Below are positions 1 to 64,000 of a stretch of DNA of 64,000 bases, piece after piece. Each line of letters starts with the position of its first letter. Position 1 is the first letter of the stretch. The stretch is taken from positions 1,506,437 to 1,570,436 of the forward strand of contig NZ_JH600070.1 in the NCBI RefSeq assembly GCF_000245015.1. Reading direction: 5' to 3'. Below the pieces are notes generated by a model. It saw only the letters and a list, made by a program, of their open reading frames with translations, was not told the origin of the DNA and searched no databases. Made by a program: the position numbers and the translations under genes. Source of the DNA: Beggiatoa alba B18LD. GTDB taxonomy: Bacteria; Pseudomonadota; Gammaproteobacteria; Beggiatoales; Beggiatoaceae.

Positions 1-234
1 GGGGCAATGTTTGTGCGTTCTTTAACGATTATGTTAGTAGAAAAAGGCACATTGGCAGAATATCGTTATTTAGAACACGGCGCATTTTACGCAATCGCCA
101 TTCTTGCCTTTATTATGTTGACGGATAGCTTGTTACATATTCCTGAAGTCATCACAGGTTTAGCGGGTGCTTGCCTAATCGGGCTTGCTATTTGGTCATC
201 TGTGGTTTGGAAGCGTAAACACGTGGCAGAGTAA
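1..234 (+). CDS. DUF475 family integral membrane protein (3' end only)
   Basis: Only the last 78 codons are in the window; the frame is open from base 1, and the ATG at 7 is internal rather than a start. The visible part has a charged segment (VEKGTLAEYRYLEHGAFYA), then two hydrophobic stretches separated by HIPEVITGL, and a basic tail. This matches the C-terminus of DUF475/TerC-like membrane proteins, whose role (possibly metal ion or tellurite-related transport) is not established. The stop TAA is 232-234, directly before the 7-bp target duplication of the repeat element that follows. Confidence 0.75.
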   Translation, partial: GAMFVRSLTIMLVEKGTLAEYRYLEHGAFYAIAILAFIMLTDSLLHIPEVITGLAGACLIGLAIWSSVVWKRKHVAE

Positions 235-245
235 GATTTAATTTA

Positions 246-461
246 ACCTGAGTTCAGCGAGATTTTAAAAAAAGACAAGCAATTGTCTGAATCAGAATTC
301 ACAGAATTTTCAGAATTAGCAGAATTTAAAACCCTTAAACTAAAAAATTAAGGTGAATCATGCTTTTTAATTCTGTGAATTCTGATTCAGACAAACAGAG
401 ACCTGCTAAGTTTTCAAAACCTAGCAGGTCTCTGTTTTATTTTATCTCGTAAAACTCAGGT
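246..461. repeat. 216-bp palindromic composite element, copy 1 (MITE-like)
   Basis: The ends are inverted repeats starting ACCTGAGTT...CGAG. Inside are two nested modules: a long imperfect hairpin with arms TGTCTGAATCAGAATTC, and a perfect palindrome with arm CCTAGCAGGTCTCTG (396-434). TAATTTA flanks both sides (239-245 and 462-468), which reads as a 7-bp target-site duplication. The same architecture recurs at 12998-13215 with almost the same length. Confidence 0.75.
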
Positions 462-468
462 TAATTTA

Positions 469-1397
469 ACGCGAGTACGGCGAGATAATAGATATAAAAC
501 AGAGGATTAATGATAAAAGCAGAATAAAAGCGGAATGGAAGAAATAAAAAGTTGTACCTAAAGGAAAAGTAAGAATAATGGAACATCACTAAACGCCCAC
601 CCCCACTTTCCAAAGGTACAACCATGGATATGATAACAATCCTGTTCTGCTCAATCGACGACTTTTGTAATCGGAAGTGATGACCTTACTGGTCGGGTCA
701 GTTATCAACGGTTTGTTGAGTTATCCCAGTCAGTGATGATACCGCTCAGTGCTTACTTGCACAGTCGGCGGGTAAACTCTCGCGGGATTGCCTTCATTGA
801 CTCAACCCCGTTAAAGGTTTGCCACAATCGGCGAATTTCACACCATAAAACCTTTGCAAACCTCGCACAACGGGGGAAGAACTCTATTGGGTGGTATTTT
901 GGCTTTAAATTGCATTTAGTCATTGATGATACAGGGGAATTAATCTCCTTTTTTCTCACCGCTGCGAATTTTGATGACCGCAAGGGCTTAAGGGCGATGA
1001 CGCAATTTATTCAAGGCAAGTTATACGGTGACAAGGGCTGTATTTCTAAGGCATTAAAGGCTACTTTGAAAACGCAAGGCATTGAATTAATCACGGGTGT
1101 CCGTAAAAACATGAAAAAAGAGCCGCTCAGTGAATTTGATACGATAATGCTAAAAAAACGCTCCTTGATAGAAACCGTCATCGGTCAACTTAAATCATTC
1201 ACTCAGATTGAACATACGCGCCATCACAGTGTCTTGGGATTTATGGTCAATGTCATTGCGGGGCTTATTGCCTATACTTGGAAGCTCCTTAAGCCTTCTT
1301 TGATGTCTCGTATCAATCCCAAACTTGATGATGGCTTTAATTTGTTAAATCCTTCTCAACCTATTTTTATTTAAGTCATTTTTCGCCGTACTCGCGT
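469..1397 (+). mobile_element. IS982-family insertion sequence, copy 1 (929 bp, internally deleted)
   Basis: Terminal inverted repeats ACGCGAGTACGGCGA are present at both ends. TAATTTA occurs at 462-468 and again at 1398-1404, a 7-bp target duplication. It is the same element as the copy at 26402-27412 but lacks 82 bp of the 5' coding part, so it cannot make a complete transposase. The left target copy is shared with the palindromic element at 246-461. Confidence 0.85.
624..1374 (+). pseudogene. IS982-family transposase, broken
   Basis: The original start would be the ATG at 624 (MDMIT...). An 82-bp deletion after about base 668, plus an older lesion shared with the other copy, destroys the N-terminal third. 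The remaining open frame from 733 encodes 213 residues with the IS982 DDE-domain signature FIDSTPLKVCHNRR, then FGFKLHLVI, DKGC and the C-terminal KKRSLIETVIGQLK. In copy 2 the fourth residue of DKGY is Tyr; here it is Cys. Not functional on its own. Confidence 0.85.
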
Positions 1398-1407
1398 TAA
1401 TTTACTT

Positions 1408-4400
1408 TCATTCACTGCTTGGATTTAAAGGTTGATTGTAAAAGCGATAACATCCACGTCCTGCTTTTTTTGCGTCATACATCGCTAGGTCGGCAAATTT
1501 CACCAATTGTTCTAAATCCTGCCCATCATCAGGATAGGTGCTGATGCCAATACTTGCAGATATATGTACGGTTTCTGCATTCAGTGTAAACGGTTCTTGT
1601 AGTGTATTAATAATCCGTGTTGCCATTAATCCTGCATCTTTAGGGTGTTGTAATTCGGTTAATATCACCGTGAATTCATCCCCGCCTAAACGAGCGACTG
1701 TATCTGTTTCGCGGACGCTGGCTTTTAACCGCTCGGCAATTTGTTGTAGTAATAAATCACCAACGGCGTGACCTAAGTTGTCATTAACGGGTTTAAATCC
1801 ATCAATATCAATAAATAATAGGGTAAATAAACGTTGATGACGATTAGCCCATGCTCGCGCTTGTATTAAATTATCGTGAAATAATAAACGATTGGGTAAT
1901 CCTGTTAAGGAATCGTAATTCGCTAAATAGCGGGTGTGTTCAATATCTTCTTGTAGGCGAGATATATCGCTAAGAATCGCCATGTATTGCAAGGGTTTTT
2001 TCTGTTCGTCGGTAATCAGTGAAATACTGAGCCATGCAACGTAAAGTTCTCCATTTTTTTTACGATTCCAAATTTCTCCTTGCCAATGTCCTGTTTGTTC
2101 AATGCTTTGCCAAATCTTTTGATAAAAGGCTTTATCATGTCGTCCTGAGGCAAGAAAGTGGGTATGTTTGCCTAAGACTTCTGCAACGGGGTAGCCTGTG
2201 ATGCGGCTAAAAGCAGGGTTAGCGCGGAGTAGTTGGTGATTTAAATCGGTAATAAAAATACCATCGGCGGTGGTTTCAAACACGGTTGCAGTCAGTTGTA
2301 AATCTTGTTCTGCTTGTTTTTGTGCACTGATGTCTTCAATCATCCAAATATCGCCTTTTTCGAGCGAATTGGCATCAACGGTTGTGCCTACTAAACGCGC
2401 CCAAAAAGGTTTTTGTTTCTTTGTGTGCATCAGATATTCTGTGGTGAAATTTTCTCCACGCGCAAAGTGGGCACTGGCTTGTTGGCTGATATAGGAGTAA
2501 TTATCAGGACGAGCGCATAGTTGTTCGAAAGTCATTTGATACAGTTCATCAGTGCTATATCCCAATAAACTGGCTAATTTGCGATTGACGCGGATAAATT
2601 GACCTTGTTTAACGTAAGCAATCCCAATAATGCTGTTTTCTAAAATAATTTCTAATTCACTGACGGTATCACGCAATTCAGATTCAAGGCGATATCGTTC
2701 TGTAATATCGATAGAAACGCTAACTAATCCTGTGATTTGTTTTGTGTCGTCGATGAGGGGGATGTATTTATTTTCTAGGACGATGTCGGATAATTTGGTT
2801 AGATTACTGAGGGTGTTACCTGTGTTTAATGCTAGTTGAATACAGTTTAATTCTTGTGGGAATCGATATAAGACGTTGTAAATCGATTGCCCTACCAATG
2901 CATCACTTTTATGCCCTAAGAGTGACAGGGATTTCCCTTGTGAAAATTGAATTGTGCCTGATTTATCGATGACGGTTAGGATTATCGGTGCAACATTAAT
3001 CACAGCTCGCAAGCGTTCTTCACTTTGGCGTAATGCTTGTTCTGCTTGTTTTCGGGCGGTAATATCGCGAGTAATGGCATAGACGCTTTGTTGTTCGACA
3101 CGCGGGTAGGCTGTCCAAGAAACCCATCGGTAATGTCCATCTTTACATAGCCAGCGATTTTCAAAATCAAAAATAATGTTGCCTTCCATCATTTTACGCA
3201 TCACTTGGCGGGTTATATGATGGTCGTCAGGATGTACAAAATGCAAAATGGGTTGGGCTAATAGTTCTGTTTTTGTCCAACCTAATACCCGTTCCCATGC
3301 GGGATTTAGTTCGATAAATCGTCCCTGAAAATTGCTAATGGATTGCATATCAACTGAGAAATTAAATAAACGGCTACGTTCTTCTTCAACTTGTTTGCGT
3401 TCAGTAATATCAATTAATGTGGTTAAAACCAGCAGTTGTCCATTGGTTTGTGGCAGGCATGAGCTGGTAAACAGGATATCTAATTTTTTACCTTGACGAT
3501 TTTGAATGTGCCATTCGCCTTCGGTCTCTCGTTGTTGGCTTAATAATGCTTGGTAACGTTTACGCCATGTGGCGTGTTTTGTATCGGGAATAATATCTGT
3601 AACACAATGCCCTAATAGTTCATCTGCTTGGTAGCCATATAATTGACAGTATGCAGGGTTAACCCGCACAAAACATCCTTGTTCATCGGTCACACAAATG
3701 CTGATTTTACTGACATCAAAAATGGTGGTTAATAAAGCTTGGCTTTCTTGTAAGGCGTATTCAATGCGTTTATGTTCTGAAATATCGACATAAATGCCGA
3801 CAATTCGATAAGGCACTTCTTGCGCATCCCACAGTGCAGCCGCACGAATTAATATCCAGCGATAACTTTGGTCTTTATGTTTTAAACGATATATTCCTTC
3901 ATAATCGGTAATCCTTTTATCTAAATAGGCTTCTAGGGTATTCCACATTCGTGCAAAATCGTCGGGATGTACAAAACGACTGATTTCGTCTAATTCGTCT
4001 GGAATTTCATTATCTTCATAGCCTAACATTTGTTTCCAGCGAATAGAGATATGCACTCGATTGGTGAGTAAATTCCAGTCCCACATGCCATGATTCGCGC
4101 CTTGCATGGCAAGTTGAAAACGTTCTTCACTGTCTCTTAATTGTTGTTCTACCTGCTTTTGCGCGGTAATATCTGTTGCAACGGCATAATAATAGGGATG
4201 TTCTGCAATCGTATTGAGCGACCATTGCAACCAGCAATAATGCTCCTTATCGATGCGCCAGCGAGCGATAAAATTCAGACAAGTTTGTTGTTGTTGAGAG
4301 GCTAGGTCTAAGAGTTGTTGAATATTGGCTTGTTCATCAGGATGCAACCATGTTAATAAGGAAGTATTAACAATCGCTTGTTTTCCTAAATGTGTTTCCC

Positions 4401-4503
4401 ACGCAGGATTAGCTTGGATAATCGTACCCGTTGTATCGATGATACAAAGTAATGCAGCAACGTGATTAAAAAAATCATGAGCAGTAGGGGCATGGGTTGC
4501 CAT
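1408..4503 (-). CDS. Multi-PAS diguanylate cyclase
   Basis: A 1031-residue soluble signalling protein with no signal peptide or membrane segment. Seven consecutive PAS/PAC repeats can be read (about residues 1-115, 130-250, 255-370, 378-500, 505-620, 630-740, 745-860), each ending in a DITxxK-type PAC motif, followed by one GGDEF domain (about 870-1025). The active loop ARLGGDEF lies near residue 940. RETD sits exactly five residues before GGDEF and fits the RxxD inhibitory c-di-GMP site, so the enzyme should be product-inhibited. There is no EAL domain. It presumably makes c-di-GMP from two GTP in response to redox, gas or ligand cues sensed by the PAS domains. Its stop codon lies 4 bp from the IS982 target duplication. 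No clear Shine-Dalgarno precedes the ATG. Confidence 0.92.
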   Translation of the reverse strand: MATHAPTAHDFFNHVAALLCIIDTTGTIIQANPAWETHLGKQAIVNTSLLTWLHPDEQANIQQLLDLASQQQQTCLNFIARWRIDKEHYCWLQWSLNTIAEHPYYYAVATDITAQKQVEQQLRDSEERFQLAMQGANHGMWDWNLLTNRVHISIRWKQMLGYEDNEIPDELDEISRFVHPDDFARMWNTLEAYLDKRITDYEGIYRLKHKDQSYRWILIRAAALWDAQEVPYRIVGIYVDISEHKRIEYALQESQALLTTIFDVSKISICVTDEQGCFVRVNPAYCQLYGYQADELLGHCVTDIIPDTKHATWRKRYQALLSQQRETEGEWHIQNRQGKKLDILFTSSCLPQTNGQLLVLTTLIDITERKQVEEERSRLFNFSVDMQSISNFQGRFIELNPAWERVLGWTKTELLAQPILHFVHPDDHHITRQVMRKMMEGNIIFDFENRWLCKDGHYRWVSWTAYPRVEQQSVYAITRDITARKQAEQALRQSEERLRAVINVAPIILTVIDKSGTIQFSQGKSLSLLGHKSDALVGQSIYNVLYRFPQELNCIQLALNTGNTLSNLTKLSDIVLENKYIPLIDDTKQITGLVSVSIDITERYRLESELRDTVSELEIILENSIIGIAYVKQGQFIRVNRKLASLLGYSTDELYQMTFEQLCARPDNYSYISQQASAHFARGENFTTEYLMHTKKQKPFWARLVGTTVDANSLEKGDIWMIEDISAQKQAEQDLQLTATVFETTADGIFITDLNHQLLRANPAFSRITGYPVAEVLGKHTHFLASGRHDKAFYQKIWQSIEQTGHWQGEIWNRKKNGELYVAWLSISLITDEQKKPLQYMAILSDISRLQEDIEHTRYLANYDSLTGLPNRLLFHDNLIQARAWANRHQRLFTLLFIDIDGFKPVNDNLGHAVGDLLLQQIAERLKASVRETDTVARLGGDEFTVILTELQHPKDAGLMATRIINTLQEPFTLNAETVHISASIGISTYPDDGQDLEQLVKFADLAMYDAKKAGRGCYRFYNQPLNPSSE

Positions 4504-4995
4504 AAAAGTTTTTACAACTCGCGTATTAAAAAAGTATGCTGATAATCAGGCTTAATTGCTTGAGTAAACAGTTATTATCTATTCATCCACCGCAATGTAT
4601 TACCTTATCATAATCAACGATGAAAGCGGGATAATCTAAAAATCTAACTTGAATCATTCAAGGTTTATTAAATAGTGTTTGTATAACAGTATGTTAGTTA
4701 TCATTAAAAGTGATAGACATACGTATGTTATTTATAAAAACTTGTCAAACTTAGGTAACTTACGTTATCAAATCCTGCTTCATTTTCCTGTCATAAGATA
4801 TATTAAACCATAATTTAATCTGTTCTTTTTTTATTTGACTATAGGCATAAATGGCTTACTTTCATCAGCTCAAGCCTTGTGTTATGTTCCTTTACCCGTA
4901 TAAGGGCAGGCAGTAGGACAAGAATCCATTTAAAATAATGAATATGTCCGTTGTGAAGCATTAAGATAAATAATCGTTCAGGGTCGTTGCGTGGT
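4504..4995. other. Divergent intergenic region, AT-rich
   Basis: About 490 bp between the divergently transcribed diguanylate cyclase and Smr genes. It should hold both promoters. A short palindrome ACATACGTATGT lies near 4719-4730. No RNA gene or conserved structure was recognised. An open frame on the minus strand (4839-5162) overlaps the Smr gene antisense and is not credible. Confidence 0.5.
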
Positions 4996-5550
4996 ATGGC
5001 TAGTGTTGATAAAGAGGATGAAGCAGACGAACAAGTGCTGTTTCGTGCAATGATGGAGAAATCAGGGGTTGTTCCAAATCCGCCCGCTAATCGGGTGTTA
5101 GACATGCCACCGCGTCCCCGCCCTATTCCACGCCAACGGTTTTTAGAAACGGAACAGGTCAAAGTAGATATGTTGTCCGATGCTTACGACCCTGCTGAGT
5201 TGGAAACGGGCGAAGAATTATTATTTCTGCGTGCAGGTATTCAGCAAAGTTTATTCCGTCGTTTACGACGTGGGCAGTTAAGTGTTGAAACTGAGCTAGA
5301 TTTACATGGTATGACCGTGCCCATTGCGCGGGAAGCCATTGCTGAATTTTTACGTTATTGTCAAAGTCGTAACATTCGCTGTGTGCGAATTATTCACGGC
5401 AAGGGCTATGGTTCATGGCAAAAACAGCCTATTTTAAAAGTAAAAGTGAACCATTGGTTACGTCAACGTGATGAGGTGCTGGCTTTTTGTTCGGCACGCC
5501 CTGTTGACGGGGGGACAGGAGCTGTCTATGTGCTGTTAAAGCATGGATAA
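4996..5550 (+). CDS. Smr domain protein (SmrA/YdaL-like)
   Basis: 184 residues from ATG 4996 (MASVDKEDE...); a TTG three codons upstream (4987) is the alternative start. The acidic N-terminus (DKEDEADEQVLFRAMM) resembles other proteobacterial Smr proteins. The Smr domain occupies roughly residues 95-184 and shows the family motifs TELDLHGMTVPIAREAI and RIIHGKGYGS, ending near GTGAVYVLLK. Smr domains are linked to DNA nicking activity and, in other lineages, to RNA cleavage; the substrate cannot be inferred here. It is a single-gene unit ending in a shared bidirectional terminator. Confidence 0.85.
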   Translation: MASVDKEDEADEQVLFRAMMEKSGVVPNPPANRVLDMPPRPRPIPRQRFLETEQVKVDMLSDAYDPAELETGEELLFLRAGIQQSLFRRLRRGQLSVETELDLHGMTVPIAREAIAEFLRYCQSRNIRCVRIIHGKGYGSWQKQPILKVKVNHWLRQRDEVLAFCSARPVDGGTGAVYVLLKHG

Positions 5551-5587
5551 GAACAGAGTAGCGTTTCTACCCTGTTCTTTAAAAAAA
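5549..5587. terminator. Bidirectional intrinsic terminator
   Basis: Stem AAGAACAG...CTGTTCTT with an inner GTAG/CTAC pairing, followed on the plus strand by an A-run that serves as the U-tract for the convergent minus-strand gene, and by TTT for the plus strand. It lies between the converging Smr and hydrolase genes. Confidence 0.75.
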
Positions 5588-6376
5588 CTATTTGGCAAGT
5601 TTCTGTTTATCTAGCCAATTGAGTATGTAATCTGCAACGGATTGCCAGTTTAACTCTAACATCATCCCATGCGCTGTTTTTGGGAAAATCTTCATATCTG
5701 CGCGGTGTGTGCTCGCTGTCCAATACACAATAGCAGGCGGAAAAAATACATCATTTTCAGCCCCTAAGACTAACATAGGGATATTGGTTGGGCGGTGGGG
5801 GGGCATTTCTAAATTTAGCAAATCTAAAACTGCTTGATGGGATTCATTCTGCATATAGGTGAAATACTCTTCAACCTTTTCATCAGGCATGTTAGGAGAA
5901 AAAAGCGCGCGTTTCATCGCAACGGGGTTAATAAAATGTGTCCCAAAACTTTGCAACACGCCAAATTGCTGAAAGAGTAGCGGGTCTGTTAAAGACATGT
6001 AAAACGCAGAGCTATTAATCCCATTCGGCGAAACCGAATTCATTAAAATAACTGCCTGACAGGGATATTGTTCCATGTAGCGTTGTGCCACCATTCCCCC
6101 CATAGAATGCCCAACAATAATCGGGGCTTCCTCTAAATTCAGGGTAATGCTTGCAATATCTTCTACATAATCCTGAATGCTTGCACTACGCAAATTTCCC
6201 CCACTTTTACCATGTCCGCGTAAACTCACGGCATAGGCGGGATAGCCCTGTTTTGCAAAGTAAGGGAGAAAATGTACATCCCAGCAAATTGCGCCAATGA
6301 AAGCCCCATGAATAAAAACAATCGGCGGTTTTTGGGTAGGCGTTTTAGGTAAACGTTTTATAACTTCTAGTTCCAT
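5588..6376 (-). CDS. Alpha/beta hydrolase
   Basis: 262 residues from the ATG at 6376 (MELEVIKRLP); an ATG at 6409 would add 11 residues. Neither has a clear Shine-Dalgarno. Fold landmarks are PPIVFIHGAF (oxyanion-hole region), GHSMGGMVAQRY with the nucleophile Ser, LVLGAENDVFFPP with the probable acidic residue, and KTAHGMMLE with the catalytic His near the C-terminus. The family covers esterases, lipases and C-C hydrolases, and the substrate is not predictable. No signal peptide, so probably cytoplasmic. Confidence 0.85.
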   Translation of the reverse strand: MELEVIKRLPKTPTQKPPIVFIHGAFIGAICWDVHFLPYFAKQGYPAYAVSLRGHGKSGGNLRSASIQDYVEDIASITLNLEEAPIIVGHSMGGMVAQRYMEQYPCQAVILMNSVSPNGINSSAFYMSLTDPLLFQQFGVLQSFGTHFINPVAMKRALFSPNMPDEKVEEYFTYMQNESHQAVLDLLNLEMPPHRPTNIPMLVLGAENDVFFPPAIVYWTASTHRADMKIFPKTAHGMMLELNWQSVADYILNWLDKQKLAK

Positions 6377-6448
6377 AAGTATTATTGTTAGCTGAGACAG
6401 CACGTGCATTGAGTGGATGAGATGAATATTGACTTCGTTTTTACAACG

Positions 6449-7213
6449 TTACTGCACTGTAAATTGGTAATTAACGACTTTTTCTAAGTCCCCTGTTGCA
6501 TTAAAACTACGCTCACAAAAATCGACAATTCCTACGGTATTAATACGCAATACAGTAGAACTGCGTGTTCCATATTCAGGACTGACAATAAAACGTGGAG
6601 AAAGCAGGCGTTCCCATGCCAAACTCACGCCAGTTTTAGGTAATTGTGCATCGGCAACGGGTGTTCTATCTGCCAGCACGTCAAATAAAGCAGTTAAGGG
6701 GAAATCTTGATTTAAAAGCGTTTGCAGCGCGTTTTTTCCCGCTTGTACTTTGACCCATGGCGTATTTAAAAGATGATTACTCAGCGCATGCACACCTGCA
6801 GGCACAAGTTGATAACCTGCACTGCGATTGCTAAGGTAATATAATTGTTGCAGATTGCCTAATAATAAGTTAAATCCTTTATATAAATCAGCTTGTTGTA
6901 AGCAATTCGTTATATAGGCAGTTAATGTTTGTGATGTGCGTAAAAAATCGCTGACGAGCAAGCCACGAGAATAGGAAGGTAGGGAAGGCGTTTGTTGTGC
7001 TTCACGATAATTTGTGAGTGCGGCAAATTGTCCTTGTTGCGTGATACCCATCCATGTGCCTCCATTTTGTAAATCGCGTCCTGCCAACAAATTTGGCGCA
7101 TCTGACCAGAAGTGAGCGGCTAAGGTGGGGCGAGCGTGAAACTCATCTCGATTGGCAGCGATAATGAGCGGATAGCGTGGATGTGTTTGATAAGCGAGTA
7201 GGATTAGACACAT
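6449..7213 (-). CDS. NRDE family protein (TANGO2-like)
   Basis: 254 residues beginning MCLILLAY, followed by IIAANRDEFHARPT, the NRDE motif that names the family. Cys2 is characteristic; the fold resembles Ntn hydrolases and Cys2 may be the nucleophile after Met removal, so the start is well fixed. The biochemical function is unsettled; the eukaryotic homologue TANGO2 has been linked to haem and lipid handling. The ATG lies immediately after the T-tract of an intrinsic terminator (7217-7250), with no room for a Shine-Dalgarno outside the hairpin. Confidence 0.88.
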   Translation of the reverse strand: MCLILLAYQTHPRYPLIIAANRDEFHARPTLAAHFWSDAPNLLAGRDLQNGGTWMGITQQGQFAALTNYREAQQTPSLPSYSRGLLVSDFLRTSQTLTAYITNCLQQADLYKGFNLLLGNLQQLYYLSNRSAGYQLVPAGVHALSNHLLNTPWVKVQAGKNALQTLLNQDFPLTALFDVLADRTPVADAQLPKTGVSLAWERLLSPRFIVSPEYGTRSSTVLRINTVGIVDFCERSFNATGDLEKVVNYQFTVQ

Positions 7214-7216
7214 AAA

Positions 7217-7250
7217 AAAATGGCGTAATTGGGGAATTACGCCATTTTAT
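7217..7250 (-). terminator. Hairpin abutting the NRDE start codon
   Basis: On the minus strand a perfect stem with arm AAAATGGCGTAATT and a four-base loop is followed by seven T residues and then directly by the ATG of the NRDE gene. It should terminate dsbC transcripts. Any transcript that reads through presents its start codon at the foot of the hairpin. Confidence 0.8.
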
Positions 7251-7263
7251 CGCGAGTGGGGGA

Positions 7264-8133
7264 TTATTTCTCGCTTAAGTGAGGGACTGATTTTTGAGTT
7301 AAATAGGCTAGCAAGCGGTCAGCAGGCACATAACCAGGTAATAACTCCCCATCGGATAACACTAATGCAGGTGTTCCTGTCACGCCTAAAGTTTGTCCTA
7401 ATTCGAATTCTTTAGACACAGGATTATTACATTGTGCAGGCTTCACCGTTCCTTCTGATTTTGCGACGGTTAATGCGTTATTACGGTCACTTGCACACCA
7501 TATGCTGACCATTTTTTGATAAGTTTCTGAACCGACACCCGCACGAGGAAATGCTAAATAGCGAACTTCAATGCCTAATTCATTCAGTTTCGGGACTTCT
7601 GTATGCAGTTTTCTACAGTAACCACAATCAATATCAGTAAAGACATTAATCACAAATTTTGCTTTTTCTTTAGGGGAAAAAATGATCATGTCTTTTTGAT
7701 CTAAGGCATTGATTGCCGTGACACGTAAACCATTACGTTTTTGTTCCGTGACATTAACCCCTGTTTTAGTATCACGTAAATCACCAACCAGCATATAACT
7801 GCCATCTTCATTCATATAAACCACTTCCATGCCGACCATGACTTCATACAAGCCTTTAATGGGGGAGGGTTTGATTTTAATTTGATCTAATTTATCTGCA
7901 CCCGCTAAGCGTTTTAAAACATCACGGAGTGAATTAGGAATATCAGGATTATTATCAATTTCGACGTTTTTTGTCGTCGTCGGGGCGGCAGGCGTTGCGG
8001 GGGTAACAACAGGGTCTTGCATGGGTTGTACGGTCACTGCATTGCTAGTGGTATTAGGGGTTGCTAATTCATTGTTTGCAAAACTATTGTAAGCAGACAA
8101 TGCAAGCAATGCTGCCATAAAACGCATAAACAT
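7264..8133 (-). CDS. dsbC: Thiol:disulfide interchange protein DsbC
   Basis: 289 residues from ATG 8133, chosen because GAGGT (8142-8146) sits 8 nt upstream; an ATG at 8160 would overlap yajQ. Signal peptide MFMRFMAALLALSAYNSFA, then a Pro/Thr/Ala-rich linker (residues about 25-60) that is longer than usual for DsbC. A cystatin-like dimerisation domain follows, then the thioredoxin-fold domain with the redox motif CGYC (in FTDIDCGYCRKLH) and the cis-Pro motif TGTPALV. DsbC isomerises wrong disulfides in the periplasm and is kept reduced by DsbD. A second Cys pair (WCASD/AQCNN) is typical. It lies just downstream of yajQ on the same strand. Confidence 0.92.
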   Translation of the reverse strand: MFMRFMAALLALSAYNSFANNELATPNTTSNAVTVQPMQDPVVTPATPAAPTTTKNVEIDNNPDIPNSLRDVLKRLAGADKLDQIKIKPSPIKGLYEVMVGMEVVYMNEDGSYMLVGDLRDTKTGVNVTEQKRNGLRVTAINALDQKDMIIFSPKEKAKFVINVFTDIDCGYCRKLHTEVPKLNELGIEVRYLAFPRAGVGSETYQKMVSIWCASDRNNALTVAKSEGTVKPAQCNNPVSKEFELGQTLGVTGTPALVLSDGELLPGYVPADRLLAYLTQKSVPHLSEK

Positions 8134-8152
8134 AACAAGATACCTCAATAGA

Positions 8153-8641
8153 TTAATCACGAAAATTAGTAAACTGCAAGGGTTGTTCTAATTGCTGGCT
8201 TTGCGTTTTTAACAAGGTAATCGCCTCTTGCAAATCGTCGCGTTTTTTACCTGTGACACGCACTTCATCGCCTTGGATAGCGGCTTGTACTTTCAATTTA
8301 CTATCTTTTATTAATTTAACGATTTTTTTCGCCAGCTCACTAGGAATACCTTGCTTAATTAGCCATGTTTGACGGGCGCGACGGTTTTGTGTTTCTGCCT
8401 CTTTGGGGTCTAATGCAGAGAGATCAATCCCTCGTTTCGTAAGTTTAATGCGTAAAATATCACCCATTTGTTGCAGTTGAAACTCTGTTTCTGCATGAAG
8501 AATTAAGGATTCTTCGGTAAGTTCAACCTTAGCATCAGCCCCTTTAAAGTCGAAGCGTGCAGTAATTTCGCGATTTGTTTGGTCAACTGCATTGGTTAAC
8601 TCATGATTATCGACGGTAGAAACAATATCAAAGGAGGGCAT
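8153..8641 (-). CDS. yajQ: YajQ family nucleotide-binding protein
   Basis: 162 residues, the normal family length, beginning MPSFDIVSTVDNHELTNAVDQ, with ITARFDFKGADAKVEL and the C-terminal VRVTGKKRDDLQEAI. YajQ/UPF0234 proteins have two ferredoxin-like folds and bind RNA or tRNA. Some members (such as XC_3703 in Xanthomonas) are c-di-GMP effectors, which would fit the c-di-GMP enzymes in this window; that link is inference. The stop is 20 bp from the chosen dsbC start, so the two may be co-transcribed. Confidence 0.92.
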   Translation of the reverse strand: MPSFDIVSTVDNHELTNAVDQTNREITARFDFKGADAKVELTEESLILHAETEFQLQQMGDILRIKLTKRGIDLSALDPKEAETQNRRARQTWLIKQGIPSELAKKIVKLIKDSKLKVQAAIQGDEVRVTGKKRDDLQEAITLLKTQSQQLEQPLQFTNFRD

Positions 8642-8829
8642 ATTGCTGACCTATTCGGTTATATAAGCAGTTAGATAATAAATATAGAGGGATTGCTAGG
8701 CTAGTGAATTGATATGACTGAGAGGCTAGCAGATTCAATGCGGGTGTTATGTGATTGATGTATGAGGAACACATGAGTTAAGACTGCCAACTAGATGACA
8801 GTCTTAATAAAAAATGGTGTAACGCTAGA

Positions 8830-9207
8830 TTACGCTTGGGTAGTATTCGTATCGCGTTTTGCCACAATTTTTTCTTTAATACGCGCTGCTTTACCGCGTA
8901 AATCACGCATGTAGTAAAGTTTCGCACGGCGGACATCGCCTTTACGTTTTACTTCAATGCTGGCAACTAAGGGGCTGTGGGTTTGGAAAACCCGTTCAAC
9001 GCCTTCACCGTGGGAAATTTTACGCACAGTAAACGCAGAATTCATACCACGGTTACGCTTTGCAATTACAACACCTTCAAAGGCTTGTAAACGCTCGCGG
9101 TCGCCTTCTTTCACTTTCACTTGAACAATAACTGTATCACCTGCGTTAAAAGAAGGAACTTCTTGTTTTAACTGTTCTTGTTCTAACATTGCAATGATTG
9201 GATTCAT
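8830..9207 (-). CDS. rplS: 50S ribosomal protein L19
   Basis: 125 residues, with the L19 core [37 protein letters not shown] (split here by eye) and the C-terminal [21 protein letters not shown]. It sits at the 30S-50S interface. Last gene of the rpsP-rimM-trmD-rplS operon; its ATG overlaps the trmD stop by 4 bp. Confidence 0.97.
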
Positions 9208-9953
9208 TTTATCTTCCCGTCATACTCAGTAATAAATTCATTCAATAACGCCTGTTGTTCAGGCTGTAAATTGAGGTTAATCAGTAAATCTGGTCGTTTT
9301 AACCAAGTTCGTCCTAAGGCTTGTTTATGTCGCCACCGTGCAATATCGGCATGATTGCCATTTAAAAGCACTGCGGGAACACTTTGCGCATCAATTACTT
9401 CTGGGCGTGTATAGTGTGGACAATCGAGTAAGCCTGCATAAAAAGAATCTTCTGATGCAGAATCTGCATGACCTAATGCACCTGGTAGCCAACGGGTTAA
9501 AGCATCAATCAGAACCATTGCCGCCAATTCCCCACCACTGAGCACATAATCGCCAATAGACCACTCTTCGTCGATGTCGTGTTCAATCACACGCTCATCA
9601 ATGCCTTCATAACGCCCTGCAACTAGCAATAAGTGCGGAAATTGTGAAAGATAAGCCACGCCTGTTTGATCTAAGCGTCGCCCTTGCGGAGAGAGGTATA
9701 AAACCCGCGTATTTTCACCCAGTGTCTGTTTAGCTGTTTGAATCGCCGTGCGTAAGGGATAAACCTGCATCACCATACCAGGCCCGCCCCCATAAGGACG
9801 GTCATCAACATGACGATGTTTGTTATCAGCAAAATCACGCGGATTCCAGTAACTGAGGCGTAACAAACCATTTTGCACTGCCCGTGCCGTGATACCGCCA
9901 CAGGTGAGTGCATTAAACATTTCAGGAAACAGCGTGATAACACCAATCTGCAC
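9204..9953 (-). CDS. trmD: tRNA (guanine-N1-)-methyltransferase TrmD
   Basis: 249 residues. Methylates G37 of tRNAs with a G36G37 sequence, using S-adenosylmethionine, to prevent frameshifting. Trefoil-knot motifs are clear: GGPGMVMQ near residue 58, [25 protein letters not shown] and [14 protein letters not shown]. The flexible-linker catalytic segment [11 protein letters not shown] is present. 30 bp after rimM and overlapping rplS by 4 bp. Confidence 0.97.
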
Positions 9954-9983
9954 GTTAGATCCTATGACTTTAAACCGCAGGAA

Positions 9984-10493
9984 CTAAAAATCTGTGTCCC
10001 ATTCCACCTGTATGGTGCGATTTTGCAAGTCGATGGCTTTGATAAAAACGGTTAACACAAAAGGAATCAAGCGTTCTTGTTCTTCACCCTTGACGACTAA
10101 AACGTCATGAGCACCTGTTTCTAAGAGGTAATCGACAGTTCCAAAACACACACCATCTTGGTTTATAACCGTTAAACCAATTAAATCAGACCAGTAATAT
10201 TCCCCTTCGATTAAGGGGTGCAATTGGGTTTTTGCAATCGCAATATCAGTCCCTAAATAGGGTATTGCTTGATCACGGTCATCAACCCCTTGCAGTTTGG
10301 CAATAATGCCTTTGCCGTGTTCTCGACCATCTTCCACAATGACATCACGCCATTGACCTTGCTGACAAATTTGCCAAGGGCTATAGGTGAGAATATTGGC
10401 TAGTGGGTCAGTGTAGGAATACACTTTAACCCAACCTTTAACACCATACAGACCGTTAATGCGTCCTAGCATCACGCGCGTCTGTTCTGTCAT
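9984..10493 (-). CDS. rimM: Ribosome maturation factor RimM
   Basis: 169 residues from the ATG at 10493 (MTEQTRVMLGRINGLYG); a TTG three codons upstream would overlap rpsP. N-terminal RimM beta-barrel with GLYGVKGWVKVYSYTDP, then a PRC-barrel domain with EGEYYWSDLIGLTV and LIPFV. It binds S19 and assists 30S head assembly. Second gene of the operon. Confidence 0.95.
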   Translation of the reverse strand: MTEQTRVMLGRINGLYGVKGWVKVYSYTDPLANILTYSPWQICQQGQWRDVIVEDGREHGKGIIAKLQGVDDRDQAIPYLGTDIAIAKTQLHPLIEGEYYWSDLIGLTVINQDGVCFGTVDYLLETGAHDVLVVKGEEQERLIPFVLTVFIKAIDLQNRTIQVEWDTDF

Positions 10494-10495
10494 GC

Positions 10496-10759
10496 TTAGC
10501 AAGCCGCAGGAATGGTTTTCTTGGCGTTATCTTTGATTAATTTGGCGACCACTTCAGAGGGTTGTGCGCCAACACTTAACCAATAGCTAACACGGGCAAC
10601 GTCTAAACGCAGACCTTCTTGTTTGTCATTGGCAACGGGGTTATAGAAACCGATGCTTTCTAAGTAATTGCCATCACGACGACTCCGAGAGTCTGTCACA
10701 ACAACATGATAAAAAGGACGTTTTTTAGAGCCACCACGGGATAAACGGATTGTAACCAT
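10496..10759 (-). CDS. rpsP: 30S ribosomal protein S16
   Basis: 87 residues, starting [20 protein letters not shown], with [13 protein letters not shown] and the C-terminal [12 protein letters not shown]. First gene of the rpsP-rimM-trmD-rplS operon. The promoter should lie in the 300-bp gap upstream (10760-11062). No structured leader was recognised there. Confidence 0.97.
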
Positions 10760-11062
10760 AGCTATTCTGTCACCTTAAGAGCAGTACGCAATAGTGCCTA
10801 CAAGTTAATGAAAAATTCAAAATTATAGACGAGAGATAGTCAATAGGGAAGGGGAAAGGTATAATTTCTTATTTAATCCTGTAGAACAGCGTGATAAATC
10901 GCTAATGGCAATAGCTTATATGCGTCGATATATCAGCCTTAAAAAGGTTTAAGAAGAGAAAAGATAGGAATAGACCAATGTCTGTCTAAATCTGAGCACG
11001 CAATTTTTTAGATAGTTTATACTGTTAATCATTGAGTATTGATAATTAGGAGGAATTATCGT

Positions 11063-11410
11063 ATGGCTGACGATGCAAATAACTACGATGATCATTTGGT
11101 TGAATCGCATCTCAATCATTTAACGGAGCAATTAGAAGCACAACGCCGTAAAATTGATGAACAGATGAATAAGCATATTCAGGATATTCAATCACTAAGT
11201 CGCCAAATTACACAACAACATCAAAATGCTCATACTGAAATTTATTCACAACGTGAAAAATTATCATTGCTAGATGAACAAATTAGTGAAATTAGCGAAA
11301 GTATCGAGCGACAAAGTCAATATTTGTCACAAGCAATTCATCAAGTCATAGGAAACTTACCCGATATTCAGCCTGAAAAAAGTAACCGTCGTAAGGATCA
11401 ATCAGCGTGA
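11063..11410 (+). CDS. Small coiled-coil protein
   Basis: 115 residues from ATG 11063, chosen because AGGAGG (11048-11053) lies 9 nt upstream. Very polar, rich in Gln, Glu and His, with heptad-like patterning over about residues 15-95 (NHLTEQLEAQRRKIDEQMNK, LLDEQISEISESIERQS) and no Cys. No catalytic motif and no signal peptide. The stop overlaps the hpt GTG start by 4 bp (GTGA), so it is translationally coupled to the purine-salvage genes. Function unknown. Confidence 0.75.
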   Translation: MADDANNYDDHLVESHLNHLTEQLEAQRRKIDEQMNKHIQDIQSLSRQITQQHQNAHTEIYSQREKLSLLDEQISEISESIERQSQYLSQAIHQVIGNLPDIQPEKSNRRKDQSA

Positions 11411-11964
11411 GCACAATTCCTCTTTCTGAAATTCAACAAGTTTTAGATGAAGCCGATTTAATTTACAGTGCCCCCGAAGTTAATCAAGCAATTAGCAATC
11501 TTGCTAATCAAATTAATCAACAGCTTGCCAACCAATATCCGTTATGTCTAACGGTCATGTTAGGCGGTATGATTTTTAGTGGTCAATTACTCCCCCAACT
11601 CAATTTTTTACTAGAAGCGGATTACATTCACGCAACCCGTTATCGTGGTGCAACACAAGGGGGCGAAGTCTTGCATTGGCTAAAAACGCCTGAACGTTCT
11701 CTAAAAGATAGAATCATTTTATTAATAGATGACGTATTAGACGAAGGTGCGACGCTCTCTGCCTTAGTTGACTATTGCCAACAAGCAGGGGCAAAACGTG
11801 TATTAACCGCCGTATTAATCGATAAAAAACGTCAACGCCAAGGATTACAAAAAGCGGATTTTGCTGCACTCACTTCCCCAGACCGTTATATTTTTGGCTA
11901 TGGTATGGATTATAAAGAACAATTACGCAATGCAGCAGGTATTTACGCGGTAAAAGGATTATGA
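11407..11964 (+). CDS. hpt: Hypoxanthine-guanine phosphoribosyltransferase
   Basis: 185 residues from a GTG that overlaps the preceding stop. Type I PRTase fold with the PRPP loop ILLIDDVLDEGATLSALV (two acidic residues followed by the phosphate-binding GAT) and the N-terminal VMLGGMIFSGQLL. It converts hypoxanthine or guanine plus PRPP into IMP or GMP. The gene overlaps the next one by 4 bp (ATGA); that gene is predicted to release hypoxanthine, so product and consumer are encoded together. Confidence 0.9.
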   Translation: MSTIPLSEIQQVLDEADLIYSAPEVNQAISNLANQINQQLANQYPLCLTVMLGGMIFSGQLLPQLNFLLEADYIHATRYRGATQGGEVLHWLKTPERSLKDRIILLIDDVLDEGATLSALVDYCQQAGAKRVLTAVLIDKKRQRQGLQKADFAALTSPDRYIFGYGMDYKEQLRNAAGIYAVKGL

Positions 11965-12707
11965 CTCAATTAGCAATCATTGGCGGTACAGGTCTGACCG
12001 CATTAGAAGGGTTAGAAATTACCCACAAACAAGTATTGCCCACCCCTTACGGTGAAGCCTCTAGTCCCATTATTCATGGGGTTTACGCAGGCAAAAAAAT
12101 TATATTCCTGCCCCGTCACGGTGCACGCCACAATATTCCCCCTCATAAAATCAACTATCGTGCAAATATTTGGACACTCAAAGAACTAGGGGTAGAAGCA
12201 GTTATTGCCGTGGCGGCTGTTGGGGGAATTCATCCTGATATGCAAGCAACTGACCTTGTTATTCCTCACCAATTGATTGATTACACATACGGACGAGAAC
12301 ATACATTTTTTGCGGATGATTTAGCCCATGTCACTCATATAGACTTTACAGAGCCTTATTGCGAACAATTGCGCCAGCAACTGCTTATAGCAAGCAACAC
12401 ATTAACGACAAAAGTCCATCATCAAGGCGTTTACGGCGCGACTCAAGGCCCACGCCTAGAAAGTACCGCCGAAATTAACCGTATGGAACGTGATGGCTGT
12501 GATATTGTCGGTATGACAGGAATGCCAGAAGCCGCGTTAGCACGCGAATTAAACCTATGTTACGCCTGTTGTTCTGTGATTGTGAATCCTGCGGCGGGAC
12601 GTGGTTTAAAAGAAATTACTATGGCAGATATTGAAGCAAATCTGAGCTTAGGCATTGTTAATGTACGTGCTTTATTAACAGCTTTTTTGAATCAGTTTAA
12701 TACCTAA
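11961..12707 (+). CDS. mtiP: S-methyl-5'-thioinosine phosphorylase (MTAP/PNP family)
   Basis: 248 residues, MTAP/PNP-fold: MTQLAIIGGTGL, FLPRHGARHNIPPHKINYRAN, VAAVGGIHPDM, YGATQGPRLES and MERDGCDIVGMTGMPEAALARE. These phosphate- and base-binding motifs place it in the MTAP/MTIP group. The proteobacterial branch (Pseudomonas PA3004 type) prefers methylthioinosine, giving hypoxanthine and methylthioribose-1-phosphate. The preference is inferred from the neighbouring hpt; methylthioadenosine cannot be excluded. Last gene of the three-gene operon. Confidence 0.85.
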   Translation: MTQLAIIGGTGLTALEGLEITHKQVLPTPYGEASSPIIHGVYAGKKIIFLPRHGARHNIPPHKINYRANIWTLKELGVEAVIAVAAVGGIHPDMQATDLVIPHQLIDYTYGREHTFFADDLAHVTHIDFTEPYCEQLRQQLLIASNTLTTKVHHQGVYGATQGPRLESTAEINRMERDGCDIVGMTGMPEAALARELNLCYACCSVIVNPAAGRGLKEITMADIEANLSLGIVNVRALLTAFLNQFNT

Positions 12708-12800
12708 CTCCCGCTTTGCGAGATTCAAAAACTAAAACCGAAGGTTACTGTATTTTACGCCTGAACTCAGGTTATCTGATTCAGACAATACGATACTATC
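12708..12800. repeat. Degenerate remnant of the composite element
   Basis: The segment contains CTTTGCGAGATTC near 12714-12726, like the left end of the composite element, and GAACTCAGGTTA near 12764-12775, like its right end, followed by CTGATTCAGACAA. It reads as a heavily deleted copy. Confidence 0.45.
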
Positions 12801-12998
12801 ATGAAAAAACACACTTTATTTTCTATCTTCATCCTTACCACTATACTGGCGAGTTGTTCAACACAAGCATGGTATAGCGCGGCACAACAGCGCAATCAAC
12901 AAACTTGTTTAGATGACCCCAGCAATAAATTAGAAAAATGCCAAGAACAACAAATGAGTTATGACCAATATCAACGGGAACGTGAGAAAGTAAAATAA
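12801..12998 (+). CDS. Small lipoprotein, hypothetical
   Basis: 65 residues: MKKHTLFSIFILTTILASC, a lipoprotein signal peptide with lipobox LASC (Cys19), then a Gln/Glu/Lys-rich 46-residue tail with two further Cys (TCLDD, EKCQE) spaced for a possible disulfide. Probably outer-membrane anchored. The stop codon TAA is completed by the first base of the composite element at 12998, so the C-terminus may have been set by that insertion. No recognisable Shine-Dalgarno. Function unknown. Confidence 0.6.
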   Translation: MKKHTLFSIFILTTILASCSTQAWYSAAQQRNQQTCLDDPSNKLEKCQEQQMSYDQYQREREKVK

Positions 12999-13215
12999 CC
13001 TGAGTTCGGCGAGTTTTTTTAAAAAGACAACAGTTTGTCTGAATCAGAATTTTCAGAATTAAAAAGACAAGAAAATTAAAAGAATAAAAAATTATGTTTT
13101 TAATTCTGCTAATTCTGAAAATTCTGTGAATTCTGATTCAGACAAAAAAAGACCTGCGAGGTTTTGAAAACCTAGCAGGTCTCTGTTTTACTTTAAAAAC
13201 TCGCCGAACTCAGGT
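12998..13215. repeat. 218-bp palindromic composite element, copy 2
   Basis: Near-perfect terminal inverted repeat ACCTGAGTTCGGCGAG at both ends, inner hairpin arms TTGTCTGAATCAGAATT, and the palindrome arm CCTAGCAGGTCTCTG at its 3' part (13150-13186). Length and order of modules match copy 1 at 246-461. No target duplication is visible here. Confidence 0.75.
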
Positions 13216-13228
13216 TACCTTAGCTATA

Positions 13229-14149
13229 TCAAATCATTTCCCCCACCTGAGCGAACGCGCTTCGTAACTGATTAATTTCTGTTTCAGCATATAAACCCTC
13301 ACGATAGCGTTTTATGGCTTCCGTGACTTGTCCTAACTGTAACAGCATCATCACACTTTCATAATCTCGCCCATCGGCTTGTGCTAAATATAAATACTCC
13401 TGATAACGTCCTTGTTCTTTCAATATGCGCAAATAACGATTAATTAACGCATCCGCATCATAAGGCTGACCTGTATCCACCTGCTCATCCGTCCAATCAG
13501 CCAGTAAATTTGACTCTTGCCACAAAGGTTGCTGAGTTTGCCCCTGTAAAATTTGCTGTAAAGGCAAATAATCCCAATTAAATTGTAATGCATCTAAAGC
13601 AGTATCAAAAACATACACCATATAATGCGCAAGCTGTGCCTGCCATACGGTTAATTTTTGTTGCCAAAGTTGACGACTTTTATGAGACAACACCGTTTTT
13701 AAAAAACTATCTGCCCATAACTCACTCATATCCGACAATAAACGAATATAATTTGCCTGTGCCACAAAATCCGCATGACTTGCCTTATCTTGTGAAATTT
13801 TATGAAAGGTTGCTAAAGCGACTTCTAACAATCCAACGGTGACTGCCTCTAATAAAATCAGTGCGGTATGTCCTTGTTGCAAAGATAAATATTGTGGTAC
13901 TGTGGCTAACAAACTTTCTATATCCCCGCCATGTCTAACTAATTGCTGAATTGCCTTCGTATCAAGATGAATCGGTAATTCTGACATGATAGGAGCACAT
14001 CCTGATTCTTCTGCTTGCCACTGTATCAATTGCTCCAGAATAGCCGCCTCTAAATGGGGTTGCTTTTTAATTAAAAGATTGATCAAAAAAATTAACTTTA
14101 CTGGCTCTAACTCAGACAATTGTTTCTGTAACGTATCATCATTAGACAT
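13229..14149 (-). CDS. Hypothetical helical protein
   Basis: 306 residues from ATG 14149, with AGGA nine bases upstream; an upstream ATG (14239) would overlap the divergent gene. No signal peptide. The composition is almost entirely alpha-helical, with Leu/Gln-rich repeats, and the C-terminal part (YLRILKEQGRYQEYLYLAQ, LGQVTEAIKRYREGL) resembles TPR-like helical hairpins. No catalytic motif was recognised. It is divergent from the GGDEF-EAL gene. Confidence 0.7.
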   Translation of the reverse strand: MSNDDTLQKQLSELEPVKLIFLINLLIKKQPHLEAAILEQLIQWQAEESGCAPIMSELPIHLDTKAIQQLVRHGGDIESLLATVPQYLSLQQGHTALILLEAVTVGLLEVALATFHKISQDKASHADFVAQANYIRLLSDMSELWADSFLKTVLSHKSRQLWQQKLTVWQAQLAHYMVYVFDTALDALQFNWDYLPLQQILQGQTQQPLWQESNLLADWTDEQVDTGQPYDADALINRYLRILKEQGRYQEYLYLAQADGRDYESVMMLLQLGQVTEAIKRYREGLYAETEINQLRSAFAQVGEMI

Positions 14150-14231
14150 AGGTGTGATTCCTAAAAAATGTGTGATGGAAAAGAACTTGCTTATCTCTTT
14201 TCTACCTGACTGCAAAATACATTGATTTCTT

Positions 14232-16994
14232 ATGCCCAATTTTTTGTTAAAAAAACCTTATTTAGCATTACTATTAGTCACTTTCATCGGATTAAGCCTT
14301 TCCTTTACGAGCTTTACCTACACAAAACAATGGGAAACACAAGCCTTTATCCAAGAAAAAGAGGTTTTACTCAATCAATATATTCGTTTACTTCGTCAAT
14401 CCTCATTGACGATAAACACCTTATTAAACTCTCTGCGCAGTTTATACACGCTACAACAACAAGTTAAACCAGATGACTTTAACTTATTGACGAATCAGGA
14501 GTTATTAAACGACTGGATTTATGGATTTTTATGGCTACCACGCATTGATGACAGCCAGCGTCAAGCGATAGAACAACAACTTGCTCGCCCATTTTGGGAT
14601 ATTGATGCACAACAACCCCGTAGCCCTGCACCCATACGCGCCGCGTACTACCCTGTTTTATTGGCAGAACCACAACTCCATGTTGAAAACTTACAAGGCT
14701 TAGACCTCAGTCAAAACTACTTACATCCTTACCCCTCGCATTCATACGATAGTCGCCTTATTACGATTAACAACCCCCAACAACCGACAGAACTGCAACT
14801 ACATGTCTTTCTGCCAATTTACGACCCGATAACACAACCTCATATCGCTGGTTTTTTCACCATTGTTTTACGCATTAATACGTTTATTGAAACCCTCTTA
14901 CGCCCCGCTAAACAACGTCAAAACCTCTTTTTAGTCATTCGTGATGCCAATACCGAACAACTGATTTACGCCCCAACATGGTACAAACCGACAGATAAAA
15001 AAATATTACAAAACAATATACTACGTAGCATTCCTTTGGATTTTGAAGGGCAACATTGGCAAATAGAATTGCAGTATCTGGCAGAAAACACAGGGGAACA
15101 ATATCACTATGCATGGATTGTTTTACTTGTCGGCTGTTTATTCACAGCAGGCTTAGTACGTTATCTCTATGTCATTATTAACAATGGCGTACAAACTGAA
15201 CAACTGGTACAACAACGCACACAAAATTTACTGGAAGTTAATCAAACTCTCAGCGAAGAAATGCAAGCTCGTGAGCAAATGACCCTTGCCTTGATTGCGG
15301 CGGAAAAAAAATACCGCGCTATTTTTGAAAATGCGATAGAAGGGATTTTCCAATGTGACCCTGACGGTCACTTTTTACGTGTGAATCCTGCCTTTGTACG
15401 CATGTTTGCCTTTCACAATATGGCAGAAATTTGTGCTATTCACTGCCATAACAACAAAATTAATTTATTTCTCAATACCCAACAATATCAAAGTTATTTA
15501 AACCGTCTTAATCGAGATGGCGAAGTAAAAGACTTTGAATATCAAGCAGTCTGTGCTAATCAAGAAATTATCTGGGTGAGTGAAACCACAAAAGCTGTTT
15601 ATGACAAACTCGGAAAACTAACGCATTATGAAGGAATTATCGAAAATATCACCGAGCGAAAAAAACAAGAAGAAAAACTCCGCTATGCCGCTTCACACGA
15701 CACATTAACAGGGCTGCACAACCGTAGCGCGTTCACTGAACGGCTGACAACGTTAATCAAACAACAACATGCACACTTTTTAATCAGTAATATCATTAGC
15801 TTTGCCGTTTTATTCGTCGACTTAGACCGTTTTAAAATTGTCAATGACAGTATGGGACATCTTGTTGGCGATAAACTCTTACAAGCCGTCGCAAAGCGAT
15901 TGCTAACAAGCACGCAACACGCTAATACTCATATTGCCCGTTTTGGGGGCGACGAATTCGCTTTACTGATGGAAAAAATATCAAACCTCAACACATTAGA
16001 ACAATACATTGAAAATATTCAGAAACAACTCAGTCAACCCTATGAGCTAGAAGGGGAAACTTTCGTAACGACTGCAAGCATTGGTATCGCCCTCTCTTCA
16101 GCACATTATTTAAGTGCCGATGAAGTGCTACGTGATGCCGATACCGCCATGTACGCCGCGAAAAAACAAGGGTTAGGCAAATACGCCTTTTTTCAACCCA
16201 AAATGCACACGCACGTTGTACACCTAATGCGTATGGAAGCTGATTTGCGTAAAGCTTTTGAACGAGAAGAATTACAAGTTTACTATCAACCCATTATTTC
16301 CCTAGAAAATCAACATACGGTTGGTTTAGAAGCCCTCGTCCGTTGGCAACATCCACAACGCGGGCTTATTCCGCCCGATGAATTTATTCCACTTGCAGAA
16401 GAAACAGGTATGATTCAAGAACTTGGACGTTGGGTATTTCAGGTCGCTTGTAAACAACTACGCAAATGGCAACAACGCTACCCGCAACACGCGCAACTGG
16501 GAATTAATATCAACGTCTCAGCTATTCAATTTAAACAACCGCGTTTAGTACGAGATATTCAAGATATTTTAGAAAAAACAGGCGTAAGTCCGCGCAACTG
16601 TCGCATAGAAATTACCGAAAGTGCGATGATGTATAATCCAGAAGAAACATTGAAAATTTTAAAAGAATTAAAAGAGTTAGAGTTACAACTCTATATTGAC
16701 GATTTTGGGACAGGTTACTCATCACTGAGTTATTTACAAAAATTTCCCATAGACGCGCTAAAAATCGATAAAAGTTTTATTCGAGATTTAGACAATGACA
16801 AGCGTTCTTACCAAATTGCACAAGCTATCATTGCCTTAGGTGAGGCATTTAACTTAAAAACGGTTGCTGAAGGGGTAGAAACACAAAAGCAATTATCACT
16901 TTTAAAAAGTGTGCATTGTCATCAAGTGCAAGGCTTTCTTTTTTCACGTCCTAAACCACTTGCAGACATAGAGAACTATTTGCAACATCACTGA
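14232..16994 (+). CDS. CHASE-PAS-GGDEF-EAL sensor protein
   Basis: 920 residues. A membrane segment at residues about 9-28 and a second at about 294-318 enclose an extracytoplasmic CHASE-type sensor. Then a coiled segment, a PAS domain (about 355-475), GGDEF (about 490-645) and EAL (about 660-915). The GGDEF loop ARFGGDEF is intact, but there is no RxxD site five residues before it. EAL motifs are intact: LEALVRW, ITESAMM, DDFGTGYSS, LKIDKSFIRD, AEGVET and QGFLFSRP. It is therefore likely to hydrolyse c-di-GMP, possibly with a regulatory or active GGDEF. It is opposite in sense and site content to the inhibited cyclase at 1408-4503. Confidence 0.92.
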   Translation: MPNFLLKKPYLALLLVTFIGLSLSFTSFTYTKQWETQAFIQEKEVLLNQYIRLLRQSSLTINTLLNSLRSLYTLQQQVKPDDFNLLTNQELLNDWIYGFLWLPRIDDSQRQAIEQQLARPFWDIDAQQPRSPAPIRAAYYPVLLAEPQLHVENLQGLDLSQNYLHPYPSHSYDSRLITINNPQQPTELQLHVFLPIYDPITQPHIAGFFTIVLRINTFIETLLRPAKQRQNLFLVIRDANTEQLIYAPTWYKPTDKKILQNNILRSIPLDFEGQHWQIELQYLAENTGEQYHYAWIVLLVGCLFTAGLVRYLYVIINNGVQTEQLVQQRTQNLLEVNQTLSEEMQAREQMTLALIAAEKKYRAIFENAIEGIFQCDPDGHFLRVNPAFVRMFAFHNMAEICAIHCHNNKINLFLNTQQYQSYLNRLNRDGEVKDFEYQAVCANQEIIWVSETTKAVYDKLGKLTHYEGIIENITERKKQEEKLRYAASHDTLTGLHNRSAFTERLTTLIKQQHAHFLISNIISFAVLFVDLDRFKIVNDSMGHLVGDKLLQAVAKRLLTSTQHANTHIARFGGDEFALLMEKISNLNTLEQYIENIQKQLSQPYELEGETFVTTASIGIALSSAHYLSADEVLRDADTAMYAAKKQGLGKYAFFQPKMHTHVVHLMRMEADLRKAFEREELQVYYQPIISLENQHTVGLEALVRWQHPQRGLIPPDEFIPLAEETGMIQELGRWVFQVACKQLRKWQQRYPQHAQLGININVSAIQFKQPRLVRDIQDILEKTGVSPRNCRIEITESAMMYNPEETLKILKELKELELQLYIDDFGTGYSSLSYLQKFPIDALKIDKSFIRDLDNDKRSYQIAQAIIALGEAFNLKTVAEGVETQKQLSLLKSVHCHQVQGFLFSRPKPLADIENYLQHH

Positions 16995-17069
16995 TTGAGA
17001 TTGAATAACACAACGGGCAGGGCTTATAAAAAACCCTGACCTTGTCCATAGATGAGATAAAACTAAACC

Positions 17070-17393
17070 TTACCAAACATCTTTTGGCACAACTAAACGT
17101 TCAACAACTTCATCACCAATTAAATGTTGCTCAAAAATCTCACTGACATCGTCAACCGTCACATTGCCATACATAACCCCTTCAGGATACACAACAACGC
17201 TTGTACCCAGTTGGCAAGGACCTAAACAGCTAGATTGGGCAATAGAAACCGTTGCAAATAAGTTACGGGCTTGCCATTGACGAAAAAATTCATCAATGAC
17301 GGGTTTACAGCCACGTTCGGTACAAGAGCCGCGAGGATGTCCAGCAGGACGGCTTTGGGCGCAAACAAATACATGTTTCTGTGGTCTTGGCAT
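17070..17393 (-). CDS. Thioredoxin-like [2Fe-2S] ferredoxin
   Basis: 107 residues starting MPRPQKHVFVCAQSRP. Cys11, Cys24 or Cys29, and the SSCLGPC pair fit the four-cysteine ligand set of thioredoxin-like 2Fe-2S ferredoxins (shethna/NuoE-like fold), and GVMYGNVTVDDV follows as in the family. Such proteins act as small electron carriers or in iron-sulfur and nitrogen metabolism; the partner is unknown. Single-gene unit. Confidence 0.85.
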   Translation of the reverse strand: MPRPQKHVFVCAQSRPAGHPRGSCTERGCKPVIDEFFRQWQARNLFATVSIAQSSCLGPCQLGTSVVVYPEGVMYGNVTVDDVSEIFEQHLIGDEVVERLVVPKDVW

Positions 17394-17680
17394 AACAGTT
17401 CTCCAAAAAATAAATATTTCTATCGCTCTGACGCTGAAGACTTCAAGCAGTGGGTCTTATCTTTTTTAACCCCCGCGACCCTTTTTCGCTGAAGACAAGC
17501 ATAATGTTACGCAAAGCAGAATTTGATTACCACAGATTTTCTCGGTTATTTACCCTAACTGGCGCGATGACTCAGCAAAAAAAGATTAGGATAACCTGAG
17601 TTTGCCTTTATATTTAGTTAAATGTTAAATTTAATCAAAATATTATTGTTTTTAAATTGTTATGATAGAGGTATAAAACA

Positions 17681-17938
17681 ATGGAACAAGTGATTTTAGC
17701 CAGCAATATCAAATGTAGTGGATGTGCAAAAACGATACAGGAAGGGCTAACAACTTTAGCAGGGGTTCAACAAATCACGGTAGATGTGCCTGAGGGTAAG
17801 GTCACTGTTACAGGGGATAATTTACAACGCAGTGCATTAACGCAAAAACTCGCTGAATTAGGCTATCCAGAAAAAACGGCAACGAGTGGATTAGTGAATA
17901 TTATGCAGAAAGCAAAGGGTTTATTTGCAGGGAAATAA
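17681..17938 (+). CDS. Heavy-metal-associated (HMA) domain protein
   Basis: 85 residues. HMA fold with the metal-binding motif in SNIKCSGCAKTI (Cys12 and Cys15) and the usual VDVPEGKVTVTG strand, followed by a short C-terminal extension (SGLVNIMQKAKGLFAGK). This is a CopZ-like metallochaperone or a P-type ATPase partner; no ATPase lies nearby. The Cys-x-x-Cys pair suits Cu(I) or Zn(II). Short AT-rich upstream region with a weak AGGT before ATG. Followed by a strong bidirectional terminator. Confidence 0.85.
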   Translation: MEQVILASNIKCSGCAKTIQEGLTTLAGVQQITVDVPEGKVTVTGDNLQRSALTQKLAELGYPEKTATSGLVNIMQKAKGLFAGK

Positions 17939-17958
17939 TTTTTTTGTTCGTTTAGAAA

Positions 17959-18000
17959 TAAAGCCCTTACAGATTTTTAAAAATCCGTAAGGGCTTTTTT
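17959..18000. terminator. Bidirectional intrinsic terminator
   Basis: Stem arm AAAGCCCTTACAGATTTT pairing with its complement, followed by T6 on the plus strand and preceded by an A-run for the minus strand. Located between the HMA gene and the convergent pgsA. Confidence 0.85.
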
Positions 18001-18027
18001 ATGGATAAATCCTGATTCAGGCAAAAA

Positions 18028-18585
18028 CTACAGCCCATCTTTTAAAAGGAGTGGTAAAGCCGCTCGCAGATATACAAACATCGACCAAATGGTTAAGACT
18101 GCTGCCACGTAGAGCAGGACAAAACCAATATAATCCGTCGGTAATGTGAATATCGGCTCATGATAGAGTAAGAGGGTAATTGCCAACATTTGAGCGGAAG
18201 TTTTGACTTTGCCAATATGAGAAACAGCGACCGTCGCACGTTGTCCAAGTTCTGCCATCCACTCGCGCAGTGCAGAAATCGTGATTTCTCGCCCAATAAT
18301 AATGGCGGAAGGAATAGACATCCACGCGCTAGGGTGGGCTTCTACCAAAAAGACTAAGGCAACCGCAACCATGAGCTTATCTGCTACAGGGTCAAGAAAT
18401 GCACCAAAAGCAGAAAGTTGATTCCAGCGTCTAGCCAGATAGCCGTCAAACCAGTCAGTTATCGCCGCAAGGGCAAAAATCAAGGTGGTTAATTCATTAG
18501 CCCATGCGCTCGGTAAGTAGTAAGCACCAATAAACAGGGGAATTAAGACGATACGTAATAAAGTAAGTGCGTTTGGTGTTGTCAC
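18028..18585 (-). CDS. pgsA: CDP-diacylglycerol-glycerol-3-phosphate 3-phosphatidyltransferase
   Basis: 185 residues, integral inner-membrane enzyme of phosphatidylglycerol synthesis (CDP-diacylglycerol + glycerol-3-P to PGP + CMP). The CDP-alcohol phosphotransferase signature is complete: DWFDGYLAR, then GAFLDPVADK. Four or more hydrophobic segments; starts MTTPNALTLLRI as usual. Its ATG overlaps the uvrC stop by 4 bp, the common uvrC-pgsA arrangement of gammaproteobacteria. Confidence 0.95.
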   Translation of the reverse strand: MTTPNALTLLRIVLIPLFIGAYYLPSAWANELTTLIFALAAITDWFDGYLARRWNQLSAFGAFLDPVADKLMVAVALVFLVEAHPSAWMSIPSAIIIGREITISALREWMAELGQRATVAVSHIGKVKTSAQMLAITLLLYHEPIFTLPTDYIGFVLLYVAAVLTIWSMFVYLRAALPLLLKDGL

Positions 18586-20411
18586 GTGGTTAAAAAGAAT
18601 TCGTAAATTTTCTGTGCTAATTGTCGACTAATTCCCGGTACTCGTGCAAGTTCTTCTACACCTGCACGCGATACGCCCTGTAGTCCGCCAAAGTGATTAA
18701 GGAGTTGTTTGCGTCGTTTCGCACCGATGCCTGCAATGTCTTCAAGCACCGATTTTTGTCTGGCTTTGTGACGTTGTTGTCGATGTCCTGTAATGGCAAA
18801 GCGATGAGCTTCATCACGAATTTGTTGGATAAGGTGCAACGCGGGGGAATCTTTTGGCAGGATTAATGGGTTTTCTTCATTGGGAAAAATAAGGCTTTCT
18901 AGTCCTGCTTTACGTCCCATGCCTTTTGCAACGCCAACAATACGAACCTGAGTTAAATTAAAACTTATCAATAAGTCATGTGCGATTTTGACTTGTCCCG
19001 CGCCACCGTCAATAAAGAGTATATCAGGTAATATGCCCTCTTCTTGTACTTTACTAAATCTACGGGTTAATGCCTGTTGCATTGCCGCGTAATCATCTCC
19101 GCCCGTAATCCCTGTAATGTTGTAACGTCGATAAGCGTTTTTACAAATCCCTTCCGCATCAAAAACCACACAAGATGCAACGGTTGCCTCGCCTTGCGTA
19201 TGGCTGATATCAAAGCATTCTAAACGCTGGGGTAAGGTTTCTAAATGTAAGGCAATACTTAAGGCGGCAAGCCGTTCGCGGTGATGACTGGGTTTGTGCT
19301 GTTGCAAGCTATGTTTAGCATTCTCAAGTGCCATCTCTATCCAACGCGCTCGTGTACCGCGCACATTTTGGCTCAAACGGGTATGGCGTTGGCGTTGTTG
19401 CTTAATCGCCTCAGCCAATGTCGTAATATCCTCTAATGTGGGATAAATCAAAATTTCATCAGGAATATCATGCGTATTACTCAGATAATATTGCGGAAGA
19501 AAAGCATCTAAAACGCTGGCAGGGTCTTCGCCAATCTCTTGTTTAGGAAAATAGGCACGACTACCTAATTGTCGCCCATCGCGCACGGTCAGGGTTTGCA
19601 CACAGCTAATGCCGTTTTCCACGATACAAGCAACAATATCGACGTTTCCTGCATCAGTGCTTACATATTGCTGGGCTTGAATTGTACGCAAATGATTAAT
19701 TTGGTCACGATAATGCGCTGCTTTTTCATAGTCTAATTGTTCAGCAGCCGTTTTCATTTTATCGACGAGAGTATTTATCACATCGTGACTTTTACCTTCT
19801 AGGAATAAAACCGCGTGTTTTACATCTTCTGCATAAGTTTGCGCATCAATCAAACCAACACAAGGCGCGCTACAGCGTTTAATTTGGTACTGCAAACAGG
19901 GGCGGGAACGATTGCGGAAAAAACTATCATCACATTGACGAATAGGGAAAATTTTCTGCATCAAGTTAAGACTTTCATAAACCGCTTTAGCATGGGGATA
20001 AGGACCAAAATATTTTCCTTTACCCCGTTTTGCCCCACGATGTAGTCCTAATTGCGGGAAAGGATGGGCAGAGAGATAGATATATGGATAACTTTTATCA
20101 TCACGTAGCAGAATGTTGTAACGCGGTTGATGGGTTTTAATCAGCGTATGTTCTAATAATAACGCCTCACATTCAGTATGAGTAATTGTGATTTCTATCT
20201 GGGCAATTTGCGCAACTAGTGCACGAGTTTTGGGTGATTGGTCAGATTGAGTAAAGTAACTACTAACCCGTTTTTTTAAGTTGCGGGCTTTACCAACATA
20301 GATAATCGTCCCTGTTGCATCCTGCATCCGATAAACCCCTGATTTATTGGGAAGGGTTGCAAGAAAGCGTTTTGCATCAAAGAGGGGAAAGGGTTGTATT
20401 TTTAGGGACAT
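18582..20411 (-). CDS. uvrC: UvrABC excinuclease subunit C
   Basis: 609 residues, normal length. GIY-YIG nuclease domain at the N-terminus (KSGVYRMQDATGTIIYVGKA), Cys-rich RPCLQYQIKRCSAPC, UVR motif (about residues 200-235), the RNase H-like second nuclease (FDISHTQGEATVASCVVF, DILFIDGGAGQ) and C-terminal helix-hairpin-helix motifs (LEDIAGIGAKRRKQLL, LARVPGISRQLAQKI). It makes both incisions in nucleotide excision repair. Co-transcribed with pgsA. Confidence 0.97.
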   Translation of the reverse strand: MSLKIQPFPLFDAKRFLATLPNKSGVYRMQDATGTIIYVGKARNLKKRVSSYFTQSDQSPKTRALVAQIAQIEITITHTECEALLLEHTLIKTHQPRYNILLRDDKSYPYIYLSAHPFPQLGLHRGAKRGKGKYFGPYPHAKAVYESLNLMQKIFPIRQCDDSFFRNRSRPCLQYQIKRCSAPCVGLIDAQTYAEDVKHAVLFLEGKSHDVINTLVDKMKTAAEQLDYEKAAHYRDQINHLRTIQAQQYVSTDAGNVDIVACIVENGISCVQTLTVRDGRQLGSRAYFPKQEIGEDPASVLDAFLPQYYLSNTHDIPDEILIYPTLEDITTLAEAIKQQRQRHTRLSQNVRGTRARWIEMALENAKHSLQQHKPSHHRERLAALSIALHLETLPQRLECFDISHTQGEATVASCVVFDAEGICKNAYRRYNITGITGGDDYAAMQQALTRRFSKVQEEGILPDILFIDGGAGQVKIAHDLLISFNLTQVRIVGVAKGMGRKAGLESLIFPNEENPLILPKDSPALHLIQQIRDEAHRFAITGHRQQRHKARQKSVLEDIAGIGAKRRKQLLNHFGGLQGVSRAGVEELARVPGISRQLAQKIYEFFLTT

Positions 20412-20536
20412 AATGGATAAACTAATAATTAGTTACTATTTAGGTAGGATAATCGCCCAGAAAGCTATCAGATTTATATCGATACTATTCAATGTGAGGG
20501 TGAACCTATTTCTACTCAAAAATTTTGGCAACAACG

Positions 20537-20761
20537 ATGTTTTTGGTTAAATTAAGTTACCTGTTAGCTCAAGAGCAACAAGGTGAGCTTTTTTCTCAAA
20601 AAAATGATTTAAAACCATTAGAAAAATTAGGGCATCGTTTTTATTATCATTATTCCTGTCAAACCGCTACAGGAGAAATAAAGGGATATCAACATAAAAT
20701 TGTTGATTGGGAAGCAGTAGCTTTATATCGCAAGCTAAAGAAAAACCCAGATTTTTATTAA
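20537..20761 (+). CDS. Small hypothetical protein, possibly a frameshifted gene's 3' part
   Basis: 74 residues from ATG 20537, ending ...KIVDWEAVALYRKLKKNPDFY. No signal peptide; one Cys (YYHYSCQT). The reading frame just upstream (about 20436-20552) also looks coding (IYIDTIQCEGEPIS... then FWQQRC) and is out of phase by one base, with a poly-T/G stretch at the junction. It may therefore be the tail of a single longer gene broken by a frameshift. No Shine-Dalgarno. Family not recognised. Confidence 0.4.
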   Translation: MFLVKLSYLLAQEQQGELFSQKNDLKPLEKLGHRFYYHYSCQTATGEIKGYQHKIVDWEAVALYRKLKKNPDFY

Positions 20762-21204
20762 TTTTAGTAGCACGTTTAAGCAATTTATAAAAACAATTTA
20801 TCACTAAAATTATAAACGCTTATTGATATTCCATCGCGCTGGTTTTTCCCGTATATTAATACGCCTAAATGATAAATTTGAAGTGACCATTAAAAAGACG
20901 ATTGATAATAAAAAGTTATCATTTATCCGCTTTGCGGAAGGTAGGTTAACGATAATAATGAAAGTCTGTTATCCATTATAAAAAATGCACTGTTTCCCGT
21001 AGAAAAGCAGGCAAAACTACCTAAATGCACCAAGGAGACCCTTCATGTTAGTAGCTACACAATCCTTTAACAGTTCTGTTTAAGGATTTTGTGTCTTCCT
21101 CTTAAATTCTATTCCCACAACAACATTCAACATATTCAACACACAATTTTATTTGTTGGTGGATGACAGTATGGTGACTGTTGCGCATTTCTTGGAGTAT
21201 GAAG
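20762..21204. promoter_or_regulatory. Long leader upstream of the symporter operon
   Basis: About 440 bp before the symporter small subunit. It contains short self-complementary segments (GGTAG near 20940 and CTACC near 21017), a tiny reading frame with a strong ribosome site (21045-21083) and a hairpin overlapping it (21057-21094). No known riboswitch class could be matched by eye. Confidence 0.4.
21045..21083 (+). other. Candidate leader peptide (12 codons) with hairpin
   Basis: AAGGAG (21032-21037) lies 7 nt before ATG, giving MLVATQSFNSSV and TAA. The 3' half of this frame lies within an inverted repeat (ACACAATCCTTTAA at 21057-21070 with TTTAAGGATTTTGTGT at 21079-21094), and the stop codon is inside the loop-proximal arm. 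The geometry resembles a translated leader controlling a downstream hairpin. No run of identical codons points to a particular amino acid. Confidence 0.35.
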
Positions 21205-21459
21205 ATGAACATTACCGAAAAACAAGCCGAATATTGGCATAAAAATCTTTTGTGGACAGGCATTTTATTAACCCTTTGGTTTATTGCTACTTTTATCGTT
21301 ATTTTCTTTGCAAAAGAACTCAATCGCTTTACCTTTTTTGGCTTTCCCGTTGGTTTTTACATGACTGCGCAAGGGTCTATGTTTCTCTATGTGCTAATCA
21401 TCGGTTTTTATGCTTGGAAGATGAATAAGCTAGATAATCAATATGATGTAGTGGATTAA
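21205..21459 (+). CDS. Sodium/solute symporter small subunit (DUF4212)
   Basis: 84 residues from ATG 21205 (MNITEKQAEYWHKNLLW), with GGAG seven bases upstream. Two membrane segments (about residues 17-37 and 52-74) separated by the family signature FGFPVGFYMTAQGS. This is the small subunit that accompanies VC_2705-type symporters; it presumably assists assembly or stability in the inner membrane. The large subunit starts 4 bp after its stop. Confidence 0.88.
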   Translation: MNITEKQAEYWHKNLLWTGILLTLWFIATFIVIFFAKELNRFTFFGFPVGFYMTAQGSMFLYVLIIGFYAWKMNKLDNQYDVVD

Positions 21460-21463
21460 TACG

Positions 21464-23620
21464 ATGAGTCACGCAACATTTACCTCTCAATTAACCCGCT
21501 ATTATGCCTTTTATACAGGTGGCTTTATCCTCTTTGTTATTGCTTTAGCTATTGCAGAAAGGCAAGGACTATCAAACCTGTATATAGGGTATGTTTTCAT
21601 GGGGGCAACCGTTTTACTGTATGCGGGTATCGGCATTATGAGCCGTACTGCGAATGTAGCGGAATTCTACGTTGCAGGGCGCAAAGTGCCTGCGGTTTTT
21701 AATGGAATGGCAACCGCTTCAGATTGGATGAGTGCCGCTTCTTTTATTGGTATGGCGGGCACGCTGTATTTATCAGGGTTTGACGGTAACGCCTTTTTAT
21801 TAGGCTGGACAGGTGGATACGTACTGGTTGCCTTATTTCTCGCTCCCTATTTACGCAAATTTGGACAATTTACTGTGCCTGACTTTCTCAGTGCCCGTTA
21901 TGGTGGCAATTTTGCGCGGGCGGTGGGCGTATTTGCGGCTATTTTAGTGTCTTTTGTCTATGTTGTTGCACAAATTTATGGCGTAGGGCTGATTACTACT
22001 CGTTTATTACAAATTACCTTTGAAATTGGTGTATTTGTGGGTTTAGCGGGGATTCTCGTTTGCTCATTTTTGGGGGGAATGCGGGCAGTGACTTGGACGC
22101 AAGTTGCGCAATTTATTATTTTAATTATTGCTTACATGATTCCCGTCGTTATTTTAGCGTATAACCACACAGGCATCCCCGTTCCTCAGGCAGTTTATGG
22201 GAGTGTTTTGGAAAAAGTTTCTGCCCGTGAGAAGGAATTAATCGCGGATGATAAAGAAAAGGAAGCGCGTAGTTTATTTAGAAAACAACAGGAAGAAGCA
22301 GAAAATAATTTGCGAAACTATCCAGCCTCCTATCAAGCTGCAAAACAAAGATTAGAACGGGAATTAGTGCGCTTAAAAAATCCTCGTGGAACACTGATGG
22401 ATATTCAAGTTGCCGAAGACCGCTTGCGCATTTTGCGTAATAAACCTGATACACCACCCGCAAGCATACAAACGGCTGAAAAACGCTTAGAAGAACTCAA
22501 ACAACCCGCAGGCACAGAAAAGCAAATTGAAGAAATAACCGCCGCTATTGCCAGTTATCCAAAATCACCTGAAGAAGCAAAAGCATTATGGACAGTACAA
22601 GCAACGGAAGGAAAAGCGGGGGCTACGCCAATTCGTCCCCACGCAGAGCCTTTTTATGGAACAAGTGAAAAAGCCCGCGAAACCGCAAAAATTAACTTTC
22701 TCGCGCTCGTCTTTTGTCTCATGGTCGGTACTGCCGCATTACCACATATTTTAATGCGTTATTACACAACGCCAAACGTACAAGAGGCGAGAAATTCTGT
22801 TTTTTGGACCTTATTCTTCATCTTCCTGCTGTATTTTACCGCGCCTGCATTAGCTGTTTTAGTAAAATATGAGGTTTATCAAAATCTTGTTGGTACAATG
22901 ATTGCGGATTTACCCAGTTGGGTGAGTAATTGGAGTCAGGTGGATAATCTCATTCATATTACGGATATTAATAAAGATGGGATTTTACAACTGGCTGAAT
23001 TTTCCATTGGGGCGGATGTTGTCGTACTCGCAACACCAGAAATTGCAGGCTTACCTTATGTGATTTCAGGCTTAGTCGCAGCGGGTGGATTAGCTGCCGC
23101 TTTATCGACTGCGGATGGCTTATTGCTCACGATTGCGAATGCTTTATCCCATGATGTGTATTACAACATGGTTAATCCGAATGCTTCTACCAGCCGTCGT
23201 ATTTTCATTTCCAAAGCGTTGTTATTATTGGTTGCGGGGCTTGCCGCTTATGTGGCTTCGCTAAAACCTGCGGGCATTTTATTCATGGTCGCGTGGGCAT
23301 TTTCGCTGGCGGGTGCGGCATTTTTCCCTGCGCTGATGTTAGGTATTTTTTGGAAACGAGCTAATAAATATGGTGCAATTTCAGGCATGTTAGTTGGGTT
23401 AGGCGTAACGGCTTATTATTTAATCAATGTACGCTTTTATGGTATGCCGCCATGGTTTGGCATCAGCGACGCAGCAGCGGGTACATTTGGCATTCCTGCG
23501 GGGATTATTACCATTATTATCGTGAGCTTATTAACCCCAGAACCTGATAAGAAGACGCAGGATTTAGTGGAACATGTCCGTTATCCGCATTTGCGAAAGA
23601 TTGTGACGCAGATTGATTAA
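21464..23620 (+). CDS. Sodium/solute symporter large subunit (VC_2705 type)
   Basis: 718 residues of the SSS family, inner membrane, with the core motifs VAEFYVAGRKVPAVFNGMATASDWMS, FLGGMRAVTWTQVAQ and GGLAAALSTADGLLLTIANALSHD. Na+-coupled uptake of a small organic acid such as acetate or a related compound is likely, but the substrate is not determined. Two oddities: a hydrophilic, coiled-coil-like insertion of about 150 residues (about 242-395) between membrane helices, making the protein longer than a usual SSS member; and a perfect EF-hand loop DINKDGILQLAE (about residues 501-512) in an extramembrane loop. Both lie outside the transport core. Forms an operon with the small subunit. Confidence 0.9.
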   Translation: MSHATFTSQLTRYYAFYTGGFILFVIALAIAERQGLSNLYIGYVFMGATVLLYAGIGIMSRTANVAEFYVAGRKVPAVFNGMATASDWMSAASFIGMAGTLYLSGFDGNAFLLGWTGGYVLVALFLAPYLRKFGQFTVPDFLSARYGGNFARAVGVFAAILVSFVYVVAQIYGVGLITTRLLQITFEIGVFVGLAGILVCSFLGGMRAVTWTQVAQFIILIIAYMIPVVILAYNHTGIPVPQAVYGSVLEKVSAREKELIADDKEKEARSLFRKQQEEAENNLRNYPASYQAAKQRLERELVRLKNPRGTLMDIQVAEDRLRILRNKPDTPPASIQTAEKRLEELKQPAGTEKQIEEITAAIASYPKSPEEAKALWTVQATEGKAGATPIRPHAEPFYGTSEKARETAKINFLALVFCLMVGTAALPHILMRYYTTPNVQEARNSVFWTLFFIFLLYFTAPALAVLVKYEVYQNLVGTMIADLPSWVSNWSQVDNLIHITDINKDGILQLAEFSIGADVVVLATPEIAGLPYVISGLVAAGGLAAALSTADGLLLTIANALSHDVYYNMVNPNASTSRRIFISKALLLLVAGLAAYVASLKPAGILFMVAWAFSLAGAAFFPALMLGIFWKRANKYGAISGMLVGLGVTAYYLINVRFYGMPPWFGISDAAAGTFGIPAGIITIIIVSLLTPEPDKKTQDLVEHVRYPHLRKIVTQID

Positions 23621-23621
23621 T

Positions 23622-23877
23622 TTGAGTTTGGCGAGATTTTAAAAGTAAAGCCGAGACCTGCTAGGTTTTTAAAACCTAGCAGGTCTATTGGAACAAACAG
23701 AAAGGTCTGCCAGTCCTAAAAAATGTAGGGTGGAATAGCAAAGCGTATTCCACCCTACGATTTATAATCTGTTCTTGCTCTGTTTTTGCAGAATTTCAAG
23801 GTGGAATACGCTTCGCTATTCCACCCTACAACATTCAAGCCCTTGTCTTTTTTAAAAGAATCTCGCCGAGCTTGGAT
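23622..23877. repeat. Composite palindromic element, variant with GTAGGGTGGAAT modules
   Basis: Outer ends resemble the composite element (GAGTTTGGCGAG near 23626 and CTCGCCGAGCTTGGAT at 23862-23877). Inside are the CCTAGCAGGTCT palindrome (23654-23686), a GGTCTGCCAGTCC half-module and two GTAGGGTGGAATA inverted repeats (about 23727-23759 and 23800-23832). It sits between the convergent symporter and phosphatase genes. Confidence 0.65.
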
Positions 23878-23880
23878 TAC

Positions 23881-25737
23881 TTAACGACACCGCTTTAATA
23901 CAATCAGCGTAATATCATCGTAAATGGTTGCATTACCAATAAAGCGGGTTAAATCATCCATAATAGCTTGTTGTAACAATGAGGCGGAGGCTTGTTTATA
24001 ACTTTCTATTAAGCTGCATAAACGTTCAATGCCGTAAAACTCTCCCTGTTCGTTTTCTGCTTCAGTAATACCATCAGTAAATAAGACAATTCCTTCATCA
24101 ATTTCTAGCGTTATTTCATATTCTTTTACAAACGCGGACATGTCTTCTTCAGATAAGCCAATTACAAAACCAAGCTCGAATGTATCAATACGTTCTATCG
24201 GCTTATGCTGGCGGATTATCAGCACTTCTTCATGTTGCCCCATTAATCGAGCTTTGCCGTTATAGTAATCAACAAGGAGTAAACTTAAGTTTTTATCGAG
24301 TTCCATGCGGCGAACATTTTGGCAAACCATGTGGTTTAAGGCATTCCAAATGGCTTGGGGGGATAGTTGTGCATCATTTGCAAATAAGGCCCTGAGCGCA
24401 GATTGCACCATCAGCATAATAACGCCACTTTCTAAACCGTGTCCTGTGACATCCCCAATACCACAGATAATATGCCCATTTTGTTGAAACACATCGCAAT
24501 AATCTCCCCCAACCTCTGTCGCGGCGTGCATTGCTAATGCAACTTCTAAGTCTGCTAATTGTTGTAATTCATGATTTTTTGGTAAAACCATGCGTTGAAT
24601 ACGGTGAGAGACTTCTAACTCATTTGCCATGCGGGTGTTTTCTGAATATAAATTAGCATTGAGCGAAAGCACTTCCGCTTGCGAGCCTTCTAATGCACTT
24701 AATAAGTGGTTAATTTGAATCGTCAATGTTGTTAATTCGTCATCACCAATAACACTCACCCGTTTAGTTAAATGACCTGTTTGGCTAATGTCGGCAACTT
24801 CTCTAATCAGTCGCCCTAAGCGATTTAAGACAATTTTTTCAAAAACAAGCAGAATAACCAATAATAAAATGATGCCAATACTAATAATGGAAATAAGGAC
24901 ATATTTAAAATATTTTTGTCCTGCTTGATAGGTTTTACGCGGAACAAGGATGCGGGCAATTAAGGCAGGACTTTTATTGATGTCATAAATAATGGTGTAA
25001 CCTGCAATATGTTCATAAGAAAGGGCTTTTACATAATCCGCTTGTTGTTTATACATCATCTCTAATGCATGACGAAAATCGATAGGAAGCGGTTTTGCAG
25101 AGATGAGCGGATACGTTGTGAGCGTATTTTGTAATACTCGAGAAATTTCCCCCCAATATTCTGAATTAATGATTCTGCCTACGACAAAATAGCCGTTAAA
25201 AACACTATTGTTGCTTTGTTCTGTTGGATAAATTGGGAAGGAAGCGAGCCATAAGGGACTTTCAGGCGTGACGATAATGCCTGATGTATTCGCCTCTGTA
25301 TTCCACGGAGCTTGTAATTGTCCATTTATAATCAATTGCTTTGTGAGTTTATTGGCAATATCTGTTTCTGTGAGGACTTTTTCACCAAATCCTAGCCCAT
25401 AGACATAATTACCTTGTTTGTTAAAAAACAGCATAAAATCGATATGACTGGTTTCTAACATGGACAGGGTAAGATTAGAACGGATATAAGTCTGGTTTTT
25501 ATCTTCAACAAATTGATAAGTATCGTCCCAAACTGCCCAAGAAATAAAAGATTGCGCTAGTTTTTCTTGCGTATAATGTAATAAAACTGAAAAGTTATCA
25601 ACTTGTTGTGTTGTTTCATTTTGTTCGGCTTGTTCTATGTTTGAGTGTAAAATTTCGCTAGAGAGTAAATAGAGAATCGTAATGCAACCAATTAAGGTTG
25701 AAGTGACTGCAAGTAGCGTCCTTTCTCTTAGTTTCAT
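23881..25737 (-). CDS. CHASE4-HAMP-SpoIIE-type phosphatase
   Basis: 618 residues. N-terminal membrane segment (about 8-28), extracytoplasmic CHASE4-like sensor with the motif WAVWDDTYQF, second membrane segment (about 278-302), HAMP (about 303-360), a coiled linker (LEVSHRIQRMVLP) and a SpoIIE/PP2C domain (about 390-618) with EVGGDYCDVF, GIGDVTGHGLESGV and LVLFTDGITEAEN-like VLFTDGITEA. RsbU-like phosphatases dephosphorylate an anti-sigma-factor antagonist; no STAS or anti-sigma partner lies nearby. Divergent from the globin gene. Confidence 0.9.
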   Translation of the reverse strand: MKLRERTLLAVTSTLIGCITILYLLSSEILHSNIEQAEQNETTQQVDNFSVLLHYTQEKLAQSFISWAVWDDTYQFVEDKNQTYIRSNLTLSMLETSHIDFMLFFNKQGNYVYGLGFGEKVLTETDIANKLTKQLIINGQLQAPWNTEANTSGIIVTPESPLWLASFPIYPTEQSNNSVFNGYFVVGRIINSEYWGEISRVLQNTLTTYPLISAKPLPIDFRHALEMMYKQQADYVKALSYEHIAGYTIIYDINKSPALIARILVPRKTYQAGQKYFKYVLISIISIGIILLLVILLVFEKIVLNRLGRLIREVADISQTGHLTKRVSVIGDDELTTLTIQINHLLSALEGSQAEVLSLNANLYSENTRMANELEVSHRIQRMVLPKNHELQQLADLEVALAMHAATEVGGDYCDVFQQNGHIICGIGDVTGHGLESGVIMLMVQSALRALFANDAQLSPQAIWNALNHMVCQNVRRMELDKNLSLLLVDYYNGKARLMGQHEEVLIIRQHKPIERIDTFELGFVIGLSEEDMSAFVKEYEITLEIDEGIVLFTDGITEAENEQGEFYGIERLCSLIESYKQASASLLQQAIMDDLTRFIGNATIYDDITLIVLKRCR

Positions 25738-25753
25738 TGCGGTGTTCTCTCAT

Positions 25754-25776
25754 GTGATGCATTAACGCATTCTTAT
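25754..25776. promoter_or_regulatory. NsrR-like inverted repeat upstream of the globin
   Basis: ATGCATTAACGCAT (25757-25770) is an imperfect dyad, with flanking GTG and TCTT resembling the AAGATGCATTT half-site bound by the nitric-oxide sensor NsrR. It lies in the intergenic region shared by the phosphatase and globin genes. Recognition is by similarity of the dyad only. Confidence 0.4.
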
Positions 25777-25856
25777 TGATACAAGTAAGTCATTAAACAT
25801 GAAATTAAAATTTGAAGATGATTTGCATGTGTCTTAACTTTAAGGAACTTAATTAT

Positions 25857-26285
25857 ATGTTATCTGAAAAAGCAAAAAACATCGTCAAAGCCACAACGCC
25901 TATTATTGAGGAAAAAGGGATAGAAATTGCCCAACGCATGTATGATATATTATTTATGCAACATCCTGAGTTGAAAAAATTATTTGCCAACGCGCCTAAA
26001 ACACAGCCCGCTATCCTCGCGCAAGCCATTCTCGCTTACTGTAATAATATTGATAAGTTAGATGTTTTAACAGCCGCGATTGAAGAAATTACAAACAAAC
26101 ACGTTGCTACACAGGTGAAAGCAGAACATTATCCATTAGTGGGTAATGCAATATTGCAGGCAATTCAAGATGTCGTCGGCAGTGCCGCAACGCCTGAAGT
26201 GCTGGAAGGATGGGCAGAGGCATATCAGTTTTTAGCCGATGTGTTAATTCAAATCGAAGCGAAGAAATACGCAAGTTTGTCTTAA
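25857..26285 (+). CDS. Single-domain bacterial haemoglobin (VHb-like)
   Basis: 142 residues from ATG 25857, with AAGGA about 10 nt upstream; a start at 25812 has no such signal. Globin fold with the haem-pocket residues expected for Vitreoscilla haemoglobin: Tyr in RMYDILF (B10), Phe in LFANAP (CD1), Gln in KTQPAILAQ (distal E7 region), His in TNKHVATQV (proximal F8), and HYPLVGNAILQAI and WAEAYQFLADVLIQIEAKKY at the C-terminus. There is no reductase domain, so it needs a separate reductase. Functions may be oxygen delivery under microaerobic conditions or NO detoxification. Confidence 0.92.
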   Translation: MLSEKAKNIVKATTPIIEEKGIEIAQRMYDILFMQHPELKKLFANAPKTQPAILAQAILAYCNNIDKLDVLTAAIEEITNKHVATQVKAEHYPLVGNAILQAIQDVVGSAATPEVLEGWAEAYQFLADVLIQIEAKKYASLS

Positions 26286-26294
26286 GCGATAAAT

Positions 26295-26329
26295 AAGACC
26301 TGCTAGGTTTTGAAAACCTAGCAGGTCTT
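26295..26329. terminator. Palindromic terminator module after the globin
   Basis: AAGACCTGCTAGGTTTT with its complement, followed by T7. The same module occurs at about a dozen places in the window. Fragments of the TGTCTGAATCAGAATTC hairpin module follow (26335-26352), cut off by the IS982 copy. Confidence 0.75.
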
Positions 26330-26401
26330 TTTTTGTCTGAATCAGAATTCACAGGATTTAAAACCCTCAAACCAAAAACTAAGGCGAATAAAGTAACCAT
26401 A

Positions 26402-27412
26402 ACGCGAGTACGGCGAGATAATAGATATAAAACAGAGGATTAATGATAAAAGCAGAATAAAAGCGGAATGGAAGAAATAAAAAGTTGTACCTAAAGGAAA
26501 AGTAGGAATAATGGAACATCACTAAACGCCCACCCCCACTTTCCAAAGGTACAACCATGGATATGATAACAACCCTGTTCTGCTCAATCGACGACTTTTG
26601 TAAATGGTTTATGCCTTTATGGGAACAAATATTGTTAGAAGAAGGAAATCCCAAGAAAAGTCAGCGAGATGGGACAATGTCCCCGTCGGAAGTGATGACC
26701 TTACTGGTCGGGTCAGTTATCAACGGTTTGTTGAGTTATCCCAGTCAGTGATGATACCGCTCAGTGCCTACTTGCACAGTCGGCGGGTAAACTCTCGCGG
26801 GATTGCCTTCATTGACTCAACCCCGTTAAAGGTTTGCCACAATCGGCGAATTTCACAACATAAAACCTTTGCAAACCTTGCACAGCGGGGGAAGAACTCT
26901 ATTGGGGGGTATTTTGGCTTTAAATTGCATTTAGTCATTGATGATACAGGGGAATTAACCTCCTTTTTTCTCACCGCTGCGAATTTTGATGACCGCAAGG
27001 GCTTAAGGGCGATGACGCAATTTATTCAAGGTAAGTTATATGGTGACAAGGGCTATATTTCTAAGGCATTAAAGGCTACTTTGAAAACGCAAGGCATTGA
27101 ATTAATCACGGGTGTCCGTAAAAACATGAAAAAAGAGCCGCTCAGTGAATTTGATACGATAATGCTAAAAAAACGTTCCTTAATAGAAACCGTCATCGGT
27201 CAACTTAAATCATTCACTCAGATTGAACATACGCGCCATCGCAGTGTTTTAGGGTTTATGGTCAATGTCGTTGCGGGGCTTATTGCTTACACTTGGAAGC
27301 TCCATAAGCCTTCTTTGATGTCTCGTATTCATCCTAAACTTGATGAGCACTTTAATTTGTTAAATCCTTCTCAACCTCTTTTTATTTAAGTCATTTTTCG
27401 CCGTACTCGCGT
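26402..27412 (+). mobile_element. IS982-family insertion sequence, copy 2 (1011 bp)
   Basis: Same element as at 469-1397, with identical ACGCGAGTACGGCGA termini, but with 82 bp more coding sequence. No target duplication (left flank AACCATA, right flank TAAATTA). Right of it, at about 27470-27495, the degenerate sequence AATCTCGTCGAACTTG resembles the composite element's right end, so the IS appears to lie inside an older composite copy. Confidence 0.85.
26557..27389 (+). pseudogene. IS982-family transposase, frame-disrupted
   Basis: The N-terminus starts at ATG 26557 (MDMITTLFCSIDDFCK...) and stops at 26751. The C-terminal DDE part (residues FVELSQSVMIPLSAYL onward, with FIDSTPLKVCHNRR) is in a different frame. 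The junction between MTLLVGS and GRVSYQRFVEL seems to have lost sequence relative to other IS982 transposases, shifting the frame. Both copies share this lesion, so both were inherited from an already defective element or use a frameshift. Confidence 0.8.
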
Positions 27413-27604
27413 TAAATTAAAATAGCTTCAGCTATTTTATACCTGAAAATACAGCAAGCCTCTGTTTTAGCCTTTGAATCTCGTCGAACTTGTTTTTTTA
27501 CATCCTCTGTTGCTTTCCCCTTATAGCAAGCCTTTCTTTTAATGACTATAGTTAGTCAACAAATTCATCTGTCAGTATGACAGGCATCTTTTAGAGGAGA
27601 TAAC

Positions 27605-28966
27605 ATGCGTAAAGCGTTATGCACCGCCATTGTTACCGCGCTTTTATCCGTTAATGCTCAGGCAAAAATTGATTTAGTCACGTTGCCGAATCGGGATAAA
27701 ACTCAGCTAACTATTTATAATAACGAAGATTTAACCCTTGTTCGTGAGCAACGGACATTAACCTTAAGACAAGGGGTTAATAAATTAGAGTTTAGTTGGG
27801 CAAATACGTTAATAGACCCAACGTCGGTTTATTTAGACGCTCCACAACATCAAGGCAAAGTCCGACTGTTAGAAGTCAGTTATCCGCCTAATGTTTCAGG
27901 GTCTGCCGTTTGGACAATTGAATCACTGATTGCGGGCGAAGTCCCTGTCGAAATTAGCTTTTTCACATCAGGCATTGCTTGGCGGGCATTTTATATGGCA
28001 ACCCTCGCACCTGATGAAAAAACCATGCGCTTAGAAAATTATGTGCGGGTGGATAATCAAAGTGGCGAGGATTACGCCAACGCGCAAACACGGGTGATTG
28101 TCGGACAGATTAATTTACAAGAAGCCGTTGCCGAATTAGCCCGCCGTAATCCGCCGTATGGTTCTCCTTATCCTCTCTCACCACCAGCCCCCGCGCCGAT
28201 GTTAGCAGCAGGTAATGCGATGATGCAGGATGAAGTTGCGCCTGTGCGTAAAGCAACCCGTTCGGCAATGGTTGCTGCTGAAATGGTTGCACCGAAGGAA
28301 ATTATTAAGGAAGGTTTATCTGAATATTTTTTGTACACCATTGAGGGGACAGAAACCATTAATACTGGTTGGGGCAAGCGTTTATTGTCTTTAGATGTCG
28401 CTGATATTCCTGTTAAACCGTTGTATCGGTATGACGAACATCGATATGGTACAAATACGCAATCTTTCCTGTTTTTCAAAAATGATACCGCACATAAATT
28501 GGGTGATGTGCCCTTGCCTGACGGACAATTTATTGTTTATCAACAATTAGTTGAACAGCAACAGCTCAGTTATGTTGGCGCAACGACTAGCCAGTACATT
28601 CCTGTTAATCAAGAGGTTGAGTTAAATCTTGGGGCGGCGCGTGAAGTGAAGGTCGAGCCTGTGTTAATGGAATATCACACCGCAAATTATATGTTTGACC
28701 GTAAAGGTAATGTGTCAGGGTATGACCAACTGCAAACGTGGCAGATTAAATTGCAAAATAATCGCACTTTACCCGTCGATATTGAAATTTTCCGCCACGT
28801 TGAGCACGCTTATTGGACGATTGAGAACCCTGCGGACATCGCCAGCAGTTATGAAAAATTCGACGTGGATACATTTAAGTATCGTTTAACCCTGCCCGCA
28901 AATACGGAAAAAGTCCTCACTTATACCCTGAGCTTGCGCGAAGGGGAACGTCGTCAAGTGCGCTAA
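27605..28966 (+). CDS. DUF4139 domain secreted protein (copy A)
   Basis: 453 residues. Signal peptide MRKALCTAIVTALLSVNAQA, Shine-Dalgarno AGAGGAG before the ATG. The N-terminal beta region has LTIYNNEDLTLVREQRTLTL and GVNKLEFSWANTLIDPTSV, the family's typical start. A low-complexity stretch of Pro and Ala (SPYPLSPPAPAPM) sits near residues 190-205, and the C-terminal DUF4139 part (NDTAHKLGDVPLPDGQFIVYQQL) follows. Function unknown; likely periplasmic or surface. Followed 18 bp later by a paralogue. Confidence 0.85.
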   Translation: MRKALCTAIVTALLSVNAQAKIDLVTLPNRDKTQLTIYNNEDLTLVREQRTLTLRQGVNKLEFSWANTLIDPTSVYLDAPQHQGKVRLLEVSYPPNVSGSAVWTIESLIAGEVPVEISFFTSGIAWRAFYMATLAPDEKTMRLENYVRVDNQSGEDYANAQTRVIVGQINLQEAVAELARRNPPYGSPYPLSPPAPAPMLAAGNAMMQDEVAPVRKATRSAMVAAEMVAPKEIIKEGLSEYFLYTIEGTETINTGWGKRLLSLDVADIPVKPLYRYDEHRYGTNTQSFLFFKNDTAHKLGDVPLPDGQFIVYQQLVEQQQLSYVGATTSQYIPVNQEVELNLGAAREVKVEPVLMEYHTANYMFDRKGNVSGYDQLQTWQIKLQNNRTLPVDIEIFRHVEHAYWTIENPADIASSYEKFDVDTFKYRLTLPANTEKVLTYTLSLREGERRQVR

Positions 28967-28984
28967 TGTAAAAAGGATAATTGT

Positions 28985-30118
28985 ATGAGAGTTTCAAAAA
29001 AAATCGGCATGACTTTATTATTGCTCGGTTTAGCCAGCGCACCGACAGCTTGGGCGCGGATTAAATTAGTTGCTTTGCCTGAACGTGAGGCAACTGTTGT
29101 ACGTTTAGATAATCCTTACGCGACACTATTAGCGGAGGAACGGGTATTAACCCTACAAGCGGGTACAAATCAAGTAGATTTTTCGTGGAAAGGCGTGGAA
29201 ATTCAGCCCGATTCTATCCGTTTAACCGTGTTAGATGCCCCGCAAGCGGTTAAAGTATTAAGTGTCAGTTATCCACCGAGCGAACCTGCTTTAGTGTGGG
29301 AAATTGCCAGCCCCGCAGGGCAACAGGTACGGGTGCGAATTAACTATTTGTTGAACTATATCGACCGACTTGTCACTTATCAAGCCGTTGTCAATAAAGA
29401 AGAAACTGCGTTAAATTTAGCTTCTTTCCTCGTTTTGCGTAATTTTTCAGGGGAAAACCTGCAAACAACCCGTTTTCTATTAGATTACGGCACGGCGTTT
29501 GAAAGTAGTGTCCAAACGGGGGAAACCAAGCGAATTCAATTTTTTGACGCGCCTGCTTTACCAATTCAAAAGCGTTTTACTTTTGATGCCAATGTTTTAC
29601 CATGGAATCCCAAAGAGGTCGGCGATAATGTCGGCATTCCTGTGCATTACGAACTCAGTAACACAGCGGACAAAGGCTTAGGCAAACATGCATTATGGGA
29701 TGGTAAAGCCCGCGTTTTTAGCGATGATGGACATAACAGCACGATATTTTTAGGGGAAGATAATGCCGATTTTACCCCTGTCGGGCAAATTCTGCGTTTA
29801 ACCACAGGGCAAAGTCGTGATGTGGTCGTGACGCAAAAGAAAATGAAGGAAGTGATTACTAATGAGAAGCGCAACGACCATAATCAAGTGGTTTTGCATG
29901 ATTTAGACACGGATATGCAAGTGGAAATTGAAAATTTCAAAGCGCAACCTGCCCGCTTAACTTTGCGTGAACCGATGCCTCAAGAATGGGAAATGTTGGC
30001 AAATTCGCATCCGTATGAACGTAAACATAATCAGGAGATTACGTTTGATGTAGAAATTCCTGCCAAAGGTAAAACGCTGGTGACGTATAATTATAGACAG
30101 CGGAATATTCAACGTTAA
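28985..30118 (+). CDS. DUF4139-like secreted protein (copy B)
   Basis: 377 residues, paralogue of the preceding gene without the Pro-rich segment. Signal peptide MRVSKKIGMTLLLLGLASA, then IKLVALPEREATVVRLDNPYATLLAEERVLTLQAG and LSVSYPPSEPALVWEI, closely parallel to copy A. AGGAT precedes the ATG. The two genes form an operon. A tandem duplication of an ancestor is likely. Confidence 0.8.
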   Translation: MRVSKKIGMTLLLLGLASAPTAWARIKLVALPEREATVVRLDNPYATLLAEERVLTLQAGTNQVDFSWKGVEIQPDSIRLTVLDAPQAVKVLSVSYPPSEPALVWEIASPAGQQVRVRINYLLNYIDRLVTYQAVVNKEETALNLASFLVLRNFSGENLQTTRFLLDYGTAFESSVQTGETKRIQFFDAPALPIQKRFTFDANVLPWNPKEVGDNVGIPVHYELSNTADKGLGKHALWDGKARVFSDDGHNSTIFLGEDNADFTPVGQILRLTTGQSRDVVVTQKKMKEVITNEKRNDHNQVVLHDLDTDMQVEIENFKAQPARLTLREPMPQEWEMLANSHPYERKHNQEITFDVEIPAKGKTLVTYNYRQRNIQR

Positions 30119-30128
30119 TCTTAAGAAT

Positions 30129-30151
30129 TGGCAGTCCTTTAAGGACTGCCA
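30129..30151. terminator. GGACTGCC palindrome between convergent genes
   Basis: Perfect inverted repeat TGGCAGTCCTT/AAGGACTGCCA. No long T-tract. It lies between the converging DUF4139 operon and the permease gene and is one of several copies of this module in the window. Confidence 0.6.
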
Positions 30152-30168
30152 GTACTGAATTTAATCCC

Positions 30169-31539
30169 TCAATCTGCTAAAAACGCAAACATCCAACCCC
30201 AGTAAAATTCTGCGACTAAAAAGACAATTAAAACCCCTAATAAGGTTAATAAACTGCCAAAACCAAGCATTTGTTTAACGGTCACATAACCCCCAGCAAA
30301 TGCAATAGCGTTCGGCGGGGTAGATATGGGCAGAATAAAGGCAAAACTGGCACAAACAGTCGTAATTAATAGAAATAAATCGCTATTTAATCCCGTCTTC
30401 GTGGTGAAAGTATAAATTAACGGTAGCATCATGGCTGATAATGCGGTGTTGCTGGTGATTGTGGTTGTAAAAAAAACCGTGAGTAATGCCATGCTTAGAA
30501 TAATTAAACTGTGCGGAAAAGCGATGATATGCGTTAAAAATTGTGCAATTTGGTTAGAAAAGCCTGTTTGATGAAAGGCTTCTGCAATTGCAAATCCTGC
30601 ACCGAATAAAAAAACGACTTCAAACGGTAACTTTTTTGTATCTTCCCATGTCAACACTCCAAGAACAGGCAAAAAGGTTAATAAGCCAGCAGATAATAAA
30701 ATTCCTTTTTCATTCAAGCCTAACCCATTGTAATAAGGCTGTATGGGGGAATTCAGCAGGAGTAACGCAACAGTCGCAACTAATACGCCTAGTAACCGCC
30801 ATTGTGCGATGGTTAAACGTTGTTGTTGCGCCCATTCAATAGTAAGATTTTCCTCTTTTTTCAATCCAATAGATAATATCGCAATCATACCTAGCAACAT
30901 AAAAATGACCAAGGGCAAGGTGAGTACCATCCATTGTACAAATGAAATCATCGGTAAATGATTAGATTCTAAAAAACCTAATAAGATTAAATTTGGCGGT
31001 GTTCCGATGGGTGTCGCAATGCCACCAATACTTGAACCGAAAGCAATGGCTAAGGCAAGGCGCGATTGTAATAAACGATTTTGTGTAACAAATACCGCAA
31101 TCGGTAATAATAATAAAGTGGCTGTTGTATTAGATAGAATCATACTGAGTAAAGCCGTCGTCATCGTCAGAGAAGCGAGCAGTCCGCGTGGCGTTGCTGG
31201 AAAACTTTTCACGACTTTATACGCAATGATTTTATGTAATTCCGTTTTTTCCGTTGCAATTGCGAGTAAAAAACCCCCAATAAAGAGAAAAATAATCGAA
31301 TTGGAATAATTTGCACTGGTTTGATTCGTATCCAAAATACCCAGCATGGGAAACAAAATGATTGGAAATAAAGAAACAACGCCCAACGGCAACGCCTCAT
31401 TTGTCCATAACGTCAACAAAAGTGTCAGCACTGCAAATAAACGTGCTTGTTCTTCTGTAAAAAACTGAATTGCTACTATATATGCGAGTATTGCCAAGCC
31501 TAACGCCAAGAATACACCTAATAATTTACGCATGAGCAA
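30169..31539 (-). CDS. SLC13/DASS family anion permease
   Basis: 456 residues, about 11-12 hydrophobic segments. DASS landmarks: a first SNT motif in MILSNTTATLLLLPIA, a second in TITSNTALSAMMLPL, GGFLLAIATEKTELHK and IATPIGTPPNLILLG. Substrates of the family are sulfate or di- and tricarboxylates with Na+ or in exchange; not decidable here. The TTG at 31539 has AGGA seven bases upstream; the ATG at 31533 is the alternative start. Confidence 0.9.
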   Translation of the reverse strand: MLMRKLLGVFLALGLAILAYIVAIQFFTEEQARLFAVLTLLLTLWTNEALPLGVVSLFPIILFPMLGILDTNQTSANYSNSIIFLFIGGFLLAIATEKTELHKIIAYKVVKSFPATPRGLLASLTMTTALLSMILSNTTATLLLLPIAVFVTQNRLLQSRLALAIAFGSSIGGIATPIGTPPNLILLGFLESNHLPMISFVQWMVLTLPLVIFMLLGMIAILSIGLKKEENLTIEWAQQQRLTIAQWRLLGVLVATVALLLLNSPIQPYYNGLGLNEKGILLSAGLLTFLPVLGVLTWEDTKKLPFEVVFLFGAGFAIAEAFHQTGFSNQIAQFLTHIIAFPHSLIILSMALLTVFFTTTITSNTALSAMMLPLIYTFTTKTGLNSDLFLLITTVCASFAFILPISTPPNAIAFAGGYVTVKQMLGFGSLLTLLGVLIVFLVAEFYWGWMFAFLAD

Positions 31540-31709
31540 GAAATCATCCTTAATTGAAAAAGAGAGCTATTTCAGCATACATTGCTTACTTGTATATTGC
31601 ATTTCTACATCGATTCATTCACGTTAAAATAGATAATTTCTTTATTGGCATATTCCACAATTTGCTGATAATTAAACGCTATAACCCATTATTAAATTAA
31701 GGAAACATA

Positions 31710-32432
31710 ATGCGCCCCAGTGGTAGAACTCCGCAGCAATTGCGCCCGATTAAAATTACTCGCCGTTACATTAAACATCCTGAAGGCTCTGTTTTAATTG
31801 AATTTGGTCATACAAAAGTGATTTGTAACGCCAGCGTAGAAGAACGTACCCCGCGTTTTTTAAAAGACCAAGGCAAGGGATGGGTTACGGCAGAATATGG
31901 GATGTTGCCCCGTTCTACGCATCAACGGATGCAACGCGAAGCGAGTTCGGGTAAACAAGGCGGACGGACGCAAGAAATTCAACGCTTAATCGGTCGTGCT
32001 TTACGTGCTGTTGTCGATTTACATGCGCTAGGCGAGCGCACAATTACCTTAGATTGTGATGTGATTCAAGCCGATGGCGGAACACGTACAGCCGCAATTA
32101 CAGGCAGTTATATTGCTTTAGTCGATGCCATTAATACTTTGAGAGAAAAAGGCACGTTAAAAAAGAATCCTATTCATGGCGCAGTCGCTGCGGTTTCTGT
32201 CGGGATTTATAAGGGTGTGCCAATTTTAGATTTGGAATATCTGGAAGATTCAGAAGCAGAAACAGATATGAATATTGTGATGAACGATGCAGGGGCTTAT
32301 ATTGAAATTCAAGGTACTGCGGAAGGTCATGCGTTTAGAGCGGAAGAATTACAAACGTTATTAGCCTTAGGCAATGAAGGCATTAAAGCCTTACTGGATG
32401 CGCAACAAACCGCATTAGCGGAAAAACTTTAA
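31710..32432 (+). CDS. rph: Ribonuclease PH
   Basis: 240 residues, the full length. Phosphorolytic 3' to 5' exoribonuclease that trims tRNA 3' ends. Motifs: [70 protein letters not shown] and [18 protein letters not shown]. Intact, unlike the frameshifted E. coli K-12 copy. The ATG follows AAGGAAAC; the promoter lies in the 170-bp gap shared with the divergent permease gene. Confidence 0.96.
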
Positions 32433-32444
32433 GGTACAAAAGAA

Positions 32445-32477
32445 AGGACTGGCAGTCCTTGAAGGACTGCCAGTCCT
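32445..32477. terminator. AGGACTGGCAGTCC palindrome, bidirectional
   Basis: 33-bp near-perfect palindrome of two GGACTGGCAGTCC-type arms between convergent rph and the DAHP synthase gene. It lacks a strong U-tract, but its placement and stem favour a terminator or transcript-end stabiliser. Confidence 0.6.
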
Positions 32478-32491
32478 AGAACCACACTAAA

Positions 32492-33577
32492 CTAACAAGT
32501 TACTGTTTCCGCTTTTAAACGCTTCGCTAAAACGCCTTGTAGTTTTTGATTCATATTCCGCAACAATTTTTCTGTGGTTTCCCAATCGATACATGCATCA
32601 GTTACAGAAACCCCATATTTCAATTGTGCCAAATCTTTCGCAATCGCTTGATTGCCTGCATGTAAATGGCTTTCCAGCATAATCCCAACAATAGACTGAT
32701 TACCCTCAATAATTTGATTGGTAATGTTTTCAGCCACTAATGGCTGTAACTCAGGTTTTTTATTAGAATTGCCATGACTGCAATCAACAACAATATTCGG
32801 GGGTAATTTCGCTTTGACTAAACCTTGCTCGCATAAAGCAATATTCACAGAATCATAATTGACCTGTTTGCCACCGCGCAAAATCACATGACCGTATTTA
32901 TTACCACGGGTTTTAATGACGGCTGCTTGCCCTTTTTGGTCTATGCCTAAAAAATGATGGGGGGCAGAAGCAGAATGTAAGGCATTAATCGCAACGTCTA
33001 AATTACCATCAGTACCATTTTTAAAACCAACAGGCATGGATAAACCGCTGGCTAATTCGCGGTGTGTTTGTGATTCTGTGGTTCTTGCACCAATCGCAGA
33101 CCAAGAGAATAAATCGGATAAATATTGCGGTGTAATTGGGTCTAATGCCTCTGTACCTGCTGGCAGACCTAATTCAGCAACCCACAATAATAATTCACGC
33201 GCTTTGGCTAAACCTTCCTCAATATGGAAAGAATCATCTAAGCGAGGGTCATTAATAAACCCTTTCCAACCGACGGTTGTTCTTGGTTTCTCAAAATAAA
33301 CACGCATGACAATAAACAACGAATCTTGTAATTCATCATGCAGTTTTTTCAACCGCTCGGCGTATTCTTTCGCCGATTTCATATCATGAATAGAACAAGG
33401 CCCTGTGACGACCATAATTCGATGGTCTTGTCGATCTAAAATGGCTTGTAAGGTTTTGCGCCCTGTGCGTACTGTTTCTGTGCTTTTTGCAGTACAAGGT
33501 AATTTTTGTTTGAGCGCGTCAGGGGTAATAAGTAGTTTTTCAGAAACTACATTGACGTTGTTTATATCATCACTCAC
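32492..33577 (-). CDS. 3-deoxy-7-phosphoheptulonate (DAHP) synthase, class I
   Basis: 361 residues, AroF/AroG/AroH type. First step of the shikimate pathway: phosphoenolpyruvate plus erythrose-4-phosphate. Motifs MVVTGPCSIHD, MRVYFEKPRTTVGWKGFINDP, LPAGTEALDPI, ARTTESQTHRELASGLSMPVGFKNGTDG and the metal-ligand region DCSHGNSNK. The feedback specificity (Tyr, Phe or Trp) cannot be told from the sequence by eye, so no gene symbol is given. Single-gene unit. Confidence 0.93.
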   Translation of the reverse strand: MSDDINNVNVVSEKLLITPDALKQKLPCTAKSTETVRTGRKTLQAILDRQDHRIMVVTGPCSIHDMKSAKEYAERLKKLHDELQDSLFIVMRVYFEKPRTTVGWKGFINDPRLDDSFHIEEGLAKARELLLWVAELGLPAGTEALDPITPQYLSDLFSWSAIGARTTESQTHRELASGLSMPVGFKNGTDGNLDVAINALHSASAPHHFLGIDQKGQAAVIKTRGNKYGHVILRGGKQVNYDSVNIALCEQGLVKAKLPPNIVVDCSHGNSNKKPELQPLVAENITNQIIEGNQSIVGIMLESHLHAGNQAIAKDLAQLKYGVSVTDACIDWETTEKLLRNMNQKLQGVLAKRLKAETVTC

Positions 33578-33782
33578 TTAGACTATCCTCAGTATGCTCG
33601 ACTGATTGGTATTGCTGAAACAGTAAAGTATAACACAGCTTGTTAAATTTAGGCTTTTATCCACAAATTGTGTGGCAGTAATAAACAATCGGTGATATTT
33701 GCCCATACTCAACGCCGAATTTATGGGATTTTGCGCATAGACATATCCCTGTGTTTAGCACGACCAATTATTTTAATGATAC

Positions 33783-34913
33783 TTATAATGTTAAAAGCAT
33801 TTTTACCCGTTGTTGAATAAAGTTCTCTAAAATTCGCAATCGTTTACTCGATAAGTTATAACGACTATGTTTTTTAAATTTGAAGTTAATCAGTGTGCGT
33901 AATTTCTTTTTTTGTTGCTTCGTTATAATGGCTTGTGCAAAAGTTATAAAGTTTTGTCCAGTTGCCATTAAACGGGTTTTTGCGTAGGTTTCTATATTAT
34001 CTAAGTCGTCATCCATTGCGTAATTGAAGAGTGATAAGCCATTATCAAAAATAGGTGCGGGTTTAATAACTTGATTTGTTTGATTATCTATTAACAAACC
34101 AAAATTGCCGAAATGCCTATCTTCATTACAAATGATGGCATCAAATATCAGCATATCTAGTAAGGAATCATAGTAATTTGCGCCTAATTGTTCGTAATAA
34201 GCGAAGACAGCAGCCCATCCGCCTGTTGTGATGAGTCGTCCTGTAGAGATGTACCCTTGTGCTTTATCGGTGAAGAGTTGACAGGTTGAACAAAGTTTTT
34301 CTTTCCAACAACTTAAACTATAAGTAACCGCGTCTAATCCCATCGTTTGTGCAATTTGTGCAGCATAATATTCTGAATAGGGTTCATTACCTGTATTCGC
34401 CGCGCCTGTAGAACCTGCTTTATATAAAACAATTTTGCCCTTAGTGCGTCGCCAGCATTTTGCTAACATGCCGTCTGTTGTTAGTTCGGGGCTGGATACA
34501 AACCCCTTGCGCACACTCTCTCCATAGCCTGTATAAGCAATTAAGGCAAGAATTTGGCTAAAGTTATGCTCATATAGGTTGTATTCGTTAAAAGTCTTTT
34601 TAAAGTCATCATCAACAACTGAGTAACAGTCATTAAGTGATAAACCTTTGCAAATATCAATAATTCCTTTGGTATCTTGAATACTTAGCCCTTGTTTACT
34701 GAGAAACTGTTGCACAAACGCGCGATTTTTGGGAATCACTCGCCGTTTTAACCATTGTAATATCCCTGTTGTACTCGCTTCTAAATCAAGTGGTAAGAAT
34801 TGTTTATGTTCTGGATAGTCATCTTGAATCGTGACTGATAAACCTTGTATGGGGTCTATCGTCATTTCAAAACGTAATAATGACTTATCAAAATGTTTTA
34901 AAAGGTAGCTCAT
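33783..34913 (-). CDS. Orphan HipA-like kinase-fold protein
   Basis: 376 residues. The C-terminal half carries the HipA-type kinase core: a P-loop-like KIVLYKAG (Lys about residue 163), DAIICNEDRHFGNFGLLID (catalytic Asp-Arg-His and Asn) and PAPIFDNGLSLF (Mg-binding Asp). HipA proteins phosphorylate glutamyl-tRNA synthetase in persister systems, but this branch is longer and has no HipB-like antitoxin beside it. Cys residues (KLCSTC) cluster near residue 205. It could be a toxin or a regulator. No Shine-Dalgarno is obvious. Confidence 0.75.
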   Translation of the reverse strand: MSYLLKHFDKSLLRFEMTIDPIQGLSVTIQDDYPEHKQFLPLDLEASTTGILQWLKRRVIPKNRAFVQQFLSKQGLSIQDTKGIIDICKGLSLNDCYSVVDDDFKKTFNEYNLYEHNFSQILALIAYTGYGESVRKGFVSSPELTTDGMLAKCWRRTKGKIVLYKAGSTGAANTGNEPYSEYYAAQIAQTMGLDAVTYSLSCWKEKLCSTCQLFTDKAQGYISTGRLITTGGWAAVFAYYEQLGANYYDSLLDMLIFDAIICNEDRHFGNFGLLIDNQTNQVIKPAPIFDNGLSLFNYAMDDDLDNIETYAKTRLMATGQNFITFAQAIITKQQKKKLRTLINFKFKKHSRYNLSSKRLRILENFIQQRVKMLLTL

Positions 34914-35162
34914 TTGAGGTTTTTAATAGGCGTAAAGTTGCTCGAAACCTTGTTAATTCGGTGTTGTTTGCATGATATATTGAAAATAAAAGTGTTCATT
35001 TTATCGAATTTAGATTAAAAAAAAGCAATACAGCGTTACACGCATATCTGAAAAATAGCATTCGTCTTATGATGATGCCTGTGTGAACACTATTATTTAT
35101 CACACAGGCTTGTTAATAACGCCATGAAGTTATTATATTTGTTATCTTGGATGATCAACAAA

Positions 35163-35513
35163 ATGCGTACCCAAAACTTGTTTGCATTACTTTGTGCATT
35201 ACCCATTGTATTCTTTGCGCAATTTGCCGCTGCTGAAGATGATTACACTATTACCAATGATGCAGGCGTGGTGATTGATGAACTGTACTTAGCTGCTAGT
35301 GAAACCACGGAATGGGGACCTGATATTTTGGGGCAGGACACCTTAGCGGAAGGGGCAACAGCAAGCATCATTTTTGATCATGATGATGATCGTTGTCTGT
35401 GGGATTTAGGTATTAAAGATGCGAATGGCAATAAGATTGCGTGGCAAAAACTGGATTTGTGCAAATACACCAAGATAACCTTGAAGCCTGAAGGTGTTGC
35501 TAATTTAGAATAA
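35163..35513 (+). CDS. Small secreted protein
   Basis: 116 residues from ATG 35163 (an ATG at 35124 would add 13 residues and weaken the signal peptide). Signal peptide MRTQNLFALLCALPIVFFAQ ending FAAA, mature protein acidic (EDDYTITND, FDHDDDRCLWD) with two Cys that could form a disulfide. The mature part matches a family of small exported hypothetical proteins with a NDAG...WGPDILGQD pattern; function unknown. Followed by a terminator shared with the convergent giant kinase gene. Confidence 0.75.
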   Translation: MRTQNLFALLCALPIVFFAQFAAAEDDYTITNDAGVVIDELYLAASETTEWGPDILGQDTLAEGATASIIFDHDDDRCLWDLGIKDANGNKIAWQKLDLCKYTKITLKPEGVANLE

Positions 35514-35551
35514 GCAGGCTGATTGATGCATTAAGAAGTTTTAGCGCACAG

Positions 35552-35588
35552 AACCCCAACAAAGTTGATTTGTTGGGGTTTCGTTTTT
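35552..35588. terminator. Strong bidirectional intrinsic terminator
   Basis: Perfect stem AACCCCAACAAA/TTTGTTGGGGTT with a 5-base loop and T6 after it, between the convergent secreted-protein gene and the giant kinase. Confidence 0.9.
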
Positions 35589-35614
35589 TATCTTCATGTT
35601 TTTTTATGAAAAAA

Positions 35615-38600
35615 TTAAGAGGCATTCATCATTAATTGTTGGCGTGCTTCTTTGGCTCGTTCTATCGCAAGTTGTAAGTCAGCCGCGAGTACAGGTTTTG
35701 TGATGTAGTCTTGCATACCCGCAGCGAAACATTTTTCACGGTCTTCTTTCATGGCATTGGCTGTCATGGCAATAATCCAAGGTCGCTCTGATTCTTGCCA
35801 CGTTTCAATAATAATGCGTGTTGCTTCTAACCCATCCATTTTTGGCATTTGCATGTCCATCAGTACAATGTCGTAGTTTTTTGCACGTAATACGGTTAAT
35901 GCATCTAAGCCATCTGTTGCGGTATCTGCTTGATAACCCAGTTTTTTAAGTTGTAGTAATCCAACTTTGCGATTAACGGCATTGTCATCTACTAGCAGAA
36001 TGTTTAAAGAGCTAATATTGGTAACGGCAGGCGTTGGCAGGGTGACAGGTTCAGGAATAGCAACAGGTTGTGTTTGATTCATGGGGGTTGGTGAGACAGC
36101 TTCTAAGGCTTGTAAGTAAACATCTAGTAAACGTCTAGGACGGATTGGTTTCGTTAAGCAGGCAAAGGCTAATGATTGACGTTGGGTTTTTACATATAAA
36201 TTGGTGAGCGCAATCACAGGGCAGGTTAGTTTCAATACGGCTTCAGGAATATCGCCCAGTGTAATGTCTATCAGGGCTAAATCGATGGGAGTTTGTAGTG
36301 CTGTGGTAACGTCAGTAATCACATGCATTCCCCAGCATTGGCTTTGTTCTTGTAGTAAGACTTGATTGCTGGGCAGTAAGTGGGTGAGTAAAACTGTTTT
36401 ACCTTGTAAACGGGGATGTTTATCGTATAAAACTTGTTGTGGCTGATTTTGTGCTATCGTTGCTTGAATCGTAAAATGAAATGCTGAGCCAATTCCTAAC
36501 TCGCTTTCAACCCAGATTTGTCCTTGCATAAGTTCACATAGACGTTTGCTTATCGCAAGTCCTAGTCCTGTACCGCCGTATTTGCGCGTTGTTGATGCAT
36601 CGGCTTGGGTGAAGGATTGGAATAGATGTCCCAGATGGTTTGGGGCAATGCCGATGCCTGTATCTTTAACAGTGAATTGAATTTGTTGTTGATTATCTTC
36701 AGTTTTAGCTTGTATATATAGTTGTATTTCCCCTTGTTCGGTAAATTTGACCGCATTACCGAGAAGGTTAATCAAAATCTGTTTTAAACGAATGCTGTCG
36801 CCAATGATGCTTTGTGCTACGTTGGCATCCATCCGATAGACAATGTTAAGTTGTTTTTCTGCAACTCGGCTACTGATTAAATTCAGGGCATCTTCAACGC
36901 AAACACGTAAATCAAACTCACGTTTTTCTAAAATTAATTTATTTGCTTCAATTTTTGAAAAATCTAAAATGTCATTAATTAAGGTCAGTAAGGTATTGCT
37001 ACTGGTACGAATGATATTTAAATATTCTTTTTGTTCTTCATTCAGCGGTGTTTCATCTAAAATATTGGTAATTCCGACAATTGCATTCATGGGAGTACGA
37101 ATTTCATGGCTCATATTTGCTAAAAATGCAGATTTGGATTCGGTTGCTTGTAAGGCCACTTGTCGAGCAACGGCTAGTTTTTGATTTTCCTCTTCTAAAC
37201 GTTGATTTAATTCTTGAATAGATTGATTAGCTTGAGCAAGTTTTTCTGTCCGCTGTTCGACTTTTTCCTCTAAATTGGCATATAGCCGTGCATTCTCTAT
37301 AGAAATAGCCAGTTGACTTGCAATAAGTTGTACGAGTTCTAAACGGTCAGCCGTAAAAACAGCATTACTGAGATTATTTTCTAAATAAATAATAGCAATC
37401 AGTTTTCCCTGATGAATCACAGGGCTACAAAGAATTGATTTAACTTGTTGAGCTTGTATATAACGATCCGTGTTATATAAATTATCTTCTTGTGCATTAT
37501 CAATAATTTTAGGTTGACGGGTATAAATAACCTGTTGAATTAAAGGCACAGGTAACACAGAAATTTCTTGTTCTGAAGTCTTTTTGACAGGGTGCGAAGG
37601 CATGATGACTAAATTTTGCGTGTTACTATGCGCTTCGATATACCACTGGTTATTTTTCTCGAGTAAGAGCATCCCATGTTGCGCCCCCGCATTTTCCATG
37701 ACGATGCTGATTAATTTTTTAAGTAAGCGGGCTAATTGTATTTCTTCCGATAAACTGCGCGAGGCTTTGATAATTGTACTTAAATCAAGGCTATCTGATG
37801 CAGAACCGCGACGAGTATTATTATTGCTGGTGTTAATCGTCCGAGTGCGTTGTGAAATCGTCAGCGATTTCGCGGCTATTCCTAAGCTTAGTTCTGGGTA
37901 GCGGAGCTTTAATACTTCTAGTTTTGCGGTAGCTCCCCAAAGTTGATAGAGGTAAAAGGCTTCTTTGATATAAGTCGCACTGATATTGCTATCCGCTTGT
38001 TGTTGCCAAAAATGGGCATAGCGTTCACAAATTAAGCCTTCTTCGTGACGAAAATGATTTTTCTTCGCCAAGGTCATTGCCTGCTTATAGTATTGAATTG
38101 TTTTAGGAATATTTTTATCTAAACGCGCTTGTTCTGCTTGAATCAGGGCGTAACGGTGGGCGTTATTCATGGGAGCATGTTTTGCCCATGTTTTAATATT
38201 TCTCACATTTTCGCGTAATGCACGGGCATATTGTTGTTGGGCTTTTTTATCGCCTGTTTGCATTAAGGCGAGGCGAGCTAAGGCACTGTAAAAGTGGAAA
38301 ACAGTGCTATGAAACATGGAGGCAATCCCCATCGGGTTGACTTGTTCTGCATAGTTAACAACAAGGTCATACCGTTCAAACCAGTAGCACAACATAATTT
38401 TATGTACGTATAAAAATGCTAATGCAGTAATGTCATTTGCATGGGTATGAATCGGTAGCATTTTGGTTTCGTCGTAGGCTTCACCGACTAATAACCACGG
38501 TTGTTGTTCATTAGCACCCCGTAAATTTAAAATCGTTTGTAGAACAATCTGATTGTAATATAAAGGTGTTTGTTGCTGGATTTGGTCGATTGCCATGACA

Positions 38601-41600
38601 TATTTTGCAGTTTCTTGCGTCAATTCTTCGAGCGTGTGTCCTGCAAAAAAGCTGTAATTGCAATACATGAAAATCGAATAGCCTGCGAATTCTAATTCGC
38701 CTGTATCGACACCGACTTGATAGGCTTCTAATAGCGGGGCTAAGGTTTCTTCTAATGCAGCCTCCCAGTGCCAGACGAAATTGTAAACCATGAAATAGGT
38801 TCGGCATTTTAACTCGTTGGCGTTAAAATCTTCTAAAACTTGTAACGCGAGTTTGCCAAAACGATGCCCCGTGCTGATGTCTCCAATAACGCCGCATAAA
38901 ATCAGACCATAACTCGCGTAGGCAAACGCTGAAATAGGACTATTTCCCCGTTGTACCGAAAAACTCATCAATTTAATCGACGTTAAAATCATTTGTTTCG
39001 TATCTGCGATATAAGCGGCGGAATAGATACGATTCATAATCCGCATAACGGCTAAGTCGTGCGGTTTGGTCGTGATGGGTAAATGACGTAGTTGCTCGAT
39101 ATTTTTACCCAATAAGATAAAGCGTGCACGGTAAATATCTCGCAATATATGCAACATACTGGTTTTTTTAGGAAAGAAAACACCTAGCAGACGTAAAACA
39201 TCTAATGCCAATTCAATGGCTTTTAATGGCTGATTTTGCGCCATAAATGCCTGAATTTGAATTTCGTAAATTCTAACTTTATCTAATAAATCATGGGAAT
39301 GTTGTAAAACCAATGCTGCCCACTGATTCATTTGTTCATAATCGCCATTTAAAAAAGCGGCTTCAGTGGCTTCTACATATAAATTCAGGCTGAGGGGGTA
39401 ATCTGTTGTCCACGTATCTGCGGGTAGCAAAGATAAGCCATGTTGTAAGTAGGACAGTGCAGGCTCGTAAGCTGCGGAGCTTTTTGCGGTTTTTCCCGCC
39501 ATTAAATTTAATTCGGCGAGACGTTTGCGCTCGTTGGCTTGTTCAATCAGTTTTTCAGCGCGGTTTAAATGGTTGACAATATCAAATAAGCGTTCTTCTA
39601 ATTCAACGGTTGAGCTGTTTTCTAGCAATAATCGTCCAACTTGTAGATGTGTGGCGTTTTTTTGCGTTTCATCGATAAGTGAATAAGCGGCTTGTTGTAC
39701 ACGGTCATGGATGAAACGGTAAAGCGGAATTAATGCGCCGATTTGATTATCAATTTCTACAGAATCTAATTCTTTTGTAACAATATTATTATAATCACTG
39801 ATTTTATTAACAAATTTATAAATATTGCCTAATGGCAAAATTAATTCTTCTCGCAAAGCTTGCCATAATGCTTCTGCTGTTTCTGTCAACGATTTTTGAT
39901 AAACGATAGAGAGGGTTTTTAAATCAAATTGATTACCAATACACGCTGCAAGCTCTAAAACAACTTGACTTTCAGGCGGTTGTTGTTTGATTTTTTTCAC
40001 CATTAAATCAATGACATTATCGCTAATAGTGGCTTGTTGCATTTGCTCTAAATGCCATTGCCATGTTCCATTGACTTTATCGAAAAAGATTGCTCCTGAA
40101 TGATGAAACATATGGAGCAATTGATTTAAAAAGAATGGATTGCCTAAGGTTTTTTCCCAGCATAATTGAGCGACAGGAATAACTTCTATCGGGGTTGATT
40201 TCAAACTATCGGCAATTAACTGCATCACATGCGGTAAAGCAAGCGGTTTAAGGGTAATGGTATTGACTTGTATGCCTAACTGCTCAATGTTTTTGAGCGT
40301 AAGCATTAAGGGATGAAATTCATCAACTTCATTGTCACGATATGCACCAATAATAAAAAGATGATGCTGTTTTTCATCGCCCATTAATAATTCTAATAAT
40401 TGCAGGGTTGCCGTATCCGCCCACTGTAAGTCGTCTAGGAAAATAACGAGGGGCTGAGTTGCTGAAAAAGCACTGATGAAATTGAGTAAAACGAGATTAA
40501 AACGGTTACGGGTCGCACTGGGGGATAATTCAGGGACGGGCGGTTGCGTGCCAATGATTTGCTCAATTTCAGGGACGACATCGATAAGAACTTGTCCATT
40601 AGGACCTAAATAACTGCTTAATTTTTCGCGCCACAGGATTAACTGATTGTCGCTTTCAGTTAATAATTGGCGCACTAAACCGCGAAAGGCTTGGAAAATA
40701 GAATCATAGGGAATATTGCGTTTAAATTGGTCAAATTTCCCACTGACAAAATACCCGCGTTTTTTTACAAAGGGTTTATGTACCTCGTGTACTAATGCGG
40801 ACTTCCCTATCCCTGAATAGCCTGCAACCAGCATTAATTCTGCTCCCCCCTGACTGACACGGTCAAAACTATCCAGCAATACATCAATTTCCATCTCACG
40901 TCCGTATAGTTTTTCGGTGATTTGGAAATAGCTGGAGGCATCTTTACTGGCAAGGGGAAAATTTTCTATATGCCCCGTTTCTTCTTGCTGGACGAGACAT
41001 TTGTGTAAATCTACTTGTAAACCGTATGTACTTTGATAACGATTTTCAGCCGTTTTTTCCAATAACCGCATGATAATCGCTGATAAGACATAGGGAATAT
41101 TAGGATTAATATCGATGGGCGCGGGGGGAATTTTGGCGATGTGACAATGCACCCATTCCATTGCGTCATGGGCTTCAAAGGGCAACCGTCCTGTTAAGAC
41201 TTCATACCATGTAATGCCTAGAGAATATAAATCGGTTCGATAATCAACGCTACGATTCATCCGCCCTGTTTGTTCAGGGGATATGTAGCATAAGTTGCCT
41301 TCTAGGGTATCTAAACTGCAAATCTCTTGCGTTTCGCGTGATAATTCTGTCGCAATTTCAAAATCAATTAATTGTATTTGTCCTGTTTTTTCATTAATAA
41401 TAATATTAGAAGGGTTAATATCTTTATGAATAATATTACATTGATGCAATTCTCCTACAATTTCGGTGAGACGAATGGCAAATCGTAAAAATTGATGAAT
41501 ATCATTTTTATAAATCTTTAAAAGCTCGCTCAGGGCTTTACCGCCAATATCTTCAAGTACCATGACCCATGTATTTTTATAGGCAAGCAAATCATAGGCA

Positions 41601-41794
41601 CGGATAAACCCCGCATGACTGTTTAAGCGACGGGTTAAATAATACTCGCGTTGAAATTGCGCAATTTCTTTCGGTGATGGATGAGGATTACTTAACACTT
41701 TGCAAATAATAGGTAATTGATCACTATTACGATATCCTCGATAAATTTGTGTATAAACACTATCTGATAACTTTTCAAGTAATGTGTAACCCAA
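35615..41794 (-). CDS. Ser/Thr kinase-AAA ATPase-histidine kinase-receiver hybrid (start disrupted by an IS)
   Basis: 2059 residues. Order: Ser/Thr kinase (about 1-260) with IIHKDINPSN and LIDFEIA, the latter carrying DFE in place of DFG; AAA/STAND-type ATPase with GYSGIGKSAL near 320 and VIFLDDLQWAD near 450; a long helical region with TPR-like repeats to about 1300; GAF (about 1365-1500); HisKA with SHEIRTPMN near 1560; HATPase (about 1660-1775); a degenerate receiver (about 1795-1900, lacking the acidic pair); a full receiver with LLVDDN and VLMDMQMP (Asp about 1978). This is the class sometimes called trifunctional kinase/ATPase/sensor kinase. It probably integrates several inputs and autophosphorylates on His then Asp. 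The frame opens with TTG at the IS5 junction (41794); the original ATG and Shine-Dalgarno lie beyond the insertion (42731-42742). Confidence 0.85.
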   Translation of the reverse strand: MGYTLLEKLSDSVYTQIYRGYRNSDQLPIICKVLSNPHPSPKEIAQFQREYYLTRRLNSHAGFIRAYDLLAYKNTWVMVLEDIGGKALSELLKIYKNDIHQFLRFAIRLTEIVGELHQCNIIHKDINPSNIIINEKTGQIQLIDFEIATELSRETQEICSLDTLEGNLCYISPEQTGRMNRSVDYRTDLYSLGITWYEVLTGRLPFEAHDAMEWVHCHIAKIPPAPIDINPNIPYVLSAIIMRLLEKTAENRYQSTYGLQVDLHKCLVQQEETGHIENFPLASKDASSYFQITEKLYGREMEIDVLLDSFDRVSQGGAELMLVAGYSGIGKSALVHEVHKPFVKKRGYFVSGKFDQFKRNIPYDSIFQAFRGLVRQLLTESDNQLILWREKLSSYLGPNGQVLIDVVPEIEQIIGTQPPVPELSPSATRNRFNLVLLNFISAFSATQPLVIFLDDLQWADTATLQLLELLMGDEKQHHLFIIGAYRDNEVDEFHPLMLTLKNIEQLGIQVNTITLKPLALPHVMQLIADSLKSTPIEVIPVAQLCWEKTLGNPFFLNQLLHMFHHSGAIFFDKVNGTWQWHLEQMQQATISDNVIDLMVKKIKQQPPESQVVLELAACIGNQFDLKTLSIVYQKSLTETAEALWQALREELILPLGNIYKFVNKISDYNNIVTKELDSVEIDNQIGALIPLYRFIHDRVQQAAYSLIDETQKNATHLQVGRLLLENSSTVELEERLFDIVNHLNRAEKLIEQANERKRLAELNLMAGKTAKSSAAYEPALSYLQHGLSLLPADTWTTDYPLSLNLYVEATEAAFLNGDYEQMNQWAALVLQHSHDLLDKVRIYEIQIQAFMAQNQPLKAIELALDVLRLLGVFFPKKTSMLHILRDIYRARFILLGKNIEQLRHLPITTKPHDLAVMRIMNRIYSAAYIADTKQMILTSIKLMSFSVQRGNSPISAFAYASYGLILCGVIGDISTGHRFGKLALQVLEDFNANELKCRTYFMVYNFVWHWEAALEETLAPLLEAYQVGVDTGELEFAGYSIFMYCNYSFFAGHTLEELTQETAKYVMAIDQIQQQTPLYYNQIVLQTILNLRGANEQQPWLLVGEAYDETKMLPIHTHANDITALAFLYVHKIMLCYWFERYDLVVNYAEQVNPMGIASMFHSTVFHFYSALARLALMQTGDKKAQQQYARALRENVRNIKTWAKHAPMNNAHRYALIQAEQARLDKNIPKTIQYYKQAMTLAKKNHFRHEEGLICERYAHFWQQQADSNISATYIKEAFYLYQLWGATAKLEVLKLRYPELSLGIAAKSLTISQRTRTINTSNNNTRRGSASDSLDLSTIIKASRSLSEEIQLARLLKKLISIVMENAGAQHGMLLLEKNNQWYIEAHSNTQNLVIMPSHPVKKTSEQEISVLPVPLIQQVIYTRQPKIIDNAQEDNLYNTDRYIQAQQVKSILCSPVIHQGKLIAIIYLENNLSNAVFTADRLELVQLIASQLAISIENARLYANLEEKVEQRTEKLAQANQSIQELNQRLEEENQKLAVARQVALQATESKSAFLANMSHEIRTPMNAIVGITNILDETPLNEEQKEYLNIIRTSSNTLLTLINDILDFSKIEANKLILEKREFDLRVCVEDALNLISSRVAEKQLNIVYRMDANVAQSIIGDSIRLKQILINLLGNAVKFTEQGEIQLYIQAKTEDNQQQIQFTVKDTGIGIAPNHLGHLFQSFTQADASTTRKYGGTGLGLAISKRLCELMQGQIWVESELGIGSAFHFTIQATIAQNQPQQVLYDKHPRLQGKTVLLTHLLPSNQVLLQEQSQCWGMHVITDVTTALQTPIDLALIDITLGDIPEAVLKLTCPVIALTNLYVKTQRQSLAFACLTKPIRPRRLLDVYLQALEAVSPTPMNQTQPVAIPEPVTLPTPAVTNISSLNILLVDDNAVNRKVGLLQLKKLGYQADTATDGLDALTVLRAKNYDIVLMDMQMPKMDGLEATRIIIETWQESERPWIIAMTANAMKEDREKCFAAGMQDYITKPVLAADLQLAIERAKEARQQLMMNAS

Positions 41795-41800
41795 TATAGA

Positions 41801-42721
41801 ACCGATTTGAAATGTTTAAAAAGAAGCGATTCGTTTAATCATGAGTCTGATAAAACACAGTTTCAGTTTAGCATTAGCATTCTCAAGAGTCCGTTCAAAG
41901 TTCTTAACTAAGGACTTACATCGCTCAACCCAAGCATTAGAACGTTCTACTACCCATCTTGCTTTAACAGGTACAAAGCCTGTCTTACCTTGTGCTAACT
42001 TTTCTTGCTTATTGGGCTTGGGAGATAACTCAAACTGGATTTTACTCAGAATATCAGGATAAATTTTTTCTAACGCTTCCTGAATACGCACAGGATGATA
42101 GCCATTATCCAAGAGAATTGTCGTTTTAGGCATCTCTAAAGGTTTGTTCCTGAAGTAATCGATATTCTCCTTGAACAGCTCAATCAATCCTAGGTCATCA
42201 TTGATATTGGCTTTTGTACAGCGTGTAAACAAGGGCAAGCCTAAACTATCAACGGCTAAGTGTCTTTTAATTCCATTGGTAGCTTTGTAAAAGCAGAAGC
42301 CTTTACTTTGACGACTCGCCAGACAAGTATTTTTCACCGCTTGGGAATCTACTATGATTAGGCTTGTATATTGAGCGTTTTTTTTGATTGCGTGCGGGCA
42401 TTTTCATGTAAGCCTATCATCAGTTTATCGATAACTCCCGAAGCCCGCCATTGTTTATAATGCCAATAAACCGTTGAATAGGGAGGGAAGTCTTTAGGAA
42501 GGTCGCCCCAATGGCAGCCATTTTTGAGCTGATAAAGCATTGCATCAAATAGCAGGCGATAGCCCCATTTATGCGGACAGGTAAGCTTTTTTTTGGGCAA
42601 TAACGCATTTAAGAGGGGTTCAACCACTGCCCATTCTGCATCTGTTAGGCTACTTGTGTAAGGACTCTTTTTGTTTTGTTTTTTCATCTTTTACATTTTA
42701 TCTTAGACTTCAAATAGGTTC
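41801..42721 (-). mobile_element. IS5-family insertion sequence (921 bp)
   Basis: Terminal repeats GAACC(G/T)ATTTGAA at both ends, and TATA on each side (41797-41800 and 42722-42725), a 4-bp target duplication. Removing the element and one TATA restores the in-frame 5' end of the giant kinase gene (MLSILGYTLLEK). Its two transposase frames are on the minus strand. Confidence 0.88.
41816..42687 (-). CDS. IS5-family transposase, two frames joined by a -1 frameshift
   Basis: First frame 42358-42687 (109 residues) with SPYTSSLTDAEWAVVEPLL and GCHWGDLPKDFPPYSTVYWH, the DUF4096 N-terminal part. Second frame to the stop at 41816-41818 has the DDE part (in the shifted frame LIIVDSQAVKNTC, then ILLDNGYHP and RWVVERSNAWVERCKSLVKNFER). 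An A8 run (42379-42386 on the plus strand as T8) allows -1 slippage so that ...SKK continues as NAQYTSLIIVDSQAV. This is the usual layout for the IS1031/IS427 group. Probably capable of transposition. Confidence 0.82.
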
Positions 42722-42730
42722 TATAGACAG

Positions 42731-42742
42731 CATAGATTCCTC
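42731..42742 (-). other. Displaced native start of the giant kinase gene
   Basis: On the minus strand, a GAGGA (42738-42742) sits five bases from an ATG at 42731-42733, followed by CTG TCT and then the IS target TATA. Joined to the sequence on the other side of the IS this gives MLSILGYTLLEKLSD in frame. The ATG is now separated from the rest of the gene by 921 bp. Confidence 0.75.
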
Positions 42743-43516
42743 AACCCAACGTGCAACCGTAGCGGTATTAATTATTTAGTAAAGCAAGTACATAAACTTT
42801 TTCTGTTTTCTAAAAGAAAACTGTCATTTCTAAAAAACATTTGAATAATAAAGGTAGCCATCATGTTTATTTTAAATAGTACCTTTTCTTATAAAACAAT
42901 AAATATGCTTTGGTTGTGATTTTTTGATTGAACATCAAATTTGTTATGAGTAATAACTAGCCCATGTCCCTGATCTTATATGATGACTTATTGTTTTTTT
43001 ATGAATGTCTTAATCTATTTTGTGTGTCATCTTTTCTGTTTTAAGCAAGACAGTAAAACTAATCATAATTACTAGAAATTATGTTTGCAAAAGATTTTTT
43101 ATTTTTTTTAAATTTATAAAATTAGGGGATATATGTATAAACAACTATTTATGTAAAATTTTATTTGCAGTACATTGATTAACGATTATTTATCAATCTT
43201 ATTTCTATAAAGACGATTTGTATAAGCATCCATTGACCAACGGAGGAAATTAAGAAAACAGCTTTTTCAAAAATGCTGTTTTTTATGCAAAAACAATACT
43301 CAATTCATCAAAAATCATGAAATTTTTTACCCGCGATGACATTTATAAAATCAGCATATGATGATGATTAAATATGTGGTTTATATACGTTGTTCTAATG
43401 TCCTCACCCAAACGATTAGCCATTCTTTGCGATACAGTGCATCTGTATTCGTGTCTTTTTATTATTTGTTTGAAAGCAATTTCGTGAAAAAATCGTATTA
43501 TCATGGAGATAGCTAT
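42743..43516. other. AT-rich intergenic region with one terminator
   Basis: About 770 bp, very AT-rich, with the lost kinase promoter at its left and the di-haem cytochrome promoter at its right. It holds no credible gene; the frame beginning at 43358 is only an upstream extension of the cytochrome gene. It contains a hairpin at 43255-43284 that could end a short transcript of about 50-100 nt. Confidence 0.5.
43255..43284 (+). terminator. Intrinsic terminator, possibly of a small RNA
   Basis: AAAACAGC/GCTGTTTT stem with T-tract, preceded by CGGAGGAAATT and no reading frame. No gene precedes it on the plus strand, so it may end a short untranslated transcript starting near 43200. Confidence 0.5.
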
Positions 43517-45415
43517 ATGCGTTTATCATGTCGGCGATTGTTTATTTTTTTAATTCTGCTGGCTTTAGTAATTGGTTTTTATTGGGTAAAGTCTTGGTAT
43601 GACTCAAAAATCGGTGTACCAGAATATCATCCCGTTGAAAAAACTGTTTTATTAGAACAAGGTTGGACAACAAAAGAGATTGATTGGTATCACTATGCGA
43701 CTCAAGGCAGTACCTTCTTTTTAGAAACCAGTTGGTTTATGGCATTAGAACAACCAACCCCCACCTTATTTGTCTCTGCTGCGCCATTTAGAGACAAAGC
43801 ATATTTAAGTGCTTATGGGTTTTTATTTGATGATGAGAAAACAACTTATAACCCTGATGGTTTACCCGTTGGATTTGCGATTGATAAAAATTATGTTGAT
43901 CCAATAACCAAAGAGAAAATGAGTGTTGTTGGTCTAAGCTGTGCGGCTTGTCATACGGGGCAGTTAAATTATAAAGGGACAGGTGTCCGTATAGAAGGCG
44001 GGCAAAGTTTGGCAAACTTTACGCAGTTTCAAAATGCATTAGGGTTTGCCATGATGTTGACTTATTACGACCCTTTCCGTTTTGATCGATTTGCTAAAAA
44101 TGTTTTAGGTGCTGATTACAGTAGCGATAATAAAGCAACGCTAAAAACTAAATTTCATGCTCAGTTAGAAAAAATTATTAAACAGGGCGAATTAGATACA
44201 AAATATGCGGCAACTGTAGAAAGTTTCGGACGTTTAGATGCATTAAATCGTATTGGCAATTTCGTTTTTGGTTTTGAATTATATGAAGGTAATTATCGCA
44301 CGATTGATGCCCCTGTTACGTTTCCCTATTTATGGGGTATTTCTTGGTTTGATTGGGTGCAATATAACGGCTCCGTCATGCAACCGATGACCCGTAACGC
44401 AGGCGAAGCCCTTGGCGTATTTGCTGAAATCAATTTAAAAGACCCCGCAAAAGGCTTTTTCTCGTCCACGCTTAATGTAGAAAATCTATATCAGTTTGAA
44501 AAACTAATCGGCGGCGAAAAACCCTTTGAAGGTTTAAAAGCCCCTGTTTGGCCTGAAGCCATTTTCGGCGCGATAGACCCACAAAAAGCGACAAAAGGGG
44601 CAGCCCTATATCGTGAAAAATGTATGACCTGCCATTTACCACCCGTAGATTCCGATGAAATTTGCAATGCGCAATATTGGACAGCCCCCAATAAATGGGG
44701 CGTGCGCCTGTTAAAACTGAAGTTAGTTAATGTTGACCTGTTAGGCACAGACAGTAATGTCGTATATGACTGGGCAAAACGCTTTGTTGAGACTAAACAA
44801 CTCGGTTTAGGCGTGGTTAAAGGCGAATTAGGATTACCGCTCACCGTAGAAAGTGCAGTTAATATTAAATATGATGAGTTAAAACTGACACAAGAACAAC
44901 GTGATGAATATAATGGTAAACGTGAAAATAAAGTCCGTTCCCCTTTATGTTACAAAGCGCGTCCTTTAGATGGCGTGTGGGCAACACCGCCTTTCTTACA
45001 CAACGGCTCAGTGCCTAACCTGTATCAACTCCTTTCCCCTGCAACACAACGGGCGACAACCTTCTACACAGGCAGTCGTGAATTTGACCCAAAATATATT
45101 GGCTATAACACAGACCCACTGAAAAAAGGCTTTAAATTTGATACCAACATTACAGGTAATCGCAACACAGGGCATGAATTCCGTTCTTTAACCAAAGATG
45201 AACAAGCGGGTTGGAATGGAAACTATCCCTATAAAGGCGTTTTAGGGGCAGAATTGACCGAACAAGAACGCTGGGAATTAATCGAGTATCTGAAAACATT
45301 AAAATCCCGTGATTTAACGCAACAAACAACGGCATGTCCGATTCCGATAGAACCTGCAACCGTTGCCAATAATTACGTTGAAGAACAAGGAGCAGTCGAT
45401 ACATGTCAACAGTAG
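43517..45415 (+). CDS. Di-haem cytochrome c, RoxA-like oxygenase/peroxidase family
   Basis: 632 residues from ATG 43517, with GGAG 8 nt upstream. An N-terminal hydrophobic segment (RRLFIFLILLALVIGFY) anchors or exports it. Two haem-binding motifs, CAACH (residue about 142) and CMTCH (about 369), are spaced as in RoxA-type rubber oxygenases and MauG/CcpA-like di-haem enzymes. Other landmarks: LETSWFMALEQP, LNRIGNFVFGFELYEGN, APVTFPYLWGISWFDWVQYNGS and ATPPFLHNGSVPNLYQLLSP. The family uses Fe-haem to activate O2 or peroxide in the periplasm or outside. It overlaps the following lipoxygenase start by 13 bp, so the two are translationally coupled. Confidence 0.85.
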   Translation: MRLSCRRLFIFLILLALVIGFYWVKSWYDSKIGVPEYHPVEKTVLLEQGWTTKEIDWYHYATQGSTFFLETSWFMALEQPTPTLFVSAAPFRDKAYLSAYGFLFDDEKTTYNPDGLPVGFAIDKNYVDPITKEKMSVVGLSCAACHTGQLNYKGTGVRIEGGQSLANFTQFQNALGFAMMLTYYDPFRFDRFAKNVLGADYSSDNKATLKTKFHAQLEKIIKQGELDTKYAATVESFGRLDALNRIGNFVFGFELYEGNYRTIDAPVTFPYLWGISWFDWVQYNGSVMQPMTRNAGEALGVFAEINLKDPAKGFFSSTLNVENLYQFEKLIGGEKPFEGLKAPVWPEAIFGAIDPQKATKGAALYREKCMTCHLPPVDSDEICNAQYWTAPNKWGVRLLKLKLVNVDLLGTDSNVVYDWAKRFVETKQLGLGVVKGELGLPLTVESAVNIKYDELKLTQEQRDEYNGKRENKVRSPLCYKARPLDGVWATPPFLHNGSVPNLYQLLSPATQRATTFYTGSREFDPKYIGYNTDPLKKGFKFDTNITGNRNTGHEFRSLTKDEQAGWNGNYPYKGVLGAELTEQERWELIEYLKTLKSRDLTQQTTACPIPIEPATVANNYVEEQGAVDTCQQ

Positions 45416-47058
45416 CCACCTTACCCAGCCAAGCCGACGCGGCAAAACGCCAAGCCTATTTAGAAAAAATGCGCGAAGTCTATGCGTATCAATATAGCTA
45501 TAACGATACATTTGCGACTGTGTTAAAGCTACCCGATGCGGAAAAACCTGATTGTGCTTATCAATATGGCTCGATTAAAAATTTATTGAGCCTATTGCCT
45601 AGCTTACCGCGCATTTTAAGCACGCAAATCAAACAATGGTTAAAGCGTCCAATTACGGGTTATCAAGACTACTTATTTTTTGGACGAGATTCTTTTCCAG
45701 ATACTCGTTTTATTGATAACTTTCAAAGTGATGCTTATTTTGGGTTACAACGTGCAATCGGCATTAACCACGTCACTCTACAAGGCGCGTCCTCAACTAA
45801 TTTACTGCCTACCAATTTTGATTTAACCCGCGTTCGTCAACTGTTTCCCCAACTCACCGCAGGCGACAACTTCGACAGCGCATTTGATAATCGTCGCCTA
45901 TTTTTTGTTGACTACGCCATGTTACAAGGGCTTGTCGACCACCAAGGCGAATATGCAGGACGCAAACAATATGTTACCGCCCCCCTTGTCCTCCTCTACC
46001 GCCAAGCCTCTGGAGTTTTACAACCGTTAGCAATACAACTAAACCAAATCCCCAGCGACACAAACCCCGTTTTCACCCCGCTAGACGGATTAGCATGGAC
46101 AGCCGCAAAACTTTACGCCCAAGTTGCTGATGTCAACTATCAAGAATTTATCACCCACGCAACTCGAATTCACTATCTAGTTGAAAGTTTTGTGATAGCT
46201 ACCCATCAACAATTGTATAAAACCCACCCTGTTTTCTTACTGCTTAAGCCAAATTTGGAATACACCTTAAGCGTAAACGTACATCATCTGTTTTTGAAAA
46301 ACAGCAAAGGCGTACCAGGAGATTTTGGGGCGCAATTAGCAGGTGATTACGACTCAATGGTCGAGCTGATGTCAACAGCATTTAAAACCTATGATTTTAC
46401 TGCCAATGCGCTACCGCTAGATATTGCAAAACGCGAAGTAGATTTACCTGAATTATTCTACCCCTATGCGGCTGAAGGGCGGAAAATTTGGGATTTAACT
46501 CAAGCCTTTGTGTTAGATTACTTAAATCTTTATTATCCCAATACCAAAATACTGGCAGAAGATAACGAGATTCAAGCATGGGCACGCTTTATGGCGGATG
46601 ATGATGGTATGCGAATAAAAGGCTTCCCCAGCCGTTTTGAAACTGTGGAAGCCCTTGCACAAGCAGTCGGACAAATCATTTTTATTACCACTGCGCACCA
46701 TTCCAGCATCCACTACCCACAATATCTATTCTCAGGCTTTACCCCTGCGATGCCATTTGCCGCCTATGAACCTGCGCCGACAACTATTCATTGTGATTTA
46801 ATCAATCAAGAATACTTGCTCAATGCCTTACCCTTGCGTCAACCTTCAATGACACAAGCCTTTATTTTCTACCTAACTGATTTTCGTTTAGGACAGATGG
46901 GCAACTATCGCCTAGAAGCGAAAGCACAAACCTTGGTTAAAAACTACCGTGAAAAACTCGACGCGCTTGCAACACAGCTGAATGAGGACAGCACTAGCCG
47001 TGCTTATCCTTATATCTATCTAAATCCGAGCTATATTCCTAATTCAGTGATGGTATAA
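45403..47058 (+). CDS. Lipoxygenase
   Basis: 551 residues, catalytic domain only, with no PLAT domain and no obvious signal peptide. Non-haem iron ligands can be placed: His252 and His257 in the HATRIHYLVESFVIATHQQL segment, His433 in TTAHHSSIH, and His437 where many lipoxygenases have Asn. The C-terminal ligand is Val551 rather than the usual Ile (ending NSVMV). HPVFLLLKPNLEYTLSVN follows the first ligand pair, as in the family. Lipoxygenases add O2 to polyunsaturated fatty acids. Bacteria seldom carry such lipids, so the substrate may be foreign or the specificity unusual. Overlaps the di-haem cytochrome gene by 13 bp. Confidence 0.88.
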   Translation: MSTVATLPSQADAAKRQAYLEKMREVYAYQYSYNDTFATVLKLPDAEKPDCAYQYGSIKNLLSLLPSLPRILSTQIKQWLKRPITGYQDYLFFGRDSFPDTRFIDNFQSDAYFGLQRAIGINHVTLQGASSTNLLPTNFDLTRVRQLFPQLTAGDNFDSAFDNRRLFFVDYAMLQGLVDHQGEYAGRKQYVTAPLVLLYRQASGVLQPLAIQLNQIPSDTNPVFTPLDGLAWTAAKLYAQVADVNYQEFITHATRIHYLVESFVIATHQQLYKTHPVFLLLKPNLEYTLSVNVHHLFLKNSKGVPGDFGAQLAGDYDSMVELMSTAFKTYDFTANALPLDIAKREVDLPELFYPYAAEGRKIWDLTQAFVLDYLNLYYPNTKILAEDNEIQAWARFMADDDGMRIKGFPSRFETVEALAQAVGQIIFITTAHHSSIHYPQYLFSGFTPAMPFAAYEPAPTTIHCDLINQEYLLNALPLRQPSMTQAFIFYLTDFRLGQMGNYRLEAKAQTLVKNYREKLDALATQLNEDSTSRAYPYIYLNPSYIPNSVMV

Positions 47059-47070
47059 ATTACTAAACAC

Positions 47071-47110
47071 AGACCTGTTAGATTTTAAAAAATCTAGCAG
47101 GTTTTTTTTG
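47071..47110. terminator. Palindromic terminator after the lipoxygenase
   Basis: AGACCTGTTAGATTTT and its near-complement with T8, a divergent copy of the CCTAGCAGGTCT module. It ends the di-haem cytochrome-lipoxygenase transcript. Confidence 0.75.
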
Positions 47111-47293
47111 TCTGAATCAGGATTCACAGGATTTAAAACATTGTCTGAATCAGGATTTTCAGGATTAACAAGATTAGCAGGATTTAAAACCCTCAAACCA
47201 AAAAGTCAGGTGAATCACGCTTTTTAATTCTGCTAATTCTGAAAATTCTGTGAATTCTGATTCTGACAAAAAAAAACCTGCTAGATTCAAAAC
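47111..47293. repeat. TGTCTGAATCAGAATTC hairpin module cluster
   Basis: Two or more copies of the TGTCTGAATCAGGATT arm (near 47109, 47142) and the complementary arm near 47246-47268, together with a degenerate CCTGCTAGATT module that overlaps the end of the PhnD-like gene. No gene. Confidence 0.65.
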
Positions 47294-48169
47294 CTATCGC
47301 GCATCTAGGGCTTTTGCTTGCTGTAAAATTTCACGCAGTGAGTCGTAATCACTATCCGTTGCAGGAACAAATCCTGTAATATTCTTTCCAATCGCATTCA
47401 GAATTTTTTGTCCTTCGGGCAATTGATTTAATGTATATAGTGCTTGTTGTAATTGTTGAATTAAACGAATATCTAAATCACGACGGCTAACCAGTAAATG
47501 TGAGGACACGGCAGGAGACATCGCTAGTATTTTTAACCCCTTATCTTTATTTTCATCAAAGACTTCCGCAGGTAATGCACCAGCATCATATTCTCCCATT
47601 AGTACGCCATACATAACATTTCGATGATTATCTAAAAAATCATAAGCACTTAATTTATCAAGAGTAATTCCTGCTTGACTCAATACATAATAAGGGACTT
47701 TTGTCCCTAAATTCGAATTTTTTTCCCCAAATGCAATTTTTTTTCCAACCAATTGATTTAAATTCTGAATTGGGTTTTTTGTTGTGGTAAACAGCACGCT
47801 ATACAACGCGGGTTGATGATTAATGGTGTAACGGGCAAGTAATGGGACAGTGTGTTGATATTTATCAACCATTTCAATGTATAAGCTACCGCTCATAAAG
47901 GCTAAATCGAGTTTATCTTCTCCGACAAGTTGTAAATGGGTGCTGTAGTTACTTGCTGTGATACTAATCGGTATCCCTATTTGTTGCGTCAGGTAGTTCG
48001 TTAAAGGTGTGTACTTATTCAGGGCATCCGTTGCGGATAGGTAAGATAAGGGAAAGCCTAGGCTCAAACTTGCTGGTTTATCATCTGCATAGCTGACTGT
48101 TGATAAACAAGTATAACTCAATAAAAACAATAAACTATACAGCTTTCGTAGTAGGGTAATGTACATCAT
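47294..48169 (-). CDS. PhnD-like periplasmic binding protein
   Basis: 291 residues. Signal peptide MMYITLLRKLYSLLFLLSY ending STVSYA. PhnD/phosphate-phosphonate-binding fold: LSLGFPLSYLSATDALNKYTPLTNYL, LDLAFMSGSLYIEMVD, LVGKKIAFGEKNSNLGTKVPYYVL and YDAGALPAEVFDENKDKGLKI. No permease or ATPase gene nearby, so it is probably not part of a transporter but an input for the divergent hybrid kinase. The ligand could be phosphonate, phosphite, phosphate or another oxyanion. Its promoter is in the 317-bp divergent gap. Confidence 0.85.
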   Translation of the reverse strand: MMYITLLRKLYSLLFLLSYTCLSTVSYADDKPASLSLGFPLSYLSATDALNKYTPLTNYLTQQIGIPISITASNYSTHLQLVGEDKLDLAFMSGSLYIEMVDKYQHTVPLLARYTINHQPALYSVLFTTTKNPIQNLNQLVGKKIAFGEKNSNLGTKVPYYVLSQAGITLDKLSAYDFLDNHRNVMYGVLMGEYDAGALPAEVFDENKDKGLKILAMSPAVSSHLLVSRRDLDIRLIQQLQQALYTLNQLPEGQKILNAIGKNITGFVPATDSDYDSLREILQQAKALDAR

Positions 48170-48486
48170 AAGCCTCGTTTAAAGACAAAAAGGAATCAGT
48201 AAAGCCATGTCTTTTGTTGCTGATGGATATTGCTATTGTGCAGAAAAGTCGTTGTGTATTAAAGAAACCATTGGTTATTTTGTCCGAATTTTTTTAAATC
48301 GGTCAAACTATCTTCTAAATGTATAGTTATCATTTGTTTTATTTAACTTTATTTGGTTTAACGTATGGTATTAAAACTGCATGAGTTTTATTTTATAACG
48401 ATAATAAAGATAAAATTTTTTCAGAAATTAGATGAAATTATGATAAACACGATAAATGGTTGGCTTAGTACAAACTGGGGCGTGCA
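48170..48486. other. Divergent promoter region
   Basis: 317 bp, very AT-rich, between the PhnD-like gene and the hybrid kinase. No repeat module, RNA gene or clear operator was seen; presumably both promoters are here. Confidence 0.5.
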
Positions 48487-51400
48487 ATGAAACGAGGGTT
48501 CTTTTTGCAACAAAAGCTTGCTGTTAAGCAATCAGTTCTTGTTTTGTCCGTTGCAATTCTTTTAGGGTTTATCATCAGTGTGTCGCTGGTCTTTTGGGAT
48601 TTTATTAATACACGTCAATCTATTGATGATATTGCTCATCAATTGTTAAACGCGATAAAAGGTACTGCCATTCGAGCGTGTTATACGATAGACACCGCGT
48701 TAGCGGGAGAAGTTTTAGACGGTTTAATGCAATTTCATGCCATTGAGTATGCAAAATTACAAACAGAGCATGGGGAGATTCTAGCCGAGCGCACTCGTCT
48801 CAAAATAGGGCAAGATAGCAATAATTATTTTCTAATGCTCTTGTTTGGCGAGCATATTCCTTTTCATATCCCTTTAAATTATCTGAACCCCCATACACAG
48901 AAACAAGAATTCGTCGGTGATTTAACGATTATATTACAAGGGTCTGTTGCGGGGCATAATTTTTGGCATCGTACTTTAGCAGAGCTATCATTTGGAATTT
49001 TGAGAAGTTTGTTATTAGCGATTGCCTTATTAATGATATCGCGACAAATGACAACTAAGCCATTAACAAAAATTGTTGATGCGTTAAAACAAATCAATTT
49101 AGCCACATTGCCAGAGACAAACGCACAATTAAGCTGTTTTCCCAGTCATCAGCAAGATGAAATTGGCGAGTTAATCCATTCTACGAATGCCTTATTAACA
49201 GAAGTTGCTTATCGAGCACAACAATTATTAGCCAGTGAACGACGGTATCGCTTAACCTTAGTGGCAGTTAATGATGGGATTTGGGACTGGGATTTAATTC
49301 ATAAACAAGTCGTTTGGAATGCCCGTTGTTATGAAATGTTGGGATATTCTACGGATACATTACCTATTAATACTCATCAGTGGCAAAACCTGTTACATCC
49401 TGATGATAAAGCTGTCACGCTTGATATTTTGCGTGCAAAAGCGAAAAACGGGGAATCGTTTTGTATTACATTTCGCTTGAAAACCAATGCGGATACATGG
49501 TTATGGGTTGAGGGGCGCGGGCAAGTTATTGAATGGCTTGATAAACGAGCAATACGGATGTTAGGAACACTAACAGATATTTCTGCGCGTAAACAAACAG
49601 AATTAGCCCTGCGTGAGAGTGAATCATATAACAAAATTTTATTTGCAGGTTCTTATATTCCTTTGATTGTTTTAGACCCTGATACAAAATGTTTTATTGA
49701 TTGCAATACTGCTGCGGTCAACATTTATGGATTTAAACAGCGTGAAGAGGTATTAGGTAAAACGCCTTTAGATGTCTCTGCACCGTATCAATTAGATGGT
49801 TCACCTTCAGCATTAATCGCTTATGCGCATTTAGAACAATGCATTATTAATCAATATCATGTATTTGAATGGCAACATCAGCGTACTAATGGGGAATTGT
49901 GGGAAGCTGAAGTACATTTAATGTCTTTTCAACATAACGGACGGCAATTAATTCAATTTAGCTTGCAAGATATTACTCAACGTAAACAAACTGAACTGGC
50001 TTTGCGCTTGAGTGAAGCCCGTTATCGCTCCATTGCGAAGAATTTTCCAAATGGCGCGATTTTATTATTTGATCATGAGTTACGTTATGTATTAGCGGAT
50101 GGCATGGGGTTAGCCGAAACTGGTTTAGACCAGATACAGATGGAGGGGAAAACGTTAAAAGAAGTTGTTTCTTATCAATTGGCTGAAGTATTAGAACCGA
50201 TTTATCGACGTGTATTAGAAGGGGAATCCATCGTGATGGAAACGCCTTGCAATGAGTTTGTTTATATTGCTTCTTATACACCATTACGTGATGAAGAAGG
50301 TCAGATTATTAATGGGATGGTTGTTACCCAAAATATTACCCAACGAAAACAGGCAGAACAGTTATTAGAAGGGATTTTAAATAGCTCCATGAATGGCATC
50401 ATGGCATTCCAATGTATCAGAAACGACTTGGGAGAAGTTATTGATTTTGAAATTATTTTAGCCAATGAAATGGCAGTTAATTTAGTCACTGCCCGCAAAA
50501 CAGATTTATTAGGAAAACGCTTTTTAAACATTGTTCCCCATAGTTTAGTAACAGGGATGTTTGCAAACTATGTCGCTGTTGCTGAAACAGGCGCACCGTT
50601 AGATAAAGAATGGTTCTTCGGATTTGCACAACAAACACCAGCATGGTATCACCTGATTGCGGTGAAATTAAGTGATGGATTTACAATTACTTTTCAAAAT
50701 ATTAGCACGCGCAAACAAATTGAAATGACCTTACATAAAACCACACGTCAATTAGAAGGGATTTTACGCCATAGTCCCGCGCTGATTGGTGTTTTAAATG
50801 CACAAGGTCAATACCTATTAGTTAATAAAGCATTAGAAGATTTATGGCAACTACCAACTTATCGCTTGTTAGAACATACGGTTCAAGAATTAATCAACTC
50901 CAATGTTATCAATGAACGCCTTACTCGAGTTGTCAAGGATAAAGAATCATTTACCGTAGAAGATGCATTGCCTATTTCCAATCATGAACGTTATTTTGTT
51001 ACGACCTTATTTCCGATTGAAATGGAACAAGAATGCTTAATCGGTGCAGTTGCCTTAGACATTACGGAACGGAAATTAGCTGAACAAGCCTTACAACAAG
51101 CGAAAGAAACCGCTGAAATTGCAAATCATACAAAAAGTGCTTTTTTAGCAAACATGAGTCATGAACTACGTACCCCGCTGAATGGTATTTTAGGTTATGC
51201 ACAATTATTAATGCGAGATAATAGCTTAACTGATAATCAAAAGAATTTTGTCCATATCATACAAAAGAGTGGAGAATATTTACTCACTTTAGTCAGTGAT
51301 GTTTTAGATTTATCCAAGATAGAGGCGGGAAAATTAGAGTTAGTACCCAGTGATTTTTGCTTAACCGATTTTTTAAATGAAATCGTATTGTTATTTTCAC

Positions 51401-52584
51401 AACATTTACAACAAAAAGGGATTAATTTTATTTATCAACAAATTCCACCGCCAAGCTCTTTAGAAAACACCCCCCAGCCCAACATTTTCCCCCTGTTGGT
51501 ATATGCAGATGAAACTCGACTCCGCCAAGTTTTATTAAATTTATTAAGTAATGCTGCCAAATTTACCTTTAACGGCTACGTCTCTTTTAAAACGGTCTAT
51601 CACGATAATCATATTCGTTTCGAGGTAGAAGATACGGGCATTGGAATTCCTGCGGATAAAATTGAATCCATTTTTAGACCCTTCGAACAAATTCATAATG
51701 CAAAAACCCATAAAATTGAAGGAACAGGCTTAGGATTATCAATCAGCCGTCAACTGGTTGAAATGATGGGCGGACAATTAGAAGTACAAAGTGTGGTTGG
51801 TCAAGGCAGTGTATTCTGGTTTGAAATTGCATTAACAGTCAAAGAATATAAACAGTTACACCAACTAACGCCCCTTGTACAACAAGCCATTGGTTATACA
51901 GGCAAACGACGCAGTATCCTAATCGTTGATGATGCAAACAGTAATCGTGAACTATTAGTCAGTTTGTTACAGTCTTTAGGTTTTACCACTTTTGAAGCAA
52001 ATGATGGTCTTGAAGCCTTAGCACGTGTACAAGCACATCACCCTGATATTATCCTGATGGATTTAAAAATGCCTTATTTGGACGGCGTGCACTGCGTCAA
52101 GCAACTGCGCCAACAGCCTGAAAGTGCAGGCTTAATTATTATCGGAATTTCAGCGACCGTCTTTACAGAAACACGAGAAGAGTTTATGGCAGCAGGCTGT
52201 AACGACTTTTTAGAAAAACCAATCAATATCAATCAACTACTAGAAAAAATTCAATTCTATTGTCAACTTGAGTGGGTTTATGACCCATTACATTCCAATA
52301 AAGTGGAATCACATGACTATGATGAAGCCACAATGAATGTTTTACCTATTGCCAGCTTAGACGAATTATGGGCATTAGCGAATATTGGCAAAGTAAAAGG
52401 ATTTATTGAAACTGCGGAAGACTTAGCAACAAAGTATGTTGAAGCGAATGCCTTTTTAAGACACCTAATGACACTCGCTCGCTGTTTTGAACTAGAACAA
52501 TTAAAACAATTATTGATAGATGTACGTGAAAAACAGTTATCTGCAAAAAAACTTCCTCAACCTAAAGAAAATCATCAGCAATAA
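48487..52584 (+). CDS. Multi-PAS hybrid histidine kinase with receiver
   Basis: 1365 residues. Two membrane segments (about 15-38 and 165-190) enclose an extracytoplasmic sensor, followed by HAMP (about 190-245), five PAS domains (about 250-870), HisKA with SHELRTPLNG near residue 890, HATPase (about 1005-1115) with DETRLRQVLLNLLSNAAKF and DTGIGIPADKI, and a receiver (about 1143-1258) with ILIVDDANSN and IILMDLKMP (phospho-Asp about 1191). No Hpt domain. Divergent from a PhnD-like binding protein that could bind its periplasmic sensor. A small gene follows 17 bp after the stop. Confidence 0.92.
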   Translation: MKRGFFLQQKLAVKQSVLVLSVAILLGFIISVSLVFWDFINTRQSIDDIAHQLLNAIKGTAIRACYTIDTALAGEVLDGLMQFHAIEYAKLQTEHGEILAERTRLKIGQDSNNYFLMLLFGEHIPFHIPLNYLNPHTQKQEFVGDLTIILQGSVAGHNFWHRTLAELSFGILRSLLLAIALLMISRQMTTKPLTKIVDALKQINLATLPETNAQLSCFPSHQQDEIGELIHSTNALLTEVAYRAQQLLASERRYRLTLVAVNDGIWDWDLIHKQVVWNARCYEMLGYSTDTLPINTHQWQNLLHPDDKAVTLDILRAKAKNGESFCITFRLKTNADTWLWVEGRGQVIEWLDKRAIRMLGTLTDISARKQTELALRESESYNKILFAGSYIPLIVLDPDTKCFIDCNTAAVNIYGFKQREEVLGKTPLDVSAPYQLDGSPSALIAYAHLEQCIINQYHVFEWQHQRTNGELWEAEVHLMSFQHNGRQLIQFSLQDITQRKQTELALRLSEARYRSIAKNFPNGAILLFDHELRYVLADGMGLAETGLDQIQMEGKTLKEVVSYQLAEVLEPIYRRVLEGESIVMETPCNEFVYIASYTPLRDEEGQIINGMVVTQNITQRKQAEQLLEGILNSSMNGIMAFQCIRNDLGEVIDFEIILANEMAVNLVTARKTDLLGKRFLNIVPHSLVTGMFANYVAVAETGAPLDKEWFFGFAQQTPAWYHLIAVKLSDGFTITFQNISTRKQIEMTLHKTTRQLEGILRHSPALIGVLNAQGQYLLVNKALEDLWQLPTYRLLEHTVQELINSNVINERLTRVVKDKESFTVEDALPISNHERYFVTTLFPIEMEQECLIGAVALDITERKLAEQALQQAKETAEIANHTKSAFLANMSHELRTPLNGILGYAQLLMRDNSLTDNQKNFVHIIQKSGEYLLTLVSDVLDLSKIEAGKLELVPSDFCLTDFLNEIVLLFSQHLQQKGINFIYQQIPPPSSLENTPQPNIFPLLVYADETRLRQVLLNLLSNAAKFTFNGYVSFKTVYHDNHIRFEVEDTGIGIPADKIESIFRPFEQIHNAKTHKIEGTGLGLSISRQLVEMMGGQLEVQSVVGQGSVFWFEIALTVKEYKQLHQLTPLVQQAIGYTGKRRSILIVDDANSNRELLVSLLQSLGFTTFEANDGLEALARVQAHHPDIILMDLKMPYLDGVHCVKQLRQQPESAGLIIIGISATVFTETREEFMAAGCNDFLEKPININQLLEKIQFYCQLEWVYDPLHSNKVESHDYDEATMNVLPIASLDELWALANIGKVKGFIETAEDLATKYVEANAFLRHLMTLARCFELEQLKQLLIDVREKQLSAKKLPQPKENHQQ

Positions 52585-52601
52585 TAGGAAGATATAAATA
52601 T

Positions 52602-52790
52602 ATGCTGTATTTAAGTCGGATTTTATCAGAACACCCCGAATTGCAAGAATTTGAACCACTATTACAACTTATTAAACAAGAAGCACAAATTCAACAAGCG
52701 CGTTTCTTTCGTATTGATGTGCAATTAACTTTTCCCCATGTTCCCCCTGACTGGGAAGACCGTTTAGAACAAGCTTTTCTACAACCATGA
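52602..52790 (+). CDS. Small acidic hypothetical protein
   Basis: 62 residues, MLYLSRILSEHPELQEF...PHVPPDWEDRLEQAFLQP. It follows the hybrid kinase by 17 bp, with AGGAAG upstream of the ATG, so it probably belongs to the same transcript. No membrane segment or motif. May be a partner of the kinase; function unknown. Confidence 0.55.
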   Translation: MLYLSRILSEHPELQEFEPLLQLIKQEAQIQQARFFRIDVQLTFPHVPPDWEDRLEQAFLQP

Positions 52791-52805
52791 TAGATGCCTA
52801 ACCTA

Positions 52806-53103
52806 ACCTGAGTTTTGCGAGTTTCTTTTAAAAGGACAACAGCTTGTCTGAATCAGAATTCACAAAATTTTCAGAATTAGCAGAATTAAAAACATAATTT
52901 TTTATTCTTTTAATTTTCTTGTCTTTTTAATTCTGAAAATTCTGATTCAGACAATGTTTTAATCTTGTCTGGTGAATCCCGATGAAAAATAGGAGAGTAA
53001 CCTCTGCCAGTCCTTCAACCCTTTTCGTGTGTTCCAACAGACCTGCTAGGTTTTAAAAACCTAGCAGGTCTCTATTTTATTTTATAAAACTCGCAAAACT
53101 CAT
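52806..53103. repeat. Composite palindromic element, long variant
   Basis: Left end ACCTGAGTTTTGCGAG, right end the degenerate CTCGCAAAACTCAT. It contains the TGTCTGAATCAGAATTC hairpin module, an extra 80-base segment with CTCTGCCAGTCCTTCAACCC, and the CCTAGCAGGTCTCT palindrome at 53038-53072. The extra segment and neighbouring parts recur at 54690-54811. Confidence 0.7.
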
Positions 53104-53150
53104 TATGTAACAACTTCATTTTTGCTCACTTGAAATACAAACGAGACAAC

Positions 53151-53177
53151 GCTAGTGTATATAATACCTAGTGTTAC
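53151..53177 (+). promoter_or_regulatory. Promoter/operator of the XRE regulator gene
   Basis: TATAAT at 53160-53165, with CTAGTGT repeated on both sides (53153-53159 and 53168-53174). A TTGAAA box lies at 53130-53135, but its spacing (24 bp) is too long for a classic -35. The paired 7-bp repeats around the -10 suggest an autoregulatory operator. Confidence 0.55.
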
Positions 53178-53194
53178 ATATTCGAGATATTTCG

Positions 53195-53512
53195 ATGTCT
53201 AAACAATACCGTAGTGAAATCATAGCGGCAATTCATGAAACTGCTGAAAACCTTCATGAATCAGGCTTACTTGATAAACAAACAATGCGCAAATTTGATG
53301 AACACTGCTTAACCCCCATTGTCCCGCTATGTTCTGAACAAATTCGTCGCATCCGTGAACGTGAAAACGGGAGCCAAACTATTTTTGCGCGTTATATGAA
53401 TGTTTCAAAAAACACAGTCAGTCAGTGGGAACGTGGTGAAAAGACACCGTCGGGAGCTTCACTTAAATTGCTCTCATTGATAAACAAAAAAGGACTGGTG
53501 GCAATTGCTTAA
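53195..53512 (+). CDS. XRE/HigA-like antitoxin-type regulator
   Basis: 105 residues from ATG 53195 (MSKQYRSEIIAAIHETA); an earlier start has no ribosome site. Helix-turn-helix around residues 60-90 (QTIFARYMNVSKNTVSQWERGEKTPSG). The pattern HETAENLHESGLLDKQTMRKFDEHCLTP is typical of the HigA-like antitoxins found beside RelE-type toxins, but there is no toxin gene adjacent on either side. It could regulate itself and the downstream HNH gene. Confidence 0.82.
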   Translation: MSKQYRSEIIAAIHETAENLHESGLLDKQTMRKFDEHCLTPIVPLCSEQIRRIRERENGSQTIFARYMNVSKNTVSQWERGEKTPSGASLKLLSLINKKGLVAIA

Positions 53513-53672
53513 TGCGCATATTTAAAAACCATTTTTTTGTTTTTACCATCTCAGTTCGAATTTCGAATTAGGAAAATAAAAAACTTTTAAAGTTAATTAG
53601 TTGTACCTTTATTAAAAAACAAATATAATATTTTTCACTTAAATATGTTTTAGCACAAAGAGTTATTTTTAC

Positions 53673-54419
53673 ATGACAGATACAAATGATATTCCCAAAA
53701 AAAGAAAGTCTATCCCTGCAAAAACTAAAGCTAAATTGCAGAAAGAGATAAAATCTGAATGTCCATTTTGTGGTAATGAAGATGTTGGACATTTCCAAGT
53801 TCATCATATAGATGAAAATCCTAGTAATGATGTATTTAGTAATCTACTTCTTATCTGTCCTATTTGCCATTCAAAAATTACCAAGGGAGATATTAACTCT
53901 GAAGTAGTTTTGCAGAAAAAAATTAGTCTTTCTCAGGAAAATACGACTAACCAAAACCACACAACTACAAAAGTCAATAATTTTAATGCTCCTATTAATA
54001 ATGCTGTGGTTGGAGATAATAACGCTGTAAATATCAATACTACAGTTGTAAAAAAAGCGACTAAAAAAGTTGTCAATAAATATCCCGAAGGTTCTATCGG
54101 TTCAGATATTCACAAAAAGAATTACATTAGCTACTTAATAACTCGTTATAACGAATATAAAGAGTGGGAGGTAGGTAAAGAAAATATGAGTTATGGTTTT
54201 TTTGGTTCAAAATTGAAAGAGCGATTTAAAGTTGGAAAAGATAGTTCAATTTATCATGTTCCGTTAGAACGTTTTGAAGAACTAGCTGATTACATAAAAT
54301 CCCGTGTTGATAAAACAGTTTTAGCGAAAACAAAAGGTAAAGAACACAAAAATTACTCGAGTTTTTCAGAGTATATCGAACAGACTATTGGTGATAATTA
54401 CACACAAAATTCATCATAA
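53673..54419 (+). CDS. HNH-type zinc-binding protein with GDNN linker
   Basis: 248 residues. HNH module: Cys30-x-x-Cys33, His44-His45 (VHHID), Asn57, Cys62-x-x-Cys65-His66, the pattern of HNH endonucleases with a Zn ribbon. Then a Asn-rich linker (about residues 90-135) with NNAVVGDNNAVNI, a motif like those separating domains in some conflict-system proteins. A C-terminal region follows (about 150-240; YLITRYNEYKEWE and FEELADYIKSRVDKT), of unknown fold. The gene is AT-rich relative to its neighbours. Possible role in defence or phage response; not demonstrated. Confidence 0.75.
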   Translation: MTDTNDIPKKRKSIPAKTKAKLQKEIKSECPFCGNEDVGHFQVHHIDENPSNDVFSNLLLICPICHSKITKGDINSEVVLQKKISLSQENTTNQNHTTTKVNNFNAPINNAVVGDNNAVNINTTVVKKATKKVVNKYPEGSIGSDIHKKNYISYLITRYNEYKEWEVGKENMSYGFFGSKLKERFKVGKDSSIYHVPLERFEELADYIKSRVDKTVLAKTKGKEHKNYSSFSEYIEQTIGDNYTQNSS

Positions 54420-54433
54420 TTTATTGTGTTTTA

Positions 54434-54546
54434 CTCGTTACCAAGCTCTGCTTGGCTTGTACTTGAATGCTTCAATCTTAAGTCTGTTTGTATTCGGCAA
54501 GCGGAGCTTGCAGGGCAGGCATTACCAAGCAGAGCTTGGTAACGAG
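54434..54546. repeat. Inverted repeat with CTCGTTACCAAGC ends
   Basis: CTCGTTACCAAGCTCTGCTT at 54434-54453 pairs with its inverted copy ending GGTAACGAG at 54546. Inside are further CAAGCTC/GAGCTTG arms. It resembles a short intergenic element with its own termini, distinct from the composite type. Confidence 0.55.
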
Positions 54547-54553
54547 CAAAAAA

Positions 54554-54811
54554 CAGAGACCTGCTAGGTTTTGAAAACCTAGCAGGTCTTTTTTTGTCTG
54601 AATCAGGATTTTCAGGATTAAAAAGCGTGATTCCCCTGACTTTTGGGTTTGCGGGTTAAATTCTGTTAATTCTGAAAATCCTGATTCAGACAATGTTGTA
54701 ATTTTGTCTGGTAAATCTTTATGAAAAACAATAGAATAATCTCTGCCAGTCCTTCAACCCTTTTCATGTGTTCCAACAGACCTGCTAGGTTTTGAAAACC
54801 TAGCAGGTTTA
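54554..54811. repeat. Palindrome modules and direct repeat before the restriction enzyme gene
   Basis: CCTAGCAGGTCTT palindrome (54558-54590), TGTCTGAATCAGGATTTTC hairpin arms (54596-54695), then a segment (54690-54811) that parallels 52945-53072, including CTCTGCCAGTCCTTCAACCC and a final CCTAGCAGG palindrome serving as terminator for the convergent-type end of the restriction enzyme gene. Confidence 0.65.
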
Positions 54812-54817
54812 ATATTC

Positions 54818-57800
54818 TCACTTTTCTATCAAACTAATTTCTTCCGTTGTTAAATTAAATAACGCATAAACCGCTTGATTTATCTGATTTTCTAATGCCT
54901 GAAGCTGTTGATTAAGGATTGTGTGTTTTTCGCGGGATTCTTCTAAATAACTTTCCCAATCATCACGTTGTTTTAAACTGATTTCCGTTTTATACGATTT
55001 TTTTAATTCCGCTTGAAAGGCTTGAAAGTCTAATAACCACCATTGTTCTAGTCTCTGGTTGACCTTCTGCACACCTAAATCCGCAAAACGGCGTTGTAAT
55101 TTAATTTCTAACTGATAACGTTGCTCTGCTAACTGTTGGCATTGCTCGGCAAGTTGTCCAATCTGGGCTTTTTGTTCGTCGGTAGCGGGGGGAATTATAA
55201 TTTCATCAATATATTGACGAATATAGCGAAAGAAACCACCGCGTATCATTGTACTCATACCCGTGAAAATTAAAGTACAAGCCTTTGAATTTAACCAAGC
55301 TAATAAAAAATAATCCTTACAAGGCAACATATACGCTGTATTTGCTAAATAATAATTCTCCTGTGTCAAAAAGAACTTATTTTCACAAGCAATATCCGCC
55401 CAGATAATTTTGGGTTTCTCAAATTCTTCATAATAAGCACAAGCTCTTAATTCCCACCAAAATTCCCCTTTATCGGTACGCTTTTGAGCTGATTCTGCAA
55501 ACGGTTCAAGCCATTGTGCGATAGATATATAATTTTTTTGTAACCATGCCCATGCAGTCACTTCATCAAACTGCCCGCCCATTTTTTCCCGTGTCCAACC
55601 TTTGGGTATTAAAATTAACCATAAATCACGTGGTTGTATGTGCCATTTTTTTAAATCTTTACCTTCTAAAAATGGTTTTAACAATTCAGCTGATTTAGCA
55701 TCTTGTTGAATTAATGAATCTCGTGTTGTGCGGTCAAGTATAAATGCCTCATTTAAACCCGTTAATACACCACGATATAACGAGCTATGTACGGGTTTTT
55801 TCAGACTTTGTTGCATCAATTCATCACGTGTCATGCGGTCAACAATAAACGCCTCATTTAAACCCGTTTTAATTCCGTAAAGTGGCGAGCCGTAAACCGT
55901 TTTAAGCGTCGGATAACCCTGTGTTAATTTCGCTCGCAACTGATTTAAACGTGCATCTTCAATTTGCCAACTCTCCGCATTTAACTGTGCGTGCGCCATC
56001 ACGCCATGCTGTTCGGTAAAAACATCGCTTAAATTTTCAGGCAATTTATCCTTTAAAATAAGGGTTTTAATTTGACTTTCAGCCGTTGCAGGCTGATTTT
56101 TAAAAATCAAAATAGCAGGATATGTCGTGACCCCTTCAAAAATTTGTAAATCCCCAAAATCAACGACTTTAGTTAAAGTCGCCGTTTTTTGTAAAAACTC
56201 GCGTAAGGGTTTCCCTGAACTGGTTTTAAAAAATGTGGATGAGCAAATAAAGCCAAGCATTCCTTGTGGTTTTAAGAGCTTAAAGCCTAACTCGAAAAAG
56301 TACGCATATAAATCAACGACTCCATGATAAACCTGATATTTTTCTTGAAAATAGGGTTTTAAATCACTGAGAAATTCTTGTCGAACATAAGGCGGATTGC
56401 CTAAAACAACATCAAAACCGCCATTCTCGATAATTTTGGCAAAATGCTGTTGCCAATAAAAACTTGAATTGGGTGCGGGTTCATGAAAGCCTAAACTGTT
56501 ACCAACTTGTAACTGTTGGTTAATCAGGGCGAGTTTTTTATCTTTTTTCGCGGTTTTCAACCATAACGATAATTTACTGATTTCTATCGATTCAGGATTT
56601 AAATCAACGCCGTTTAAGTTGTTTTGTAAAATTTCTTTGTCTAAATCGAATAAATCACTAATTGGACTATTCGTTAATTCGCTAACTTTTTGATTAATCC
56701 GTGTATATTCAGCGTGTAAAAAATCAAATGCGGCAATGAGAAACGCGCCAGAACCACAAGCGGGGTCGACGATTTTGATATTTTTTAAAACAGTTTGCCA
56801 CGCATACCAAAATTTTAATTCTATTTGTTTGCCTTTCCGCCACTCAATTACACCATCCGCTTGTAATGTGCCGAATTCGGCTAAACAGCTTAAAAAACAG
56901 CTTTGTAAATAATCGCCTAAGGTTTGTTCGACAATAAATGCGGTGATGTGGTCGGGTGTGTAAACAATGCCGTGTTGTTTGCGCTTACCACTGACAGCAT
57001 GGGCTTTTTTAGCAATATTAAACGCTTCACCGCTGACAATTTGCTGATGTATTTCTTCAAGGTCAGTTATCGATTGTTCAAAGATATGCCCTAAAATTGT
57101 GACAGGAATTTCAAAATTAAAATCATATTTCGCAAGTTCACAAAATTGTTGACATAAATTATCTGAAACTTGCAATTTATCGATAAGTTTATCGTTCGCA
57201 AATAATCCGCCGTTGTAGGCGAAAATTTTTAATTCGTCGTTACCTTTATTGATGGCATTAAATAAGCCTTTGAAATTATCAAAAATAGGACGTTTATTAT
57301 AAATATCTTTATATTTATAGGCTTGTTCTAAGCTATTTGCAGGTAAAAGGGCGTTATCTTCGGCAAAGGCAATAAATAGAATGCGGTCGAGCAGTTTTTG
57401 CGCGGGAGCGATTAGTTCAAGCGGTGAATAATTAGGGTTATCTTCAATCAGTTGCGCCAGTAAATTTTCACGTAAGCCACGATAATCATTATAAAGTTGA
57501 GCAGTGATGTCTTTGTCTGCTTGGCGACTTTGTTCGAGTAAAGCGTATGTTTTGCCTGTGAGTAAATTAGAGGCATGTAGGCAGAGGATAAAGCGCGAAT
57601 ATTCAGCAGGTTCAGTGAGTTTTGCTAAATCAAAATGTTCATAAACAAGGGAAGTTTCACCGACGGCATACAGGCGGATTTCTAAATAATTGGAGACGAG
57701 AACCCATTGACAGCCTCGTGCATTGCGGGCGTAGTTCCATGCTTGTTGGACGGGGGAAATATGTCGCCCGCTCATGATGGCATCTAAATTTTTAGTTTTC

Positions 57801-58123
57801 GCGCCTTTTAGTTCAAAAACGGCTTGTAGTTGGTCATTTTTTTTGTCGGGGCTAAATGTTCCTAAGGCTAAATCAACTTTTCCGCGTGCAATGGGGTATT
57901 CACGCATAATGTTAAACGTTTTTGCTTGTCCGAATGGAACATACCCTAAAACATCGACCATGATGTTTTGCATAAAAATGCCTTGTAAAGAAATTTCGGT
58001 TTCTTTTTCTAAGGCTTTCGTTTCTATTAAAGTTTGCCAGTTATTTAACTTTTCATAATGTTCTGCGGGAATTGTTTGTATCGTAAGGTTTTTATCGATG
58101 ACTTTTTTACGAAAGAGGGACAT
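54818..58123 (-). CDS. Type IIG (Eco57I-like) restriction-modification enzyme
   Basis: 1101 residues, nuclease, methyltransferase and specificity parts in one chain. N-terminal PD-(D/E)xK site with GKVDLALG and VFELKGAK (near residue 104). The gamma-type adenine methyltransferase has DPACGSGAFLIAAFDFL (near 452) for SAM binding and VVLGNPPYVRQ (near 577) as the catalytic motif. The target-recognition domain follows (about 750-1020), and Gln-rich helices at the end. The linker ahead of the recognition domain contains a repeat: GLNEAFIVDRMTRDELMQQ followed about 35 residues later by GLNEAFILDRTTRDSLIQQ. Such enzymes methylate adenine and cut beside the site. It acts without other subunits. Confidence 0.9.
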   Translation of the reverse strand: MSLFRKKVIDKNLTIQTIPAEHYEKLNNWQTLIETKALEKETEISLQGIFMQNIMVDVLGYVPFGQAKTFNIMREYPIARGKVDLALGTFSPDKKNDQLQAVFELKGAKTKNLDAIMSGRHISPVQQAWNYARNARGCQWVLVSNYLEIRLYAVGETSLVYEHFDLAKLTEPAEYSRFILCLHASNLLTGKTYALLEQSRQADKDITAQLYNDYRGLRENLLAQLIEDNPNYSPLELIAPAQKLLDRILFIAFAEDNALLPANSLEQAYKYKDIYNKRPIFDNFKGLFNAINKGNDELKIFAYNGGLFANDKLIDKLQVSDNLCQQFCELAKYDFNFEIPVTILGHIFEQSITDLEEIHQQIVSGEAFNIAKKAHAVSGKRKQHGIVYTPDHITAFIVEQTLGDYLQSCFLSCLAEFGTLQADGVIEWRKGKQIELKFWYAWQTVLKNIKIVDPACGSGAFLIAAFDFLHAEYTRINQKVSELTNSPISDLFDLDKEILQNNLNGVDLNPESIEISKLSLWLKTAKKDKKLALINQQLQVGNSLGFHEPAPNSSFYWQQHFAKIIENGGFDVVLGNPPYVRQEFLSDLKPYFQEKYQVYHGVVDLYAYFFELGFKLLKPQGMLGFICSSTFFKTSSGKPLREFLQKTATLTKVVDFGDLQIFEGVTTYPAILIFKNQPATAESQIKTLILKDKLPENLSDVFTEQHGVMAHAQLNAESWQIEDARLNQLRAKLTQGYPTLKTVYGSPLYGIKTGLNEAFIVDRMTRDELMQQSLKKPVHSSLYRGVLTGLNEAFILDRTTRDSLIQQDAKSAELLKPFLEGKDLKKWHIQPRDLWLILIPKGWTREKMGGQFDEVTAWAWLQKNYISIAQWLEPFAESAQKRTDKGEFWWELRACAYYEEFEKPKIIWADIACENKFFLTQENYYLANTAYMLPCKDYFLLAWLNSKACTLIFTGMSTMIRGGFFRYIRQYIDEIIIPPATDEQKAQIGQLAEQCQQLAEQRYQLEIKLQRRFADLGVQKVNQRLEQWWLLDFQAFQAELKKSYKTEISLKQRDDWESYLEESREKHTILNQQLQALENQINQAVYALFNLTTEEISLIEK

Positions 58124-58154
58124 TATTTAATCCTAGTTTGAATAATGTTTTAGG

Positions 58155-58249
58155 TATAGTAACCGTACTATAAAACAATACGAAGGACTGGCAGTCCTTT
58201 GAGGACTGCCAGTCCTAAATTTGAACTACTTTATGGTACGTTTACTATA
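58155..58249. mobile_element. MITE-like element, copy A (95 bp)
   Basis: Termini TATAGTAACCGTACTATAAA and, inverted, TATAGTAAACGTACCATAAA. The centre is the GGACTGGCAGTCC palindrome. No coding capacity. TA lies at each outer edge. The layout (TATAG ends, TA target, central palindrome) resembles Tc1/IS630-type MITEs such as the Correia elements of Neisseria. Confidence 0.7.
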
Positions 58250-58500
58250 GTGATAAATAAGTTGGGTTTTAGTTGTTTATTTTAACCCTTTTGTCTGAAT
58301 CAGAATTCACAGAATTAGCAGAATTAAAAAACGTGATTCGCATTATAGTAACCGTACCATAAAGTGATTTAAGTTTAGGACTGGCAGTCCTGTGAGGACT
58401 GCCAGTCCTTCATGTCGTTTTATAATACGTTTGCTATAATTTCTTGGTTTTAGGGTTTTAAATCCTGCTAATTCTGAAAATCCTGATTCAGACAATTATG
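58250..58500. repeat. TGTCTGAATCAGAATTC hairpin module interrupted by MITE B
   Basis: Left arm TGTCTGAATCAGAATTCACA near 58291-58310, right arm CTGAAAATCCTGATTCAGACAA near 58475-58496. The two halves are separated by MITE copy B (58344-58438). Without it the module would look like those at 54596-54695 and 61408-61519. Confidence 0.65.
58344..58438. mobile_element. MITE-like element, copy B (95 bp)
   Basis: Same termini as copy A (TATAGTAACCGTACCATAAA on the left; inverted TATAGCAAACGTATTATAAA on the right) and the same central GGACTGGCAGTCC/GGACTGCCAGTCC palindrome. It sits in the middle of a hairpin module and has TA at each outer edge. Confidence 0.72.
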
Positions 58501-58572
58501 TATTTAATCCCTCGCTGGTTTATCACGATTGAAAAACTTAACTTAAGTGAATTTATAAAGGATAAAGCTGTG

Positions 58573-59058
58573 TTAGTCTGCGGGGGCAGTCTCTGAAATG
58601 CTCCACGCCTCAATAAGCTGAATGACTAGCGCGGCGATTTGAGGAATAGCTGAAGCAAGTTCTGGGCTGGGAGTTGTTCCCCAGTCCAGTTTTTTAGGTT
58701 GTACCGTCACTAATGCCCGCCGTTTTGGCAATCTGTCTGTCAGACTTGCTACTGTTAATAAATCAATCAAACTCACTTCGTGCGCACTGCTTTGGCGTTT
58801 GTTTAGGAATGTTTCCATTTCTTCGTTGATAAAATAGCGTATTGTTCCAATTGGGGCATGTAGTTGTGCTGCGTCGATAACAATGAGTTGTTCTGCTTCT
58901 TCAATGAGTGGTGCAAGGCTAAAACTCAGTGTGCCACCGTCGACAAGATTTACTGTTTTTTGGCTAATTTGTTGCGTTTGTAAGTAGTTTAAAACGTGAA
59001 TGCCTATTCCTTCATCAGAAAGTAGGGTATTACCTATACCGAGCACTAAAGTTTGCAT
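58573..59058 (-). CDS. Hydrogenase maturation endopeptidase
   Basis: 161 residues from ATG 59058 (MQTLVLGIGNTLLSDEGIGIHVLNYL). HyaD/HoxM/HybD fold: GIGNTLLSDEGIG at the start with the metal-binding Asp/Glu, VDGGTLSFSLAPLI and VIDAAQLHAPIGTIRYF, and the conserved SAHEVSLIDLL with its His. It removes the C-terminal tail of the [NiFe]-hydrogenase large subunit after Ni insertion. No hydrogenase genes are in the window, so the substrate enzyme must be encoded elsewhere or beyond it. Confidence 0.88.
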   Translation of the reverse strand: MQTLVLGIGNTLLSDEGIGIHVLNYLQTQQISQKTVNLVDGGTLSFSLAPLIEEAEQLIVIDAAQLHAPIGTIRYFINEEMETFLNKRQSSAHEVSLIDLLTVASLTDRLPKRRALVTVQPKKLDWGTTPSPELASAIPQIAALVIQLIEAWSISETAPAD

Positions 59059-59171
59059 GAGTTCCCGCCTTTGTTGGTTTCTATACAGATTTTTTAGATT
59101 CGCTATATCTATCATAAACGCCATTCAGTAGAATTTTGCGTTTCTCTCATTTCTTTCTTTCATCTTATCGT

Positions 59172-59555
59172 ATGAATCCAGAAAAAGTCGTTTTTGCATT
59201 TTTTATCGTCCTCGCGTTGACGCTCAATTTTGGTTTTTTTATTGGTGATATTGATAATCCTGAGCATCATCATGTTTATGAATTAGCCTTTGCGATTGTG
59301 GTGAATTTTATTGCAACGGTTTTGAAGTTTGGCGACCGTTCGCAAATGGGCGCGGTTTTGTTAGCAACCAGTTTAGTTGCAGATTTGCAGTTGATTGCAG
59401 CGGCGATTGTTTGGACAACAGTCGTTCATGTGCAGCAAACAGGGATGACTCCAACGGATATGGCAAGTATTGTGTCTTTATCGGGCGGTGCGTTGTTAGC
59501 AAATATCATTTCTGTGTTGTTATTGGTTATTGAAACTGTGATGTTGCCGCGTTAA
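59172..59555 (+). CDS. Membrane protein coupled to a K+ channel gene
   Basis: 127 residues from ATG 59172 (MNPEKVVFAFFIVLAL). Four hydrophobic segments can be read (about 6-24, 38-55, 65-87, 101-122). Acidic-His loop DIDNPEHHH between the first two. No family recognised. The TAA overlaps the next start (ATG at 59555), so the two are translationally coupled and may form one channel complex. Confidence 0.75.
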   Translation: MNPEKVVFAFFIVLALTLNFGFFIGDIDNPEHHHVYELAFAIVVNFIATVLKFGDRSQMGAVLLATSLVADLQLIAAAIVWTTVVHVQQTGMTPTDMASIVSLSGGALLANIISVLLLVIETVMLPR

Positions 59556-61258
59556 TGAATAATGTCATTTTTCTTATTATGCGCCGTATGCGCGCGCCGT
59601 TATTGGTATTAATTGGGGTTTATTCAATTTCTGTAATAGGCATGACGTTAATGTTAGGCGTGGATGCTAACGGGCAGGCTTGGTATATGAATTTTTATCA
59701 AGCCTTTTATTTTGTTTCTTATACGGCGACAACGATTGGTTTTGGTGAAATTCCTTATGCGTTTTCTGAAGCCCAGCGTTTGTGGGCGATGATTGTTGTC
59801 TATTTAACGGTTATCGGTTGGTTGTATGCCATTAGTGCGTTGCTGTCGTTGTTGCAGGATGAGTCTTTGCGACGGGTTTTAGTAGAGCATCGTTTTTCTA
59901 AAACAGTAAGCCGTTTGCGTGAGCCGTTTTATTTGGTGTGTGGCTATGGGGATACGGGTAAAGCACTTGTTCATGCATTGGAAACGCGCTCGATTCGTTC
60001 TGTTGTGATTGAGATTGAACAGAGTCATTTAGATGAGTTGTCGCTAGAAAATTTTGCCGTTTATGTGCCTCATTTGTGTGCAGATGCGAGTAAACCGTAT
60101 TATTTGCAGGAAGCGGGGATTAATCATCCTCGTTGTGCTGGTGTTGTCGCTATTACGAATAATAATCTGGTGAATTTACATGTTGCGATTACAGCAAAGT
60201 TGTTAAATCCTGATATTCAAGTAATTTGTCGTGTTGATGACCAGAAAATTGCTGCAAATATGGCATCTTTTGGGACTGAGTATGTGATAAATCCGTTTGA
60301 AGTTTTTGCTCGTCAGTTGCAAACCACGCTCCACGCGCCAACGCTTCACATTTTGCAGCAGTGGTTTATTGGTAAATGGAATAAACCGCTAACAGCTGAT
60401 TTAAAGCTCCCTCAGCAAGGTTTATGGGTTTTGTGTGGTTATGGGCGTTTTGGAAAAGCGGTTTATCAAGAGTTAAAAGAAGAGCCTATTCAGTTGGTGA
60501 CGATTGAGGCAACGCCTGCGGAAATGGGTGCGCCTAAAGGTGAGTATGTGATTGGGCGCGGGACAGAGGCGGATACGTTAAAAGCGGCAAATATTGAGCA
60601 AGCTGTTGGGTTGGTCGCGGGGACAAATGATGATGTGGATAATTTGTCGATTGTGATGACGGCTCGAGAATTAAATCCGAATTTGTTCATCGTATTACGG
60701 CAAAATTTGGCAGATAATGCGATTATTTTTGAAGCGGCTCGTGCAGATATTATCATGCAACCCAGCAAAATTATTGCAAATTATATTTGGATATTGTTGA
60801 CAACGCCGTTGCTTGAACGTTTTATGATGCTTGCCGAGCAAGAGGATGAAAAGTGGTTACTTGCGTTACTTGAGCGGTTGCAACAAACCGTTATCACATC
60901 ACATCCTGTTTTATGGGAAATCAAGATAAATCAACAAAATGCTCCCGCAATCGTGAAGGCTATCAATACAGGGAGTGTGCCTACCTTGCAACATTTATTG
61001 AGTCGTCCGCGAGAACGTGGCGAGCGTTTAAACGCAGTTGTATTGCTTTGTATTCGTGGGGATAAGATGTTTTTACTGCCTAGCGAGGAGTTAGCCTTAG
61101 AAGTCAATGATTGTTTATTGTTATGTGGAACACAGTCTGCAAGCCAATGGATGCATTGGAATTTAAAGGATGAGTTTGTTTTGCATTATCTTTTAACGGG
61201 TGAAATTCTTTCTCGTAGTTATTTGGGGCGTTGGTGGCAAAATAGGGGATTGATTTAA
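59555..61258 (+). CDS. Two-RCK potassium channel
   Basis: 567 residues. Two membrane helices (about 12-34 and 75-98) flank a pore loop with selectivity sequence TATTIGFGEIP. The filter is TIGFG rather than the classic TVGYG. Two RCK/TrkA-N Rossmann domains follow (VCGYGDTGKALVHAL near 130 and LCGYGRFGKAVYQEL near 290) and a C-terminal TrkA-C-like domain (about 480-540). RCK domains bind nucleotides or cations and gate the pore. It is a K+ channel or uptake regulator at the inner membrane. The upstream membrane protein overlaps its start. Confidence 0.88.
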   Translation: MNNVIFLIMRRMRAPLLVLIGVYSISVIGMTLMLGVDANGQAWYMNFYQAFYFVSYTATTIGFGEIPYAFSEAQRLWAMIVVYLTVIGWLYAISALLSLLQDESLRRVLVEHRFSKTVSRLREPFYLVCGYGDTGKALVHALETRSIRSVVIEIEQSHLDELSLENFAVYVPHLCADASKPYYLQEAGINHPRCAGVVAITNNNLVNLHVAITAKLLNPDIQVICRVDDQKIAANMASFGTEYVINPFEVFARQLQTTLHAPTLHILQQWFIGKWNKPLTADLKLPQQGLWVLCGYGRFGKAVYQELKEEPIQLVTIEATPAEMGAPKGEYVIGRGTEADTLKAANIEQAVGLVAGTNDDVDNLSIVMTARELNPNLFIVLRQNLADNAIIFEAARADIIMQPSKIIANYIWILLTTPLLERFMMLAEQEDEKWLLALLERLQQTVITSHPVLWEIKINQQNAPAIVKAINTGSVPTLQHLLSRPRERGERLNAVVLLCIRGDKMFLLPSEELALEVNDCLLLCGTQSASQWMHWNLKDEFVLHYLLTGEILSRSYLGRWWQNRGLI

Positions 61259-61262
61259 ATAA

Positions 61263-61548
61263 AAAAGACTTGCTAGGTTTTGAAAACCTATAGTAACCGT
61301 ACCATAAAGTGATTTAAATCTAGGACTGGCAGTCCTTCATGTCGTTTTATAATACGTTTGCTATAGTAGGTCTGTCTGACCTTACTTTAATCAGCAAGAT
61401 TAAAATATTGTCTGAATCAGAATTTTCAGAATTAACAGAATTTAAAACCCTTAAACCAAAAATTTTAAGGTGAATGATGCTTTTTAATTCTGCTAATTCT
61501 GAAAATTCTGATTCAGACAAAAAAAGTAGGTCTTTTTTCTCAAATTGC
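61263..61548. repeat. Palindrome module split by MITE C, plus hairpin module
   Basis: CTTGCTAGGTTTTGAAAACCTA at its left, interrupted by MITE copy C; the remaining half reads GTAGGTCT. Then TGTCTGAATCAGAATTTTC (from 61411) and its complementary arm (to 61519) form the long hairpin module. No gene. Confidence 0.65.
61289..61365. mobile_element. MITE-like element, copy C (77 bp, deleted)
   Basis: Same termini as copies A and B, but one arm of the central palindrome (18 bp) is missing. It is inserted within the CCTAGCAGGTCT palindrome, whose two halves remain on either side with TA at each junction. Confidence 0.75.
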
Positions 61549-61788
61549 CTATAAGTTTTTCTTCACTGCCGTTACATAGCTTGGATTTTCATCAGCTAAA
61601 ACAATGCCTTTATCTGTGCTAACCATCGGAATTACATGATATTCTAAGGCTTCGTCCTCTGCTGAATAGACGTGCCAAATTAACGCAAAACAAACAATCG
61701 GCTCAAAACTATCGACGCCGTTTTGGTCGTGAAACACTGCTGCCCACCCTTCTGCGGGCATGATTTGCATAATCTTACGTTTGCGCAT
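61549..61788 (-). CDS. Small hypothetical protein
   Basis: 79 residues, MRKRKIMQIMPAEGWAAVFHDQNGVDSFEPIVCFALIWHVYSAED.... GAGGG lies six bases before the ATG. Trp-containing motifs (GWAAVF, IWHVYS) suggest a small beta-fold. No membrane segment; function unknown. Confidence 0.65.
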   Translation of the reverse strand: MRKRKIMQIMPAEGWAAVFHDQNGVDSFEPIVCFALIWHVYSAEDEALEYHVIPMVSTDKGIVLADENPSYVTAVKKNL

Positions 61789-62015
61789 GATTTCCCTCTT
61801 TATTATTAAATAAAAGATACTATATAACCTTAATATTCATTATGTTAATTAATTTTTAAGTCATTTAAGTATAAGACACTACTGGCTAAGGTAAAAATTT
61901 AACGTAAAATAATTTCTATATCGTCATAAAAACTGAATATTCTCAGGTTGATATAAGTCTATATCAATAATATACTGATTATATTCTATTTTTTAAATTT
62001 ATAGGAAATTTTTTT

Positions 62016-63122
62016 ATGTTCAGACCAAAACACTTTTTCAAATATGGTTTAGTCATGCTGGGTTTATTACTCAGTCATGCAACGGTTAGTCAAGCGATGG
62101 TAAATAGTTTGCCTGTTGACCTAAGTCTTGAAGCCAATGGGCAAAGCAATCAAATTACCATTACTCCCGATGAACCTTTAACGGTCACTATCAGCGCGAC
62201 CGCATTGCCAACTTTCACGGTTTTACAACCGATGGATTGGTGGATTGTCACTAGCACGCCCTTTGGTTTATTTAGTTATGATGGTAATACCAGAGGCTTT
62301 GTAGAAGGTCTTGCCTTAGCTGAACAAGTTCCCCTTATTAATGACGGTAAATCTCTCAAGGTTCTCGACCAAGTTCATTTACCATTAGGGAGTTATCGGT
62401 TGTATTTTGGGGCAGATTTACAAGCCAATGGGGCGTTGGATACTAGTCTCGGCTATGTTCAGTTGAATGTTGATGTTGTTCCTACTCAAGCGAAAACAAT
62501 TCGTTATCTTTCCAACTTTAAGGATGATGTGGATGGCTGGATTGGTGGATTTGCAGATTTACCCGTTGATGCAGACCTAGAAATTTATGAGTTGGCTTTT
62601 GGTTATGAAACTTTGCCCGCTGATTTGGAATTATCAGGCAGTGCGCCGATGTTGCAAGGACATAATCGTAGTGATGATTTATTTATGTTCATGAAGCGTG
62701 CAGTGTCAGGCTTAAAACCGAATACCAGTTACTATGCCATGTTTACCATTGATGTGGCATCTAATGCGGCAGCAGGTTCTATGGGGATTGGTGGCGCACC
62801 CGGAGAGGCGGTTTACTTGAAAGCGGGTGTTTCTATTACTGACCCTCTGTTAATTAATACTGAAGGTTACTGGCAAATCAGTATAGATAAGGGAAATCAA
62901 GCTGTTGGTGGTACTAATATGGTTTTGTTGGGTAATGTCGCGGTTGAAACGGAAGAGGATAAGTATAAGGTTAAAACCTTAAGTAATTCTGAGCCGTTTG
63001 AATTTACGACGGATAGTACAGGCATGATTTGGCTTGTTATTGGTTCAGATTCGGGGTTTGAAGGTTTCACCCGTCTTTATTATCCTGATATTAAAGTCAC
63101 TTTTGAAGAAAAGAGTAAATAA
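62016..63122 (+). CDS. Secreted beta-rich protein
   Basis: 368 residues. Signal peptide MFRPKHFFKYGLVMLGLLL ending ATVSQA, then two beta-rich halves: an N-terminal Ig-like part (about 25-155, VDLSLEANGQSNQITITP) and a C-terminal part (about 160-368) with DGWIGGFADLPVD and MGIGGAPGEAVYLKAGVS. No Cys in the mature protein. No enzyme motif was recognised. Probably extracellular or periplasmic. Confidence 0.75.
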   Translation: MFRPKHFFKYGLVMLGLLLSHATVSQAMVNSLPVDLSLEANGQSNQITITPDEPLTVTISATALPTFTVLQPMDWWIVTSTPFGLFSYDGNTRGFVEGLALAEQVPLINDGKSLKVLDQVHLPLGSYRLYFGADLQANGALDTSLGYVQLNVDVVPTQAKTIRYLSNFKDDVDGWIGGFADLPVDADLEIYELAFGYETLPADLELSGSAPMLQGHNRSDDLFMFMKRAVSGLKPNTSYYAMFTIDVASNAAAGSMGIGGAPGEAVYLKAGVSITDPLLINTEGYWQISIDKGNQAVGGTNMVLLGNVAVETEEDKYKVKTLSNSEPFEFTTDSTGMIWLVIGSDSGFEGFTRLYYPDIKVTFEEKSK

Positions 63123-63154
63123 CGGGCATTAAGCTGTTATTTTTATGTTGTTCT

Positions 63155-63190
63155 AAACCTGCTAGGTTTTTAAAACCTAGCAGGTTTTTT
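63155..63190. terminator. CCTAGCAGG palindrome terminator
   Basis: AAACCTGCTAGGTTTTT and its complement, followed by T6, between the secreted-protein gene and the converging partial gene at the window end. Confidence 0.8.
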
Positions 63191-63279
63191 GTGTGTGAGT
63201 TTTAAACTAAAACGCCCACCACTTGTATAGTAAGTGGTAGGCATTCGTTATAAAAATTTTTTGATTACAGTAGAGTAGA

Positions 63280-64000
63280 TTAGTCTGTTGCTTCAGAGCT
63301 TAAGTTAGTTAAAACGCCGCTTCTGCTACGAATAGTTGCTTGTACGGAGAACTCTTCCGCTTCAACATCAATGACAAGACGAGCACGACCTGACCATAAG
63401 CCAAAATTACCTTGTAACCAAGAGGCATCGAGCACTCTGACTTCATGTGGTTGTAACGTACCGATGACGATTGAGTCTCCAATTAGATACCCATCTTGGG
63501 CGTACATCGTGCCACGTACAACGGCTGCAAATGAATTGGTGTTGTATAAGCGGATGTAAGCTCTATCTTGGGGGGTTGTCGCATCAGTGGTCAAGACGGC
63601 GGGAATATTTAAGACTCTGAATGTCGCGCCATTTTTCGTGATTTGATGAATATTCATATTGGGATCACCAAAGTCAGGTGTCCAATCATTCTTGGGTGTA
63701 CCACCTAGCGTTACGGTTAATTGGCTGGGCTCGATAGCATCAGTGCCGTTGACTTCTAAGCAGATATTAACCCCCGCAGAAACAGCCGTTGGTGAAATTG
63801 CAAAAGATACGCTGTTACCCGTTGGTACAATTTCAGCAATGGTTGTTCCTAATAGACATTCGTTTGTTAAGCCTGCTGTTACGAGACGAATTTTTGAGGC
63901 ATTAATGAGGGAGTCGCCTTGTACAGTGAGTAACGCCGTTTGTAGGATATGTGGGACAGTCACAAAGGTTGCCGTGTTGCGTAACATACTATTGGTAATT
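63280..64000 (-). CDS. Secreted or surface beta-rich protein (3' part only)
   Basis: The frame is open to the window edge, so the start is outside; about 240 residues are visible (an ATG at 63987 is internal). Strand-rich sequence with TIRSRSGVLTNLSS at the C-terminus, VNICLEVNG and LTNECLLG with single Cys. No recognised domain. Confidence 0.6.
   Translation of the reverse strand, partial: ITNSMLRNTATFVTVPHILQTALLTVQGDSLINASKIRLVTAGLTNECLLGTTIAEIVPTGNSVSFAISPTAVSAGVNICLEVNGTDAIEPSQLTVTLGGTPKNDWTPDFGDPNMNIHQITKNGATFRVLNIPAVLTTDATTPQDRAYIRLYNTNSFAAVVRGTMYAQDGYLIGDSIVIGTLQPHEVRVLDASWLQGNFGLWSGRARLVIDVEAEEFSVQATIRSRSGVLTNLSSEATD

Follow-up and report, generated by a model that had tools for sequence, protein, structure and literature searches.

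The closest described system to the gene pair reported here is formed by two di-haem proteins of Pseudomonas aeruginosa, PA2077 and PA2078, which have been named 'FadCcp' (PMC4496055, PMC5155153). PA2077 is an oleate 10S-dioxygenase that acts on monounsaturated fatty acids and requires both of its haems, and PA2078 is a 7,10-diol synthase, an isomerase that converts the hydroperoxide made by PA2077 (PMC4496055); the diol-synthase activity of P. aeruginosa is periplasmic, and its products leave the cell (PMC5155153). For the family to which these proteins belong, NCBIfam NF040606, no activity beyond that of PA2077 and PA2078 was found in the literature searched. Lipoxygenases enter into partnerships with haem proteins in other settings, involving a catalase-related protein in cyanobacteria and fungi, and CYP74 in plants. 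To our knowledge, bacterial lipoxygenases are rare and mostly without a known pathway, and oxylipins, which are established signals in Pseudomonas, are hardly so elsewhere in bacteria.

In Beggiatoa alba B18LD, a lipoxygenase gene (LOX) overlaps the gene of a di-haem cytochrome (CYT) that belongs to this same family. Both are located within the window, the whole stretch of 64,000 nucleotides that was analysed, together with the following features:

43517 to 45415, plus strand: CYT, a di-haem cytochrome c of NCBIfam NF040606 (FadCcp/RoxA-like), with an N-terminal membrane anchor and a predicted periplasmic domain
45403 to 45415, plus strand: overlap of 13 bp between the end of CYT and the start of LOX
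45403 to 47058, plus strand: LOX, a mini-lipoxygenase of 551 aa without signal peptide, with iron ligands H252, H257, H433, H437 and V551
47071 to 47104, plus strand: terminator-like hairpin with a T tract just 3' of LOX, with a 15-pair stem, from a pattern scan
35615 to 41794, minus strand: divergent hybrid sensor kinase (Pkinase-AAA-GAF-HisKA-HATPase-receiver), a conserved neighbour and candidate regulator only

The operon pair is real, conserved and assembled more than once, and joins two known kinds of fatty-acid oxygenase. No earlier description of the pairing was found in the open-access literature searched, which also yielded nothing relevant on a Beggiatoa lipoxygenase or on operons of di-haem, catalase and patatin genes. 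A lipoxygenase that has twice been paired with a di-haem partner of the diol-synthase subfamily provides a concrete two-enzyme system to test.

The two genes and their products

The preliminary description of this DNA had reported the overlap of the two genes, four histidine ligands in LOX and two haem motifs in CYT, all of which were borne out. The corresponding overlap measures 10 bp in two relatives (G001 and G441) and 1 bp in a third (G006). The hairpin downstream of LOX is the probable end of a two-gene operon, the count of such sites across the region in the pattern scan being not above chance.

The CYT reading frame is readable from upstream position 43358, and its start was set at the ATG at 43517 because close relatives begin MxLxCRR, giving a protein of 632 aa. 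It scores 510 bits (510.5) against NF040606, covering the whole profile, for a curated cut-off of 150, and 60 bits against PF21419 in a profile search, while its family profile matches the RoxA structure 4b2n at 7.7e-23. The identification of CYT as RoxA itself was rejected, its scores against the RoxA, RoxB and RoxC equivalog models being 45.1, 55.2 and 45.4 bits versus cut-offs of 900-1000. The RoxA/MauG-like label that had been proposed holds at the level of the superfamily, as given by PF21419 and 4b2n, but not as RoxA proper, the strong match being that to NF040606. CYT also falls outside the classical bacterial CcP/MauG class: it has no CCP_MauG-type Pfam match, and its 632 residues compare with an expected 35-40 kDa.

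The haem motifs of CYT, confirmed as CAACH (C142-H146) and CMTCH (C369-H373) in the 632-aa numbering, are spaced by 227, and are followed by a MauG-type motif, FLHNGSV, at H495 and by an axial-ligand-like GH553. Alignment with the residue mapping of PMC4496055 places A242, L243, R245 and I246 in the distal pocket of the N-terminal haem and Tyr283 at the inter-haem position; by alignment, Arg245 stands against Ser/Gln/Leu in PA2077/PA2078/RoxA, and the loop carrying the equivalent of RoxA Phe317 is absent. In all five CYTs that are paired with a lipoxygenase, the inter-haem residue is Tyr, not Trp, and the distal pocket carries Arg in place of Ser. As far as can be judged from sequence, Arg245 is compatible with peroxide activation and would suit activation of the O-O bond. 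Since the single-sequence AlphaFold2 model of CYT is poor (mean pLDDT 34), the pocket residues are read from alignment only.

LOX matches PF00305 with 172 bits (curated cut-off 23.6; 3.1e-50), and its best solved relative in the PDB is the cyanobacterial lipoxygenase 5med (2e-66 over residues 17-550). The iron-ligand set of lipoxygenases (His, His, His, His/Asn and the C-terminal carboxylate of Ile or Val) is present as H252, H257, H433, H437 and V551. When LOX was aligned with 12 other bacterial lipoxygenases (13 sequences, five of them relatives and eight others), H252, H257 and H433 were invariant in 13/13, and position 437 was His in the five relatives only, the eight others having Asn, or Gly in one case. 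The C-terminal residue, Val551 here, is Ala in G010. The alignment is ambiguous at the Coffa (Ala/Gly) stereospecificity position.

The mismatch in topology pointed out in the preliminary description is also upheld: the N-terminal segment of CYT is strongly hydrophobic (19-residue hydropathy 2.3) and LOX has no such segment, and no signal peptide was found in the LOX of any of the five genomes that carry the pair. Because LOX lacks a signal peptide and CYT is anchored with a predicted periplasmic domain, the two proteins may occupy different compartments.

Occurrence and assembly of the pair

Among 43 genomes of the order, a PF00305 lipoxygenase is present in five (G000, which is the genome analysed here, G001, G006, G010 and G441), full-length NF040606 proteins are found in exactly the same five, and the two genes are adjacent in every one of them. 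The probability of such a coincidence is about 1e-6 if genomes are taken as independent, and the true evidence from co-occurrence is weaker because the genomes are related. A contig scan with LOX as query returned a single locus, on the G441 contig. Pairs differ in sequence, their proteins being 33-79% identical, with both genes still intact. G010 shares just CYT and LOX, within different flanks, and the order there is reversed, with LOX first and CYT approximately 30 bp on. The hybrid sensor kinase adjoins the pair in the other four genomes, with 71-83% identity in G001, G006 and G441; a regulatory tie between the kinase and the pair is a guess.

Beyond the order, a sample of 398 genomes of the phylum (Pseudomonadota) contained NF040606 in 38 and LOX in 4, with both in G000 only. 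None of 28 other LOX loci, from sphingomonad-type relatives, other gammaproteobacteria, and cyanobacterial, rhodococcal and enterobacterial plasmids, had an NF040606 neighbour; the plasmid-borne lipoxygenases of Acaryochloris, Nostoc, Rhodococcus, Pantoea and one Pseudomonas plasmid were likewise without one. Since LOX and NF040606 are not adjacent elsewhere, the pairing is, as far as sampled, a trait of the Beggiatoaceae-type family. Confinement to this one genome had been named beforehand as the adverse case; the pair recurs in five genomes, all of them Beggiatoaceae-type and none from another sampled group.

An IQ-TREE phylogeny of 35 CYT proteins resolves a clade of four CYTs that have a LOX partner (100/100) and places that of G010 in another (100/100), with a solitary second CYT of G006 and a protein that has a P450 neighbour; the five LOXs form one clade (100/100). 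A single clade for the five paired CYTs was rejected (log-likelihood lower by 185; AU p 7e-73, in a test run after a first tree had already suggested the split), and with it the notion of one inherited CYT-LOX block. The existence of one LOX clade and two CYT lineages, together with the reversed order in G010, indicates that the pairing arose at least twice: either LOX joined a di-haem gene on two occasions, or its partner was exchanged. Either route argues for a joint function of LOX and an enzyme of the CYT type. The genes qualify as a conserved operon pair: all five genomes of the order that have LOX keep the two side by side, and inheritance of a single block does not by itself account for this.

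Relatives of the di-haem enzyme and readings of the pair

A Pseudomonas-like genome (G461) carries two tandem NF040606 members that are orthologues of PA2078 and PA2077 (624/642 aa; CxxCH spacings of 235/245; 485/525 bits), an assignment based on these spacings, on the motifs YRQH and GSHFNLPHD and on pocket residues ATGQS/AIGSI and LQS/VQW as in PMC4496055. Because these orthologues pass NF040606, CYT shares a curated subfamily with a characterised fatty-acid oxygenase and a hydroperoxide isomerase; they fall in a different clade from CYT and their pocket residues differ, so that CYT is not a close orthologue of either.

Elsewhere in the phylum sample, 19 of 40 NF040606 loci have a small catalase-related gene on the same strand within 400 bp, with several overlaps of 4 bp. 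The best solved match of this partner is 3e4w (2e-18), the coral allene oxide synthase domain 1u5u being matched as well (3e-10); it retains the distal His and the proximal RxxxY, and is mostly exported, the one on pNGR234a being an exception. A P450 lies beside or near the NF040606 gene at L079, L098, L083 and pMRAD01, and a patatin-type phospholipase belongs to the cluster at L088, L097, pNGR234a and on an R. etli plasmid. Many loci are solitary, notably in one large-genome genus (g145). Judged by sequence, the neighbours of NF040606 are gene types for fatty-acid release and hydroperoxide processing.

The reading favoured here, with a probability of roughly one half, has CYT and LOX co-expressed as the two enzymes of an oxylipin pathway, where the periplasmic di-haem enzyme would convert a hydroperoxide supplied by LOX. 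The functional coupling put forward in the preliminary description is well supported by co-occurrence and adjacency in five genomes, by two assemblies, and by the lipid-hydroperoxide-type neighbours of NF040606 relatives. LOX would oxygenate a polyunsaturated fatty acid to its hydroperoxide, and the substrate would most likely be acquired externally, phototrophs in mats being one conceivable source, given that a membrane fatty-acid desaturase of family PF00487, the family searched, is absent from four of the five pair genomes. The membrane-anchored CYT could then convert the hydroperoxide on the periplasmic side, by isomerising it, hydroxylating it to a diol or reducing it as a peroxidase would, and the product could leave the cell. 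By analogy with the conversion of the PA2077 product by PA2078, this direction is plausible as the simplest one. We infer the substrate, the order of the steps, the product, the export route and any signalling role. Speaking against this reading are the possible separation of the two enzymes in different compartments, the position of CYT in a clade apart from PA2077 and PA2078, and its missing Phe317 loop.

CYT could also be a second, parallel dioxygenase, PA2077 being itself a dioxygenase of monounsaturated fatty acids; LOX would then act on polyunsaturated and CYT on monounsaturated acids, so that the whole unsaturated pool would be covered. By score, the PA2077 orthologue is an NF040606 member, and both haems are required for the oleate 10S-dioxygenase activity of PA2077 (PMC4496055). 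Most of the catalase-paired members have Trp at the inter-haem position, as PA2077 does, and a hydroperoxide-making CYT next to a converting catalase relative would explain those operons. All five LOX-paired CYTs, however, carry Tyr and not Trp, and Arg and not Ser in the distal pocket, and repeated pairing is less directly explained by a shared operon for different substrates, which makes this arrangement unlikely.

It is more doubtful still that CYT serves as a guard or redox partner, that is, as a lipid-hydroperoxide peroxidase that removes harmful products of LOX or adjusts hydroperoxide to the level at which the LOX iron stays active, with no defined oxylipin. The family name and the MauG/CcP-type motifs of CYT speak for such a role, as does the frequent presence of a catalase-related protein as the partner of NF040606, and G000 has only one Pfam catalase, which is small, exported and encoded elsewhere. 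The characterised members of the subfamily are, on the other hand, biosynthetic oxygenase and isomerase enzymes (PMC4496055, PMC5155153), and the presence of patatin and P450 genes nearby points to the release and conversion of lipids more than to plain detoxification. Finally, that adjacency is incidental or stems from block transfer, with the two enzymes working separately, is very improbable: only CYT and LOX are common to G010, whose flanks differ, and outside the Beggiatoaceae-type family NF040606 and LOX hardly co-occur (1/398 genomes), but block transfer predicts one CYT lineage where two are found, one genome has the genes in the opposite order, and neither gene has been disrupted despite identities of 33-79%.

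A broader proposal, possible but put forward tentatively, is that NF040606 sits at the centre of widespread, unrecognised oxylipin operons in bacteria, in which its partner can be exchanged (a catalase-related protein, a P450, a patatin or a second di-haem protein). The Beggiatoaceae version, assembled twice, would use a true lipoxygenase, yielding one new pathway of non-haem-iron and di-haem enzymes, which may be connected, as an oxylipin signal, with the neighbouring sensor kinase. Members of NF040606, annotated only as 'di-heme-cytochrome C peroxidase', are found in about one tenth of the Pseudomonadota genomes sampled (38/398), and the link to lipid-hydroperoxide genes makes the function of the family directly testable.

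Comparison with known systems

RoxA and RoxB rubber oxygenases resemble CYT in the PF21419 signature, in the possession of two haems and in a sequence relationship to RoxA 4b2n, and differ from it in that CYT scores 45-55 bits versus cut-offs of 900-1000 and has no Phe317 equivalent by alignment. The Cyanothece lipoxygenase 5med, the closest solved structure to LOX, is also a small enzyme; in 5med and other bacterial lipoxygenases the fourth protein iron ligand is Asn, whereas His437 occupies this position here, as in animal lipoxygenases, and those enzymes end in Ile where the Beggiatoa LOX ends in Val and that of G010 in Ala.

The coral AOS-LOX fusion 3dy5, which appears among the solved-structure matches, and similar partnerships share with this locus a lipoxygenase genetically coupled to a haem protein that might act on its hydroperoxide. 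Here, the genes are separate and overlapping, and in place of the fused or adjacent catalase-related partner of the AOS-LOX type stands a c-type di-haem cytochrome unrelated to catalase or P450. An operon-type catalase in Beggiatoa was considered and rejected, the sole Pfam catalase of G000 being a small exported one located elsewhere. Pairs of NF040606 with catalase-related genes, in Pseudomonas and others, involve the same di-haem subfamily, sometimes overlapping genes, and a neighbouring partner whose homology predicts activity on hydroperoxides; their partner is a catalase relative, usually exported, instead of a lipoxygenase.

The resemblance to PA2077 and PA2078 lies in CYT, which is also an exported NF040606 protein with two CxxCH motifs and an HNGSV motif, and in the arrangement of two tandem genes that form an oxylipin pathway, a function that for CYT and LOX is a proposal. 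CYT differs from both in its clade, in Arg245 and Tyr283, in its shorter haem spacing (227) and in having an N-terminal anchor where they have a cleaved signal. The P. aeruginosa pair consists of two di-haem proteins, whereas the second enzyme of the Beggiatoa pair is a non-haem-iron lipoxygenase.

Surroundings of the cytochrome and lipoxygenase genes

41797-42727, IS4/5-type element (DUF4096 and DDE transposase) with near-perfect inverted ends
47110-47275, short repeats between the lipoxygenase and PhnD-like genes
47294-52584, mutually divergent genes for a PhnD-like periplasmic binding protein and a large hybrid sensor kinase

The IS4/5-type element, whose ends read TAGAACCGATTTGAA...TTCAAATAGGTTCTA, lies where the hybrid sensor kinase gene begins that adjoins the pair and is divergent to it. 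This kinase reads MLSIAGYTLLEK in relatives, and the window copy has TTG followed by GYTLLEK; the first few codons seem to have been removed by the element. Beyond the lipoxygenase gene, the repeat unit is TCTGAATCAGGATTxxCAGGATT, also present as reverse complements, and the PhnD-like protein and its neighboring kinase possibly form a sensing pair.

Relatives of the di-haem cytochrome

L008 4343-6859, cytochrome of the related genome G006
L088 4352-10940, four-gene cluster
L097 2335-8939, four-gene cluster
L101 3350-10861, five-gene cluster on the symbiotic plasmid pNGR234a

The G006 cytochrome carries an extra C-terminal stretch of approximately 170 Ala/Lys/Glu-rich residues, absent from other members. 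Both four-gene clusters, from two gammaproteobacterial genomes, encode a patatin, an SMP-30/gluconolactonase-like protein, an NF040606 di-haem protein and a catalase-related protein. Two genes of the pNGR234a cluster, possibly an oxylipin operon of rhizobia, encode di-haem proteins, one of them divergent and the other of NF040606; the remaining three encode a catalase-related protein, a 232-aa unknown and a patatin-like phospholipase.

A catalase of B. alba

L122 1352-2364, small catalase gene

The product, encoded in the same genome as the window, carries a signal peptide, and is presumably SrpA-like.
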